A stretch of DNA of 64,000 nt from Saitoella complicata NRRL Y-17804 (Eukaryota; Ascomycota; Saitoellomycetes; Saitoellales; Saitoellaceae). The stretch lies in NCBI RefSeq assembly GCF_001661265.1, contig NW_017567009.1, positions 1 to 64,000 of the forward strand, read 5' to 3'. The notes under the pieces are model-generated. The model saw only the letters and a program-made list of their open reading frames with translations. It did no database searches and had not been told where the DNA came from. The position numbers and the translations under genes were made by a program. Each line of letters opens with the position of its first letter. Position 1 is the stretch's first letter. This document shows, one piece after another, positions 1 through 64,000 of the stretch.

Positions 1-133
1 ACCCTAACCCTAACCCTAACCCTAACCCTAACCCTAACCCTAACCCTAACCCTAACCCTAACCCTAACCCTAACCCTAACCCTAACCCTAACCCTAACCC
101 TAACCCTAACCCTAACCCTAACCCTAACCCTAA
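1..133. repeat. Telomere, (CCCTAA)n
   Basis: About 22 uninterrupted copies of the hexamer CCCTAA (TTAGGG on the other strand) run from the first base to position 133. This is the canonical vertebrate/filamentous-fungus telomere repeat, so the window starts at a true chromosome end. The repeat passes without any subtelomeric spacer straight into protein-coding sequence at 134. Confidence 0.98.
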
Positions 134-616
134 GACTCCGCCGAAGACGCAAAGCCGTGGGCCAATGATGCCGTCGCATCGTTCCGCCTCTCTCCACAGG
201 ATTATCATCGCTATCATTCGCCCGTCTCTGGCACCATTAGGTGGTGGAAGGAGCTTGACGGGGAATACTACGGGGTTGATCCAATCTGCCTCCAGAGCGA
301 CATTGACATCCTCACCGCAAATGCTCGTAGTGCGTTCTGCGTCAACTCCCCAGCATTCGGAGAGGTACTCTTCGTCGCCATCGGTGCGGAGGACGTCGGT
401 ACAGTGAAACTCAATGATTCCTGTAAGACCGAGGGAGCGGAGATCAAGAAAGGAGAAGAAGTGGGCATCTTCGAATTCGGCGGTAGTTCGATTATCGTTG
501 CGTTCGAGAAGGGCAGGATTGAGTTCGATGAGGATTTGAGGGAGGTATCGAATCAGTCGATCATGATGGATATCGACGTCGGAATGAGCTTGGGAAGGGC
601 CACGACGCCGCAGTGA
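134..616 (+). pseudogene. Phosphatidylserine decarboxylase, C-terminal fragment capped by the telomere
   Basis: One open frame runs from the first non-telomeric codon (134) to a TGA at 614-616, 160 codons with no start codon of its own. It reads as the catalytic C-terminal third of phosphatidylserine decarboxylase, which makes phosphatidylethanolamine. Visible landmarks are QDYHRYHSPVSGTI near 197-238, a DGEYYGVDPI segment, FGGSSIIVAFEKGRI with the GSS self-cleavage/pyruvoyl site near 478-520, and the family ending IDVGMSLGRA. The frame is intact, so the loss is purely of the 5' two thirds, replaced by telomere. Without promoter and N-terminus it should be non-functional unless transcribed from the telomere. 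Identification is by family motifs; truncation by chromosome breakage is inference. Confidence 0.85.
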
Positions 617-1202
617 AATGCCTGTGCCGTCGATCTTTGTGTTTACTTTGTCGTCCCAATGTACCCATCCATTGTATGAGTTTGCCTCTAATGTTCGAAC
701 CCGCATGTGCCCTAAAATCTGCTTTGCACCTTAAATCAGCCACATGAAGGCAAATAGTTTATGCAAAGTCACTTGCGTTGGTCGCGGGGGCAAAGACGAT
801 TAGGAATGGGCATACCTCTAGGAAATCACCTCCAAGCCGGCAACATTCTTGCTCCACCACTGGTTCAACAGACGACTGACGCCACCGACCTCGGTCGAGA
901 CAGGCATACAAAAGCAAAGCAGTTACGAGGGGCTTATGGGGTCTTTTCCAAAGAAAAAATATGTTCCTATTACCCTCCTATGGCCTCGTCGTCAGATCTT
1001 GAAGTCTGCTCGTTCACGGATTCCCACGGTCACATTACATTAGCGGAGCCATAAAATGCACGGGAACCTCGACCTAGCTATACGTGATTCGCAACTGGAG
1101 TGAAGCCATATTAAATGTTCATTTTATTTTTTGTGCAACAGCCCACAACATCCTCGTTCAAGATGTTTCGCACGCGTGCTGCATGTACACACATATTCAC
1201 AG
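617..1202. other. Subtelomeric intergenic region, no gene seen
   Basis: No recognisable gene. Short open frames (for example 761-1054 on +) have no family resemblance and no splice partners. The last part is the presumed promoter and 5' leader of the deaminase-like gene. Confidence 0.5.
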
Positions 1203-2330
1203 ATGGAAGTTGAACCATCGAATACTGCGGCCGCGGACGTGGTGCTGTTGGAGACTCATGTGCAATATTCTGTCGGATCACCACTCTACACCGAGGCACA
1301 ACTTGCCTTTTGCCGCTTGGTTCCCAAGATTGAACTCCACGCACACCTAAACGGCTCCGTACGGTTATCCACATTGCGTGAGCTGGCGGCGATGCACAAC
1401 ATCGATCCATCGTCTGCGATGTTCCTCAACCATATGGATGATCGAACATTGACTGAGTGCTTCGGTGTTTTCGAGGTCGTACACAAGATCACGACCAGTC
1501 ATCAGGTTCTGCGGCGTATTACGAGGGAGATGTGTGAGGATGCGGAAGAGGATGGGGTGGTGTATATGGAAATCAGGACAACTCCAAAAGACAGACCAGA
1601 GGTGAATATGACCAAGAGATCTTATGTGGAGGCGGTACTCGAGGGCATTGATGAGTATCGGACGGCGGGAGGTGCCCATTCCTGCATCACCAAGCTTTTG
1701 CTCAGCATCGATCGACGAGAGAATGGAACGAGTGCGATGGAAACCGTGCACCTAGCAGCATCCTTCAGTGGCAACTGTATCATCGGCATTGACCTATCGG
1801 GCAATCCCTCGCTTGGAAACTTCTCCATATGGCTTTCGGCACTCCGGCTCGCTGGCGATTGCGGCTTGAAAGTCACCCTTCACGCAGCCGAAGTCCCCAA
1901 TGCAGAAGAGATGCACGCAATGCTCAATTTTGCCCCGGATCGCTTTGGTCACGTCTGCTTCCTTGATGACGCATGTGCATCTCGACTCGTTGAATCCCGC
2001 ATTCCACTCGAGCTCTGTTTGACGAGCAATTTGATTACGAAGTTGGTGGCATCCTACGCTCAACACCACTTCATCGATCACTACCGTGCCGGTCGAAACC
2101 CGATTGTGCTATGCACGGACGATAGCGGTGTTTTTGGCACGTGTCTAAGTAGAGAGTATGCAATCGCTATGGGTACTTTTGGCCTAAGTGAATGTGACGT
2201 CTTAGAAATGGCGAAGGGAAGTTTAGAGGCAGCCTTCCTGAGTGAGCAGGAGAAGGAAGCGTTGAAGACAAGGGTAAACGACGCAACGGTCGCGTTGCAG
2301 CGAAGGTGCAAATCGGGCTCTTTACCGTGA
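1203..2330 (+). CDS. Adenosine deaminase-like protein (N6-methyl-AMP deaminase type)
   Basis: Single-exon gene, 375 aa, from the first in-frame ATG at 1203; the open frame extends upstream but without an ATG. It belongs to the metal-dependent adenosine/AMP deaminase TIM-barrel family. Near residue 46 it has IELHAHLNGS, where the HLNGS form marks the ADAL/MAPDA branch rather than classical adenosine deaminase (HLDG/HLEG). Further on are HAAE near base 1880 (catalytic His/Glu), CLTSN near 2020 and LCTDDSGVFGT near 2110 (the Asp-Asp pair that binds zinc and water). Known members hydrolyse N6-methyl-AMP to IMP, clearing modified nucleotides from RNA turnover in the cytosol. It converges on the minus-strand thioesterase, with 192 bp between stops. 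It is the first intact gene from the telomere. Confidence 0.9.
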   Translation: MEVEPSNTAAADVVLLETHVQYSVGSPLYTEAQLAFCRLVPKIELHAHLNGSVRLSTLRELAAMHNIDPSSAMFLNHMDDRTLTECFGVFEVVHKITTSHQVLRRITREMCEDAEEDGVVYMEIRTTPKDRPEVNMTKRSYVEAVLEGIDEYRTAGGAHSCITKLLLSIDRRENGTSAMETVHLAASFSGNCIIGIDLSGNPSLGNFSIWLSALRLAGDCGLKVTLHAAEVPNAEEMHAMLNFAPDRFGHVCFLDDACASRLVESRIPLELCLTSNLITKLVASYAQHHFIDHYRAGRNPIVLCTDDSGVFGTCLSREYAIAMGTFGLSECDVLEMAKGSLEAAFLSEQEKEALKTRVNDATVALQRRCKSGSLP

Positions 2331-2522
2331 AAGCTGTGACCGTTAATAATCGAGAGAGCACTGGTCGCATTATAAATCTGTAGGCAACGCGATCGACTTC
2401 GCCCTCCAGATGCTTTGCCGGAGATCAGGCTAACGGCGTGCATCAGATATTCCGTATGCAACCAAGCCGCTGCCGCTCCCTTCTCCCCCCTCCTCCTTCA
2501 CGCATTCTACCCGTAGACCTCT

Positions 2523-3580
2523 TTAAATCTTCGCCGTCACTTTCCCCTCCGCATGCCCAACCTTCCCCGCATCAACAATGGTGCACAAATGTCTGCTCAA
2601 CGCCAATACCTCCCCCTTCTCGTCTCTCACCTCGACATCGATATCGAACCGCCTATACGATCTGTCAGCGTGCCTGAACCATACATTTCATTCTCCACAG
2701 CACCACCGACCCATTCTTCACCATCTTCGCGATGTAGTGTATGTGTATCCACTGCGGATCAAGCGATGTCGGCGCCCGAAATTGTATCTCGAGCGTGAGC
2801 GTTGGAAACCAGGCCACCTTTCCTTCGCCGAGTTGTCCGTGCAGGTATGGCGGGGGTACGCTCCTAATCCAAAGTGTGAGTCACCAAAACCTTACGGGAA
2901 GAGTTCTTTGATGAGCTCACAAGCAATCGGCGAACATTGCGACGACGGGTTCATCGATAGGCCGAGACGGTTCGTTAACCAGGCGAATCCATTGTAGACG
3001 CTCGGTGCGCTTGAGTTCTTCGATAGCGGGATCGACGCAGATCTCTATGTTGTCAATTGCCGGCCTTTTAACGGGGCCCAATGTAGTTGTGATGGGGTGA
3101 CAATCCTTAAATAGTGTGAATGGCGCGAGAGAATGTTGAGGGTACGTTGGGCCTTTTTCGGCGGAAAAGGACGAGTGCGTCGAGAGAGTCGTAAGAATAT
3201 GTCGCTTCTGTGCCATCTCCGTGTTAGCATCCGCAGCAACAGGAAAGGATTACTGAGCCTTTAAACACCTCCTGCCACATCTCCACAGAACATACGGCGT
3301 AAGTCCGGCCCCTCTTCACGTCTTTCACTGTGATCTCCACGTCCCTCCCCGCATCGGGCTTGTTCAAGAAGGTGACATTGATATGAAAACAATCTTTGTG
3401 CTTGTCACCCGTGACAGAGACGTTATGCGTTTTCAGGGCATTGAGAACGATGGCGACGAGGTAGCCGCCGAGAGGGGCATTGCCAATTGTCCAGTTGGTG
3501 GAGAGATGGGCGGAGAATGTGGTTAATCCGGACGATGAGGAGATGGGATGAACGGCGATGACTTCGTCGAATGATGGCAT
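2523..3580 (-). CDS. Acyl-CoA thioesterase-like protein (TesB/4HBT_3 type), possible peroxisomal form
   Basis: Four exons fit: 3580-3254, 3216-2921, 2863-2699 and 2661-2523, with introns of 37, 57 and 37 nt, giving 308 aa. The first intron carries TGCTAAC; the third donor (GTGGAG) is the least certain. The start is the ATG at 3580 (MPSFDEVIAVHP); the frame runs further upstream only from a GTG. The protein matches the thioesterase-like superfamily (double hotdog): NWTIGNAPLGGYLVAI near residue 30, RTYAVCSVEMWQ near 95, then WFPTLTLEIQFRAP, and RRFDIDVEVRDEKGEVLALS near the end. Such enzymes release free fatty acids from acyl-CoA. The C-terminus is AKI, a tripeptide known to act as a PTS1 signal in Candida tropicalis trifunctional enzyme. 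The next gene, on the same strand, also ends in a PTS1-like tripeptide. Confidence 0.8.
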
Positions 3581-3875
3581 TTCTCTTGGTTGAAGCTGTC
3601 GAGGTGTTTGGAGTGAGTTCACGTTCCATTTGAAGAGACCTAGTCGCTCACCGTCTGTTGCTTGCTATTGCGGAGGTCGGCGTCGGCGCCGACGGAGCCG
3701 CGGATGCGGGGTGCACGGATTCCGAAAAGCTCGAAGAAGTCCGTGGACTCCGAATTCACTTACTCATGACAGGTTGGTAGTGTAGTGTGATGTCAAATTT
3801 ACGATATACCATCTATCGTACAGAAACACAACTTCGTTCCTTCACGCCCGGTCTGTTGTACCACCTCGGAACTCC

Positions 3876-4767
3876 TCACATCTTGCTCGGCATCCTCGTC
3901 GCTCCATCCAACCGAATCACAGCTCCATTCAACATAGGGTTCTCCACAATGGCTTTCACAACCAAGGCAAACTCCTCCGCTTTTCCCGGTCTCTGCGGCC
4001 ACTCTAGCACCTTCAGTAGACTCTTCCGTGCCTTCTCTCCGAGTTTACTCGTCATGGCTGTCTCAAACATACCCGGTGCGATACTCACAGCTCTAATGCC
4101 GTAACGGGCGAGATCTCGTGCGAGGGGAAGGGTGAGCGAGCGAATTGCGCCTTTGGAGGCAGAGTAAGCGAGTTGACCGGGTTGTCCGTCGAAGGCCGCG
4201 GCGGACGATACGGTGATGATCACACCCCGTTCGCCGTCAGGATCCGAACCTTGGTTCGTAGTCATGTGTGGGAGGAAGAGACGGATGAGATCGATTGTAC
4301 CTGTGACGTTTATTTGAAGGACGCGATTGAACGCGGTGATATCGAGAGGCTTGTTATCTTTGTCGATGATCTGACATACTGTTACTTCCCTTCATTCGCA
4401 TAAGACAGCATGGTACGACTTACCTTTGCCGCCGACGCAACTCCAGCACAGCACACGATTCCTCCCAACTCGGCCTCCGTTTCTTTCGCCCACTCCATCA
4501 CACCCGCGACGGCTTTCTCGATGTCGGAAGTCTTGGTAACATCAACTTTCCAGAACTTTGCTTTCCCACTTGAAGCCTCAATAAGACCTTCGCCAGGGTT
4601 CAGGTCCAGGACTGCTACGTAAGCACCGTGTGCGAGGAGGATCTCGACGGATGCGCGGCCGAGGCCGGAGGAGCTATTTTTGTGTCAGTCCTTTGCAGTT
4701 TTTCGACAAGGGGAAAGGTGCACGCATACCCGCCGGAGATAACGAAGGTCTTGTTAGATGTCTTCAT
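3876..4767 (-). CDS. Short-chain dehydrogenase, 3-hydroxyacyl-CoA dehydrogenase type-2 (HSD17B10) like
   Basis: Three exons, 4767-4730, 4673-4424 and 4370-3876, give 260 aa. Both donors are canonical (GTATGC, GTAAGT). The first junction rebuilds the cofactor loop ISGGSSGLGRA at about residues 10-20. Downstream are VLDLNPGEG, NVTGTIDLIRLFLPHM, VSSAAAFDGQPGQ, the catalytic YSASKG and RYGIRAVSIAPGMF. The ending LNGAVIRLDGATRM is diagnostic for the HSD10 branch, which oxidises 3-hydroxyacyl-CoA in fatty-acid and branched-chain breakdown. The last three residues, SKM, fit the PTS1 consensus (S/A/C-K/R/H-L/M), suggesting a peroxisomal rather than mitochondrial enzyme. It lies 296 bp upstream of the thioesterase in the same direction, consistent with shared lipid work. 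Confidence 0.88.
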
Positions 4768-5107
4768 CGCTTTTGCTATCCTTCTATGTGTGTGGTGGTT
4801 CAAGTCGGTGCGGTGGTGTACGTTGACGTTTGTGTGGGGTGCGGAGTGCGGGGCCAAACTGGGGTGCAGAACAAGCACCCTGAGGACCCACCCTCGACAA
4901 CCTTACCATGCCTAGTCATGTATTACTTTTGCAATCGTATTGTAGATGAATCTCATCCTACGCGGAATAAATGGTCATATCGCTTTGCGAGACGAGCATT
5001 CCAACTCACTTCAGCCATTGAATTTGATGTTCTCTGCACGGAGCAGTTGTGCGCGGAGCGTTCGGGTCCTGAAAGCCATTCGCGATGAGTTACTTGAAGA
5101 CAATTTG

Positions 5108-6735
5108 TCAGGCAAGGCAAGCTCGACGAAGACGCACCGCGCATAAGAACTCGAAACTGGTCGCTGGACGGCTACCCATTGTGTGACATTCTGGATAGCA
5201 ATACCACTGTTTGTTCAATTCATGTTTGGCGGGAAAGCCTGCTCCAGTACAGATACTGATTGCGGTACTCTTGTAATCCAGACCATTTAGCCCACCGTAC
5301 TGGATAAAGAACCTGTAAACAAACTCTGCCAGGGATAGCTCGGCGGAGTCTTAGCATGCTAGCGCAGCCCTTCTGCTGTGCGATCCGACTTCCATGTCCA
5401 GATACCGCGTGGATCGCACAAATCTACCGATGTCCATCTGTTCCCAGCCGACAAGTACTTCGGTGCGCTCGCCAATCCCTTTTTTGTGCAAGTTTGGAAG
5501 GACGCCGAGATCCCTTAAGAGGGCGATAGTCATCAACGAGATGGTGAAGCTGTTCACCATCATGTCTACAACAATGTGAAGTTAGTTGACTTTTCGTTTG
5601 GACCACTTACTCGATAAAGATACCGTCCTGCGAGTTTGTCCATCCTCTTGTTTTCGAAGGACACCCTGATCGCGAGGATCAGGGTCTGCAGGTATGAAAA
5701 GATTACGATATATTGATTGATAAAATTGGCACTGAAAAGGAAACTTCAGTCCATACTCAATACAATGAGAGCGAATGAAAGGGGTGCTTACTCCTCGACG
5801 GCACCACCATTCCAAACTGTAATATTGTACTTCACGCCATCTCTCACGAAGGAAACTGAAGCGGGCGACACACCAACGGGGTCTCTCCTGGATATATCGG
5901 ACATATAGAGCCGCCCTAGACAACGCTCGATATCATCCAAAGCCATTTTGGGGGAGATCCACTCATGATCACTGTCGAAGAAAGCCGAGATGTGAATGGC
6001 AGATGAGCCGAGGCTCAGATCAGTGATGGCAGAACCGTAACCCTCGAGATAAACATATCTGAGTTTGGCTGTGCTCTTAATGTGCCTCAACTCCGTCTGA
6101 AGTTTCGATATCCGTTTCTCGACCTCCGCGAGAGGAAGCGAGCCCCTTCTCGCTTGGAGGATACTCTGTGAAATGATGTCGCTCAGAGTCGCAAACTCCT
6201 CACGCGTTAAGGGTGTTGGGAACGGTGGGCAGTCTCTAAACTCCTGCAGATTCTTTATAAAGTCATTGCCCAGGACGCCCAGGGTAAGACATTTCTTGCC
6301 GGTCAACTTCTTTACAGTATGCCGAACCACCCCGAATTCACCATAAAGGTTCCGATGGCCTCAGGGATAGGATCCGTGGCAAAATCAATAACCCGGCGAA
6401 GCATAGGTAAATTCACACTTCGTTCGGGTACGTGGTCGATGATGAGGAATTTGTGCGGTGCATAGTACGTCAGCATAGTGAAATGTTGTAAAAAGCCTAG
6501 AGAACCCGATGTCAGCACTGGACTGCACGAATAGAGGTAAGACGCATGGATACCGTTCACTTCGGCTTGAGTCACACCATGAGCTTGGGACACAGGCGCT
6601 GGGGCATCACGAGTGGCACAATCCGGTACCACGGAGTCACCGGCCAGGTCATTCTGGGATTCTAAGATCACCTCGCTCCTCATACGTTGGCTGAGCGAGG
6701 ATATCGGCAATGGGAATCGATGTGCGGTTGCTCAT
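5108..6735 (-). CDS. Terminal-uridylyltransferase / non-canonical poly(A) polymerase-like protein, catalytic aspartates missing
   Basis: Multi-exon gene with provisional boundaries. Well-supported blocks are about 6362-5792, 5731-5611, 5565-5428 and 5349-5108. An ATG at 6735 (MSNRTSIPIADILAQ) followed by GTATGA may be exon 1. The nucleotidyltransferase fold shows as YVYLEGYGSAITDLSLGSSA near 6055-5995, then a helix (YLQTLILAIRVSFENK), then NSFTISLMTIALLRDLGVLPNL (5550-5487). The PAP-associated block DSAELSLAEFVYRFFIQYGG comes only after splicing 5428 to 5349. The family motif GS..(S)DxD reads SSAIHIS here, and the third Asp position reads NITVW, so all three metal-binding Asp appear absent. 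Joining 5611 to 5565 with the strong GTAAGT donor breaks frame; a weaker GTCCAA donor 6 nt on restores it. It is either a pseudoenzyme or a decaying gene. Confidence 0.6.
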
Positions 6736-8077
6736 GGTGGCAGTTGATGGTAGTAGCTGTTACTGTGGTTTTCAGAGCGCTTCAAGGCGGATGGTCGTTA
6801 CGTTTTTCTGATTATGGAGGGAAATTGGCCGTGTGCCGCGAGGGTGCGTGACCTGTTCCCCAGTTTACAGCTTCATACCAGGTATTTTCCGCCGACCGGG
6901 GTGTGGTGTGGAAATGAAACCTTATCTCCATCGCGACATAGCAGCCGATGAGTATAAACCTTGCTCCATCGACACCGCAGACCACTCGATAATACTGTTT
7001 GTATGGTTTGCACCACGAGCATCCGCTTTTTTCGCCGGGCGCGTTCGCGAGTGTTAATACGGAAGTTGCTCCAGTCCAACATGTACCACGCGCAAGCCGT
7101 TATGACATGCTGAGCCTTCGCTCCCGTCAACATCGACTGCGTACAAGCTGGCTTGCCTTACCTACGTGTTTACGTCCTTGCTGAAGGTTGCGTTAGAGTA
7201 CAGCACAAACCTGCGCCGTCCGTGAACCTGATTCAGACCACGAACACGCCAACAATGCCGCTTCCAAGCCCTCTGTGCAAAATCGGAGCATGAGCTTCTG
7301 TATAGGGTATTGCTGTCCGTCAGCGAAGGTCGAGGTATCTATATCCGTCTTTGATGTTTGGAGTGCCGGCTGACGGCTGACGGCTGACGGTATAGACGAG
7401 GATCTTGAGGCGACTGCGCTCTCCGCATGGTTTCTTCGTCGAAGACAGGGAAAAGGTGAGGATATACGCCTTTTGGTTGCGGTCATCGATAGGGATATAT
7501 ACATCCGCCGCTTTCGTTATGTGCTGCGAGGAGAGGAGAGGAGAGGAGAAAAGAGGGGATGGGAGGATCGGCAAGTGCAAACGAGCGCGCGAAGCGACTG
7601 GGAGAACGTATGTGAGGTGAGGCACTTATGAGCGCCGTCATAGTATTTGTCTGTCAATTTCTTTACATTGTCTGTCATGGCCTCTGCCGCTATTGCCAGT
7701 TCACTTAAGGTGTCGTAACAGCCACAGTCGTATTGGTACGATACCAACATCTCAGTGTTGTAGAGGAATTGCCCTGAGACGCGAACCGAGAAGACGGAGA
7801 GCACCATTATCGAATATATTTCATCAATGAACGACTATGCAACACGATAACCCATGCGTTTTCCTTATGACATACATCGACGTACGTATCGCACCGATAA
7901 CGAGCTCCCCAATCTTCTTCTTCTTCCGCTGGACAATCTTCTTACGGGCTGCAGTAACATCGCGTGCGCCCTCACTATCGCTGCTGCTGCTAACGATGAC
8001 GAGGGATTCGTTGAGTGACTGGACCGTGGGAACTGGAGTTGCACCTCACTAAAAACTTGAGGTCCAAGTATAAACAA
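6736..8077. other. Intergenic region with low-complexity tracts and one possible unplaced exon
   Basis: No confident gene. On the minus strand an ATG frame at 7807-7626 reads MVLSVFSVRVSGQFLYNTEM and ends near a GTGCCT donor. A second minus-strand frame at about 7512-7320 (ADVYIPIDDRNQKAYILTFS) looks exon-like, but the obvious splice sites do not join the two in frame, so I do not call a gene. A 7-bp tandem repeat (CTGACGG x3) lies at 7370-7390 and a purine tract of GAGGA units at 7528-7558. Confidence 0.35.
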
Positions 8078-8149
8078 TCCGTTATGGTCTAGGGGCTAGG
8101 ATACTTCGCTCTCACCGAAGAGGCCGGGGTTCGATTCCCCGTAACGGAA
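8078..8149 (+). tRNA. tRNA-Glu (anticodon CUC)
   Basis: A 72-nt cloverleaf without intron. The 7-bp acceptor stem pairs TCCGTTA with TAACGGA, followed by discriminator A. The anticodon arm is CTTCG-CTCTCAC-CGAAG, giving anticodon CTC. The T arm holds GGTTCGATTCC, the B box. A short T run (CTTTTG) a few bases downstream fits a pol III terminator. It is identical over the mature region to three further copies at 24.8, 25.4 and 26.8 kb. Confidence 0.95.
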
Positions 8150-8281
8150 CGTCTCTTTTGCTTTCGCCGTTGTTCCCACGGGTGACGTCACTGCTGATCA
8201 GCTCCGCGGTAACGTAGACATGGATTAAACCTCCTCGACGGACCTCCCAACCTCCCAACAAAATTCCGAAGAACATTTACA

Positions 8282-9428
8282 ATGGCGATCTCACCAATTC
8301 CCTCGTCCTCCCTCTCCGGCGTCAAACTCGCCTATGCCACTCCCTCCCTCGGCATGCACGAGAATCACACTCTTCCTCTCAAGCTCAAGGCTGTCTCTAA
8401 ACACGGCTATGCCGGTGTCGAGATGGGATTTGACGATCTGTGCTCCTACGCAGAGCAAACATTCGGTGACGAATTCAAGGGCGAGGATGACATTCCCACC
8501 TTGGTGAAGACCGCGGAGAAGGTCTATGAATTGTGTCAGGAACTCAAGTTGGAAGTCATCTGCCTCCAGCCATTCTCCGATTTCGAAGGTATGTGTTCCC
8601 TCCTCTACCTTCCTCAATGAATTCCTAACCGATCGTACAGGCATCACCGACCCCACCGAACGCTCCGCCAGGTTCGAGACAGCCAAGAACTGGATGGCAA
8701 TCATGCGCGCCCTCCACACCCCCATGCTCCAAATCGGCTCCACCGACAACCCTTCCCGTTCCTCCTCCTACACCACCATCGCCTGCGACCTCCGTGAACT
8801 CGCCGACCTCATCGCAGCCAAAGTCCCCAACGGCAGAATCGCCTACGAACCCTGGTGTTGGGGAGCCTGGATCGACACTTGGCGTGGGTGTTGGGAAATC
8901 TGCAAACTCGTCGATCGCCCCAACTTCGGTTTGTGTTTGGATACATTCCAGAGTGTCGGACGGGAATGGGCGGATCCCACGAGTGAGAGTGGGAGGATTG
9001 AGGAGGGTGGGATTACGGAGGAGAAGTTGACGGCGAGGTTGCAGTACAGTATGGAGGAACTCGCGAAGACTGTGGATCCGGAGAAGATCTTTTATTTCCA
9101 GATCTCGGATGCGTATCATATGCAACCACCCTTGACGCCGGATCATGAGGAGATGAAGGCGAATGAGGGCACGCCCGCTCGTGGAGTGTGGTCCCATGCG
9201 TTCCGTCCTCTCCCCTTTGACGATGAACTCAAGGGGAGCAAGAAGGGATATTTACCTATCAAGGAGTGTTTGAAGGCTGTGTTTGCTACGGGATGGAGAG
9301 GATGGGTGTCTATGGAGGTGTTTGAGGGCGAGGAGATGGGGAAGGAGAATGAGAGCGTGCCCGATGAGTGGGCGAGAAGGGGAAAGAAGAGCTGGGAGGG
9401 ATGCGTTGCCGCGATGGCTGAGGAGTAG
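8282..9428 (+). CDS. Xylose isomerase-like TIM-barrel protein (sugar isomerase/epimerase or 3-dehydroshikimate dehydratase-like)
   Basis: Two exons, 8282-8588 and 8641-9428, with a 52-nt intron (GTATGT...GTACAG), give 364 aa. The protein opens with VKLAYATPSLGMHENHTLPL, followed by KHGYAGVEMGFDDL and KLEVICLQPFSDFEGITD. Later come GRIAYEPWCWGAWIDTWRG, RPNFGLCLDTFQS, IFYFQISDAYH and WRGWVSMEVFEG. These are the metal-binding E, D, H and E positions of the AP-endonuclease-2/xylose-isomerase-like barrel. In fungi this fold covers the QutC/QA-4 3-dehydroshikimate dehydratases of quinate use as well as uncharacterised sugar epimerases. I cannot choose between them from sequence alone. No quinate-pathway neighbours are present. 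The start is the first ATG, shortly after the tRNA. Confidence 0.82.
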
Positions 9429-9603
9429 ATGTATCGAAGATTGATCCATTAGTATACCTGTAATTACCATGCACCACCATATAATTTTACTCTGTATGGT
9501 TAGCTAGCGTGTACGGACAGACCCTCGAATCGACCAAGGTTGCAACTTCTCATTCGCGCTGTCTGGTCATTCTCCCCCTCTTCAGCGATGTGGAGTTATC
9601 CTT

Positions 9604-9663
9604 GCACAATTGATTTTACATCTGTTCATACGAGCACAATTGATTTTACATCTGTTCATACGA
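9604..9663. repeat. 30-bp perfect tandem duplication
   Basis: Two perfect adjacent copies of a 30-base sequence beginning GCACAATTGATTTTACATCT occupy 9604-9633 and 9634-9663, in the 345-bp spacer between the TIM-barrel gene and PUP3. No other structure was seen in this spacer. Confidence 0.95.
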
Positions 9664-9773
9664 AGCGGTCAAACGTGAAACACCACCTCAACCTTGAGAA
9701 CGCATTCGAGACGGCATACTGATGTGATGAAATGCACGGGTATATTGTATCCTCGCCCCTTCCCTTTCTCAAT

Positions 9774-10509
9774 CTAATCCTGCCTTCCCTTCAACAACCT
9801 CTTCACAACCCCTTCCTTGGTCAAAACCCACACAACTACACCCCACCCAGACATAGCATCCCTATCAACCGCATTCAAAAACGCCTGACTGATCGTCTCA
9901 AACAAATCCTCCGCCTCCAACCCCTCTTCCCACAAGCTCTCACACATTCCAAAAAGCTGATCACTAGCCGTTCCCGACACGATGAAATCTTTGGCGAAAT
10001 CGATACACCCGATTGAGTCGAAACCGCAGATGAAGGGTTTGTTGGTTTTCGAGTCGAGGCCGGCGACGACGGGGTTGGTGAAGTACGGGCCGAAACGCTT
10101 TTCGTAGAGGGTTGAGGAGATGAGGTTTGCGAGGATTGGGGGTTCGATTGCGCGTTCTTCGCGGAGGCGGTACATGTTTGTCTTGAAGCGTAGGGTTTCG
10201 TGTCTGTACGAGTATTAGCCACCGCACAAAAATATGGGTGCTGGACTATGGGCGTACAGTGTCAGGACATCCGTGGCCAATCCTGTCAGACCTACGAAGG
10301 TCTTCTCTCCCATTGGGAACACCTTCTCGAAGTTGTTGGCAACTGTCAGTGCCTGGTTGCTACCGAGACGGAGATCGCATGCAATTGCAATGCAGTCCTT
10401 TCCGGTCATTGCGACGCAAGAGCCGCCGTTGTAGTCCATGATCGACTGATCAATCCGCTGTTAGCATGACGTCTTGATTGAAGAACACTGGCGAGCGTGA
10501 CTATACCAT
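9774..10509 (-). CDS. PUP3: 20S proteasome subunit beta-3
   Basis: Three coding exons: the ATG alone (10509-10507), 10445-10258 and 10203-9774, 206 aa (human PSMB3 is 205). The first intron separates the start codon from SIMDYNGGSC; the second has GTACGC...GTACAG. Family signatures are SIMDYNGGSCVAM, KVFPMGEKTFVGLTGLATDV, YEKRFGPYFTNPVVAGLD, SGTASDQLFGMCESLWE and LFETISQAFLNAVDRD. Beta-3 is a structural, non-proteolytic member of the core ring, so the lack of a catalytic N-terminal threonine is expected. It acts in the cytosol and nucleus in ubiquitin-dependent protein turnover. Confidence 0.95.
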
Positions 10510-10872
10510 GCTGGGCAGATATATATGATGTTCTGAACGGTCAAGATATGCTTTGAGTCAATTGACGATGTTGTCCAGTCCTGGATAAGTGTACGGCTGT
10601 TGTTCTTGGGAGTGTATGCTGCTTCTTCTCTCGGAGGTGAGCGCGTACGTCAGCATGTTGCGCGCGGCTCCGAGGGGTACTGCATGGACGTGTATGGCCT
10701 CAACGAAGTGAATGTTACGGAGATTACAGAGCCTGAAGGAGGAGGATGAAAGAGATGGACAGCAATTATGGCACGGAAGAGAACCCCAGCATCGTATTCG
10801 CGATAACCTAGATTGAACCCAGACAAAATCCCAAATTATTCAATGTCCCTCAGAAGAATCTCGAGGAAACAT
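10510..10872. other. Intergenic spacer, nothing recognised
   Basis: This 363-bp stretch lies between the PUP3 start and the 3' end of the eL36 gene, both on the minus strand. It must hold the PUP3 promoter and the eL36 3' untranslated region. I see no open frame or repeat of note. Confidence 0.5.
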
Positions 10873-11834
10873 TTAGTGAGCACGACGAGACTCGGCGATG
10901 ACGGTGGTGAGCTCGTCGACCTTTCTCTTGGCACGGCCGAACGTACCGAGCCTGTTCTTGGCAAGCTTGCGGGCACGCTTGTCCTGGGAGTTGCGGAGCA
11001 ACTCAATGACACGGCGTTCGTAGGGGGCGAGACTATTGAGTTGAGTTAGCATATGCGAGGAGGTTAAACGCTCCCATTCGCACAACGAATGCACTTGACC
11101 GATAGTGTATGCCGTGGGTACGTGCATCACCGACGTCGTACGCAAGTGTTCACCAAACCGGGGGAAACGTCAAGGACCTTCCGCACAATGTCACACTCCT
11201 CTCATCCAATCCATCGAGAACCATCCTTCCAGACCAGATTTCTCCGAATCCTTCGAGATAATCCCATCCGGTTCAGCATGCCCACGTCAGAAAATGCGAC
11301 AAAGTACATCACAATCCAATAACGCTCCCCAAGTCGGTTTCCCACCCGTAATGTCGAAAATGTCGGCGTCACGACGTGAAAACGAACAAAGCGTTTCACG
11401 CCGGCGATGCAACGTACGCCATAAAGGACAAATACGAGCTATCGGCAAAGGGATCGCTGTGCGAAGAATAGGGAGCTAAAGGTAGAGGACATACCCAGCA
11501 ACCTCCCTAATCAAGTCCCTGACGAAAGAAGTCCTCTTGGCCAAAGCACCCTTTCTGCGGGAAGGGCGGGCACGGGTGTCACGGGTGGTGACCTTGTGGC
11601 CGCGGTTGATGCCGACGGGGAGGCCTGTAGAGCAATGGCATCAGTATTATTCACGTTGAGAGGTGTTGACGAGTCGAAGCGTGTCGTTTGAGAACGAATT
11701 CACCCATCGCAACGCCCCAACAGCATCCACCAATCCATCCCCATCCAGCCCCGAATTCGCTCTCAAAACAAGACCAACGTATTCTCCTCGTCAAACACAA
11801 TCGTAAACATACCGCTCTTAACTTCCTTAGCCAT
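10873..11834 (-). CDS. RPL36: 60S ribosomal protein eL36
   Basis: Three exons, 11834-11813, 11624-11495 and 11032-10873, give 103 aa, the normal eL36 size. The joined protein starts [20 protein letters not shown], continues [20 protein letters not shown] and [20 protein letters not shown], and ends [12 protein letters not shown]. It is very basic and matches eL36 throughout, a component of the large cytosolic subunit. Donors are GTATGT in both introns. The introns are 188 and 462 nt, much longer than elsewhere in this window, and are placed early in the gene as is usual for fungal ribosomal-protein genes. Confidence 0.96.
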
Positions 11835-12008
11835 TGTATCGAGATTGTCGTGCTGGAGTCGATCGGATTTCTCCCTTCGTCGCTGTGTTTGACTGAGTAG
11901 CAGATTTTGCGTGGCGCAGGTGGGCTGGTGGGGGTGGTCAACGTTACATCCTACATCCCGCACCCTCGAAACCCTTCCTCGGCCATCTCACCCTCATATC
12001 CCTTCACC

Positions 12009-12581
12009 ATGCCCTCAACTCTCTCCACCGACCTCCTAACACCCCACCCCAACCCCAACCCCTACACCCCCGACTACCGCCCCCTCCTCCTCCTAACCTC
12101 CTCCTCCCTCACCTTCATCCTCGCCCTCCTCTCCGCCCGCCGCGGCTCCCGAAAACTCAATAAACCGTTCCCATTCTATAGTCAGAACATGGTGTTTGCG
12201 GATGATGGGTTCTCGGCACATGGTACTGCGGCCAAAGCGTTTGGGATCGCGAGTTTGTTGAGTTTGGGTGGGTTTGGAGTTTTGGTTGGGTGTGTTTGGA
12301 GTGGGTCGAGAGCGAGAAGCGTACGTGTCTCCTCCCTTTTCTGCTCCTGTTACTGAGAGTGCTAATGAAGGTGGGCATAGTTGGAGGAGTTCGCAAATAT
12401 CACGAGACACAAACTACGGGAGAAGGGGTTGGCGTTACCTGAGGTTGAGGAACAGGAGGTCGAAGTTGATTTTGGGAGTATGTGGACGCAGTTGTGGAAG
12501 GAGATTCGGGAGGGGAATACCAAGGAGGAGAATGAGTTGATGGATAAAGAGGAGGCGGAGAAGGCGAGTGTGAGTGCGTGA
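12009..12581 (+). CDS. TMEM242-like small membrane protein (putative mitochondrial ATP synthase assembly factor)
   Basis: Two exons, 12009-12320 and 12381-12581, with a 60-nt intron (GTACGT...GGCATAG), 170 aa. There are two hydrophobic segments: LLLLTSSSLTFILALLSA near residues 25-42, and AFGIASLLSLGGFGVLVGCV near 75-95. The second is followed by SLEEFANITRHKLREKG, the same layout as animal TMEM242 (membrane helix then FRSKMQ-like basic helix). TMEM242 helps assemble the c-ring of mitochondrial ATP synthase. Similarity is modest, so the assignment rests on topology plus a few residues. The tail is acidic and charged. It is divergent from eL36, with 174 bp between starts. Confidence 0.55.
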
Positions 12582-14182
12582 AGATGGTGTAGAGTTGGGC
12601 TGTTTGACATCTGCTTCCTGGCAGTGTGGAGGAGTGCGAGGGTGACACAAGGCATCACGCACGGCTTGGACTATGTTTACTAGAGAACCGTAGTCCGACC
12701 AGGACTTCGCCGATTGATCAAGGTCGATTGTTTGAAAGACGGGGCTTCAAGGATGAGGTGTCAGGAAGGAACGGACAGTTGGCATTCGCAAGGCGTTCAT
12801 GGACATTAGCATAATACCCGTTGGTTATTCTCTTTACATTTGTACGATACGCAAAGTGCTTCCAATCGCCCTCATCCACACCTGATGCACGAGCGAGGTC
12901 TGCAAATCTGCGCGTGTGGGTTGTCGTCGTGACGGTGTGAGATTAAGGGCAGCAATAAGCAAGTCATGACATTCGTACGGCGAGTATGGACTGGCTCTGT
13001 CGCTGATGCTGGTATGGTAATCAACCTGTGGTCATGATTTTGCGGCGCTGCTGTGGGTTCAACGGCTTCAAATGGCAGGTGCGGAGGTGAGTCTGCGGAC
13101 GGAGGTCTGAGGAATCGCAAACGCAGGCAACTTCTCTTTGGTTTCTCTTCCACCGGCGCCCTGGATCTTCCCGTCAAGTTCAGTTAGGGAGTCGAACATG
13201 TGTGACGCGCCTCTGTTTTCGTCGACGGGGCAGCTTGGTATAGTCGACTCACGAAACCATACGGCTCATGGTAGCACATCACGAAGTTACGTAGCAAAGC
13301 TTTGATCGCTTCAGTGGCGCGGTTTACCGACCGTCTATATATAGGCACTTCACCCTCCTCCTGAGTCCTCCTCCACCTCCTCCTCTTCGAGTGGTTTACG
13401 AATTGTGGTCGTGTTGCTATGGCTTGCAGCTTTGAAGGTAGGTCATGTTCAGTACGCTCACTGAAGATGTATACAGTATCACCGTCCGCAGAGTTTCGGG
13501 TTGATGATATGACGCCTCCTGCTACCCGTGCTACTTGAGCCCATTCAACGCTGTTTTGACCGACGAAATATGTGAAGACGAGGTGCGATTTTGCTTATGT
13601 GGAGGGGAGCGACGTGCCCGCGGATGGACAACTCGTGAAATTCCTCCATGAGAATTGCTCACCCACTTGTGTTTGCGAGTGGCAAAGTTGCGAGGTGCTA
13701 TCGGTCCAGAAGTCGACAAGTACTCGTTGCGCCGTAATCCGTCATGGCAACTCAATTGCAAACTCGTAGTCCATAGCCTCTACCTCGATTCTCGATAATA
13801 AATATGCATTCCAGTTGAAACGGAACACAATCACCGCTATCGCCGCCCCCATTAACCACTCCGACTTCGTCTCCCAAGGCGTCACGGCGCACAGCCTCGC
13901 TCCTCCAACCCAGATGATGCCAAGAAAGAGCCCAAGTCAGCAAATCTACTTCAATTGAAGCATCAACTATGACTCCCTTAGATGCAAAATCGATCTCACA
14001 ACTGATCGAGATTTGCCGCAGTTCATGCAAACAGTTTGCGCTAATCTAAGAGCGGTTATTTGAGGACAACTCCAGCCATTTCGAGTTTGCCTCTTCTTTT
14101 CTTGTCGTTTTTCGATCTTATAAGTCAGTCGCTTTCACTCTCTTGTCAGTCACTCACTCACTCACGCTCTCTACCCAACACA
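12582..14182. other. 1.6-kb gene-poor region
   Basis: No gene I can defend. A TATATATAGG box near 13333 precedes a pyrimidine-rich leader and an ATG at 13417 (MACSFE) followed by a GTAGGT donor. The spliced frame stops after about 26 residues, so it is at best a tiny peptide. The last 120 bases are a typical CT-rich promoter and leader running into the GH128-type gene. Confidence 0.4.
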
Positions 14183-15037
14183 ATGCGATTCCACATCGCA
14201 GCGCTCTTTCTGGCCTCGCTCTCGTTGGTGTCGCTGACCGAGTCCTCCCCTCTCGTCAACGTCAAGAGGGAGGCCGGAGCTCTCGAGGCTCGTACGGCTC
14301 AGGCGTATGGAGCTCCTGCTGCTCTTCACACTTACGTCTCGACGACAAAGACGACGACGACGGTGAAGCCTACTACGACAAAGACTACCACTACCTCGAA
14401 GAAGACTACTACCAAGAAGACCTCGACGAAGAAACCTACGACGACCAAGTCTACTACCAAGTCTACGACCAAGTCTACGACCAAGAAGAGCTCGACGAAA
14501 AAGGCCTCTACCACTAAAAAGCCTACCACGAAGAAGACCTCCGCAAAGAAAACCACTGCCAAGACTACGGCAAAGACTACCACTACCGCCGTGAGGCCCA
14601 CCGCCGTTGCGAAGGCCGCTGCTGTTCCCACTTCGAAGACGACCACGACGAAGGCTACTACTACGATTTCGAAGAAGGTGATTACCACGTCTACGAAGCC
14701 GACTACCACGTCTACGATTAAGATCACCACTACGACCAAGAAGCCGACTACTACTACGACGAAGAAGACCACTTCCAAGACGACCACCAAGGCGCCTACA
14801 ACGACGCTGAAGACTACGACGAAGGCTGCTACCACAACTGCGAAGACTACGACGAAGGCTGCTACTACGACTAGTAAGGCTGCTACTACGACATCGAAGG
14901 CTGCTACTACGACTAGTAAGGCTGCTACTACGACATCGAAGGCTGCTACTACGACTAGTAAGGCTGCTACTACGACATCGAAGGCTGCTACTACGACCAG
15001 TAAGGCTGCTACTACGACATCGAAGGCTGCTACTACC
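14183..15037 (+). CDS. GH128-type wall protein, first (5' partial) copy, ends in assembly gap
   Basis: Starts MRFHIAALFLASLSLVSLTE (signal peptide), then a propeptide-like KREAGALEARTAQAYGAP and a long Thr/Lys linker (KTTTT, KKTTTKKTS repeats). It runs into the N run at 15038 before reaching any catalytic domain. This copy carries the real-looking promoter and leader. Its sequence is the same as the second copy (offset 904) except for one additional 42-nt double repeat unit. It is most likely the same gene assembled twice, or one allele; a true tandem duplicate cannot be excluded. Confidence 0.6.
14855..15037 (+). repeat. 21-nt coding minisatellite (KAATTTS), copy 1
   Basis: About nine tandem 21-nt units of the form AAGGCTGCTACTACGACATCG, alternating ACTAGT/ACATCG variants in a 42-nt higher-order unit, encode KAATTTS heptads. 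The array is cut by the N run. The matching array in copy 2 is 42 nt shorter. Confidence 0.9.
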
Positions 15038-15080
15038 NNNNNNNNNNNNNNNNNNNNNNNNNNNNNNNNNNNNNNNNNNN
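15038..15080. other. Assembly gap (43 N)
   Basis: A run of N within the repetitive linker. The sequence resumes six bases upstream of a second identical start codon, with no promoter of its own, which points to a scaffolding or haplotype join rather than to natural structure. Confidence 0.98.
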
Positions 15081-15086
15081 AACACA

Positions 15087-16763
15087 ATGCGATTCCACAT
15101 CGCAGCGCTCTTTCTGGCCTCGCTCTCGTTGGTGTCGCTGACCGAGTCCTCCCCTCTCGTCAACGTCAAGAGGGAGGCCGGAGCTCTCGAGGCTCGTACG
15201 GCTCAGGCGTATGGAGCTCCTGCTGCTCTTCACACTTACGTCTCGACGACAAAGACGACGACGACGGTGAAGCCTACTACGACAAAGACTACCACTACCT
15301 CGAAGAAGACTACTACCAAGAAGACCTCGACGAAGAAACCTACGACGACCAAGTCTACTACCAAGTCTACGACCAAGTCTACGACCAAGAAGAGCTCGAC
15401 GAAAAAGGCCTCTACCACTAAAAAGCCTACCACGAAGAAGACCTCCGCAAAGAAAACCACTGCCAAGACTACGGCAAAGACTACCACTACCGCCGTGAGG
15501 CCCACCGCCGTTGCGAAGGCCGCTGCTGTTCCCACTTCGAAGACGACCACGACGAAGGCTACTACTACGATTTCGAAGAAGGTGATTACCACGTCTACGA
15601 AGCCGACTACCACGTCTACGATTAAGATCACCACTACGACCAAGAAGCCGACTACTACTACGACGAAGAAGACCACTTCCAAGACGACCACCAAGGCGCC
15701 TACAACGACGCTGAAGACTACGACGAAGGCTGCTACCACAACTGCGAAGACTACGACGAAGGCTGCTACTACGACTAGTAAGGCTGCTACTACGACATCG
15801 AAGGCTGCTACTACGACTAGTAAGGCTGCTACTACGACATCGAAGGCTGCTACTACGACCAGTAAGGCTGCTACTACGACATCGAAGGCTGCTACTACCA
15901 CCACCAAAGTCTCGACAACCACCTCCAAGGCCGCCTCCACCACCACCAAAGCGACTTCCACTACGTCAAAAGCCTCAACAACCACCTCTCAGAAATACAC
16001 CGGTCCCACCGCACTCTACACCGGCCCCACCACCGGAAAACGCGGCCTCGCCTGGCCATGGGACAACACCGATCCAGTCTCCCTCTTCTCCACCCCAAAA
16101 GTCTCCTGGCTCTACGATTGGTCACCCTCCCCCGTCGCCGCAATTCCCTCCAACATCGAATTCGTCCCAATGCAATGGAACGGCGTCAACATCCAAAACC
16201 TGGACGCGATCGTCCAAGAGTACGCGTACGAACATATTCTCGGATTCAATGAGCCCGAGAGGACGGATCAGAGTAATATGAATGCGACGTATGCTGCACA
16301 GTTGTGGAAACAATACATGAACCCCTTGTCGAAGAAGTATGGTATCAAACTCGGTGCGCCGGCCATTACGAACGACCCGGAGGGAATTCCGTGGATCGTG
16401 GATTTCTTCACCGCGTGTAATGGCTCCTGCATCGTCGATTTCGTGCCGTTGCATTGGTATGGGACGACGCTCGGGTCGCTTTACGACTTTTTCTGGACTG
16501 TGTATGGGGCCACTGGAAATCAGTATCCTGTGTGGATTACGGAGTGGGCGTTTACAAATTGGGATACGACGAATCCCATGAACGCTACAGAAGTCGAGCC
16601 TTTGATGGAGCAGGCGGTTGCGTACCTTGATTCTGTTTCCATTGTTGAGCGGTATGCATATTTTGGTGCTATGAGGAATACGGGAAGTGTTGGGCCGGCT
16701 AGTCAGATGATTGGAAGTAATGGGACGTTGACGTGGTTGGGTCAGCAGTATGTTAATATTTAG
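15087..16763 (+). CDS. Asl1-type glycoside hydrolase (GH128, beta-1,3-glucan-binding/degrading wall protein) with Thr-rich linker
   Basis: Single exon, 558 aa. It has a signal peptide (residues 1-20), a Thr/Lys-rich O-mannosylation-type linker (about 50-310) and a C-terminal TIM-barrel of about 240 aa. The barrel starts at KRGLAWPWDNTDPV and contains VSWLYDWSP, EFVPMQWNG, HILGFNEPERTDQSNM (acid residue in NEPE), FVPLHWYG, YPVWITEWAF (second acid) and ERYAYFGAMRN, ending LTWLGQQYVNI. These are the landmarks of the Glyco_hydro_cc/GH128 family (S. pombe Asl1, plant-like endo-beta-1,3-glucanases). It should be secreted to the cell wall. The linker holds a KAATTTS minisatellite (15759-15899). Only this copy is complete. 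Confidence 0.9.
   Translation: MRFHIAALFLASLSLVSLTESSPLVNVKREAGALEARTAQAYGAPAALHTYVSTTKTTTTVKPTTTKTTTTSKKTTTKKTSTKKPTTTKSTTKSTTKSTTKKSSTKKASTTKKPTTKKTSAKKTTAKTTAKTTTTAVRPTAVAKAAAVPTSKTTTTKATTTISKKVITTSTKPTTTSTIKITTTTKKPTTTTTKKTTSKTTTKAPTTTLKTTTKAATTTAKTTTKAATTTSKAATTTSKAATTTSKAATTTSKAATTTSKAATTTSKAATTTTKVSTTTSKAASTTTKATSTTSKASTTTSQKYTGPTALYTGPTTGKRGLAWPWDNTDPVSLFSTPKVSWLYDWSPSPVAAIPSNIEFVPMQWNGVNIQNLDAIVQEYAYEHILGFNEPERTDQSNMNATYAAQLWKQYMNPLSKKYGIKLGAPAITNDPEGIPWIVDFFTACNGSCIVDFVPLHWYGTTLGSLYDFFWTVYGATGNQYPVWITEWAFTNWDTTNPMNATEVEPLMEQAVAYLDSVSIVERYAYFGAMRNTGSVGPASQMIGSNGTLTWLGQQYVNI
15759..15899 (+). repeat. 21-nt coding minisatellite (KAATTTS), copy 2
   Basis: About 6.7 tandem 21-nt units, the same as the array at 14855 but one 42-nt double unit shorter. 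It is followed by unique TTTKVSTTTSKAAS-coding sequence leading into the catalytic domain. Confidence 0.9.
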
Positions 16764-17075
16764 ATGGATATTTTCTCTTTCTTAGATAGATAATTCTTGC
16801 TGCGGATCTCACCAGTTTGCCTAAATTGGATACCTCTGATATACTTTTCTTTCTTTCTACTTTCAATTTCATGGAGCAGTATTGAGTATGAGGCACGGTG
16901 ATGTGCATGGAGCAGTACGACTGTATATGTCCGGCTAGCAATGACATATGCCGCCGTAATCATTGTATGCTAATCATATCCTTCATAAAAAGAAAAAAGA
17001 AAATAAAGTTCAAAGCTTGCCCGTTCTCCTCGCCTCCCTTCACAATTAAATATCCTAATCATACGCTCGATCGTA
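16764..17075. other. Convergent 3' spacer
   Basis: A 312-bp, AT-rich spacer between the convergent GH128 and MEX67 genes. It holds only presumed 3' untranslated sequence, with an A-rich stretch near 16987-17005. Confidence 0.5.
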
Positions 17076-19239
17076 TCACTGCGCAAAAGCTTCCGGCGGG
17101 ATCGTAGCCCTCACGCTCTCGAAAGTTTGCATCGCAGTCGCCGGATCCCATCCCGATTCTGCCAAACACATCTGTGCAAACTGCATGTTCAAACCCGTCG
17201 CTTGCATCAATTGTTGAATCAGAATCGCTTGCTGTTCAGTCTGCAGACACGTATTAGCATAGGTCACGAGAAATAAAGATCATGGGGAACATACCATTCC
17301 AGGCGGAAGAACAGGTGCGCCAGGAACAGGCATCGCCGCTGCGGGCGGGGCTGCCTCAGTCGGCATAGCAGGCGTACTCGGGGGAGCGACTTGTCCAACA
17401 ATCGGTGTCTCTTCCTGCGGCTGCCAGGCGTCGTGGCCACCCCAGGCCCTGACAATCAACGAATCGCTAATGATCTCACAGTCACTTCCAATGGCAGCTG
17501 CACGGCTTCCGGGAGCTGCAGCGCCGATGACGAAGGCACGGTCGAAGGAACGTTTACTAAGAGTGGGCTTGGCACCCTTCTTGCCGCTCGCAGGAATTGT
17601 CTCGGTGAACTCACCATGCACCATGACTTGGATGGCTCTCGAAGCATCGGTACCCTCGGGTCCGGTGAGACCACCTAGCCAAAAAGCGTCCACACAAAAG
17701 AGCGCAGGGTTGGTGAGATCGTGAGATGACTTGGGAAGGAGGTCGAAGATTTTGCCGATGTTTTCCGGTCCGACATGGAGACGGTTTGTTCGTCCTTCGA
17801 GAGACGTGATTCGGAGAAGATTGCGGTTTTGTGGTGTGTAGTTGTCCCATTTTCCTACCGTTTTGAAAGCTCCATTGCCAGTAGACTTGCCTTGCGGTGC
17901 CTGCACGTTGACCGAGATAGAGAACAATGCTTGAGGGCCATAATAGTTCGTGAGGTCCGCACGGTTGGAGTCCCAGAGTTTGTAAAATGCCCCGACGAAC
18001 CGATGGACAGTTGAACGAACGAGGTCCTCCTCGAAGCAGTTAGGCGTGATAGGAGCAGGTAGTTGAGGACGCCCATCTGAGGCTTTCGCCTCGGTATCTG
18101 GGATGTCGAATGAGATATTAGCGCCCGCAGAAACAACAACCATGCCATCGAGCATCCTCAAGTTGGGGAACCGCCTGACCATCTCGGCACGGTAAAGTTC
18201 ATCACCGTTTGGTTTTGCGAGTTCGGTCTCAAGAAGAGGATTGCCCTCAAAAACAAGCTCCTGTAGCTCGGGGAACTTGTTCTTTCCCGCCCACGGATCC
18301 AAATCGGACCATTTGGCAATGCGGTTGTTTGACAAACTCAAATTCTTGAGTTTGGGGTAAGTTTGAGCAAGAGCTGTAACATTATGCACACTCGGCAACC
18401 TGTTGTCCGAAAGATTGACACTCTCAGCATCTGGATGGTGTTTCGTACAGAGCTTCATGAGTGCCGGAAACATCTTGCTTTGTGTGCCTTTGGTAGCAGT
18501 GTTGATGCCCAATCCCGCCATGATCGGATCGCTCTCCATGTTGGATAAGTCGAGCAGTTTCGTGTGCTCCTGATAGCGATTGTTCAGAAACGTCAGAAGT
18601 CTGTCGAGTGTGTTTTGCGTGTCCTTCGACATTTCTCTGGGTCCGTCCATGGCAGTATCCTCCGGAAGAGTAACCTCAAGCTTATTACCGGCAAAAGAAA
18701 ACCCATCAAGCCTACCAATCTGCCTGGCAGCAGCGATTCCGCGAACCGTGATCACCATAACGCTATTGTCGTAGCGGATCTAAGAAGGCAATGTCAGCGC
18801 TCAAACCAGAAGGTTGATGAAGGAGAATAGTGCATACACCCGAAAAAGCCATGCTACCCTTCCGCTTTACGAAAGCTACGAAGTCGTCCTCGGTACCACC
18901 CTCGTATCCCTTGATGCGTACGTCGATCAGGTCGCCCTTGTTGGAGTGGTCGTGAATGCGCGGGGCATTACCGCCTCCTCTGCGACGAGCACCGTACGGG
19001 TTGCTGTACGAGAAGACAGAATTAGCATACATTTCATGTAGATAGTTCAGATCAACGCACTGCCTGCGCATTCCGGCACCGCTGTCGCCGCCCATATCGA
19101 TATCACCCTCCCTATCCTCCCTTACATTCAGGCCGCGGGAAGCACCACGTCCACGACCACCACCCCTACCACCTGAACGAACAGCACCGCCGCCTCTCTG
19201 CCAGCGTCCGTCATTCAGGTTGGTCTTTGCGGGGGGCAT
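17076..19239 (-). CDS. MEX67: mRNA export factor Mex67 (NXF1/TAP)
   Basis: Four exons, 19239-19061, 19003-18838, 18779-17295 and 17240-17076, all joining in phase, give 664 aa. Domain order: an RGG-rich N-terminus (GGGAVRSGGRGGGRGRGASR); an RNP-like segment (VRIKGYEGGTEDDFVAFVKR...YDNSVMVIT); leucine-rich repeats (ESVNLSDNRLPSV, LKNLSLSNNRIAKW, LQELVFEGNPLLETE); an NTF2-like domain (FVGAFYKLWDSNRADLTNYY) that pairs with Mtr2/p15; a Pro/Ala linker; and a C-terminal TAP-C/UBA-like domain (LMQATGLNMQFAQMCLAESG...W) that binds nucleoporin FG repeats. It carries spliced mRNPs through nuclear pores. Donors are GTATGC/GTATGT and one GTGCGT; branch sites read TGCTAAT. It is transcribed divergently from the BRCT gene. 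Confidence 0.95.
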
Positions 19240-19568
19240 TTGTTGTGTTGGTGATTGGTGTGTAGTTGGGAGAGCTGAGCGCAGAGGGTGTCGGCGTGAT
19301 GCATATGATTCCTCTCAAACTTGAGAGCCGCCTGACCTCATACACAGCCTAATTCTATAATAGATAGAACCTCGTAGAATTCTTGGAAATACTTCTGGAG
19401 AGGATTTACCGTATGCTGAAGAACATGGTTTGGGCAATTTACGTCGCGAAGGGGTCCCTGCTGTAGATTGCCGTGCACCGGGAAACGCGTTACCCGCGGG
19501 CACGGGAAGTATCGCGACTGGTTTTCGGCTGCTATACAGTCTTGTTGACGCTGAGAATCTTCGCCAAC
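19240..19568. other. Divergent promoter region between MEX67 and the BRCT gene
   Basis: A 329-bp spacer between two start codons on opposite strands. No gene and no clear regulatory motif was recognised. Confidence 0.5.
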
Positions 19569-21840
19569 ATGCCTTCAATGCCCGTCGTCGTCTACAACTT
19601 GCGGATCATCCATCCTTCGGGCAGTTCAAGCTGCGTAGCTCTTCCGTCCTCCCGCAACGAGTACTCGATCGCCTCCGATCCGCTGGATGGGTCCTACTTC
19701 CTACGCGGAGAAGGCGATAAACATGGGGAACTTCTCGCCGAAATCTATAGGGAGAGGGACGCCGAACAAGACGACTTCTGCTTCTTCTTCTCTCTTTATC
19801 ACGGCGAGGCGAGCATCGTCCTAGATGCCCTTAACGGCGGTCAGAAGAGAAGAAGAGTACCAACAAGTGATCCTGATGGGAAGGAGAAGCTGGTAGCATT
19901 CGATGATTCAGATGTACGCTGACCACTCCTACCCTTATGACAAAGTCTCACGGTCTATGCAGATAATATTCCTCGGCGAGAACCGTCTGGTCCTGGAAGC
20001 TTTGATTCCCTCTTCAGCGCGACCTGATGAGCTTCCGGAAGAGGACGACGGCGAATCGCAGCAGATTCCATTCTCGACGGCTCCCGAAAACGACCCGCCA
20101 CAGCTGCCCCGGCCAGCACTACCACTGGACTCCTCAGTTACGGCGGCAGAAAGTACTCAACCATGGGTAAAGCCGGCTTATGACGTACCTGCGACCGAAC
20201 CAGATCAAGATGACACACAAGTTGTCCCTTCAAGCATGCACGTCGATGAAGAGCTCGCCCTTCGCGCAGCATCATCACCGGCAGCACCACCAGAAGACGA
20301 CGAGGACGAAGCACCGGAACCGATTCACTATGATCCTGATGTTCCGATGAATGAGGATGACGAACTGGACGCTGCTACGCGTGACGAGGAAGCGGCGAGA
20401 ATCAGGAGTCAGGCGAGAGATGAGGAGGCTTTGATGTTCTTGAAACCGGAGGTACCGGAGAGGGAATACGTTGAGGAGGATATAGTGGTCAAGCATGTAC
20501 CGGGACTTCCAAAAGGAGAGACGACTGTGGATGAGACGCAGGACACCTCGGGATCAGCTGCTGTTCAGAATGCACCGCATGGGCTTGCGAATGGCGCTGA
20601 CAAGGAGCAGCAGTTTGAGGAACCCAAAGCTGACGTGAAAATGGAGGAGGCTGTACCAGCGGCGGAAAAAGATGATGACACACCAACATCGCCCTTGACT
20701 CCTCCGCCTCCATCTTCCGCCGTACAACCGGAGCAGCCATTTGGTGAACCAGATCCAGCGACTCTACCCGAAGCCTTCCGCGAACCAAGTTCTCCAGAAC
20801 GGCATAGGGGCAAGACCTACTCAGCGCGCAAGCGTCGAAAGCTTGATAGTGACGAAGAAGAGGCTCGACCAAAGACTGCGGAGAAGAATCTTGGTGATAC
20901 GCAGTACAGTATGCCCGATGAGGAAGAAGACTTGAAGGTTAGAAGCGTGAGGAAAACACCTGCGCGTAATGTCGCCGCTGCATCTGCCAGTGAGAAGAAG
21001 GCTGCGAGTACCGCTAAGAAACCAAGAACATCGCAGGCGCAACAAGATGTGGAGACGCCTAGTCGCCCTGGGCGGAAGCGGGGAGTCTTGAGTCCTCCGA
21101 CGACATCTTTACCAGGGGCGTCATATGAAGGGAAGCCGCCGAGAATCGTCCTGAGTTCGTCGGATGTCGATCACGAAAAGGAAGTAAAGTCCTTCTTGGC
21201 GAGTTCTGCGGCAAAGATCGTGGATGACATTTCTGCTGCTGCGTCTACACATCTCGTTGTGGGTGGGGACGGGTTGAAGCGGACGAGTAAACTCGTCGTG
21301 GCAATAGCTCTAGGGAAGCCTGTCGTGCATGAAAACTGGTTGAGAGAAAGCGCAAAGGCGGGACATCTACTTGACATCACATCCTTCCTGGCAAGAGACG
21401 AGGAGCGGGAAAGGGATTGGGCCTGTGACCTCAGTCGCGCTGCGGGTAAGCCAAGGACGGTGCTGGACGAGCACACCGTCTACTTTACTCCGGCATTGTT
21501 GAAAAGCCTTAAAGCATCTGGCGCTGAGGGAGGAGTAGTGCAGATTATCAAGGCAGCGGGCGGTACGTCTGTTCGCAAACCACCAGCGAAATCACAAAAC
21601 CCCTCCGAGAACGAGCTTATGCTTGGGAGCGAAAAAGACGATGAGGACGTCAAAACTTGGAATGAGCATGGATGGACGCTTTACAGACAGGAATTGGTTA
21701 TCCTAGGGGTTCTGAGAGGGAAATTGGAGCTGGAGAATGATGAGTTTGTCATCAAGAGCGGCGACGCAACAGGGAGCGAGGCTGGTACTGCAAGCCAACG
21801 GAGTGGAAGAGGAAGCAGACGGTCTACCAGGAGTACCTGA
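19569..21840 (+). CDS. BRCT-domain protein, probable DNA-damage response scaffold
   Basis: Two exons, 19569-19913 and 19963-21840, with a 49-nt intron (GTACGC...TATGCAG), 740 aa. The start is ATG at 19569 (MPSMPVVVYNLRII). The middle (about residues 150-470) is acidic, disordered and rich in S/T-P and charged runs. From about residue 505 comes a BRCT module: RIVLSSSDVDHEKEVKSFLA, STHLVVGGDGLKRTSKLVVA, GKPVVHENWLRESAKAGHLL (with the conserved Trp). A second one follows: VYFTPALLKSLKASGAEG, GWTLYRQELVILGVLRGK. Tandem C-terminal BRCTs of this kind bind phosphoserine tails such as gamma-H2A in the Brc1/Rtt107, Crb2 and MDC1/PTIP groups. The N-terminal 115 residues match no family I know. The exact orthologue is unresolved. 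Confidence 0.75.
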
Positions 21841-22859
21841 TCAGGTCATCGGTGTACGATATGAAGTTGGTATTCCGAGGAGGGTATTCAGATAGTAGCG
21901 GAATCGCATCGTCCGAGATAAAGGTGATGATCCACCGCAGGTGTCAAGCATAGACCTTCCCCATCAACATGGAACCCAAGCTGCCGGTAACTGATGAAAT
22001 ACATCTGCGACTCTGCCCACGCAATTTATGCCAAGTTCCAAGGTTCATTCGCAATTTCCACCTGACTCTGGTTGCTATCTGGGGTGCGGCGATGCGCGGC
22101 TTCACCCCCGCGGCCGGCCCCGGCAATGCGAGAACCCCCACCAACGCAGGACGACGACGGTTGAACGGCCAAGACTGAGGACGACAAAGAAACCCACATC
22201 GATGCTCATGGGAGGCAAAAGTTCGTTGCCGAGCACGCGTTTTCTGATCTTTTCTCGCTTTTTCGCATTCGGTTTCCCTTTGACTTGGACCGCCATGCAC
22301 TGACGACCTTTAGATTGCACGCTCGGATCGCCTGAGCAAGATGTGGTATCGCCGAACAAGGGCTTAACAAGAGCGAAATCGACTGGAAAAAGTGTAAGAC
22401 TCACTTTGAAACAACCACGAGAGTCGTCCAGTTGGATCCCATGACAGCATTGAGTGGCTAAGGCGACGGCCGTTGCTACCGGCGGATAGCCCCCTTATAG
22501 AGCCGTGTCGTCCACCCCTTTTCCCGACGACGTCCGTCCTCAACCATCGAGAACCCTCCCTACGAGGTTTTCACTTTCTTTCGTTTCGATATTCCTTTAG
22601 GTGCCTTCAACCTCGCCAATTTGACTCTATTTTCGTCCCAGCGTCAGCTCTGACAACCTTCGGTTCGGCACGGTGAGCTTCACTTTGACAGTGTAGCTTC
22701 TCGGTCGTCCATCGCACTCGTTACAGTCTTTTTCAGCTTTTTACTGGTACTTTGGTGCCGTCCATTCGCTCTTTTTCATTTCCAATTTTCTCAGCTCAGG
22801 AGTCCTCCTCGCACGGACTCAATACAATCCACCGCCTCGTTCTATTAGAGCCAAGAACC
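21841..22859. other. 1-kb intergenic region with long 5' leader, no gene recognised
   Basis: The right half is CT-rich and looks like promoter plus long leader of the C2H2 factor. A minus-strand frame near 22300-22180 (MAVQVKGKPNAKKREKIRKR) is basic but short, with no clear splice partner, so I leave it uncalled. Confidence 0.4.
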
Positions 22860-24446
22860 ATGGCATACTACTCCGTGCAAGAGCAAGACCGCCTCTTGCA
22901 ATCACCTCCGGTCCCCTCCAACAACCCTCAGCCTCCTCAACACCTCCCTTCAACCTTCATCCCTCCGCCGTACTATCACAACCCTATCGAATCACCCACG
23001 CCTCCACCTTTCATCCGTCAGGCTTCAACCCCTTTTACGCCTGTCGGCCCTATCTCCAGTCATCCTTTAGGAGAACAACCGGGAGTTACGGATTACTTCA
23101 TGTTGACTCCGCCGTCTCCAATGCGTCGCACGCACTCCTTTTCTGTCGAAATGCTCGGACAAATGCGTGCGCCATTCATCAGCCTCTCCTTGCCTGCTCT
23201 TCCCGGCACGGCTCCGGCGCCAAGGGTTTCTCAGGAGCCGTTCCAGTTCAACTCACCTCCCAGTTTGTTCTCGCCTCCGGAGCCCTATGCTGCTCTCTCC
23301 TCTTACACCCTCGAAGCTGCCTCGCAATTTAGTTATGGCACGATGGGCACCTTCCTGTCCTCGCCTACTGAGGAATTTCTCTCTCCGCGCTCCCATCACT
23401 CTATGCACTCTGCGCCTGTGACTCCTGAGGAGCCTCAGATGGGTTTCTTTAGGTGTGCCTCTACGCCTGCTGGCGCTGGTTTGGGATTCCTCAATGTACC
23501 CACTTGCGACCCATCTGTTTTGAGCATGAGTGTTGCGAGTTCGAGGTCTTCATCCATCTCGGAGCCCGACGGTGCTTCGTACACATCCGTATCTGCGCAC
23601 GAGCCTATGCACTGTGACCCAAGTGCGATTGAAGAGAAAGTGCAAGAAGCATTCGCTTTGGATGATGATACGGAGCTCGAGTCTGAGGACAGTGACGAGG
23701 AGGAGGTTGATGCGGCGCCAGAATTACCGAACGCGGGACTCGTCCAAGTCTTGGACGAACTCGAAGCTTGCGTGGAAAGCAGTGAGGAGGTTCACCAAAT
23801 GATGAGTGCCGCGGAGAGTGATGCTGAGAGCGTCCATGAAGATGCCAAGGATTCTGACTACGACGAGGGTTGTGGTTTTAACGGCCGTTCTCCTCAGCGA
23901 CGCCGCAAGGAGGCGAGCACTGCGTCCTCCGTCAGCGCAATGGATACTCCCACCTCGATGGATGACTGGCAGCCGCGTAGTCCATCGATCACTCCGGGAC
24001 GTCGCTTCAGGATCAAGCGTGGCATATCTATTGCCCCGCCTGTGCCGACGGACTCCTCCACCCCGAAGCGCGGTCGTGTTCCCAAGGCCTCTCCCAGGAA
24101 ACTCATCTACCCCGTCTCCCCTCAATCTCCTGGTACGACTCTTGAAACGCATGATCCGGATGCAAACCCTATCGTTGAGACGAACGACAAGAACTTCACT
24201 TGCACCCTCTGTAAGAAGGGCTTCCGTCGTATGGAGCACCTGAAGCGCCACGTGCGCTCTTTGCACACGATGGAGAAGCCGTACGAATGCTATATCTGCA
24301 AGAAGCACTTTTCGAGGAGTGATAACTTGACGCAGCATATGCGCGTTCACGGCATCGGAGACGTGCCGAGTAAAAAGATTGCGGTCGTTATCCCCAAGGT
24401 TACAAAGTCTGGCTCTTCCAGGAGGGGAAGGAAGATGAAGGTGTAA
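22860..24446 (+). CDS. C2H2 zinc-finger transcription factor, Msn2/Msn4-like
   Basis: Single exon, 528 aa from ATG at 22860 (MAYYSVQEQDRLL); the frame is open further upstream but without ATG. Residues 1-430 are Pro/Ser-rich and disordered, with an acidic patch (DDDTELESEDSDEEEVDAAP) that may act as activation domain. Basic S/T-P sequence (TPKRGRVPKASPRK) follows. Two adjacent C2H2 fingers sit near the C-terminus, FTCTLCKKGFRRMEHLKRHV and YECYICKKHFSRSDNLTQHM, the second with the FSRSDNL helix. Helices RMEHLKRH and RSDNLTQH are those of the Msn2/4-Seb1 class, which bind CCCCT stress elements. The protein is nuclear; a long leader of several hundred bases suggests translational or stress control, which is inference. 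Confidence 0.88.
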   Translation: MAYYSVQEQDRLLQSPPVPSNNPQPPQHLPSTFIPPPYYHNPIESPTPPPFIRQASTPFTPVGPISSHPLGEQPGVTDYFMLTPPSPMRRTHSFSVEMLGQMRAPFISLSLPALPGTAPAPRVSQEPFQFNSPPSLFSPPEPYAALSSYTLEAASQFSYGTMGTFLSSPTEEFLSPRSHHSMHSAPVTPEEPQMGFFRCASTPAGAGLGFLNVPTCDPSVLSMSVASSRSSSISEPDGASYTSVSAHEPMHCDPSAIEEKVQEAFALDDDTELESEDSDEEEVDAAPELPNAGLVQVLDELEACVESSEEVHQMMSAAESDAESVHEDAKDSDYDEGCGFNGRSPQRRRKEASTASSVSAMDTPTSMDDWQPRSPSITPGRRFRIKRGISIAPPVPTDSSTPKRGRVPKASPRKLIYPVSPQSPGTTLETHDPDANPIVETNDKNFTCTLCKKGFRRMEHLKRHVRSLHTMEKPYECYICKKHFSRSDNLTQHMRVHGIGDVPSKKIAVVIPKVTKSGSSRRGRKMKV

Positions 24447-24823
24447 GAAACAGTGGTGTATACAAGTATCGGTATGTTATATTGGCGTTCAGGATATTGC
24501 TTTCGAACTACACGTGGGGTAATGGAGGAAGTCTCTGCTTGCTGGCCTTGCGGATTGCTAAAAGACGGACGGACGATTTATGGACATTTACACATATATA
24601 TTTGGTTGGGGCGAACTTGATACCGGTCCCATTAGACTCGGGCACTTCTATCTTCTACATAATCAATCTTTACTATTTCTGAACGATATAAACGCCGCCA
24701 TCTCTTGTTAGCTGAACATGAGTAGAGGCGGATGGATGCCTTGAAGGAAGGTCTCCTCGAAGGTCTGATACCGCACAGACGCCGGAGTTCCCACGTCAAA
24801 AAGGCCGGTGGACAAAAGGTATG
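24447..24823. other. 3' spacer before the tRNA-Glu cluster
   Basis: A 377-bp spacer. Its right end (from 24793) is the 3' flank of a tRNA-Glu gene and is part of an inverted duplication with 26762-26864. Nothing else was recognised. Confidence 0.5.
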
Positions 24824-24895
24824 TTCCGTTACGGGGAATCGAACCCCGGCCTCTTCGGTGAGAGCGAAGTATCCTAGCCCCTAGACCATAACGGA
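24793..24895 (-). repeat. Inverted duplication arm A (tRNA-Glu plus 31-bp 3' flank)
   Basis: This 103-bp segment is repeated in inverted orientation at 26762-26864. The tRNA portion is identical, and the 3' flank (AGGTRTGTTCC side through ACGTCAAAAAGG) differs at one position. The flank match shows recent duplication of this tRNA locus rather than mere conservation of the tRNA. Confidence 0.85.
24824..24895 (-). tRNA. tRNA-Glu (anticodon CUC), copy 2
   Basis: A 72-nt cloverleaf on the minus strand, identical to the copy at 8078 (acceptor TCCGTTA/TAACGGA, anticodon loop CTCTCAC). A TTTTG run follows on the transcribed strand. Confidence 0.95.
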
Positions 24896-25441
24896 TGGTT
24901 TTGTCTGTTTGTTGACAAACAAACAACAGATAAAAAATACAATTTTGCCGCTGTCCCTATGTTTCGAAAGTACGCAGTCAAGAGATGAGTGCTTACAAGC
25001 TTGTCGATAAAATGATCTGAACGTAAAGTGGTACAGTCATGGCGCCAACGAGTGTCGTTGGCAATTCCCTGATACACATTCTTTCCCACGGTTGCATCTG
25101 CGCTCCCACTGATTTTAAGGCTTCAGAAGGACCAGAAAAAGGCGTTCGCAAGAATTCAGATGCAGCAGCCTCATCGCATATGCATGGGTCAACTTGGTGA
25201 TATGGCTCTATCGTGGGGCATACTGGTGAACCTGCCATCTTCCACTCAGGTCATCGCGTGCAGACTTAGCAGGTTCTGTGGATCGTCAACGCACCGTCCA
25301 CAACTCTGTCGGTGCATGACCCTCGCAGTCATCGCGACTCATTTGGAGTAACAGGTGGAACAAGATCCTGCAAAAGTGGCTGCTGCGGAAGAGCGACAAA
25401 CAACACACCAGCGTGGGCCTGCGAGCGGTGACAAAAAAGCG
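24896..25441. other. Spacer between tRNA genes
   Basis: A 546-bp spacer with short frames only and no family resemblance. A small AAACAAACAAAC-type patch lies near 24915-24926. Nothing else was seen. Confidence 0.4.
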
Positions 25442-25513
25442 TTCCGTTACGGGGAATCGAACCCCGGCCTCTTCGGTGAGAGCGAAGTATCCTAGCCCCT
25501 AGACCATAACGGA
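25442..25513 (-). tRNA. tRNA-Glu (anticodon CUC), copy 3
   Basis: A 72-nt minus-strand copy identical in the mature region to the others. A T6 run follows the 3' end on the transcribed strand, a good pol III terminator. Its flanks do not match the other copies. Confidence 0.95.
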
Positions 25514-25642
25514 TTGGATACACGAATTTTGCCACACTCTTTTATAGCCAACAAAATATTGACAGCGATTATATAACCAGGCTCCCCGCAGTACGTCGTC
25601 CCAATCCGAGATCATCCTTCGGTTTTGCTATCAGCAGTTATC

Positions 25643-25768
25643 ATGTCGACGAACATCAAGATCGTTCTGTCGCCAATGCAGAAGTATGCGGTCAAACCGA
25701 CGCCGAAAACTTCTCTCTATTCGCTTCTCGTTCAAGCATGCTGGCTGACGAAGGGGCTCAAGAAGTGA
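25643..25768 (+). pseudogene. Possible TUG/Ubx4 N-terminal ubiquitin-like fragment
   Basis: A 41-codon frame, MSTNIKIVLSPMQKYAVKPT followed by PKTSLYSLLVQACWLTKGLK, resembles the first strands of the TUG-UBL1 domain of Ubx4/ASPSCR1 proteins (the TPxTSLxxVLxxAC pattern). It stops at 25766-25768, and I find no continuing exon in the next 270 bases. If the match is right, this is a leftover piece of a Cdc48 cofactor gene. It lies in an otherwise empty 525-bp spacer between tRNA copy 3 and the Msl1-like gene. Confidence 0.25.
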
Positions 25769-26038
25769 TGAATGCTCAAGTGGTTGTAATTGTGTGCATC
25801 TCTCTGTAATAGGCTTGCATGGCGTTGGTATATCTTAGCTTTTCAATCCTAATACCATGATTCCCGTGTCAGATCGGTTCAAGCGACAGTTTGTGATTCC
25901 CTGTAACTTGTGGTCATTTTGCTGTGCCTTTTCCGTACGCCTCACCGCTAAGTAGGATTCAGAAGCGATCATGGTAGATAGATCAGGGTCCCTTCCGGCG
26001 TCCCGGGGTCAATTGTTTTCCTTTCCCTTCCTTTTCCA

Positions 26039-26548
26039 TCACCTTGCTCGCCTACTCCTCATACCCACCTCTCCTTCTTCCTCATCATCTCTTGGTCTCT
26101 TGACACCATGCGGCGCCGATACGTCTCCTTGCTGAGCCAGCGCTGCAACCACTTGCAGCATCTTATACCTCATGTCCAACTGGACTGTTGCGTCGCTCTT
26201 CAGCTGTGCATAAACAATCCTCAGCTCCTTCCCGAGGAATTCCTGTCCTTGTAATGCGCGCATAGCTGTTGTTGCGGAAAGAACGTCCCAGAAGACTATA
26301 TGTGCTTGTCCGTGCAGCTTTTTTGTCTTCAGCGCTACGCCGTCTGGCGTGCGCCGTATGTTGAGAACAGGCAGTAGAAACATAATTGGAGATCATCCTG
26401 CAATCTGGGTTGGTATATGAAAAGTAACAGCCTAACGGACAGACGGCGCAACGAATCACGGATTGAGGATCGCCTTATAGATCCATAACCTCTTGACGTG
26501 ACTGTCCAGGTACTTGATGTACAGTGTTGGTGATGGTGATGAAGACAT
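26039..26548 (-). pseudogene. MSL1: U2 snRNP B''/Msl1-like RRM protein, reading frame interrupted by one-base shift
   Basis: Exon 1 (26548-26490: MSSSPSPTLYIKYLDSHVKR) joins through an 85-nt intron (GTTATG...CAACCCAG) to exon 2 at 26404. The joined RRM reads YIKYLDSHVKRLQDDLQLCF then YCLFSTYG, matching the U2B''/U1A RNP2 strand and first helix. The frame then shifts by one base near 26357, because the conserved remainder (DGVALKTKKLHGQAHIVFWD, RNP1) lies in the next frame through LRIVYAQLKSD to the end at 26039. The family runs uninterrupted here, so one nucleotide appears missing. Either the gene is dead or the base is a sequencing error; an essential spliceosome gene argues for error. The protein would be about 141 aa with a single RRM, like yeast Msl1. 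Confidence 0.75.
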
Positions 26549-26761
26549 GGTGATGCACTGCTCAAATGACTGATGACGATGAAAGAGGTTGCTGAAGCGA
26601 AAGCAAAAGTACACTGATGCCGGTAGGAGCCGGCACAATTGGCATTCGTGTGGATGTTCGAGGTCAAGTTGGAGTACTCGTATCGCGTTCGTGGTGGAGA
26701 TGTTCAACTTCTACTATTGCAGCTTGTTCTGATGTGTCTTATGCCACCGAACACCAGTCAA

Positions 26762-26833
26762 TCCGTTATGGTCTAGGGGCTAGGATACTTCGCTCTCACC
26801 GAAGAGGCCGGGGTTCGATTCCCCGTAACGGAA
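26762..26833 (+). tRNA. tRNA-Glu (anticodon CUC), copy 4
   Basis: A 72-nt plus-strand copy identical to the others. The 3' flank ACACACCTTTTGTCCACC holds the pol III terminator and matches the flank of copy 2 in inverted orientation. Confidence 0.95.
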
Positions 26834-26864
26834 CACACCTTTTGTCCACCGGCCTTTTTGACGT
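26762..26864 (+). repeat. Inverted duplication arm B (tRNA-Glu plus 3' flank)
   Basis: Inverted counterpart of 24793-24895. The homology covers the tRNA and 31 bases downstream to ACGT at 26861-26864, then ends; the 5' flanks are unrelated. Confidence 0.85.
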
Positions 26865-27125
26865 CTGCTTCCCGTCATCCCATGATGGCTCGAAGAAACG
26901 TTCTGCTTACGCATTTTACATGGTGCAACAGCAAGTGCAAGTAAGCGCTGAGTGAACTCAAGAGAGTAGAAACAATCAAGTTTGGTATTATCAAACATCA
27001 TCCATCAAAATAAAAGCAAGTCCATCAACCAAAAGAACATCCACGAACAAAAACGTATATGTCAAGAATATTCCCGAAAGAAAAACTTTCCTTCCTTCCA
27101 CTGTCTATCCCCGAATGTCTAGCGT

Positions 27126-28121
27126 TTAGAGGGCGAAGGCAACAGCAGCCAAACCAGCCATCAAGGCAGCAGCGACACCAACGGGGTTGGTGGCGGCTCC
27201 GCTGTGGAAGACGGCCATGGTGGTGCTGTTGAAGGTGCTGTTACCGTGGGTGGCGAGGGTGGTGGAGTTGGAGGAGGAGCCGGCGACGGCAGCAGCGGAG
27301 AATCCGGAGGAGGAAGTGGATGCGGTACCGTTCCAGTTCTTGGCTCCAGCAGCGGCAGAGGCGGTAGTGGAGGCAGCACCAATAGCGCGACTAGCAGAGG
27401 GTCCAGCGACATAGATGGTGTTGGTCAAGGTGGCGGTAAGGGTCTTCTTGACACCGTTGCTAGTAGTGGTCTTCGTCTCGGTAATGACCTGGACACCGGC
27501 AGGCGAACCAGTGCCCTTGCCAGCAGCAGGAGCGCAAACGGTGGCAACAAGGTTGACAGGGGTAGGGATGGCGAAGGTCACAGTAGAGGTAACACCAGGG
27601 ACGGAAACAGTCTTGGTCTGAGCAGCCGCAGAGACAGTCACGGTCTTCTCAACGTAGACGGTACCGGAGGAGGTAACCGTGGAAGCTGGCAAGGTCTTGT
27701 AGACAGTAGAGGCGGTGGCAGCAGCCGCAGAGGAAGAGGGGGTGGTCTCGGTGGTGTCAACGCAGTTCGGGTCGGAGATGATGGTGAACTTGCCAGACTG
27801 GGCGTAGATGACATAGGTGTTCGTTCCGTTGTCGAGGTTGATTTGGTATCCGTAGCCAGCAGAAACATCGCAGGGAATCTTGACGTTAGCACCACCAGAG
27901 GTAGTGTTGACGTCCAACTCAAGAGGCAAGTTCTGTGGAGGCCAGGAGAGAAAGTTGACGAGGTAGACGGAGGCGAGGGAAGGGTCAGTGTCGACGTAGC
28001 TCCACTTGACCGGGAGGGTCTGGCCGGTGGTGACAGTGGAGTTGGCGACGGGAGAGATGATTTGGAGGGCGTTGGCGGCGGAGGCCAAGGCGGCGAGGGC
28101 GGCGAGGATGGTGGTCTTCAT
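27126..28121 (-). CDS. Kre9/Knh1-like secreted Ser/Thr-rich protein, probably GPI-anchored
   Basis: Single exon, 331 aa. It has a signal peptide (MKTTILAALAALASAANA), then a Kre9/Knh1-type Ig-like domain of about 100 aa (LQIISPVANSTVTTGQTLPV, KWSYVDTDPSLASVYLVNFL, GYGYQINL, ...KFTIIS). A long Ser/Thr/Ala-rich stalk follows (STVYKTLPASTVTSSGTVYV, KTVTVSAAAQTKTVSVPG). The end is small residues then hydrophobic AALMAGLAAVAFAL, a GPI-attachment pattern (omega region around the SGAATNP stretch). Such proteins sit in or on the wall and support beta-1,6-glucan formation. Codon use is strongly C/G-ending, suggesting high expression. A 41-bp piece of the stalk region recurs at 28975. Confidence 0.85.
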   Translation of the reverse strand: MKTTILAALAALASAANALQIISPVANSTVTTGQTLPVKWSYVDTDPSLASVYLVNFLSWPPQNLPLELDVNTTSGGANVKIPCDVSAGYGYQINLDNGTNTYVIYAQSGKFTIISDPNCVDTTETTPSSSAAAATASTVYKTLPASTVTSSGTVYVEKTVTVSAAAQTKTVSVPGVTSTVTFAIPTPVNLVATVCAPAAGKGTGSPAGVQVITETKTTTSNGVKKTLTATLTNTIYVAGPSASRAIGAASTTASAAAGAKNWNGTASTSSSGFSAAAVAGSSSNSTTLATHGNSTFNSTTMAVFHSGAATNPVGVAAALMAGLAAVAFAL

Positions 28122-29193
28122 TGTGATTATCGTTTAACGTGTGTGAAAGAGAGTGTAATCCTGTAGAGGCTGTGTGTTCGAACGAATGTGGATGATTGGA
28201 AAGACAGGCGAACTGACGAACCGAGAGAAGGGGAGCGACGGCCTTTTAAACTCTTCATCTAGGCGATCACTATGGAGGACGGCGCAAGTGAAGAATGCTC
28301 CTGTTTCGCTGGGTGCGGGTCGGCTGTTGGAGGTTAAACACCTCTGTCATCTCGATCAGCGATGAATCGTCGTTATATTGCGAGGGAGGTCTTCGTAAAT
28401 TGCATCGGCAACGCACGGACCATGCTTTGTGATGCCAAATGCGGATTCAGGAGATAAAGGAGAAGAAAAGAGATTTGCGATTGGAGTCAGAAGATGGATT
28501 TGTTGTCTTGGTGTCTGTTCTTGAGGATGTATGCTGTTTCGTTTGTCGCGAGCTGCAGAGTACTTTACTGCACGGGCACTCAGCACACAAACCCTTGCAA
28601 CGGAGAATGCGCACAGGCCGTGTGCTTGTTTCCGGAAAAATGCAAACAGCCATGAGCACGTAAACAGCTCAAGCAGCTGACCTAGGAGAGGACTGGATCT
28701 GCGTCGGAAGCTTCAGGGATCGCCCGTCGCGTAACTCGCTCGATTTTCCCAACCTTTCCACGACACGGCCCGTTCTTGTTCACGAGCATACATCCCCTAC
28801 GTTTTGGAAGCTCGGTGTTTGCAAGGTACGAAGCCTAGACGTTGCGGGCTGGAGAACAGGGAAAGTGCAACCTTAAGCCGGGCACTAGCAACGGGATCTT
28901 GCAGGGTAGGGGATACGAGGAATGCTGGCCGTGGAGATCAAGGCAGTGGTGGTGAAGCAGGCTCGTCGGAGGGGAACAGTCTTGGTCTGAGCAGGCGCAG
29001 AGACAGTCACGGTCTCATCATCGCTTACTCCAGTCTCGTCCTACTCGCTGCCCGGTGTGTCGCGGGTCCAGGTGCAGCCACGCTATCATGATTAACTGGA
29101 CGACGAAAAGAAGCTTAAATCCTTAGCCGAATAAAAAGAATCAGGGTTTGCCGTAAACACAAACACAAACAACCACCAACCAGCTCAACGACC
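28122..29193. other. 1.1-kb divergent spacer with a displaced fragment of the Knh-like gene
   Basis: No gene recognised. Bases 28975-29015 repeat 27606-27646 of the Knh-like stalk with 40 of 41 bases identical and in the same orientation. Nothing around it continues the homology. The last 100 bases, rich in CAAACA, are the leader of the CSC1 gene. Confidence 0.5.
28975..29015 (-). repeat. 41-bp dispersed copy of the Knh-like gene stalk
   Basis: 40/41 identity to 27606-27646, which codes for the TVTVSAAAQTKTV part of the wall protein. No flanking homology was seen, so it is a small patch insertion rather than a duplicated gene. Confidence 0.8.
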
Positions 29194-31707
29194 ATGTCGA
29201 GTACTGCGACGAGTGATAGCTCGTCGGGCGGGACTTCGCTGTCCGCGTGGTTGACCACCTTCATCCCGTCTGCTGCCGTTTTCGCAATTGAAATCGGCCT
29301 GTTCTTCTACCTCCGCCGCATTTACAAGCGCATTTATGAGCCCAAGTCCGTGGTGGACACTCAGAGGAAGGTCGGCAGCCCGCCTGCCACTTTTATGGGT
29401 GTTTTGAAGGAACTGCTCAAGTCGCAGACCTTGGAGGATACCATTCAAACCGCCGGATTGGACGCATATTTCTTCTTGAGGTGGGTCTCCTGACAGCGCC
29501 GCGCAACGACTGTATGCTAACAACTGTGCGACAGGTTCGTCCGTCTCATCGTCTTTATCTTTGGCGCTTCAATGCTCCTCGTTTGGCCCATTCTTATGCC
29601 CATCAATGCCGTTGATGGTAAGGGCAACAAGGGTCTCGACATGCTTGCCTACTCCAATGTCGGTCTCAACCACACCTCTCGCTATTGGGCTCACTGGGTC
29701 CTCGCCTGGCTCTTCATCGGATTCGTTCTCTACATGTTCTACCGCGAGCTCGTTCACTACAAGAACACTCGCTTCGCCTGGCTCAGGAGTCGTGAGCACA
29801 GCGGTTTAGCGAGCGCTAGGACGCTTTTGGTGACCAATGTTCCGGATGAATTGTCGACCGAGGAGAAGATCAAGGAAAGATTCGGGCAAGACAAGGTTAA
29901 GAAGGTCTTCCTTGTTCGCGATATGACCAAGCTCTTGGATGACGTCCAGACTAGGGACAAGAACGCCGCCAAGTTGGAAACGTCTGTCAGCAGCCTCATC
30001 AAGATGGCGCTCAAAAACGCCCGCAAGAACAAGAATATCAAGGGTGTCGATGCCGAGTCTGGTCGCATTGCTGACCGTTACGTTCCCGCAAAGAAGTACC
30101 CTACCCATCGTCTCCCTGTATGGAAGATCCCCTTCGCTCTTCCCTTGATTGGAAAGAAAGTCAATTCCATCGACTACTGCACTGAGGAGCTCGCTCGTCT
30201 CAACCCCGAGATCGCCGAGGGTCAGCAGCGCGAAGATTCCTACGAGCTTATCGGAGCTGCTTTCATCGAGTTTCACCGTCAGGCTGACATGCACCGTACC
30301 TTCTTCGAGCTCTCCGGTCGCAAGGTTGCCACCAGCATCTTGCCTCCCTCGCACCTCGAGACTGACCCGCGTGACATCGTTTGGTCCAACCTCGGTCCAT
30401 CCCCTCATGTTCTTTTCGTGAAAAAGATTGTCGCGTACGGTGCTATCTGCTGGTTGATTGTCTTCTTCGCCATCCCCGTTGCGTTCGTCGGTTCGATCTC
30501 CAACTTGACGTACTTGACCAACAAGGCACCATGGTTGAACTTTATCTACAAATTGCCATCCGCTCTCCTCGGTTTGATCACTGGTCTTTTGCCTTCGGTT
30601 ATGTTGGCCGTCTTGATGGCTTTGGTTCCCGTTTTCATGAGGCTTGCTGCAAAGATTGGTGGTGCGAAGACGTATACCGCGGTTGAGTTGACTACGCAAA
30701 AGATGTACTTTGCATTCTTGCTCATTCAGGAATTTTTGGTCGTCGCCATCGCTTCGTCTGCCACGGCCATGGGTACGCAGATCGCTCAGGATCCATCCAG
30801 TGCTTCCGCTATTGTTGCGGAGCAATTGCCCAAGTCCAGTAACTTTTACTTTTCCTACTTTGTCTTGCAGGGTCTTACCATCGCCGCCGGTCGTCTCTTG
30901 CAGATTGTTGCGTTGCTTTTGTTCTTCGTGTTCAACAAGTTCCTTGACAACACCCCCAGGAAGAAGTGGAACAGGTGGAACTTGCTTGGTGGAAGGCAGT
31001 GGGGTACTGAATACCCTGCCTTTACCAACTTGGCGCTCATTGCTTTCACCTACTCGATCGTGACTCCGTTCATCATGTTCATTGTCGTCTTGACCTTCGG
31101 TTTGTTCTACCTCGCATACCTCTACAACTTGAGGTACGTTTGGGAGTTCCGCCTCGACAGTGGTGGTCTTTTCTTCCCTGTCGCCATTGATCAAGTTATG
31201 GGTGGTATTTACTTGCTTGAGGTCCTCTTCATTGGCTTGTTCTTTGCTGCTCGTGATGCGCAGAACAACCTCTGTGCCATCCCTCAGGCTGTCTTGATGA
31301 TCGTGGCTTTAGTCATTACCGCCTTGTTCCACATCTGGCTCAAGTGGAAGCTTAAGCCCTTCGAGGAGACTTTGCCCCGTGACGAGGTTTTCGCCGAGTC
31401 CGACCACCCCTTCTCCGACGCTCACAAGATTCCCTCCGTTGAGGGTGCTGTCGTTCCTGACACCGCTGCTCAGGGCTTCGACGGTGAGATCATGTCTGAG
31501 GGGTACAAGAACGAGGCTCTCCGTGCTTTCCCTCCCACGATCTGGATTCCCAAGGACCATCTCGGTATCGGTGAGGATGAGGCTAGGAGGATCACGGACA
31601 GGCAGGTCGAAGCGAGCTACGAGCACGCAGAAATTGCCGAGAAGGGTGATATCTCTGTTGATGGAAGGCCTCCGGACTACCAGGAGATTGACTTTACTCG
31701 TCGTTGA
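29194..31707 (+). CDS. CSC1/OSCA-type calcium-permeable osmosensitive cation channel
   Basis: Two exons, 29194-29480 and 29535-31707, with a 54-nt intron (GTGGGT, TGCTAAC, GACAG), 819 aa. The N-terminal region has membrane helices (WLTTFIPSAAVFAIEIGLFF; FVRLIVFIFGASMLLVWPIL; WVLAWLFIGFVLYMFYRELV), the RSN1_TM domain. Then comes a cytosolic PHM7_cyt region (residues about 200-370) starting ARTLLVTNVPDELSTEEKIK, an RRM-like fold. A large multi-helix RSN1_7TM block follows (about 400-680: VKKIVAYGAICWLIVFFAIP, AFLLIQEFLVVAIASSATAM, YSIVTPFIMFIVVLTFGLFY). The tail is acidic. Family members (yeast Csc1, plant OSCA) open on hyperosmotic or mechanical stress at the plasma or internal membranes. Confidence 0.93.
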
Positions 31708-31936
31708 TGGGGAGGAAATGGGAGTATCGTATACCGGATATCACGATAGTGGACGTGATCTAATATAGCACGATTAGTCTCTCTTTACAATAGTTAGGTA
31801 TATGAGGATAGTATATAATACGATCTTTGGATAATATGATCTCTCCCGGCACATCGGTCGTTTGCGTCATGCGCAGATCCAGTTCAAGCGCTTCTGGAAG
31901 CCATAACACTACACCAACGGCAAGTGAAGACCGGAA

Positions 31937-33244
31937 ATGTCGTCGATATCCAAGAGGCAGGATGCGAAGAATCAGCAGTTCTTGCGCTCCTTGATCCAGT
32001 TGCCTGCCAATTCTACGTGCGCCGATTGTCGCAATCCGAACCCGCTGTGGGCATCATGGTCGCTCGGATGCTTCCTCTGCATGAGATGTGCCGGTCTTCA
32101 TCGCAAGATGGGTACTCACATCTCTAAAGTGAAATCAATTTCATTAGATACATGGACGCCCGAGCAGCTGAACAACATGAAGGAGCTTGGTAACGAGAAG
32201 AGTAACGCGATCTGGAATCCAGATGGGAAGGCACCACCATATGCGGACGAAGGAGACGATTCGGCGATTGAGAGATATATCAGGGACAAGTATGAAAAGG
32301 GAAAGTTCAGGCGGGATCGACAAAGTCCTTTGGCGACAGAGATGAGCGGAGTACCGTATGGTGAGGAGTCAAGACCGTCCAGAATGCCGCCGTCAAGAGA
32401 GGCCTTTTCGGATAATGTTCCACCGAGGCAAGCTTCCCAACGGGCACCGACTACGGTCACCGCACCGGCTGCTCAGACCCAGCAGGCGAAGGCTACCGGC
32501 CCGGGGTGGGGTCCTAAATTGCTGGCGCTGAAGAGTGCTGGATTCCCAAATCCAAGGCAGAATCTGGATGCGCTCAAGATGTACGATGGAGATGTTGAAA
32601 GGGCAAAGGCGTACTTGTCGGGAGGGCAGCCAAGTCCCGTTACCGCTCAAGCGTCAACGAACCCCTTTGCCGACCAGACTGCGGTTTCAGCTCCGGTCAG
32701 CAACAACCCCTTTCCTTCGCAGCGTGTGACGACAAACCCATCAGATCCGTTCCCATCTCAACCTACTGGGTCTACGGTTGCTTCAAGTTCCTCAGACCTG
32801 TTCAGTGCCTTCGCTTCGTCAGCACCGTCCACCACGACGACAGCAAGCAATCCTTTCCAAAGTTCAAATCCGTTCCCTTCACAAGCAAACCAACTAGCAC
32901 CGCCCGTGTCGGATAAGAAATCCGCGATCTTGTCTCTCTACAATCAGGCGCCCGCGCAGCCTATGTACGGCTATCCACCACAGCAGCAACAACAGCAGAT
33001 GTATGCCGCACCCCAGCAGGCATACGGACAGATGCAGCAACCGATGGGGCAGAATCCCTTTGGTCAGATGGCGGGGATGAATATGCATCCACAGCAGCCG
33101 CTGCCTCAGCAGGGTGGACAGCCATGGTATGCCCAGCCTCAACAGCAGATGGGAGGTGCTCCGCAGCAGCAATGGGGACAGTACGGAGGACAGCAGCAGC
33201 AGCAACAACAACAGCAGGGTGGACAGCAAGGACCTTTCTTCTAA
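31937..33244 (+). CDS. ArfGAP with UBA domain and NPF repeats (Gts1/Age2/SMAP-like)
   Basis: Single exon, 435 aa from ATG at 31937. The N-terminal ArfGAP zinc finger reads CADCRNPNPLWASWSLGCFL then CMRCAGLHRKMGTHISKVKS, with the C-x2-C-x16-C-x2-C spacing and the catalytic Arg in CAGLHRKMG. Next are SISLDTWTPEQLNNMKELGN and a basic linker. A UBA-like domain lies near residues 190-235 (LLALKSAGFPNPRQNLDALK, DGDVERAKAYL). Several NPF motifs (NPFADQ, NPFPSQ, NPFQSSNPFPSQ, QNPFGQM) should bind EH-domain endocytic proteins. The tail is Gln-rich with a Q run. It probably promotes GTP hydrolysis on Arf at Golgi/endosomes. The UBA plus Q-rich tail recalls yeast Gts1; I cannot fix the orthologue. Confidence 0.9.
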   Translation: MSSISKRQDAKNQQFLRSLIQLPANSTCADCRNPNPLWASWSLGCFLCMRCAGLHRKMGTHISKVKSISLDTWTPEQLNNMKELGNEKSNAIWNPDGKAPPYADEGDDSAIERYIRDKYEKGKFRRDRQSPLATEMSGVPYGEESRPSRMPPSREAFSDNVPPRQASQRAPTTVTAPAAQTQQAKATGPGWGPKLLALKSAGFPNPRQNLDALKMYDGDVERAKAYLSGGQPSPVTAQASTNPFADQTAVSAPVSNNPFPSQRVTTNPSDPFPSQPTGSTVASSSSDLFSAFASSAPSTTTTASNPFQSSNPFPSQANQLAPPVSDKKSAILSLYNQAPAQPMYGYPPQQQQQQMYAAPQQAYGQMQQPMGQNPFGQMAGMNMHPQQPLPQQGGQPWYAQPQQQMGGAPQQQWGQYGGQQQQQQQQQGGQQGPFF

Positions 33245-33416
33245 CATAGGTAGGATAGCGATAGCGACTTGATATTCATGATACCATTGATTTAATCATT
33301 ATATACCGGTACCCAACCATTTAATACGAGCATGACGCACGGATGCAGATGCTTCTGCAGTGTACGAAGCTTAATCCTATCCGCAGCCAAACAACAACGA
33401 GCGACAATTTATTGCA

Positions 33417-34084
33417 ATGGCATCCTCGATTCCGAAGAACTATGTTGAAATCAACTCCAAGATTGAAGTGAAGCAGGTGCGTCGGTGCGTTGTGTCTGCA
33501 AAGTCTGTACTGACTACCTGCAAAGTGCGAGGTCCTGAACGCAACTTCACCAGCGGCGCTCAAGTCAATTCTCGAGAACACCGGTACTCCACTCGAGTCA
33601 GACGTCGATGAGCAGCTCCTGATTCACATTCCTTTCCAAAATGCCGTCAAAGTACACACTATCGTGCTCAAGACAGCGGCAGCACACAAGGACCGTGCGC
33701 CAAACTCCATCAGAGTTTACGCCAATTTGCCGCACACTCCATCTTTCGACGACGTGGACAACATCACCGCTGCGCACATTGTCTCACCCGACGATGTTGA
33801 ATATGTGGAGGAGAAGGGCAAGGGGTTAAAGGCAACGGTGGGATTGCGATTCGTCAAGTTTCAGAATGTGAACACCCTCACCATGTTCGTTGAGGGTAAT
33901 GTTGGCGATGAGGAGAGTACGCGATTGGACGGTCTGACTATCATCGGTGACGCTGGAGAGACGACCGAGATGAAGGTATCTATATGCGCGGTCCAGGAGG
34001 AAGGTGAATGCTGACGCAGAGATATAGGACCTGAAGAAGATTGGAGATGAGGAGGCTCTTGCTGCACCCCCGCAGAAGGCATAG
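33417..34084 (+). CDS. PITH-domain protein (proteasome-interacting thioredoxin-like, no thioredoxin part)
   Basis: Three exons, 33417-33476, 33526-33975 and 34028-34084, 188 aa. The introns are 49 and 52 nt; the second has GTATCT...GCTGAC...ATATAG. The protein is almost all PITH domain: QCEVLNATSPAALKSILENT, DVDEQLLIHIPFQNAVKVHT, IRVYANLPHTPSFDDVDNIT, KFQNVNTLTMFVEGNVGDEE, RLDGLTIIGDAGETTEMKDL. In TXNL1 this fold docks on the 26S proteasome lid, behind a thioredoxin domain; stand-alone PITH proteins (PITHD1) exist in most eukaryotes, and this one matches that type. Cytosolic. Confidence 0.92.
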
Positions 34085-34419
34085 AGGCGTGGAGAGGGTA
34101 TACTGGCAAGAGATGTGGTGAACTTAATAAAGCACAGTTCTCGGAGATGCAACTGGCGGATGGCTGCTCAAGCGACTTGAAAAAGAAGGACATCTGTATA
34201 CCAATGGCAGGCATAAACAAGAGAATTTACCGCGTTCTTCAGATCTAAACAATATTCTGACCATTCTCGAGAACAGTTAATCGGTCATTGATGATGATCT
34301 CTGAGCTTAGGCCCTTAATTTCGCACGTACGCGTACAGTGCGAGCTCCAACACCTGTGACCCAGTTGACCCAGTTGACCCCCTTGGTTACTCTGGTCTTT
34401 CTTCTTTAAGCACTGGACG
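34085..34419. other. Intergenic spacer upstream of MND1
   Basis: A 335-bp spacer with no gene recognised. A short direct repeat (GTTGACCCA, twice within 34365-34380) precedes the MND1 start. Confidence 0.4.
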
Positions 34420-35202
34420 ATGTCGAAAAAAGGGTTGTCTGCCGCCGAGAAGGCTACCCGTATGCAAGAAATCTTTCACGAGAGTGTATGTCGCTCACCA
34501 GTGTTCTTCGTTGTTCGTGGTTCTTGAACTAACAAGGAGAACAGCAAGAGTTCTACCAATACAAGGAGATCGAGAAAATCGCGTCTAACAAGAAGAAGAT
34601 TGTGGCGATGACGGTCAAGGAGGTGTTGCAAGGCTTAGTTGACGACGGGTTGGTCAAGAGTGAGAAGATTGGTACATCGTACGCATTCATGTCTCTGAAC
34701 TTCGGGTTGTATGCTAACTTCGTGTCACTGTAGCATTTACTACTGGTCTTTTCCCTCAGACTCTCATCACCTCCGTTCGCAGCGCATTGCCGCACTCGAG
34801 AACGAGCTTGTGACTTTGGAGACAGTTCAATCGTCGTTGACCAACAATCTTGAACTCGAGAAGGCCGAACGCGTCGAAAGTGAAGAGCGTCGTGCTTTGT
34901 TAAAGGAGGTGAAGGCTTGTGAGGAGCAGGTAAAGGCAATGAAAGATGAGTTGGGTCGCTATACGGAGAATGACCCTGTCCTTCTGGAGGCAAAACGCAA
35001 GTGAACCTTCCTGTTCAGGACATAAGCAAGCTAACTCTCCACAGGTGCTGCGGCAAACAGCGCAAGACAAGCTGCAAATATGTGGACAGACAACATCTTC
35101 ATCCTCCAGCAGTACTTGAGGGATCAAATGGGTATGGGAGCAGAAGAGCTCGAACAGATGATGCAGCAGAACGGAGTTCCGTTAGACCTGGACTCTCTCT
35201 AA
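34420..35202 (+). CDS. MND1: Meiotic recombination protein Mnd1
   Basis: Four exons, 34420-34485, 34545-34678, 34734-34996 and 35045-35202, give 206 aa, the normal Mnd1 size. The N-terminal winged helix reads MSKKGLSAAEKATRMQEIFH, EFYQYKEIEKIASNKKKIVA, VKEVLQGLVDDGLVKSEKIG, SIYYWSFPS. A coiled coil follows (LRSQRIAALENELVTLETVQ...), and the family ending is ANMWTDNIFILQQYLRDQMG. With Hop2 it stimulates Dmc1/Rad51 strand invasion in meiosis. The last intron appears to use a GC donor (GCAAGT): the nearby GT donor leaves the conserved C-terminus out of frame, whereas GC gives KRAAAN and then the WTDNIF motif in frame. Its presence implies a sexual cycle now or in the past. Confidence 0.93.
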
Positions 35203-35605
35203 AGCTGTTGTGCTAGTTTAACTGTCAAGGATATATACGATGGTATACAGATTGCATGTTGCTCGGGTTTTGATGTTGGCAGCTGGTGGAGGTGGGTTGC
35301 GTCCTTGGGTTTTTCACACGGTGGGTCCAATAGTGACTGACTCGCCCAGCTGGAGATTGAGTGCTCAGTGTCGAATGGAACCCTTCGTAGCTCTTAAAAT
35401 CAACAGGCCAAACACCTATGACAAACGTCCAGAAGAACCATGGTGCCAATCCCGGTCTGTTACTTTTTATAGAACAAAGTAAAGTTTGCGGCGCTCACGC
35501 GCAACGGTACCCGTGCCTCAACTGGCTCCGAGCCGCAGTGTGCGCATTCAACCAGGAATGAACCTCCAAGGAGTGAAAGCTTGAAGAAGAGGGAGACGCT
35601 CAGTC
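35203..35605. other. Intergenic spacer
   Basis: A 403-bp spacer between MND1 and the arrestin gene. No gene or repeat was recognised; the right half is the presumed promoter. Confidence 0.4.
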
Positions 35606-37888
35606 ATGCCGCCATCACTACGGCCGCAGGCCATGTCTCGATCGAGCTCAGTGTCATCCGTTTCCTCCACTCATTCGGCGCATACAACCGGCGGATCAGC
35701 TGCGTCGTCAAATGTTACGTTAAGGTCCATCCTTCCGCCTTTTCGACGGGCTGTATCGAACCTTCTCAATGGACCGACGGACTTCTACATCAGGCTCGCG
35801 GAACCTCATCGAATCAGCTTCTCGCCGGGCGAGGTGGTACGTGGAGAGGTGATCATTGGGGTCGCGCGAGCTCTGAAGGCATTAAGCTTGAAACTGCGGT
35901 TTGCCGGTAAAGTGAAGATCAATGGGTTGTTGCGTGGAGTGGAGTGTGCGAGCATTTTTGAGGGCGATGAAATCGTATTACTGGGAGAGCGAAGACCGGC
36001 TGGATCATCAATGGGCCTGTTACGACGGAAATCATCAGATGCACCGGAAAGGACGGATACGGACTGGGTACCAAAGTTGCTGGAGGAAGGCGAGCATGTA
36101 TTTTCTTTCGAAGTCACTCTTCCCGCGCGGAACCTACCAACGTCGCTCGACTTTGGTAAAGGCAGCATTATGTACATGATCACGGCGGATCTGCGATTAC
36201 CATGGTCAATCGCGAAACATCGGTTACAGGCACGACGAACCATTCCTGTGAGAGATTTGATCGACATTGCGGACGTTCCGATACCGAAGCCAAAGAAAGT
36301 AACTTTTTCCATATCACCAGGCTCGCTACCAGCAGACGGAAAAGGGGCACGAATAGAAGCATTGATTGAGTTGGACAGAGCTGGAGTATTGAAGGGTGAC
36401 ACGCTTGGTTTATCGGTACGAGTGCATCACGTCCGACCAATTAAGACGCTGAGAGGTGTGATTGTTACGCTCTACAGATTGTCACGCGTCTATTCGGGAC
36501 ATTCGCATCATTCAGCTTCAGACCTCACATTTAGGAAGGACTTGGTCCAAAGCGTGCATCCCCTCCTGTGTGACCCTAGGTCGCTCAGCTGTGTGGTATT
36601 CCCTCGGCTACGGATTCCCACAGATGCATTCCCAACGATCCAGTCCGCCGGTCGGGCCGCTTCATTCCGTTATTTCGTGGAAGTGCTGGTGGATTTGAGC
36701 GGGAAAACGACGGTATGGCAAGGAGGAAACAACGTGGGTGCGGAAGAGGTATTGGAGAGTGTGATGTTCGGTGGTCAGGCTGGTGTTCAAGGAGATTTCT
36801 CTGGCGGCAATAGTGGGGCGACCTATGATGACGAAGCGTCTCTCAGCAAAGGGCAGGGCCTTGCGACGGATCGGTTACGAGGCGAAAAAGGTGTGTGTGT
36901 GGTTGCCTTCGAGGTCATAGTTGGTACGGTTGATTCGTCCGCAAACTGCGCAGGGGTGACAAGCACAGGAGCTGCGTCTGTTGGACCGTCATCTCCGCCT
37001 GAACTCACAGGTGAGTCTGCCGACTATACCACGCCGCCTCCCGCTCCTCCGCCTGTTGTTCAAACTCCGGTAATCACGCCTCCGCCACTGGCAGTCATTG
37101 CATTACCCGAGATTGCGCACGATCAAATACCTACTCGGAATGAGAAACGTGTTTTACGCGACGCAGAAGCGGCGCTTCTTCCTTCCGCCCCTCCACCGGC
37201 GGCCTCGAGCAGCAGGGCTCCAGATTACGTGTCTGCTGGATCATATGATGATTATGGGGAAGGATCCATGCCACGACCTTCTGCGCCGTTCCGGATCCCG
37301 TCCTATATGTCATCCACGGGGTCCGGAAGCATGCTGGGCGATCTCACTAGGGCTATTGCAAGCCCCGGACCTTCAGCGCCCCCATTGGAGGTTGAACACA
37401 TAGATTATCCAGCAGAAGGCTCTTCACGGCCTTCGTCATTTGCACCGCCGTTGCCTCAAGGACACATTGGGGCTGCGGAGGAGAAGGAGAGGTTAAGGGC
37501 TGCTGAGGCAGCGTTGATGCCATCTGCGCCGCCTGTTATCAGTTACAGCAACGAAGAGTTACAGGGTGTTACACCGCAGCCGTCAGCGCCTGTTGACGAA
37601 AGCTTAAACGAGAATGACGGGGAGGAGTGGTGGATTCTGCCAAGCGCACCAGCTGCTATTCATGTGGAACATGAAACCTACGGATTAGTCGAGGAGGACG
37701 CAGACGCAAGCGCACCGCCTTTGGGTTGGCATGGTGATTCTGGTTCGGGTTCGGAAAATCTGGAATCGACTACGCTGCAGATGGACGCTTTGAGTTTGCA
37801 GGAGCAGAAAGCATCCAGTACGAGGCTGGCTTCTGAGGATGCTGAGATGTTACCGGAGTATGTCAGGTCAGGTTATAGTGAAGGGTAA
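35606..37888 (+). CDS. Alpha-arrestin with multiple PSAP motifs (Rim8/PalF-like trafficking adaptor)
   Basis: Single exon, 760 aa. After a Ser-rich start, an arrestin-N half (DFYIRLAEPHRISFSPGEVV, GEVIIGVARALKALSLKLRF, HVFSFEVTLPARNLPTSLDF, GSIMYMITADLRLPWSI) leads into an arrestin-C half (VTFSISPGSLPADGKGARIE, GVLKGDTLGLSVRVHHVRPI, ...FRYFVEVLVDLSG). The last 300 residues are disordered. They carry six PSAP tetrapeptides plus one ASAP, and a repeated block of the form EKxxLRxAEAALxPSAPP (near 37140-37195 and 37480-37535). P(S/T)AP is the Vps23/TSG101 (ESCRT-I) docking motif, as used by Rim8 in fungal pH signalling. An LPEY near the C-terminus may serve as a PY-like ubiquitin-ligase site. Likely role: cargo- or sensor-linked recruitment of ESCRT at the plasma membrane or endosome. 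Confidence 0.85.
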   Translation: MPPSLRPQAMSRSSSVSSVSSTHSAHTTGGSAASSNVTLRSILPPFRRAVSNLLNGPTDFYIRLAEPHRISFSPGEVVRGEVIIGVARALKALSLKLRFAGKVKINGLLRGVECASIFEGDEIVLLGERRPAGSSMGLLRRKSSDAPERTDTDWVPKLLEEGEHVFSFEVTLPARNLPTSLDFGKGSIMYMITADLRLPWSIAKHRLQARRTIPVRDLIDIADVPIPKPKKVTFSISPGSLPADGKGARIEALIELDRAGVLKGDTLGLSVRVHHVRPIKTLRGVIVTLYRLSRVYSGHSHHSASDLTFRKDLVQSVHPLLCDPRSLSCVVFPRLRIPTDAFPTIQSAGRAASFRYFVEVLVDLSGKTTVWQGGNNVGAEEVLESVMFGGQAGVQGDFSGGNSGATYDDEASLSKGQGLATDRLRGEKGVCVVAFEVIVGTVDSSANCAGVTSTGAASVGPSSPPELTGESADYTTPPPAPPPVVQTPVITPPPLAVIALPEIAHDQIPTRNEKRVLRDAEAALLPSAPPPAASSSRAPDYVSAGSYDDYGEGSMPRPSAPFRIPSYMSSTGSGSMLGDLTRAIASPGPSAPPLEVEHIDYPAEGSSRPSSFAPPLPQGHIGAAEEKERLRAAEAALMPSAPPVISYSNEELQGVTPQPSAPVDESLNENDGEEWWILPSAPAAIHVEHETYGLVEEDADASAPPLGWHGDSGSGSENLESTTLQMDALSLQEQKASSTRLASEDAEMLPEYVRSGYSEG

Positions 37889-38000
37889 AACATGGATACG
37901 GTTCACGGCGTTATTGTTAGCATATCCTAGTGTTGGTACGCCGGAGTAGAAGGCAGGCCCTTTCTTTTTGGAACAGTTTGATATATCAGGACAATCCCCC

Positions 38001-38514
38001 TCATTCCCTGGTTGCTGCCTTGATGTTTGCTTCCTTCCCTGCCAAACGTTGTGCTTTTCCCTCCGCCTGCATAATGGTTAGTACAGTGCCCAGAAGAGAC
38101 GAGGAGAAAACTGACCTTCGCTGGGTTCCAGGCCTTGATCTTGTCGGCCATACCCTCAAGAGCATCCGTCCGCTTCTTCATCCTAGACTTGTATGTTCTC
38201 TCAGACTTGTGACGCTTCCACTTGATCAAACCCTTCATGGGCCTGCTGCTTCCCATGTCACGGAGTGCACCCATCTCCTTCAGGATACCATCCAAGCCAA
38301 ATGGCCTCGCCTTATTGATCAAATCAGCTTGCCGTCTCCGGGAGTAGACTGGGTCATTGCGGTTGCCGGATAAAGGGTTGATATGGAATTCGAAGGGGTG
38401 GGGTTTATCTGCCGGGATAGGCTGTGATGGTGGGTAGCGGGAGAAGAATCGGAGGAGAGGCTGAGGAAGGAGAGACACGAGACGGTCCCTTGGAACTGGG
38501 ATATTCTTTGGCAT
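38001..38514 (-). CDS. Mitochondrial large-subunit ribosomal protein mL59 (MRPL25 family)
   Basis: Two exons, 38514-38116 and 38066-38001, with a 49-nt intron (GTCAGT...TACTAACC...TATGCAG), 154 aa. The protein starts MPKNIPVPRDRLVSLLPQPL and then has LLRFFSRYPPSQPIP, DPVYSRRRQADLINKARPFG, MKGLIKWKRHKSERTYKSRM, RTDALEGMADKIKAWNPAK and a basic tail EGKAQRLAGKEANIKAATRE. The PVYSxRRQADL and KGxKxERTxKxR elements are those of the fungal MRP-L25/mL59 family. Only 113 bp separate its stop from the arrestin stop (convergent). It is divergent from PRP28 with a 322-bp shared upstream region. Confidence 0.85.
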
Positions 38515-38836
38515 GGCGGGCTCTTCCTCCTTCTATGGAGATGTCGATGTCGATACCTTTTGTTCGTATATCTCCGGGGCAGCTACAGATGCAGTATACT
38601 TCTAGCAAGGGCAGGCACCCATCAACCTCGGTACAAGGGTGCGACTGTAGCTTTCTGTTACATTTATAGCAATTTCAGATGGTTTATGTATGCGCTTCCC
38701 ATTCGACCCGTTTTCTTCTCTTCTCTCCAGACGTACTGCGGGGAGCTGCGATACGTCGGGCCCAGCGTCCAGCGTCCAGCGCTCGAGGCCCGGTACGCTC
38801 TTGAAGTCGTCCTACACTCAGATTCACCACACCACC
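38515..38836. other. Divergent promoter shared by mL59 and PRP28
   Basis: A 322-bp spacer between two ATGs on opposite strands. A short direct repeat, CCAGCGTCCAGCG, lies at 38762-38774. No gene of its own was seen. Confidence 0.5.
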
Positions 38837-41104
38837 ATGTCAGCTCCTCCGCCCCCTCCATCCTTTCCCAGTCACATCCCGCCACCTCCCTCTGCTTCAT
38901 CAACCAATCCTCCTCCTCCTGCTCCTCCGCCGCCTTCGATCTTGACTGATGATCCACCAGCTGCACCAGCACCAAATGCCACCTCGGATTCCACATTCAC
39001 GAGGGCACCTGCTCCGATTCCAAAGCGTGCTCCCCTGAGCATAGAAGAGATCATGCGGGAGAAGCGCGAACAAGAGGCAGCAGCCAGCAAGCCAAAGTTT
39101 CTCACGAAAGAGCAGCGAGCAGCCCTGGCTTTGGAAAAGCGGGCAAAAGAAGTTGAGGAGAAGAGACGCAAACAAGACGAAGAAAGACGAGCACGCGAAC
39201 AGCTCTTCAATGGGGGCTCAGGTCGGCAGAGCGACGGATATGATGCGTACAGAGATGGATCAAATGCTTCGATGTACGCTGCACCACCAACCGCACCGCC
39301 CACAGGCCCTCGGCATATGCAGGGTAGGATACCCAACGGACCGGCAGCATACAGGACGGGCAATAGTATGAATGCGCCTGGGAACATGGCACCGCCCTCG
39401 ACAATCCCGGTTAAACGGCCTGCGGTCAATGATGCGCCTGCACCTGGGGAGGACAAGGAGTTCGAAGATATTCGTGCCCGTTACATGGGCAATCAAGAGC
39501 AGAAGAAGAAAAAGCGGCGAGTAGCTGGGAAGTTCACCTTCGACTGGTCAGCTGAGGACGACACCTCGGATACACGGAATGATATGTATTCAACCAAGCA
39601 AGACACGCTCATGTTTGGTCGGGGCAGGCTAGGAGGTTTTGAGAAGGGCGAAGTGGAAGGCAGAAAGGTGAACTGGGACAACAAGCACTGGTCGGAAAAG
39701 CCATTGGATGCCATGAAGGAACGTGATTGGCGTATCTTCAAAGAAGATTTCAATATTGCTGTCAGAGGTGGCGGTATCCCCAATCCGATCCGAAATTGGC
39801 AGGAGGCAGGGTTGCCCAAACAGGTCTTGAAGGTCATCAACCAAGTTGGTTACAAAGACCCGTCGCCAATTCAGCGCGCCGCTATTCCCATTGGACTTCA
39901 GTCTCGTGATCTCATTGGTATCGCCGAGACAGGATCCGGAAAAACGGCCGCGTTCATCATCCCCTTACTTGTGTATATCTCTTCTCTTCCGCCTATCACT
40001 CCGCAAAACGCTAGCGATGGACCGTACGCTATTGTTCTTGCACCAACCCGTGAACTTGCACAACAGATTGAAGTAGAGGCGAAGAAGTTCGCCCAGCCCA
40101 TGGGATATACTGTTGTTTCTATTGTTGGCGGTCACTCGCTGGAGGAGCAATCATTCAACTTGCGAAATGGAGCGGAGATTGTCATCGCAACACCCGGACG
40201 TCTGCTTGATTGTTTGGAGCGTCGTGTATTGGTATTGTCGCAATGCACGTACATCGTAATGGATGAAGCTGACCGAATGATCGATATGGGTTTTGAGGAG
40301 GCTGTGAACGGCTTGCTTGATGCCCTTCCAGTGCACAACATGAAACCCGATACCGACGATGCAGAGAACTCACAACTGATGAGTATGATGCTCGGTGGTA
40401 AGGAAAGATACCGACAAACTGTCATGTTCAGTGCTACTATGCCTCCAGCTGTGGAGCGCCTTGCGAGAAAATATCTGCGGCGACCGGCTATTGTTACCAT
40501 CGGTAATGCCGGTCAGATTGTCGATACTGTCGAGCAGCGCGTTGAGATGATATCACCAAGCGAGGAGAAGCGCAGACGTCGCTTGGAGGAGATTCTGAAC
40601 TCGAACCAATACCAGCCGCCAGTCATTATCTTTGTTAATCAGAAGAAGAATTGTGATGCTCTAGCGAAGTCGTTAGTACGGGTTGGTTGGAATGCGGTTA
40701 CAATGCACGGTGGAAAATCTCAAGAGCAGCGTGAGAGTGCCCTGCTCCAACTGCGTAACGGCCAAGCGGATTGTTTGGTCGCAACGGACCTCGCTGGTCG
40801 TGGTATTGATGTGCCGAATGTATCGCTTGTGGTCAACTTCAATATGGCGAAGACCATTGAAGACTACACTCATCGTATCGGACGTACAGGTCGTGCCGGT
40901 AAGAGTGGTGTGGCAATCACGTTTGTGGGACCGGATGATACGGACATCTATTACGACCTTAAGCAGGCGCTGCTGAAGAGCAGTAAGAGCAGCATACCGG
41001 ATGAGCTTCGCCGTCATGAAGCCGCATCCAGTAAGCCAAATAGGAGTGCACCGAAGAAACCTACAGGGGATGAGAGCACTGGAACATCTATGCGTTGGGC
41101 GTGA
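38837..41104 (+). CDS. PRP28: DEAD-box pre-mRNA splicing helicase Prp28 (DDX23)
   Basis: Single exon, 755 aa from ATG at 38837 (MSAPPPPPSFPSH); the frame is open further upstream but this ATG starts the typical Pro-rich head. The N-terminus has a Lys/Glu/Arg coiled region and RYMGNQEQKKKKRR then FDWSAEDDT, specific to Prp28. The helicase core shows the Q motif (YKDPSPIQRAAIPIGLQSRD), Walker A (AETGSGKT), PTRELAQQ, TPGRL, DEAD (VMDEADRMIDMGFEE), SAT, ATDLAGRGID and HRIGRTGRAG, all intact. Prp28 swaps U1 for U6 at the 5' splice site within the tri-snRNP. Other RNA-processing genes in the window (Msl1-like, Spp2, Mex67) are not adjacent. Confidence 0.96.
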   Translation: MSAPPPPPSFPSHIPPPPSASSTNPPPPAPPPPSILTDDPPAAPAPNATSDSTFTRAPAPIPKRAPLSIEEIMREKREQEAAASKPKFLTKEQRAALALEKRAKEVEEKRRKQDEERRAREQLFNGGSGRQSDGYDAYRDGSNASMYAAPPTAPPTGPRHMQGRIPNGPAAYRTGNSMNAPGNMAPPSTIPVKRPAVNDAPAPGEDKEFEDIRARYMGNQEQKKKKRRVAGKFTFDWSAEDDTSDTRNDMYSTKQDTLMFGRGRLGGFEKGEVEGRKVNWDNKHWSEKPLDAMKERDWRIFKEDFNIAVRGGGIPNPIRNWQEAGLPKQVLKVINQVGYKDPSPIQRAAIPIGLQSRDLIGIAETGSGKTAAFIIPLLVYISSLPPITPQNASDGPYAIVLAPTRELAQQIEVEAKKFAQPMGYTVVSIVGGHSLEEQSFNLRNGAEIVIATPGRLLDCLERRVLVLSQCTYIVMDEADRMIDMGFEEAVNGLLDALPVHNMKPDTDDAENSQLMSMMLGGKERYRQTVMFSATMPPAVERLARKYLRRPAIVTIGNAGQIVDTVEQRVEMISPSEEKRRRRLEEILNSNQYQPPVIIFVNQKKNCDALAKSLVRVGWNAVTMHGGKSQEQRESALLQLRNGQADCLVATDLAGRGIDVPNVSLVVNFNMAKTIEDYTHRIGRTGRAGKSGVAITFVGPDDTDIYYDLKQALLKSSKSSIPDELRRHEAASSKPNRSAPKKPTGDESTGTSMRWA

Positions 41105-41640
41105 TTCCCTTCTTGCGTCACGAATATAGTAGTAGCATACCGGTATCCAGGTTATGCTGCTAGAGATTACAGTATGTAACATTATCCCAGATGAAATTCG
41201 GTTGAATACATATATGTTGAGCAACATTCTTCATACTCTCCGATAAAATCGCAGAAAACCGTGGGCAAAATGCGCAATGTTGCTGGGCCAAACTAAGAAC
41301 GCGAAGCTATCTGACCAAAAGAGCTGTGTCTTGAGAATCCAGGTCGTGAAAGCGGGAACTCGCAGAGTTACGAGAAAGGACGATGCTTTTGCTCGCGTAG
41401 GTCCCTCGAGCTCCTTCGGACCTCTCTTAGTGTCTGCTTTTTCCATTGACGGAAACGTGTTCCGAGGTATTCTCGTCCACTATGTCTCAGTTTTTCAGGT
41501 GTTTCCGTTATCTATACCAAGTTTTCTATCATTTCCCTTGTTGCTTTTGAGGTATGATCCCAGATCTTCTGCGGGCTTCATGTAGTATGAGTACGCCCCC
41601 TGTGCACAACTACGACAAGCGAGGATCATGGGTTGCCAGG

Positions 41641-42157
41641 TCAGCCCTAGAAAGCCTAAAATCATGGATTAAGCCCGATTACTCTTGGGCGCGCGGGTAA
41701 GCCATGTCAAAATTGTGGATTCCTCTGGGATTGGACACGGGTTACGATCCCCGCCAGCATCATGGACTTCAATTCCTATTATCGTCCAGAATGACGATCC
41801 TTCTTTGCTTCGAGGGTATGCCGAATAAGATAATGGTTTATGCCAGATCGATTGCAAATCGAGGATCAAGCAGAAGTAAATAATAAGTATGGGTTAAGCC
41901 CGAAAATATCGTGAACAACTGACTTCCATCCGGGATTAATCATGAATTATGCTGAAAAAGAATTGTGGATTAAGCTGAACCAAAGCGTGGATTAAGCCCG
42001 ATCTTGTTGAGGATTACACTCGTTGAAATTGTGGATTATGCACAATAAAATCGTGGATTAAGCCAACTCAAATTGTGGTTTAGGTCACGCAATCCAGGAT
42101 ACAATCCCATGCATGGATTAAAGGGGATTTTGTAAATCATGATTCTCACGAACGTAG
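41641..42157 (+). repeat. Dispersed GGATTAAGCC repeat, copy A
   Basis: An array of degenerate units of about 21-25 bp with core ATTGTGGATTAAGCC. It ends in a conserved module of about 110 bp whose last bases read GGGGATTTTGTAAATCATGA then TTCTCACGAACGTAG (42123-42157). The ending recurs at 44624 and 45217 in the same orientation, and at 42838 in reverse. Confidence 0.8.
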
Positions 42158-42587
42158 AGCTGTACTTGCCGCTTTCGGTGTGGTACACTGTTGAGCGCGC
42201 GCCGGACCCGCTCCTGGAATCTCCATGAGCAGAGTTGTGGAATTTACCCACGTACATGCTTCTGAAATTCAGTTCTAAGATTTTGCTGGCCATTGGACTA
42301 TGATCAATTTGAAAACCAGATTAATTCCAGAACTAAGTCTTGGAAGTTCCATGAGCGATTCCACCGTAGGGACAGTACAGCCACATGTTAAACTGCAAAC
42401 AAGTATGATGATGATGAAATGGTGCTGCATACATGACATATATAGGTCAATGCATGATGTGAATGTTGATCATGTCCATGAAGAGCCGGAGGTCCGGGCC
42501 CTTCTGAGTTGAACGCATGAAAACAGCTGTATATAGCAAGCATTCCGTAGGATAACATTTGTTCTTATGGGCAATTCGTAAGGTATT

Positions 42588-42612
42588 CCTACGTTTGCGA
42601 GAATCACGGTCT
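42588..42612 (-). repeat. Dispersed repeat, end fragment E
   Basis: CCTACGTTTGCGAGAATCAC is the reverse complement of the conserved family ending. No repeat array continues from it, so it is an isolated end piece. Confidence 0.6.
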
Positions 42613-42837
42613 AACAGATCAAGTTAACGGTATTGGAGAACAGTTCACAGAGGTGTACTTAGAGAACTGGAAGACCCAATGCGAAGGCTATAAATGTTCT
42701 GTGTATTGCACTCAAATTTCCTGCAGACAACACTGAGAACATCAGATTGTTCTTCAAGAAGTTTGTGATGGGATACTAAAAACACTACTACCGAATAACT
42801 TTCATCGGTTTCCTGCCTGCCCTACACCGTTCACGTG

Positions 42838-43150
42838 CCTACGGTCGCGAGAATCATGTATTACAAAATTCCGCTTAATCCATGATCGTATCATGAATTT
42901 TGAAACCCAAACCATGATTTCAATCCGCATACTGCATGATTTTATTTCGCATAATCCAGACTCTGCTCCATACAATCCACAACTCCATGCAGCATATTCC
43001 ACAATATAGTTCTGCTTAATCCATTGATTCCATTGCGGATAATTCATGATTCTCTCATACATCATCCTTGATTTGCCCACCCTTAATCCACGATACGACA
43101 TCGGGCCTTCCACACTTGAATTCGGTTTAATCCACAACTTCGAGGATAAT
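42838..43150 (-). repeat. Dispersed GGATTAAGCC repeat, copy D (inverted)
   Basis: Read on the minus strand it is the same array (GTTGTGGATTAAACCG, ATCGTGGATTAAG, TCATGGATTAAGCGG). It ends GAATTTTGTAATACATGATT then CTCGCGACCGTAGG, parallel to the endings of copies A-C. The conserved end sits at 42838 and points away from copy C. Confidence 0.8.
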
Positions 43151-43421
43151 CCACCCTCCCAGCTCTTTGAGTCCTCTTCATCATTTGTACGACCTTCCAC
43201 AGCATCCGACAGAGCTTGAGTCTAGTCCAGAACTCACAGACTCAGCGGTGAGTAGCAGACGCCGATGATATCTGGAGGCTACGATGTTTGTAGTCAAGAA
43301 CTGGGAGTGTATGCTGACACTAACTGTGTGCCGTTGGTAGGACTTCGCGCATCTGTACAGCCTCCGTACCTTGACCCACGTACCTACAGCATCCAAACAA
43401 CATCTACATTGTCCGTACACC

Positions 43422-44371
43422 CCCTACGAGCCCCCCGAATTCGACTGTCACGAATACCTGATTCGTGATTGCACAAATATGGAATAACATATTCCACTTC
43501 CAGCAAAGGCACTCGAATAAGTCATTCAACTGTATGAAAAACACGAATAAAGTCGGAAAGTATTCAAGTATAGTGGAATTCCTAATGTCCGGGTTTGGAT
43601 TGTGAGGTTGGCTAGATTTCATGGGTCTTCAATGGATCAAGGTCTTTGATGGATCGAGGAGGATCAATGGTCTTTAGTGGCGGTTCTTCGGCCTGCGCCT
43701 CTCGAGAGTAACATGTGAGCACAGAGTGCTGATGCGCTGGCAAATTTCACCAAGTCTCAGCACCAACCAGGAACCCACCATCATCAACGTCTCAATCTCC
43801 CTGGGTGAGTCACGACTGACTGACGAAAGCATCAAATTCTACGCCTCCTTGGTCCTCTCATATCGATGTATGTGTTCCCTGATCCTCTCCCATCTGTTCT
43901 CCCGATGCTATGGCTTGTATCGTCTCAACCCAAACTGGGCACATGATCGCTGTTGCTGAAAGGTTAACATGATTATTGTTTAATCTCGACACTCTTGCTT
44001 GATGTCTGCTCTCATTCGGGTGAGTAGAACCCAGACGGAATTGCTGCTTGCTGGTGGAACAGGCATTTACATTTGGAAATGACTGTACCGTCAACTGCTG
44101 TCGGTACCGTTTGAATCTCATAGTAATATCAATGGGCCTAGATTGATGGCCTGTGATAGATGGGACCAATGAACGTCACGTCTGTGCAGTGTGCAGTATG
44201 AGGTAGAATAGTATAACAGTGTAGTGGTGGTAAATCGTATAAAAAATTCTACTTTCAGATCCAGATTGTGCCCAGAATATCCCACTAACTCGAATAACTC
44301 TATTTGTGATACTGGATAATTTTATTCGTGTTTTATAACCGTGTTTGGTAGAATTTGGGGGTCTCGTAGGG
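43422..44371. mobile_element. Non-autonomous TIR DNA transposon (MITE-like), nested in the repeat block
   Basis: The left end CCCTACGAGCCCCCCGAATT and the right end (reverse complement) CCCTACGAGACCCCCAAATT form an inverted repeat of about 23 bp with two mismatches. Both ends are flanked by ACC (43419-43421 and 44372-44374), a possible 3-bp target-site duplication. Subterminal CACGAATAA motifs occur in both arms (near 43541 and 44322). The 950-bp interior has no transposase frame. The superfamily is not assigned: 3-bp duplications are known in CACTA and Harbinger groups, but the TIR does not start like typical members. Confidence 0.55.
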
Positions 44372-44454
44372 ACCTTCGCTACGCTGCCTGACACACCTTG
44401 TGTTGTCTCTACAGCTCTCACTCTCCTACATCCCCCGGCAACCAAGAACTGCTG

Positions 44455-44624
44455 AAGTAAAGTCTGGACTAAGCCAGATCTTGATGTGGATTACGCCAAA
44501 TAGAATGGTGGATTGATCATGGATTATGCAAGATACAATCATAAATAAGCTGACAAAAATCATGATATGAGTCCCGAAACATGGATTATACGGGATTTTG
44601 TAATCCATGATTTCACGAACGTAG
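44455..44624 (+). repeat. Dispersed GGATTAAGCC repeat, copy C
   Basis: Shorter copy with units GTGGATTACGCC, GGTGGATTGATCATGGATTA and the ending CGGGATTTTGTAATCCATGA then TTTCACGAACGTAG at 44624. With inverted copy D it brackets the TIR element, so D and C may be the two ends of one larger element. Confidence 0.75.
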
Positions 44625-44667
44625 AACCAGAAGGACCTTCTCCTTTCACACATGCACAGATGCATGA

Positions 44668-44748
44668 TCAACATATATGTATATGTAAATGATCGTATAT
44701 GTATATATTATTATAGGTCATGTATATGTATATATGTCGTGTATGCAA
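44668..44748. repeat. TATATGTATA-rich microsatellite
   Basis: Imperfect TATATG/TATA repeats spanning about 80 bases immediately after copy C. Confidence 0.8.
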
Positions 44749-45084
44749 CAGAACCTCGTCATCCTTTACAAGGGTTAAAACCATGGAATTCGATTCTGTT
44801 GGCAATAGGTAATCCATGTTAAAAGCTTGGATTCACCTCTTTGAAGGTTTCCGAAAAGCCTTAAATCCTTACATGCGTTTTGAGCACCAAAGGTCAAACA
44901 AGAACAGGTATGAATGAGATTTCGTTTTATAACATTGAACTTGTGGTAACCTTCTGAGTCATAGGGACATGTTTACAGCTATTAGGTATTAGAATACTGA
45001 AAATAAATCTCTCTTACCTGGTAATTTGACTGTTTTGGTCTAAGACTACCGTAACTGTTTCCCCTCGCTCTTTCGCATCCTTGC

Positions 45085-45217
45085 ACGATTTTTCCTGGGA
45101 TTAAGCCCAATAAAACCATGGTTTATGCTGACTAAATCGTGGTTTGGGTCCTGTTATGCAGAATATGATCCTGGATTAATCAGGATTTTTTTAATTCATG
45201 ATTGTCAGGAACGTAAG
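45085..45217 (+). repeat. Dispersed GGATTAAGCC repeat, copy B
   Basis: Mostly the conserved ending module: GGGATTAAGCCCAATAAAAC, CGTGGTTTGGGTCCTGTTAT, CTGGATTAATCAGGATTTTT, then ATTCATGATTGTCAGGAACG. It aligns along its length with the last 110 bases of copies A and D. Confidence 0.75.
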
Positions 45218-45866
45218 GTAACCTGGGAATCTATGAGTCTCACGCTATGGCATTTTCGATCCCCTTGAGATTATCTGCTAAAGACCGGCCCAACTAGGTG
45301 TAGTTTTCTCTTTTGACCCACGAAGAATGCATTTCTAAGCGGTCTAATCAAGGTATAGATTCCGCGTCTCTCAGAGCTATTTCTGGTAAATACTACATTG
45401 TCTGCTGCCATGGGTACACTGTGTAATTGAGCTGGAGTTCAGGTTATGGATGAATAAAGGCCATTCCTTCCCCAGCGAGCTCGCTGTCCCAGGATTTTGT
45501 TGCGGGGATGAGATCGGCACTTGGTCGGTCTCCAGCGGAAGTTAGCTTAGGCGAGACGCTGCGCCTCCAAACATGGAAGATCGTTTGTCCGTAGTAAAGT
45601 GTACCGAAGCACAACCTCTTCGAAGAACTCGATCGGCAAGTACGAACAAGCAGCAATTCTGCGAGGCCCTCATCGCGGAGCAAAAGAGGCTCGTTGGCAC
45701 TTCCATCGCTCTTTGGATCAAATTCTTTCAGCCAACTTCCCATCCAAGAGGATCACTCCGCGTTGTTCAACACGTCGCGCGAGTCTCTGGGCACCTCCGG
45801 ACATCCATAGCACCACATACGGTCGACTCAGCAGGGTCAGATTAGAAACCGACTTTTCGACTGACG

Positions 45867-46868
45867 ATGTCTGCGCTGCCGGCTCGCAAACGCTCTTTTT
45901 GTCAAGTGGACAGCAGCGGAACACCGAACGCACTTCTTTTTCCAAATAGTCGCCGGTGTGGTCAAGCCCTTGAAGAAACATCCGATGAGATTGATACCGT
46001 GAACGCGTTGAAGGGCTGCGTGTCCGAGTCACAGCCTTCGCCGACAGCATGGGATGATACAGACACCAAATACTTCGCCGACACAGTGTCCAAAGCAGAC
46101 AAGTTCAGGCGTTACGAAGAGGCCAAGCTGCGAGTCAGGGAGTTTTACAAGGAGCAGCATTCAAAGCAGACAGTGGCATACAATCTTAAGGCTCGATGCA
46201 TGATGAACACCAAGAAGAGAGCTCGTATGGGTGTGTGGGCTGCAATCGAAAAGCTGAACACGTTGATCGACGACTCCGATCCCGATATCGAATTGAGTCA
46301 AATTCAGCATCTGCTGTTAACAGCGGAGGCTATCCGAAGAGACAACAAACCTAGGTGGATGCAGTTAACCGGACTAATTCATGATCTGGGAAAACTTCTG
46401 TATTTCTTCGACGCAGAAGGGCAGTGGGATGTTGTCGGCGACACTTTCGTGGTAGGGTGCAAATTTCCACCAGAATGCATCTTCCCGGAAACCTTCAAGG
46501 CGAACCCGGACTACAAACATCCAATTTATTCGACACAGTACGGCATTTACAAGCCTCACTGCGGTTTAGATAACGTTATGCTGTCTTTTGGCCACGACGA
46601 ATACCTGTACCAGATCTGCAAACAGCAATCCTCCCTACCTGAAGAGGCGCTTGCAATGATAAGGTACCATTCGTTCTATCCCTGGCATCGGGAAGGTGCG
46701 TATCGACACCTAATGGCGCCCAAGGATCATGAGCTGTTGAAAGCCGTACAAGCATTCAATCCATACGATCTTTACTCGAAGGATGACACGTTACCAGACG
46801 TTGATAAGCTGAAGCCATACTACATGGAGCTCATTGCTGAGTATTTTCCTCCGCTAGTTGATTTCTGA
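45867..46868 (+). CDS. Myo-inositol oxygenase
   Basis: Single exon, 333 aa from ATG at 45867. After about 60 variable residues the family core begins: YEEAKLRVREFYKEQHSKQT, LNTLIDDSDPDIELSQIQHL, LLTAEAIRRDNKPRWMQLTG, LIHDLGKLL (His-Asp iron ligands), FPETFKANPDYKHPIYSTQY, CGLDNVMLSFGHDEYLYQIC (His and Asp ligands), MIRYHSFYPWHREGAYRHLM (His ligand) and VQAFNPYDLYSK. The di-iron enzyme cleaves myo-inositol with O2 to D-glucuronate. All ligand motifs are present, so it should be active in the cytosol. About 10 kb downstream lie three oxidoreductases of the kind used in fungal glucuronate breakdown. Confidence 0.96.
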   Translation: MSALPARKRSFCQVDSSGTPNALLFPNSRRCGQALEETSDEIDTVNALKGCVSESQPSPTAWDDTDTKYFADTVSKADKFRRYEEAKLRVREFYKEQHSKQTVAYNLKARCMMNTKKRARMGVWAAIEKLNTLIDDSDPDIELSQIQHLLLTAEAIRRDNKPRWMQLTGLIHDLGKLLYFFDAEGQWDVVGDTFVVGCKFPPECIFPETFKANPDYKHPIYSTQYGIYKPHCGLDNVMLSFGHDEYLYQICKQQSSLPEEALAMIRYHSFYPWHREGAYRHLMAPKDHELLKAVQAFNPYDLYSKDDTLPDVDKLKPYYMELIAEYFPPLVDF

Positions 46869-47303
46869 GAACATTGCACAGGGTATGTTAGCCATTGGCA
46901 CGGCGTGCACGGATATGGACACAATCGAAAGGACACATTCAGGTAATATGGCGTTTAGCATTAAGCATACCTAGCCAGGCATGCATCTGCAGTTGAATTA
47001 GGATACCCAGCATACCTTATCAATTTGGTTCTTCTATATTCAATCGTGAACGAGTTTGCTAAATGCGGTGCAAGTTGCTATCCCATGAAATCCAGCTGCG
47101 CTCCAACTGCAAACGTACTGTAGCTAAGTAACTCTACGAATTGGTGGACTTTACGTGTAAACATACCGGTAAGTAGGTATCCACCGGGTATGTAGGGCTC
47201 ACTTACCGCACAGAGCGGGACCCTGCCGTTGGTCGCATTCAATGACGTGCCGGCATAAACAACAATCGAGCAGCACATTATACGCCATTCACCTCCTCAA
47301 GTC
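46869..47303. other. Intergenic spacer
   Basis: A 435-bp spacer in which no gene was recognised. An imperfect TATGTTAGC/ATACC-rich stretch lies near 46960-47020, and the right side is the PNG1 promoter. Confidence 0.4.
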
Positions 47304-48677
47304 ATGTCGCATCACCACCATAGAGAATGGGCGAGCGACCTTGCCCAACGCTTCCAGAATCTAGTCGTTTCCAGGCGACGTGGACCACAGGCAGGCAGTT
47401 CCCGGCCTGGAGCCCCACAAGTACCAGCACCAAGCTCGGCCTCAAATGCAATGTCGCATCAGGATCAACAATTATATAACATGATCTTTGCCTTGTCGCG
47501 GACTCCTCAGCAGTATGAATCTCAGACATTGCAGGTTCGTCTTTGCCGGTCAGGAACCACTCTTCAGTAATACTAATGGAATTTACAGGATAGAGCCTTA
47601 TCAGTCATTCCTCTAGACCGTATATATGCTGAAGCAGAGGAAAAGGGTAAAGCAGATTCTTCTTGGGGTCATCAAGACCATGTTATACGTGCGCTCATGG
47701 CATGGTTCAAGAATGACTTCTTCACATGGGTCAACAGCCCGGCGTGCTCCAGGTGTCAAGGGGAAACCCAAGGTCAAGGAGCGGGACAGCCGACAGATCA
47801 AGAAAGACGGGATGGAGCTGGGAGGACAGAAGTATACTGGTGTCCTCACTGCTCAAGGCAGGAACGCTTCCCAAGATATGATCATCCAGCCAAGCTTCTG
47901 GAAACGCGACGTGGAAGATGCGGAGAGTGGGCCAACGTCAGTATTCTGGCTGTGAGGAAGAGCTGAAGTGATGTGCTAACACGGTACAGTGCTTCACCCT
48001 CCTAGTCCGTGCCCTTGGTTCACGTGCACGTTGGGTTTGGAACGCTGAAGATCACGTATGGACCGAAGTTTGGTCAGAAAAGCAAGGTCGATGGATACAC
48101 GCAGATTCGTGTGAGAACGCGTGGGGTACGCCGAAGGTGTACGCCGAGGGGTGGGGAAAGAAGATGAGCTATTGCATTGGCTTTGGAGGTATGAATGCCC
48201 TCGACCCTTCTTCAACATTGACCAATACTGACAGCAAGAATAGTTGACAGTGTGCAGGACGTTACGTATGTGCTGGTGCCCCGGCAGTAACGTGAAGATG
48301 GTTGACATTTGAAACATATAGGCCACGATACGTTCGAACCGAAAGTCAGAGTTTGCCTCGCAATCGCGGGTCAGAAGAAACCTTGCGGAAGGTGAGTTAA
48401 GCTAATATCTTTTCTTTCGAAGTGACAAGTTGCTAATGCTTGATAGGCCATCGTTGATCTCAATCGACAACTTCGTTCACACCTTCCACCGTCAGAAAGA
48501 GCTGTGCTCGAAGAACAAGATGTAAAAGAGCTGGGAAACTTGGAGAAGCTGAAATGGAACAGAGCACACGCTGATGCTATCCCAACAAAGACAGAAGAAC
48601 TTCAGGGAAGACAGTCTGGAAACGCTGAATGGAAGAGGGCAAGAGGAGAGGACGGAAAGGGCCCGGGAGCAGCCTAG
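47304..48677 (+). CDS. PNG1: Peptide:N-glycanase (cytosolic deglycosylating enzyme)
   Basis: Six exons, 47304-47534, 47589-47936, 47990-48188, 48244-48265, 48322-48391 and 48447-48677, all in phase, 366 aa (yeast Png1 is 363). The transglutaminase-like core has the zinc Cys pairs CSRC and CPHC ([20 protein letters not shown]) and the triad Cys ([15 protein letters not shown]), His ([19 protein letters not shown]) and Asp ([13 protein letters not shown]). Then come [20 protein letters not shown] and DVTPRYVR. Exon 4 is only 22 nt. The enzyme removes N-glycans from misfolded glycoproteins exported from the ER and works with Cdc48 and Rad23. Introns carry TGCTAAC, TGCTAAT or CTGAC branch sites. 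Confidence 0.95.
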
Positions 48678-49263
48678 AAGCACGGCTAGGAAACAACGTT
48701 CAATTATAATTGTATCGTTCATACCAATCATGGAGAACCATGTATTTCACTGGGTGTGGTGCGGGGCCTATGAGTGCCTTTCTCACGAGATTCCTATAAA
48801 TTTGCCGGCAGGTCGCGGTTCTGGAGCAATCCGATCAAAAATTCACTGGATGCATGCCACGATGGAATTATGGTTATAACTAAGCCGTTTCATTGCCAGG
48901 TGGACGTTTACGTCCACTGCCGCGTCCCAGACTGTCATCGGGGACTAAAGAACCATATTGCGATACTCCTATTCAGTTAGGTCTGAGCTGTTGGGCCGAC
49001 GTCCCCGGACATGCCTTCTCCTATTCCCCTTGTGTGTGTCTATGCTAGTTCAAATACACGTTCGTTCGTTCTTACCAGCTTCTCTGTCATTCTCATTCGT
49101 CTTGCTGTTCTCTCCGCACCGTAAGCTTTCCGCACTTGAGCAGTCGTCGTCGCCGTACATGCCGGTTGCGCGGTGCCTTAAGTATACAGAGCATACGTAA
49201 TTGCTCCTCCGCAACGAAAACACCAACTTAATCCATTGCATTCATCACTGCCGACCGACCAGC
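48678..49263. other. Intergenic spacer
   Basis: A 586-bp spacer in which no gene was recognised. It should include the PNG1 3' end and the promoter of the UBX gene; a CT-rich tract at 49010-49100 precedes that start. Confidence 0.4.
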
Positions 49264-50792
49264 ATGGATGACCAGGAAGCCATTGCTCAGTTCTGTGCTA
49301 TTACAGATGCGAAGCCAGCAACAGCGGAGCAATACCTTCGTGTAAGCGACGGCAATATCGAAAGCGCCGTGATGCTCTTCTTCGAGTCTGGAGGTGCAGA
49401 CCTGAACACAGAACCCTCCTCACACACCGGCACTGGTGGTCGTGAATCTCCTGTCCAAATCCCTGACGAGGATGACTTAGAGGACGACGAAGCGATGGCG
49501 AGGCGGCTGGCGGCGGAGTATGGCAATCAAGAAGTGCGGGCACCGATTGCACCGACTACGCAGACACTCGTAGAGCCGGAGTATGAAGGGATGATGCCAG
49601 GGATGGGTTATGGAGCGGAAATGTTCCCAAGCCTAAGGGGAAGGTCGTCAAGGCCAGGAATCTTCAATCAACAAAGGTCTGTCTGGGATGCTGAAGGCAA
49701 CGAGGAGGATGATACTACGGGTAAGTCCTCGCATTCGCCAGGTTTTGCTAAAGTATATGCTAATGATGATATCGAACAGGTGGCGCCGCGGAAGCCAGCA
49801 GTAAAGCCTCTCGGTTGGCGAAGATGTTCCGTCCACCATTCGACATCATGACCAATTTGGATCTTGACTCGGTAAATCATGGAATGCTTTGCTAGTTGAA
49901 AACATCGCTAACAGAGGTTACTCAGGCTCGAGATCAAGGGAAGGAAGAGCTGAAATGGTTGATGGTCAACATCCAAGACCTCACGGATTTCAATTGTCAA
50001 TGCCTCAACCGCGACCTTTGGTCGAACAATGCCGTGAAAGAGATGATCAGAGAAAACTTCCTCTTCATGCAATACAACAAGGATGGTCAAGACGGACAAC
50101 GCTTTGTCACCATCTATTCAACCAGAAAGTACCCGCATATCGCCATTTTGGATCCGAGAACTGGTGAACAGGTCAAGGTTTGGAGCGAGATGATGACAGC
50201 GACAGATTTCTTGATGCAAGGTATAAATCATCAGTTCCTTCCTCTGTGCCGCTTACTGATGGCTTCCACAGTGCATGAGTTCCTGGACCGCTTTTCTCTC
50301 GACATCAAGGCCAAGAATCCAATTGCTAAGAAGGCTAAGACTAAGAGGGACCCCTCTCTCGTGACTGAGGAAGAGCAAATGAATGCTGCGTTGTCAGCTT
50401 CTATGAAGCACCCTACCGAGGCCATGACTCCAGATGTTGAATACACTGATCCGATGGAGATGGAAGCTGCGGAGGCTCCAGCAGCGGAAACCGCAGCAGA
50501 GCCCGCCTCACCGTTCGACGTCATCAAGCCTGTATCTCGGCCAGAGCCCACAGATCCCAAAACAACCACTCGAATTCAGCTTCGTCTTCCAGACGGGAGA
50601 AAGATCAGGAGGTTCAACTTGGATGACCCCGTTCAGGCTGTGTATGAGTACATTAAAGCCGAGGTTGACGGGGCAGACTCGAGAACGTTCGATTTGACGT
50701 TCAATAGGATGAAGTTGATTGAGCACCTGGATGAGACTATCGAAGCGGCGGGGCTGAAGAATGCCACGGTTATCATGGAGTTTACGCAGTGA
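49264..50792 (+). CDS. UBA-UAS-UBX protein, Cdc48 adaptor (UBXN7/Ubx5-like)
   Basis: Four exons, 49264-49720, 49780-49871, 49926-50220 and 50272-50792, 454 aa. Domain order: UBA (DDQEAIAQFCAITDAKPATA, EQYLRVSDGNIESAVMLFFE, residues 2-45); an acidic UIM-like stretch (DDLEDDEAMARRLAAEYG); a short LAKMFRPPFDIM motif; a UAS thioredoxin-like domain (KEELKWLMVNIQDLTDFNCQ, LNRDLWSNNAVKEMIRENFL, YPHIAILDPRTGEQV); a second UIM-like helix (SLVTEEEQMNAALSASM); and a C-terminal UBX (TTRIQLRLPDGRKIRRFNLD...EHLDETIEAAGLKNATVIME). UBXN7/Ubx5 proteins link ubiquitinated cargo and cullin ligases to Cdc48/p97. It follows PNG1 on the same strand. Confidence 0.93.
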
Positions 50793-51039
50793 TGGGGGTG
50801 GGGAAGGCGGAGAGGTAGTCTTAATGCTTGGACATGGTCAACGCGGGAGTACGATTAACTACAGGGAGGTGTCTTCGTAATAGAGAATTATCAATGGCTA
50901 CGATGTTTGGTCGGCCTTCTATTTAAGGTTCCCCCACCCCTGACCCGCAGGCAGCTGCAATACGTCGCAGCACAACGCGTCGACCAGGATAGCCCTGACG
51001 CCAACAGAGGGCCTTCGACTTCAGATAGATCTGTTTGCT

Positions 51040-52395
51040 ATGGCACAGAATGGCTCCAGTAAGCCATCCTTCTCACTCTCGCTAGGAGCAAAGAAGGCAA
51101 CAGCACCCTCCGTGAAGCCTTCTCCATTTGCTTCGTCTGCGCCGAAGCGCCGCACAGGGTTCGAATCCGACTCCGACACTGAAGAACCTACGACCAAAAC
51201 CCAACTGCTCTCTGGATTCGATGCCGAGAAGGGCGCACTCTCCTTAAACCCCCAAGATGACGAACTGAAAGGACCAATAGTCATCCCACGACTGCAAAAT
51301 CGGGATTGGCGAGCGGAGAGCCGCAAGAAGAAGGGGTTAGGATACATACCGGACCAGGAACAAAGAGCGCAGGCCGACAGTGGTGGACCGGAAGTGTTTG
51401 GGGATCGGCCACAAGCGTATGGTCTGCAGTTTGTGGAGAAAAAGGACGACGTTCAGGTAGCGACGTCGGAGGACCCGTCAAGAACAGAGGCGCCTGTTCC
51501 ACAAGCCGAAGAACGAGTGAGCGAGGATCAAGCAGCAATAAAGGCCTTGCTTGCAGGTGATAAAGAAAAGAGGAGATCAGATCTCGTTCTGGCACCGATC
51601 GAAACCGAGAACGATTGGCGTGCAAGCAAACCTGCAAACGAAGACGATGCTTATCGCATGGACGTTGAGTCGCGCCCAGATGTAGCATCACTCGAGGCAT
51701 ATGAAGCCATTCCTGTCGAGGAGTTCGGCGCGGCGCTTCTGCGAGGCATGGGATGGAAAGACGGGGAAGGCATAGGTCGAAACAAGGCAGGAGGAGTCAA
51801 GGAGGTTATCCGACGGCCAGCGTTCCTGGGTATCGGTGCAAAAAGCAGAGAAGCAGCAATGGGTGAAGAACTTGGAGCCTGGGGCAATGGTGCAAAGAAG
51901 AGGAATCCTCGGCTGGACAAGACCTACGTACCCGTTGTGAAAGTGAACAAGAGAACGGGCGAGGTGATCAAGGAGGACATGGAGGTTGAGCAAAAAAGAC
52001 GGAGGGAAGAGGAGCCACGTAAGTCTTCAAGGGAAGCGACCGCAGACGGTGAACGGAGCAGCAGGGGAAGCAACTCTCGGCAGGACCAAGAGCGACTTCG
52101 CGACCCAAGCGCAACGACTAGCAGAAGGAGCAGGGATGAAGATGAACCTCGCTCTTCAAGAAGAGAGGACCGTGACAGGGACCGACGAAGAAGGAGTAGT
52201 CGGTCAAGAAGTCAGGATAGGGACAGGGATAGCCGGAGAAGACGGGAACGTAGCAGAGATAGGGACTCCAGACGGGACTACGACAGGAGTCGGGATAATC
52301 GACGAGACTCTAGCCGTGATAGAGAAAGGGACAGGCGTGACCGGGATTGCAATCGGGATTCGTACAGAAGCAGAGATCCCAGAGACAGGCAATAA
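51040..52395 (+). CDS. SPP2: Pre-mRNA splicing factor Spp2/GPKOW-like (G-patch) with long RS/RD tail
   Basis: Single exon, 451 aa. The N-terminal half is disordered (MAQNGSSKPSFSLSLGAKK, the SFSLSLG motif typical of the family). The G-patch starts near residue 225: AIPVEEFGAALLRGMGWKDG then EGIGRNKAGGVKEVIRRPAF. It is followed by LGIGAK and a KOW-like remnant (KRNPRLDKTYVPVVKVNKRT). The last 110 residues are an RS/RD/RE low-complexity tail. Spp2 recruits and activates the helicase Prp2 in the spliceosome; the G-patch is the part that binds it. The RS tail is much longer than in yeast Spp2. A single exon holds the whole gene. Confidence 0.88.
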   Translation: MAQNGSSKPSFSLSLGAKKATAPSVKPSPFASSAPKRRTGFESDSDTEEPTTKTQLLSGFDAEKGALSLNPQDDELKGPIVIPRLQNRDWRAESRKKKGLGYIPDQEQRAQADSGGPEVFGDRPQAYGLQFVEKKDDVQVATSEDPSRTEAPVPQAEERVSEDQAAIKALLAGDKEKRRSDLVLAPIETENDWRASKPANEDDAYRMDVESRPDVASLEAYEAIPVEEFGAALLRGMGWKDGEGIGRNKAGGVKEVIRRPAFLGIGAKSREAAMGEELGAWGNGAKKRNPRLDKTYVPVVKVNKRTGEVIKEDMEVEQKRRREEEPRKSSREATADGERSSRGSNSRQDQERLRDPSATTSRRSRDEDEPRSSRREDRDRDRRRRSSRSRSQDRDRDSRRRRERSRDRDSRRDYDRSRDNRRDSSRDRERDRRDRDCNRDSYRSRDPRDRQ

Positions 52396-52651
52396 GGGAC
52401 TTCGATTTTGGAGTTTATACGAGGCAGAACTGGGGTCATTCACTGAAGCAGTGATATGATGAAAATAATCGATCATTATAGCAACAAGACAACGAGATTC
52501 ACCGCCGGCTGACATCACTAGCAAGCCAAACTTAAACCACTCAACAGAAATCAAAGGTAAAAGAAAATCCGCCACGCCACGCCACCCCACCCCGCACTCC
52601 AACTCTGATATCCATGTTCCTATCCGCCCTCACCCTCTTCCCATCTCCCCT

Positions 52652-53808
52652 TTACTGCTCCTCAGTCTTGACATCAGTATCCATCTTCTCCGGAGTCTCG
52701 GCAGTCTCCGACGCCTCAGGCTTGACAACATCGGTCGTCTCCTGCTGCGCAGGGGCCGCAGCACTCTCGTCTCCAGTCTCCAAGTCGCTCGTCCAGAGGG
52801 TCAAGTTATCCCTCAACAACTGCAAAATCAAGGTAGAGTCGCGGTAGCTCTCTTCGCTCAAAGCATCCAACTCGGCAATCGCGTCGTCGAAGGCCTGCTT
52901 GGCGAGATGGCAGGCACGGTCGGGCGAGTTGAGGATTTCGTAGTAAAAGACGGAGAAGTTCAAGGCGAGACCGAGGCGGATTGGGTGTGTGGAAGGAAGG
53001 CCGGTCTGAGCAACGTCGGTGGCACCCTAGCGTACTGGTTAGTACTATCTCACGGTTGATATTGATGTAGTCGCATACCTTGTATGCTTCATGAGCAAGA
53101 GTAGCGGCCTCCTTTCGCTTGTCACCGCTGGCAAACTCGGCAAGATACCTGTGGTAGTCACCCTTCATCTTAAGGTAGAAGACCTTGCTTCCACCCTGCT
53201 CAGCCTTCGGCACAAGGTGCTCGTCCAAAACCTTCAAAACATCATTGCAGACATCCTCCAATTCCTTCTCGATAGTCTGACGGTATCCGCGAATCTTATC
53301 GATGTTAGCGGAGGGCGAAGAGGCGGCTTTTGTCTCCTCCTTCTGCTCGATAGAGGAGATGATACGCCAAGATGCACGACGGGCTCCGATAACGTTCTTG
53401 TAGGCGACGGAGAGGAGGTTTCGCTCCTCCACGGAAAGCTCTCCAGGCATGGAGGCGACCTCCTTCATGTAGGTGACCATTTCTGGTAGTAATGGGTCAG
53501 TCAGTGTATGCTGCATGGATGCGGAGGTGGAGAGGAACATACCATCGTAACGCTCAGCCTGCTCGGACAACTTTCCAAGAAAAACCTTCTTTTCGCGCTG
53601 TGACTCGTATTAGTAACCACCCAAAAGTTAAGCCAACTCCATCCGCAATGTATGCTCGTCCTCCATCGGTCGCTACACCCTTATCGCTTCGATACCCAAC
53701 GAGCGAACCGCACACCTCCGCATCGCCGCAGCATCATAACAGCGACTCAATTGACGACAGCAGCATACATGGCGGAGGATAGAGCGTACTCACCTCAGAG
53801 TCAGCCAT
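52652..53808 (-). CDS. 14-3-3 protein
   Basis: Four exons, 53808-53794 (MADSE), 53597-53543, 53482-53079 and 53026-52652, 282 aa. It is a highly conserved all-helical dimer that binds phosphoserine ligands. Landmarks: [120 protein letters not shown] and [19 protein letters not shown]. The acidic C-terminal tail is extended ([20 protein letters not shown]). Donor GTATGC and the small first exon are typical for this gene in fungi. Broad regulator in cytosol and nucleus; the short first intron lies immediately behind the start. Confidence 0.97.
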
Positions 53809-54576
53809 AGTGAATTGGAGATTGTTTGTTCTTCTGTTTGGTGTTGAGGAGGCAGCTCTTGGTGTCGGCCGTGGGGTGAGTCTTAGCGCGCGGGTCGATT
53901 AGGGGGTCGATGGCACATGCTGAAGTGACGTGGGCGGGTCGACTGGGTCGGTGCTGGGTCTCTTTGTATACACGGAGGTTGCGTTCTTCATTCCCGCTTA
54001 TTATCGTGATGAGTTCTCAGCTCCCACCAGCGTTGCTCCGTGACTGCTGCTGACAGAAGCTCGACGGTTGGGCATGTTGAACCATTTAACCGTGTACGGA
54101 ATTGAATTGCATGAAAGAAAAAACAAACTCGCAGAAGAACGAAGACAAAGTATACTTGCACCAAAACACACTCTGATCGCGAGCACAGCCACATCCATAC
54201 TTGTAATGTTCATTTCTTGCAATCCCAAAACTCCGATCAAACCCGATCATCCTTTTCAGGATCACTTCATCCATATCATTCTCTCATCCTATCGTACACT
54301 CGTCGCACACTCGTCGCCTGTTCTGCTCCACATCTCCCTGTCCGTAATGAAACACGTTAACCAGAACGAGATCCATATCCATACTGTATCGTACCCGCCC
54401 TTCCATGTCCGCTATGAATACCCATCCTTTCCTTCCATATCCGACCAAGACCGCTAGACTGTGCAAATGACAAACGCAAAACAGACCATGTTTATCCCTT
54501 TTAAATTGCAAAACTCGTTTCCTCCCCACTGAATGTGCGCATCGACCCACGACCACATTCATGATTGATCAATCAC
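53809..54576. other. 768-bp spacer, nothing recognised
   Basis: The left part is the CT/GT-rich promoter region of the 14-3-3 gene. The rest has frames on both strands up to 129 codons (54068-54457), but their composition shows no domain and no splice signals, and they overlap the presumed 3' end of the next minus-strand gene. Confidence 0.4.
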
Positions 54577-55268
54577 TTAATCAAAAGAGAATTGACCCTG
54601 TAACATCCTCTCACCAGTCGGCGTCGGCGGCCTCTTGAGTGACATCTTCCTCGCCTTCTTCTCCCCGTTCCCATAGGCAAAGAAATCACCCGGCGGCGGC
54701 GGAACCCCAGCAGTCTGAGAAGGAGACCCAGACGGAAGAGAGGCAGGCGGAGACGGAGGAAGAGCAGTTCTCGGAACAGTATTATGTTTGTTTGCATCGC
54801 CTAAGGAGCACATCATGTCAGCACTGCATCACCACCTAAGCAGGCAAGAATCGACATACCCAAAGCCTTGGCAGACAGAGAGAAACGACGAGCGAGGAAA
54901 CCACCATAAGATCCGGGTACCATGGGCGGCGTATCAGCCCTGGCAGAGCCCATAGAGATAGGAGAAACGATAGATGAAGATTCAGGCTCATCAAAGACTT
55001 CTTCGTGTACGACGCCAGACATGGCCGGCAACCCCTTCGGCCGCGATCCGGTCTCAGCGAGCGTCATACGACGTTTATCCGTGAATGAAGAGTCGGTATT
55101 CGGCGGTGGAGAGGCGTTGCTGCTCGTCGAAGCCGGACTCTTGGAGAAAAGCGAGGTAAACGACGAGGCGGTCGGAGCAGCGGAGAACGACGCCCGGCGG
55201 CCAGGACGGCTATATGCACCGGCTGGAGGAGAGTAGCTAGTGTTGGGGATATCGAACGGCTTGCTCAT
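54577..55268 (-). CDS. Ser/Pro-rich hypothetical protein with conserved phospho-motifs
   Basis: Two exons, 55268-54860 and 54800-54577, with a 59-nt intron (GTATGT...GCTGAC...CTTAG), 210 aa. Not recognised as a named family. It is disordered and rich in Ser, Pro and Thr. Two basophilic-kinase-like sites, RRASFS near residue 25 and ARRFSLSAKALG near 126, and a conserved-looking end (KRPPTPTGERMLQGQFSFD) suggest a phospho-regulated adaptor. The splice junction falls right after the FSLSAKALG motif. No membrane segment or catalytic fold is visible. Localisation and role are unknown. Confidence 0.65.
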
Positions 55269-55509
55269 CGTTTTGTTTATCTATTGGGGGTGTATGCTGT
55301 GGCGAGGACTGAGCTGGTCTATTTGTACGGCTGCAATTGCCTCTCAGGTCATCCCTACGTAGGGTCTAGTGTGGCAGGCAGGCAGCGTCCCCCACAGATT
55401 GGGCTACAACCTTATAAGCAAGCCTATTCAATTGCACGAATCAGAAGGGCATCAACTGACAGCTGACAGAATACTTGGATTGTTTCGGGACTTGAGCTGG
55501 ACAGTCTGA

Positions 55510-55785
55510 TCACACGATACCAAGAGACCTGCTGCTACCGGACGCCGTAGATACACTCCCGTTCACGGCACTCGTGTACGTGCTCGTGTCGGTCACAGAG
55601 AACGTCGTGCCCCATCCTGTTTGCACGGCTGCGGCACCGGGTACCGTGATGGTTGTTCCCTCAAATGTAAGGACCGCGCCGGGTGTGGCAACGATCGTAG
55701 ACGTGATAAGGTCGCCTGCAACGAACGGCTGATTCGTGAGAAGCGTGATAAGAATCGTACTGGCCAAGACTTGCAGCGAGTGCAT
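55510..55785 (-). CDS. Small secreted Thr/Ser-rich protein
   Basis: Single exon, 91 aa from ATG at 55785 (MHSLQVLASTILITLLTNQP); the frame is open further upstream only from TTG. It has a strong signal peptide (residues 1-23, cleavage near FVAG) followed by a short mature region rich in Thr, Val, Ser and Gly (STIVATPGAVLTFEGTTITV, DTSTYTSAVNGSVSTASGSS). There are no cysteines and no clear GPI signal, though GSSRSLGIV could be the start of one. It resembles small wall or mating-surface proteins in composition only. Boundaries and function are uncertain. Confidence 0.45.
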   Translation of the reverse strand: MHSLQVLASTILITLLTNQPFVAGDLITSTIVATPGAVLTFEGTTITVPGAAAVQTGWGTTFSVTDTSTYTSAVNGSVSTASGSSRSLGIV

Positions 55786-56200
55786 CTTCCTTGTGATTGC
55801 GTTGCGAAGCGATTGTGGTGATGACGTCGATGATAACGATTTGTGATAAACGAAGGAGCAAGATTCCGCGGGAGCCTTGAGTTTGGTCAAGCTGTAAACG
55901 TCGCCTTTTCAAGAGTTGACAGCGCACTCACGGACCGGCCGCAGGACGAACGGGTCACGCAAGCTGCAGAACGGGCGGAACCCGCTGGATTGGCTATAGA
56001 AAGCTCCGACAGGGTAACGTAGGCAGATCAGTCTTACGAAAGGGTTGACAGCCGTACCTTGCTCTCCAAGACACCCAGGTCTTGAAGGTTAATTGCCGGT
56101 CAAACTGTGATGCCCGGCGTGGGAACGCCTCAGCTTACCCACAGAAATAGAAACAGATATATTTCAAGAAGTCAGATCGTATCGAGTGATGAGATAGTTC
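55786..56200. other. Intergenic spacer
   Basis: A 415-bp spacer between two minus-strand genes: promoter of the small secreted protein and 3' end of the polyol dehydrogenase. No gene was recognised. Confidence 0.4.
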
Positions 56201-57458
56201 TCAATAAAGACTGTCTTTATACACCCCGATTACAACCTTTACCACCAACCGCCCCTCCTCATCCTGCCCCCTCTCCGCAACCTCAAAAGCCTCCCTCGCA
56301 TCCTCGAGCCGATACCTCTGCGTAACCAACTTCCCCAGCCCCGGAACCCCTCCAGACCCTACCATCCTAATCGCTTCCGGATACGTATTACAATACCGGA
56401 AAACACCGACAAGATCAATCTCACGCGTCATAGCGGATGCGATGGGGAGGGTGGCGATGGGTTTGCCCATTCCTACCATCACTAGTTTGCCGCCTGGACG
56501 AGTCGCGAAAATGGAGGTTTGGATCGATGTGTCGACGCCGGTGCATTCGTACGTCACGTCGAAGCCGGCGTAAGTCTCCTGATCCATCTTTGCAGCTTTA
56601 ACCAGCTCGGAGGCAGTATCCTTGGCATAAACTAACTCAGGATCCTCTCCATATTTCGCACGCTTCAATGGAACAAGGACTGTCCGAGTCACCCACTCGG
56701 TCGTCTGCGCAAACTCAAGACGCCGTTGTGAGATGTCAGCAATAGTAATGTCTGAGGCGCCATTGATCCTCGCCATTGCTGCAACAAGTAATCCTACAGT
56801 TCCGGACCCCATGATGAGGATGCGTGAACCAGGCGTCAGGGAAGGCTGAGATCGGCGAATGGCGTGGAGGGCGACGGAGAGCGGTTCCAGGAGAGCTCCT
56901 TCTTCGTAACTGATAGAGTCGGGTATTCTACTTATCTCATTAGCAAATACATCTATTGAGATATGGAGGAAGTAACTCACTTGTGTGTGAAGTCGACATG
57001 CTGATTCACACGCTCACACAAATACCCATCACAATGCGGAAACCTCTTCGCCGAACTCCGAAACTGCATCCCATCGCAAAGATTATACCGACCCATGCGA
57101 CACATCTTGCAAGTGGAGCAAGGTGTTCCTGCTTCGAGTGCTACGCGGTCTCCGATTTTGAAGTTGGTTACGCCGGGGCCGACGGCCGTAACGTAGCCCG
57201 CGGATTCGTGGCCAAGGATGAGAGGTTCTTTGACGACAAAGAGACCGTTTGCGCCGTGAGCGTAGTAGTGAAGATCTACCCACCCGAATTAGTATCATTG
57301 AGCAGCCTTTCGGGAAGGAACACACCTGATCCGCAGATACCAATAGCCTTTGGCACAACCTGCACTTCATCTTCACCAGGATCTTCAAGAGCCCGGGTCT
57401 CTAACCTTATCTCCTTCTTCCCACAAAGAACGGCTGCTTCGAATCCCATTTTCTTCAT
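56201..57458 (-). CDS. Zinc-dependent medium-chain polyol dehydrogenase (sorbitol/xylitol/L-idonate 5-dehydrogenase type)
   Basis: Three exons, 57458-57326, 57275-56981 and 56927-56201, 384 aa. Catalytic zinc ligands sit in [13 protein letters not shown] (Cys, rebuilt across the first junction) and [11 protein letters not shown] (His-Glu). The four structural-zinc cysteines lie in [18 protein letters not shown]. The Rossmann site is [20 protein letters not shown]. It oxidises a polyol or sugar acid with NAD. Substrate cannot be read from sequence: sorbitol, xylitol, L-arabinitol and L-idonate enzymes share this scaffold. Context favours L-idonate: 184 bp away and divergent is a gluconate-type SDR, followed by a 2-hydroxyacid dehydrogenase, the combination of the fungal D-glucuronate route. 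Confidence 0.88.
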
Positions 57459-57642
57459 GACAACTATTCAATTGGTTGCCGTTGTGGTCCATTTTGTCCT
57501 CGGTTCATCTTCCCACCGCAATTCCGCGGCTGCGCTTCCCGCACGCTCCGCTTCCCCACAAATGTTAACGCTGAGGGCAACGTACCGTACCGGTATGTAC
57601 ATCGTACATCAACATCGAGAACAGGACGCAAACACAACAGTC

Positions 57643-58450
57643 ATGTCGATGTTTTCGCTGAAAGGAAAGACTGCGTTGATTACTGGCGCTACGAGAGGCA
57701 TTGGCCAGGCTATGGCAATTGCTTTGGCGGAGGCGGGTGCGGATGTTATCATGATCCAGGTATGCCCGTTGATCCATCTTATGGAACGATCAACTCACAG
57801 CAATGCAGAGAGATACTTCGAGTACCGCTACGAAGGAAAAGATTGAAGTGCTCGGTCGCAAGGCACCTATCTACACTTGCAACCTCGGCGACAACGCCGC
57901 TGTCAAGACTGTCATCGCGGAAATCCTGAATGACGGCTACCATATTGACATCTTAGTCAACTGCGGTGGCATCCAAAGAAGACACAAAGCCGAAGAGTTC
58001 CCAGATGATGATTGGAATGAGGTTCTCCAGGTCAACTTGACCACCGTCTTCACGCTATGCCGTGAAGTCGGCAAATACATGATCGACAACGGCCGGAAAG
58101 GCAAGATCATCAACGTTGCAAGTCTCATGACATTCCAAGGAGGCATCAACGTACCAGCATATGCTGCTGCGAAGGGTGGTATCGGACAATTGACGCAAGC
58201 GCTGTCAAACGAATGGTCATGTAAGGGGATCAATGTCAATGCTCTTGCTCCGGGATACATTGCAACGGACATGACTGCAGCTCTCAGAAACGATGATAGC
58301 CGAGCCAAGGGCATTCTAGAAAGGATCCCCGCAGCAAGATGGGGGACGCCGGAGGATTTTAAGGGACCGGTGGTATTCCTGGCGAGCGGAGCGTCTGATT
58401 ACATGTGTGGAGAGGTTATGGTGGTTGACGGAGGATGGATGGGAAGGTGA
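57643..58450 (+). CDS. Short-chain dehydrogenase, KduD / 5-keto-gluconate reductase-like
   Basis: Two exons, 57643-57759 and 57809-58450, with a 49-nt intron (GTATGC...AATGCAG), 252 aa. Classical SDR: cofactor loop [40 protein letters not shown], catalytic Ser in [19 protein letters not shown] as Tyr/Lys, [20 protein letters not shown], and [13 protein letters not shown] at the end. The [22 protein letters not shown] segment is that of 2-deoxy-D-gluconate 3-dehydrogenase / gluconate 5-dehydrogenase proteins. The likely reaction is interconversion of keto-gluconate and gluconate. It shares a 184-bp bidirectional promoter with the polyol dehydrogenase, which argues for co-regulation. Confidence 0.88.
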
Positions 58451-58692
58451 AGCCCCTACACGGCGACCGAGACCAACTTAGAGCTATGAGAAAACACAAA
58501 TCCAAATCACATACCGTATCGGCACGGTATTATTTTGCCCACCCGTATCTCCCCGGCTTCCCGCAGCACCCCGCATGACGTCGGATCTCCGAAGCTCCAG
58601 GTTCGGGTCGTCGGCGGACGCAGAGGTATACTTAAAAGTCAACAACGGCCAATTGCAGGCAGCATTCCGTTACCCAACTGAACATTCTAAAC

Positions 58693-59742
58693 ATGACAAA
58701 ACCAACAGTTCTTCTTCTCGGCAAGATCGACCATGCGACCAAGGAATGGGAGGCTTTGAGCGACGTTGCTGAGCTCCAGGTCGGTTCAGATTCACTTGTG
58801 AGATGCCAATTGCAGTGCTGATCCGCGTACCTATAGATCTGTGACTCCAAGAACCGAGAAGAATTCATCAAGGACTGCGCTGAGGGAGGAAAGTGGGATG
58901 GTGTCGTCGCTGTTTACAGAACTTTCGTCTCCGTCGCAATTACCGGATTGATCGACGAGGAGCTCATTTCTAAGCTGCCCAAGAGCCTGAAATACATCTG
59001 TCATAACGGTGCAGGATACGACCAGATCGACGCTGACGCCTGTACAAAGGCCGGGATCAACGTCTCCAACGTTCCGACTGCCGTGGATGGTGCAACTGCG
59101 GACACTGCTTTCTTCTTGTTGTTGGGTGCATTGAGGAAGATCCAGTTTGGTTTGAACCAATTGAGAAGAGGAGAGTTCAAGAACAAGTGCCCAATCGGCC
59201 ACGACCCTGCTGGCAAGGTTCTAGGTATTTTGGGTATGGGAGGTATCGGCCGTGCTATGGCTCAAAGGGCTCGCGGCTTCGACATGGAGATCATCTACCA
59301 CAACCGCAACAGGCTTGCACCTGAGCTGGAAGCTGGTGCCAAGTACGTTAGCTTCGACGAGTTGCTTGCGCAGTCCGACGTTCTATCATTGAACTTGCCC
59401 TTGAACAAGCACACTCGCCACATCATCTCAACCAAGGAGTTTGAGAAAATGAAGAATGGAGTTGTCGTCGTCAACACTGCGCGTGGACCCGTCATGGACG
59501 AGGATGCTTTGGTCAAGGCTCTGGAGTCTGGCAAGGTGTTCTCCGCTGGATTGGACGTATATGAGAATGAGCCCGAGGTGCACCCTGGGCTGTTGAAGAA
59601 CGAGAACGTCATCCTCGTCCCTCACCTCGGTACTCACACTTACGAGACTCAGTACACGATGGAATGCGTCGTCCTTGACAACGTCCGCTCTGCAATTGAG
59701 AAGGGCGAGCTTAACACGCCCATTCCAGAGCAGAAGAAGTAG
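58693..59742 (+). CDS. D-isomer-specific 2-hydroxyacid dehydrogenase (2-keto-L-gulonate / glyoxylate reductase-like)
   Basis: Two exons, 58693-58779 and 58837-59742, with a 57-nt intron (GTCGGT...CTATAG), 330 aa. It opens MTKPTVLLLGKIDHATKEWE, then YICHNGAGYDQIDADACTKA, VSNVPTAVDGATADTAFFLL, the Rossmann motif VLGILGMGGIGRAMAQRARG, the Arg in VVNTARGPVMDE, Glu in DVYENEPEVHP and His in LVPHLGTHTYET: the full catalytic triad. Fungal relatives are annotated as glyoxylate/hydroxypyruvate reductases (Gor1), and in Aspergillus niger a member of this family reduces 2-keto-L-gulonate to L-idonate. Direction and closeness to the two preceding oxidoreductase genes support the latter. Confidence 0.92.
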
Positions 59743-60002
59743 AGAAGAGAGGAGGGAGAACGTCAATATCAATAGCATAAAGAGCACCACCTTCGTATAC
59801 CTATCAAGATCTATCGAATCAGGTTTTAGAACATCGGATTTTTCGTTTTATGTGAGCTTATCGTCTAGGCGTGCGCCATTGATGTCGAGAGGGCCTCCGT
59901 AGCGCAGCATCACTTTACAGTACAGAACAGCAGCCAAGGAAACGAACGTAACGACTCTCCTACCCTAACGACCAGCAGCATCTATATCCCACAGCAAGTG
60001 CA

Positions 60003-62190
60003 ATGTCGTCTCCACGGCCTGTCCGCTCGGGAGCACTGTCGTCACCGCACGATAGCATTGCATCATCGCCGTCACGGGCTCACTCCACGGCACGTCTGTC
60101 GAACTCGGTGGCTCGTCATGGCACTTCTGTCCCAAGATTCTCCTCGTCTTTCAGTCGGCAAGCCGTCGTCGGTTCACCCTTTCGTCAAGGACGCATGGGC
60201 ACTCCTCCCGCAGACGCCGGACCCGCTGGTGTGTACGGCTCAATGGGCAACACAAGCCAATTCGGTATGGCCGATCCCGATGTCGTTCGCCGACATCTAG
60301 TGAACAACGGTGAATCAAGTGCATTGAGCACAAGCTTGAAGCATGCGGCAAAAGGTCAGCTCGGAGGCGGAGGAATTGACGATGAATTCAGTTCCCTGCA
60401 GTTACAAGGTGGAGATATCACTCGTCAGGTCTACAGATGGCAAGAGAGTGCTGCTGCGGAGGCAGCCCAGGCGGCTTTGAAGAAGGGAAGGTCGTTGTCG
60501 TACTCTGAACCACGAATGGATGAGACGGGTGACGAGACGTTGCGCGCCTTGCACATGCCTGGAGGGTTCCGAAGAAACTTCATCGCACAAAGGCATGCCC
60601 AGAATGCGGAGGACGAGGACGGCCCTAGTCAACCTCGTCCCCAGCTCCACCGTCCGGCTCTAACGAAGCAGCCAACGTTCCTCACCAGAAACTTCATCGA
60701 GTTCCTGACTCTCTACGGCCACTTTGCAGGTGAGGAGTTGGAGGAGGAGGAGGAAGAGGATGAGTACGGAGAGGACGTGGCAGAAGAAGGACGAGCTGTT
60801 GCCCCTGAAGGACTCGATGACAGACAACCACTGCTCGCCAGTCCACGGAAAGCCAGGGCGCACGCTCGTGCACAACAACAGGGCAATGCCACTGTCACGA
60901 AGGCGGTCTTGCTCCTTCTCAAGTCTTTCGTAGGAACGGGTGTTCTTTTCCTTCCCAAGGCCTTCTTGAACGGTGGTATGCTGTTTTCGTCTCTCTTCCT
61001 CCTGGGTATCTCCGCCGTCTCTTTGTACTGTTTCCTACTCCTGGTGAATGCTAGACTCGTCATTCCAGGCAGTTTTGGTGACATTGGAGGTGCACTTTTT
61101 GGACCAAAGATGCGATCTGCTATCCTGTTTTCGATCGCTATCTCGCAAATCGGATTCGTGTGTGCGTACACTATCTTCACGGCAGAGAACTTGAGTGCGT
61201 TTGTTTCCGCTGTGACCGACTGCCGTGTCAAGATCGACATTATCTGGATGTTCCTGCTTCAGTTGATCATTTTCATGCCTCTGGCCATGATCAGGGATAT
61301 CAACAAGCTCAGTGGAACTGCTTTGGTGGCCGACTTTTTCATCCTGTTGGGTCTATTGGGACTGTACTACTACGACATCCTGACCTTGTCAACGAATGGA
61401 CTGGCTGATATTGAGTTGTTCAACGCCAACGACTTTACGCTCTTCATCGGTACTGCCGTCTTCACGTTTGAGGGTATCGGCTTGATCATCCCGGTGCAGG
61501 AGGCCATGGCGAGACCAGAGAAGCTTCCGAAGGTCTTGTCAGGTGTGATGCTCCTCATTACCGTGGTCTTCACTTCCATAGGAGTTTTGAGTTATGCCGC
61601 CTACGGATCCAGTGTGAAGACCGTTGTCCTTCTCAACCTTCCTCAGGACAGCAAGTTCGTGAACTCAATGCAGTTCTTGTACTCGTTGGCTATCCTCCTT
61701 TCGACACCGTTACAGTTGTTCCCGGCCATCCGTATCATGGAGCAATGTGAGTTGTGCAGCAGCGAAGAATTTTATATCTTACTAATACAATCACAGCATT
61801 GTTCACGAAGAGTGGAAAGTACAGCAGCTTGATCAAATGGGAGAAGAACCTCTTCCGGTTCGCCCTTGTCATGTTCTCGACGCTGATAGCCTGGCTCGGT
61901 GCTGCGGACCTGGACAAGTTCGTTTCGCTCATCGGATCCTTGGCATGCGTGCCGCTCGTCTACATCTATCCACCGATGCTGCACTACAGGTACGTTCACT
62001 TGCACAGCGTGAGAAACACCATGACTAATCTTGACTCAACAGGGCATGCGCCAATACCAGATGGGCCAAACTTGCAGACATCGCCATGGGGATTGCAGGA
62101 GTCGGAGTCATGGTCTACACTACGTCTACGACAATTCAGAGCTGGGCGGACAAGAGCGCACCTGCCCCCGGTTATTGTGACAGCCGTTAG
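60003..62190 (+). CDS. Vacuolar amino-acid transporter, AVT3/AVT4-like (AAAP family)
   Basis: Three exons, 60003-61746, 61797-61989 and 62043-62190, 694 aa. Residues 1-300 are a Ser-rich then acidic cytosolic head (EELEEEEEEDEYGEDVAEEG). The transporter follows with about 11 membrane helices, starting ATVTKAVLLLLKSFVGTGVL then FLPKAFLNGGMLFSSLFLLG; others are SAILFSIAISQIGFVCAYTI, FLLQLIIFMPLAMIRDINKL, ADFFILLGLLGLYYYDILTL and FTFEGIGLIIPVQEAM. The long N-terminal extension and the KSFVGTGVLFLPKAF signature are those of Avt3/Avt4, which export neutral or basic amino acids from the vacuole. Branch sites (ACTAATAC) are well formed in the first intron. Confidence 0.93.
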
Positions 62191-62679
62191 CGGCGCCATT
62201 TGATGTGATGACTCCTTTAGTGCCGTTCGCGTTTGCCGGGTTTCCGAGAGCAGGGAGAGTTTCTCTATAGCATGATGGCCATGGTAGCAGAGCATTGTGA
62301 CGCATACCATTCAATAGAACAGAGTTCTGACAAGCCTACTATTGACGTTACGTTATTGGGGGGTTGAATTGCGCGCTCGCAGTCGTCCTCGTGATTTTTA
62401 AAGTTGGGCGGGATGTCGGCAGCCGCTGCCACCGGCCTGCAACTTGCGCACTCTAGAGGACTTAGGACTGTGCTGTGCTGTGTGTGCCGAGTTCCGTGCA
62501 CCAGTCGAAATTGTTGGAGGGTACAAATCAATGCATACACCCGAGTAGTTGCTGTCCTGCTAGATACCCGTTATCAGAGTCGTCGATCCCATCAGTCACT
62601 CCTTCGACATATAGGACGGCTCCCCTCTCTTCAACAACCTCGATCTACCCTGACTGTTGAAAGCTTCGCGTTGCCGCCG
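62191..62679. other. Intergenic spacer before the MFS gene
   Basis: A 489-bp spacer: 3' end of the vacuolar transporter and promoter/leader of the MFS gene. No gene was recognised. Confidence 0.4.
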
Positions 62680-64000
62680 ATGTCAACAGCACAATACTTG
62701 CCTCAGGACCTCTCCGAGAAGGACCACGTCTCAGACTCGGATCAGACTGTTACCGACATCGCCGACCCTTCTTCCACAGCTGTACCACCTTCATCGACCA
62801 CAGCCTACCCGGCACTACACGACCAGCATCACTATGCCATTCCTCACGACGCTGCATACCACGCCGCACACCCAGATGTGGAGAAAGGAGATCCAAGAGA
62901 GTTAACCAATGCAATCAGCAGACGCAGAACCGACAGAATATATATTGAATGGGAGGAAAACGACCCGGAAGATCCATTCAATTGGAGCAGGACGAGAAAG
63001 TGGGTCGTAACGGTTGTTGCCAACCTCATGACTTTTATGGTGGCATTCAATGCAGGAGCATATACTCCAGGACAAGCTGGTATGGAGGAGACATTCGGAG
63101 TATCTCGAGTGGCCATCATCTGTGGGTTGACGGTCTACGCCCTTGGATTTGGTGTGGCACCCCTCGTTCTGGCACCCCTTTCTGAGGTGTACGGACGCAA
63201 CCCAGTTTACATTGTCAGTTTCTTGATTTACACGGTTTTCTTCATCGAATGTGCATTGTCACAGAACCTCGCTACCATGCTCGTCGGTCGTTTCATTCAG
63301 GGTTGTGCTGGTTCGACTGGATCTACGATGGTGGGTGGGACATTGGCCGATATTTGGCATTCGGACGAGCGCGGGACGCCCATGTCCATGTTTGCTACTG
63401 TTGCGATGGTGTCGACTTCGCTTGGGCCATTAGTGGCTGGATACATCAACGATGGCTTGGGCTGGAGATGGATTCATTGGATTCAGATGATTGTCTGTGG
63501 TGTATGCTGTATCGTCTTCGTCCTTGTCTTGAGGGAATCTCGTGGTTCTGTATTGCTTAGCAAGAGGGCGAAGAAGATGAGGAAGGAGACTGGTGATCAG
63601 CGTATCCGTGCGCCGGCAGATGATGAACGTGCAAGTTTGGCTGTGTTGGTCAAGGTATCGCTGACCAGACCTTTGTGGTTGTTGATCAGTGAACCTGTCG
63701 TCTTTTCCTTTTCCCTCTGGTTGGCCTTCGTTTGGGGAATTCTTTACCTCTTCTTGGAGTCCATCCCGCTTACGTTTCAGACTGTTCACGGATTCTCGAC
63801 CTCATCTGTCAGTCTCGTGTTTTTGGCCATGACTATCGGAGTCCTTATTGGTGCTGTACTCGACTTTACCGTCCAGCAACCACTCTACCTCAAATCCGCT
63901 CAACGCAGTGAGACTGGCCAACCGATCCCAGAATCTCGTTTGTACTCCAGCTGTGTGGGAAGTTTAATCCTTACCGGTGGTATGTTCATGTACGGATGGT
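62680..64000 (+). CDS. Major facilitator superfamily transporter, DHA1 (drug/polyamine:H+ antiporter) type, cut by window end
   Basis: Open from ATG at 62680 (MSTAQYLPQDLSEKDHVSDS) to the last base, at least 440 aa, without a stop. A hydrophilic head of about 100 residues ends DRIYIEWEENDPEDPFNWSR, the DPENPxNW motif that precedes helix 1 in DHA1 transporters. Then come WVVTVVANLMTFMVAFNAGA, motif A in LAPLSEVYGRNPVYIVSFLI, the motif C-like TSLGPLVAGYINDGLGWRWI and the central loop with RPLWLLISEPVVFSFSLWLA. Five to six further helices are expected past the window. Members export polyamines, azoles and other small molecules at the plasma membrane. It has no introns so far. Substrate unknown. 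Confidence 0.92.
   Translation, partial: MSTAQYLPQDLSEKDHVSDSDQTVTDIADPSSTAVPPSSTTAYPALHDQHHYAIPHDAAYHAAHPDVEKGDPRELTNAISRRRTDRIYIEWEENDPEDPFNWSRTRKWVVTVVANLMTFMVAFNAGAYTPGQAGMEETFGVSRVAIICGLTVYALGFGVAPLVLAPLSEVYGRNPVYIVSFLIYTVFFIECALSQNLATMLVGRFIQGCAGSTGSTMVGGTLADIWHSDERGTPMSMFATVAMVSTSLGPLVAGYINDGLGWRWIHWIQMIVCGVCCIVFVLVLRESRGSVLLSKRAKKMRKETGDQRIRAPADDERASLAVLVKVSLTRPLWLLISEPVVFSFSLWLAFVWGILYLFLESIPLTFQTVHGFSTSSVSLVFLAMTIGVLIGAVLDFTVQQPLYLKSAQRSETGQPIPESRLYSSCVGSLILTGGMFMYGW

What the first reader, a model, noticed from the sequence alone, without database searches (positions are those of the whole stretch)
1..616. Telomere repeats fused directly onto an intact reading frame of phosphatidylserine decarboxylase
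The CCCTAA array stops at 133, and the very next codon (GAC, 134) is already in the PSD frame, which stays open for 160 codons with all family landmarks including GSS. There is no subtelomeric spacer, transposon or decay between telomere and gene. This is what a chromosome break healed by de novo telomere addition would leave, and the absence of frame damage suggests the event is recent. A telomeric transcript could in principle read into the fragment.
Basis: partly seen in the sequence, partly recalled or inferred. Interest (0 to 1): 0.72.

Follow-up and report, generated by a model that had tools for sequence, protein, structure and literature searches.

The report
Telomere-capped stump of a decarboxylase gene
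At this probable fungal chromosome end the telomere repeats sit directly on the back half of a phosphatidylserine-decarboxylase-like gene, the expected scar of a broken chromosome healed by telomerase; many other ends of the same genome look alike, so it is a clear example of a known process rather than a new one.

Summary
A perfect CCCTAA array (1-133) joins, at base 134 and in frame, the C-terminal 160 codons of a PSD-like gene (PF02666, 107.9 bits, model positions 61-193 of 198). Best explanation: terminal loss healed by de novo telomere addition. A paralogue on contig C5 (335 aa from the Met I chose; 120 of 151 aligned residues identical) shows that about 175 N-terminal residues are gone. 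A search of the assembly for that half found only the four intact PSD-family loci. The stump has no in-frame ATG before codon 144, and its frame is the one forward telomere frame with stops, so it should make no enzyme.

It is not a special end. Of 54 of the 68 contig ends read, 45 carry an array of 55-150 bp lying directly on other sequence. Contig C30 shows a second truncated gene, with the telomere supplying the stop codon. "Recent" is only weakly bounded. The species is probably Saitoella complicata (inference). Without reads a misjoin cannot be excluded; the assembly has N gaps. Verdict: a new instance of a known kind. A post-hoc excess of C just before the added TTAGGG is the most interesting by-product.

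The parts
1..133 (+). terminal telomere array, C-rich strand (CCCTAA)22.2, at the left end of contig C18
   Evidence: 100% matches; the same kind of array at 45 of 54 ends read
133..134 (.). junction ...CCCTAA|GACTCC; on the G-rich strand ...GGAGTC|TTAGGG; no spacer
   Evidence: belongs to the commonest junction class, CCCTAA|G (15 of 45 ends)
134..616 (+). 3' stump (160 codons plus stop) of a PSD-like decarboxylase gene; about 175 N-terminal residues, promoter and start codon missing
   Evidence: 79% identical to the C5 paralogue over query residues 6-157
1203..2330 (+). adenosine-deaminase gene (375 codons from the ATG at 1203, one open frame), about 1.07 kb from the array; the nearest gene to this end, after the stump, that I identified
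   Evidence: PF00962, 163.1 bits, model positions 1-329 of 330, for 1206-2327; only copy found in the genome at E <= 0.001; ATG at 1203 read by eye

Best explanation
The chromosome once ran on beyond this point and carried a complete PSD-like gene, an old paralogue of the gene now at C5:24793-25800. A break or gradual loss of the end removed everything distal, including about the first 175 codons and the promoter, and telomerase then added TTAGGG repeats to the exposed 3' end (...GGAGTC). The stump is a beheaded pseudogene whose frame has not yet decayed. Shown here: the junction, the homology, the missing half, and comparable junctions elsewhere in the genome. Inferred: the break itself, its order in time, and telomerase as the agent.
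For: Junction and stump. The paralogue on C5 lies in one 378-codon open frame (335 residues from the Met I chose; an earlier Met exists in the frame); the stump starts opposite its residue 176, with 120 of 151 aligned residues identical. The missing half of the C5 type (177 aa query, E up to 10) matches only the four PSD-family loci on C5, C13, C17 and C1, and no stray fragment. Past constraint: identity by codon position 0.834/0.874/0.457, pN/pS 0.216 (bootstrap 0.147-0.308), dS about 2.1, saturated. Similar junctions elsewhere: at 9 of the 45 junctions a homologous unbroken stretch was found at another end, and the telomere enters shared repeats at different points, with 0-2 shared bases in all 16 comparisons; for example C6L, C11R, C21L and C23L against C5L. 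Second gene case: on C30 a gene reads into its telomere, the C10 paralogue runs about 47 codons further, and the first repeat supplies TAG. Telomere-fused truncated genes are accepted as healing scars in Plasmodium (PMC5550746, passages), and truncated terminal elements with de novo telomeres are documented in Magnaporthe (PMC7367193, passages).
Against: No reads, second isolate or relative genome was available (one search says no relatives are held), so the unbroken allele was not seen and the C5 copy is too diverged to show the junction bases. The assembly has N gaps, and one array lies inside contig C5 just after an N run, so a telomere-bearing piece has been placed oddly at least once; the C23L array is preceded by 13 other bases. 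In several of the 16 comparisons the alignment starts 2-6 bases after the junction or lies in minisatellite-like repeats (C9L, C22L, C27L), so the donor register is uncertain there. The genome search scores only its best candidates.
Confidence: 0.85

Rival explanations
1. Assembly artefact: telomeric sequence was joined to the broken edge of an internal contig; the real gene is whole and continues elsewhere.
For: The assembly has gaps (window 15038-15080) and an internal array on C5 right after an N run. Array lengths of 55-150 bp could be limited by read length.
Against: No N between array and gene. The missing 5' half, if present, should appear as another fragment or contig end, but one search finds only the four PSD-family loci. 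45 of 54 ends read carry arrays at or within 13 bases of the contig terminus, as expected for real ends.
Confidence: 0.08
2. Telomere capture: a break in the gene was repaired by recombination with, or break-induced copying of, another chromosome's telomere, rather than by telomerase acting on the bare end.
For: Cannot be told from healing when the captured tract is pure TTAGGG, as it is here.
Against: Capture would often bring some subtelomeric sequence (general knowledge); none lies between array and gene.
Confidence: 0.05
3. The stump still has a use, for example as a regulatory RNA or as a donor for gene conversion with the C5 copy.
For: The frame is open and well conserved.
Against: No start codon before codon 144 and stops in the telomere frame. 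The two copies differ at more than half of third codon positions, so there is no sign of recent conversion. The conservation is explained by the time before the break.
Confidence: 0.02

Closest known systems
Telomere-healed chromosome ends of Plasmodium falciparum 3D7 (PMC5550746; passages seen)
   Different: There 5 of 28 ends show the hallmarks (4 inside a var gene, 1 just downstream of an intact one) against a background of conserved subtelomeric elements; here direct abutment is the rule in the ends read, and the cut gene is a metabolic-enzyme paralogue.
Terminal truncations with de novo telomeres in Magnaporthe/Pyricularia oryzae (PMC7367193, PMC8381367; passages seen)
   Same: TTAGGG added directly to truncated terminal sequence; where truncated MoTeR elements had no seed, a terminal C was noted in five of six, like the commonest class here (I assume the same strand is meant).
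   Different: There shown with parents, progeny and reads, and mostly with 1-7 base telomeric seeds; partly linked to telomeric retrotransposons. Here inferred from one assembly, and no such element was noticed at C18L.
Taphrina chromosome ends (PMC7036362; passages seen)
   Same: TTAGGG ends and more than 20 chromosomes; a relative of Saitoella, if the species inference is right.
   Different: The passages deal with fusions, breakpoints and effector clusters; they do not describe telomere-cut genes.
Phosphatidylserine decarboxylase (PF02666) and PsiD-like L-tryptophan decarboxylases
   Same: The C5 paralogue's five PDB matches at E <= 0.001 are two PSD and three tryptophan-decarboxylase sequences.
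   Different: The C18 copy lacks the N-terminal half and cannot be a working member.

Membership tests
chromosome end healed by de novo telomere addition | telomere repeats joined directly to non-telomeric sequence at a contig or chromosome terminus | tested here: met
   array 1-133, gene from 134, contig end; that the contig end is a chromosome end is not tested
chromosome end healed by de novo telomere addition | distal part of the interrupted sequence is lost | tested here: met
   about 175 N-terminal residues of the C5 type missing; no stray copy found in the assembly
chromosome end healed by de novo telomere addition | little or no homology between array and pre-break sequence at the junction | tested here: inconclusive
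   pre-break C18 sequence unknown and C5 too diverged; 0-2 shared bases at 9 other ends
chromosome end healed by de novo telomere addition | an unbroken parental or sister allele exists | not testable with these tools
   no relatives held for this genome
phosphatidylserine decarboxylase (PF02666) | score above the Pfam cut-off | tested here: met
   107.9 bits, cut-off 22
phosphatidylserine decarboxylase (PF02666) | complete domain with the Asp region, the His motif and the Gly-Ser self-cleavage site | tested here: not met
   DYHRYHSP and FGGSS present; the part with the VAD stretch, which one search aligns with PAD of PDB 7cnw (E. coli, by recall), is missing. The catalytic roles are recalled
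phosphatidylserine decarboxylase (PF02666) | translatable gene with start codon | tested here: not met
   first in-frame Met is residue 144 of 160

The most novel reading that the evidence does not exclude
Most chromosome ends of this fungus may be healed breaks made by a telomerase that starts in a default register on ends lacking a telomeric seed. The commonest junction is CCCTAA|G, that is C|TTAGGG on the extended strand. Of 45 ends, 18 start with a full repeat (7.5 expected if phases were equal), and 15 of those 18 have C before it (6.0 expected). C18L is one of them.
Probability: 0.25. Interest if true: 0.45.

Novelty: new member of a known kind. Interest (0 to 1): 0.3.

Why it matters
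It is a base-exact example of gene loss by terminal truncation in a fungus, probably an early-diverging ascomycete. The 45 telomere junctions read in one genome are a natural data set on where new telomeres start, and the window shows an adenosine-deaminase gene with no second copy found about 1 kb from a telomere array. If the C|TTAGGG excess holds, it can be tested against the telomerase RNA template.

Tried and rejected
Segmental duplication with C5: rejected. Between C5:10001-40000 and the window, blastn found only the PSD stretch. tblastn with C5 open frames of 80 codons or more found the PSD stretch (also through its antisense frames) and one distant pair (C5:28376-32440 against window 8483-9323, 25-33% identity, E 8e-18).

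Telomere junctions aimed at genes: rejected. An open run of 100 codons or more starts at 10 of 29 junctions with at least 850 bases available, against 49% of 4000 random positions, all from this window.

Accelerated decay of the stump: inconclusive. C18-specific against C5-specific changes are 11:4 with C17 as outgroup, 8:6 with C13, 4:2 where both outgroups agree.

G after the array: 26 of 45, expected 14.9, P 5e-4. It was noticed after looking; the split by phase (23 of 29 against 3 of 16) is post hoc. Four further terminal full-repeat junctions (C21R, C23R, C27R, C31R) give G in 2 of 4 and do not strengthen it. Also against it: in Magnaporthe most junctions have seeds (19 of 24 new events, 17 of 23 old elements; PMC7367193, passages), and the template of Aspergillus fumigatus and Neosartorya fischeri has C, not G, after UAA (PMC3603654, passage), which would not pair with a terminal C.

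Other ends as gene cuts: C10L and C31L lie in multicopy, transposon-like sequence (11 and 15 matches, themselves and exon pieces included). C29L (DUF4939) and C10L (DUF4218) are below the Pfam cut-offs; C2L, C12L, C20L, C30L and C31L gave no family at E <= 0.01. C20L is single-copy. Of the 16 frames in the main list, 7 were scanned, plus P0001; the short right-end frames were not scanned.

One search failed by a script error and by its time limit; one search is the working version.

Full report
What is there. The window is the first 64 kb of contig C18 (367,729 bp) of a 14.12 Mb, 34-contig genome. Bases 1-133 are a perfect CCCTAA array. Base 134 begins a frame that stays open to the stop at 614-616 and matches PF02666 at 107.9 bits over model positions 61-193 of 198. 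The next gene that I identified is an adenosine deaminase at 1203-2330 (PF00962, 163.1 bits for 1206-2327), the only copy found at E <= 0.001. GC is 0.521 for 134-5000 and 0.515 for the whole window.

What was lost. The genome search finds four other PSD-family loci (C1, C5, C13, C17). The closest, at C5:24793-25800 on the minus strand, lies in a single 378-codon open frame; from the Met I chose its product has 335 residues (an earlier Met exists and the start is not verified). The stump lines up with its residues 176 onward: 120 of 151 aligned residues identical, nucleotide identity by codon position 0.834/0.874/0.457. dS is near 2.1 and saturated and pN/pS is 0.216, so the two genes are old paralogues separated mostly under constraint. 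The missing half searched on its own (177 aa, E up to 10) matches only those four loci. The lost part includes the VAD stretch that one search aligns with PAD of PDB 7cnw (E. coli PSD and the catalytic role of that Asp are recalled). The C5 protein's five PDB matches are two PSD and three tryptophan-decarboxylase sequences, so 'PSD-like' is the safer name.

Can it act? The PSD frame continues back into the telomere as Pro-stop-Pro-stop, and the first in-frame Met is residue 144 of 160. A transcript from the telomere side would therefore make no PSD fragment of note.

How recent? Under neutral substitution alone (transition bias 2 assumed, indels ignored) the frame stays open in 955 of 2000 simulations at 0.05 changes per site, 472 at 0.1 and 145 at 0.2. 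The intact frame therefore sets only a loose upper limit. Lineage-specific changes lean slightly to the stump (11:4, 8:6, 4:2, depending on outgroup), which is inconclusive.

Is this end special? All 34 left ends and 20 of 34 right ends were read: 14 left ends at 10 kb, the others at 230-1632 bases, and C18L from the window. Arrays are present at 28 of 34 left and 17 of 20 right ends, 55-150 bp, median 128; C23L has 13 other bases outside its array. Several ends share repeats, and telomeres enter these at different points: C11R, C6L, C23L and C21L within the element seen at C5L; C22L and C9L within C24L; C14L within C27L. For 9 of the 45 junctions a donor stretch at another end could be laid alongside; all 16 comparisons show 0-2 bases shared with the array. 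For C9L, C22L and C27L the donor is minisatellite-like, and some alignments begin 2-6 bases after the junction, so those registers are uncertain. On C30 a gene runs into the telomere, its paralogue on C10 continues about 47 codons, and the first repeat gives a TAG. Junctions are not enriched in open frames (10 of 29 at 100 codons or more, against 49% of random positions of this window). The simplest reading is repeated terminal loss and healing at unselected places, of which C18L happens to cut a recognisable gene.

A by-product. Of 45 junctions, 18 begin with a full repeat (binomial P 1.7e-4 against 1/6), and 15 of these 18 have G next to the array, i.e. C before TTAGGG (P 2e-5). Over all phases G follows in 26 of 45, expected 14.9. 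The pattern was noticed after the fact, and four extra full-repeat ends gave 2 of 4. In Magnaporthe, truncated elements without a seed had a terminal C in five of six cases, but most junctions there had seeds (PMC7367193, passages). In two Aspergillus relatives the template has C after UAA (PMC3603654, passage), which would not explain it by pairing. It is worth a proper test, no more.

Limits. The assembly contains N gaps. An array inside C5 at about 415 kb follows directly on an N run, and C4 carries a short internal array near 325 kb, so odd placements occur. No reads, isolates or relatives were on hand. The species is inferred: PMC4392786 lists Saitoella complicata with 14.14 Mb and 35 scaffolds (passage). 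A search for Saitoella with telomer* gave nine papers; I saw their listing and passages of one (PMC7036362), so I cannot say that these ends are undescribed.

Literature. Searches. Telomere repeats fused into truncated genes are known from Plasmodium (PMC5550746, passages), and terminal truncation with de novo telomeres from Magnaporthe/Pyricularia (PMC7367193 and PMC8381367, passages). The finding is a new member of that kind.

Noticed in passing
L053 (C30:1-10000), 131-1420, minus strand: A second telomere-cut gene: it reads into the telomere, lacks about 47 C-terminal codons of its C10 paralogue, and the first telomere repeat supplies a TAG stop.
   Followed up: partly
45 contig ends: Excess of CCCTAA|G junctions (C before TTAGGG on the extended strand); may show a default start register of telomerase. 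Post hoc; four extra ends gave 2 of 4.
   Followed up: partly
L099 (C5:414820-415120): A telomere array of about 145 bases inside contig C5 directly after an N gap: probably a scaffolding error or a chromosome end placed inside a scaffold.
   Followed up: no
L098 (C4:324780-325080): Short interstitial array with head-to-head TTAGGG/CCCTAA repeats in mid-contig: possible old end-to-end fusion.
   Followed up: no
window 14370-15961: The same set of tandem repeats appears twice, 904 bases apart, on either side of an N gap at 15038-15080: probably one stretch duplicated at the gap by the assembler.
   Followed up: no
L074 (C15:1-937) and L056 (C33:1-937): The left ends of C15 and C33 are identical over 937 bases in opposite orientation: the two contigs probably overlap and belong to one chromosome.
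   Followed up: no
L076 (C17:1-1000): C17 starts within the 3' end of 18S rRNA (1-57), with 5.8S rRNA at 252-405: the contig breaks at the rDNA array.
   Followed up: no
C20L and C29L, minus strand: Open frames that run into the telomere in the Leu-Gly phase, which has no stop codon.
   Followed up: no
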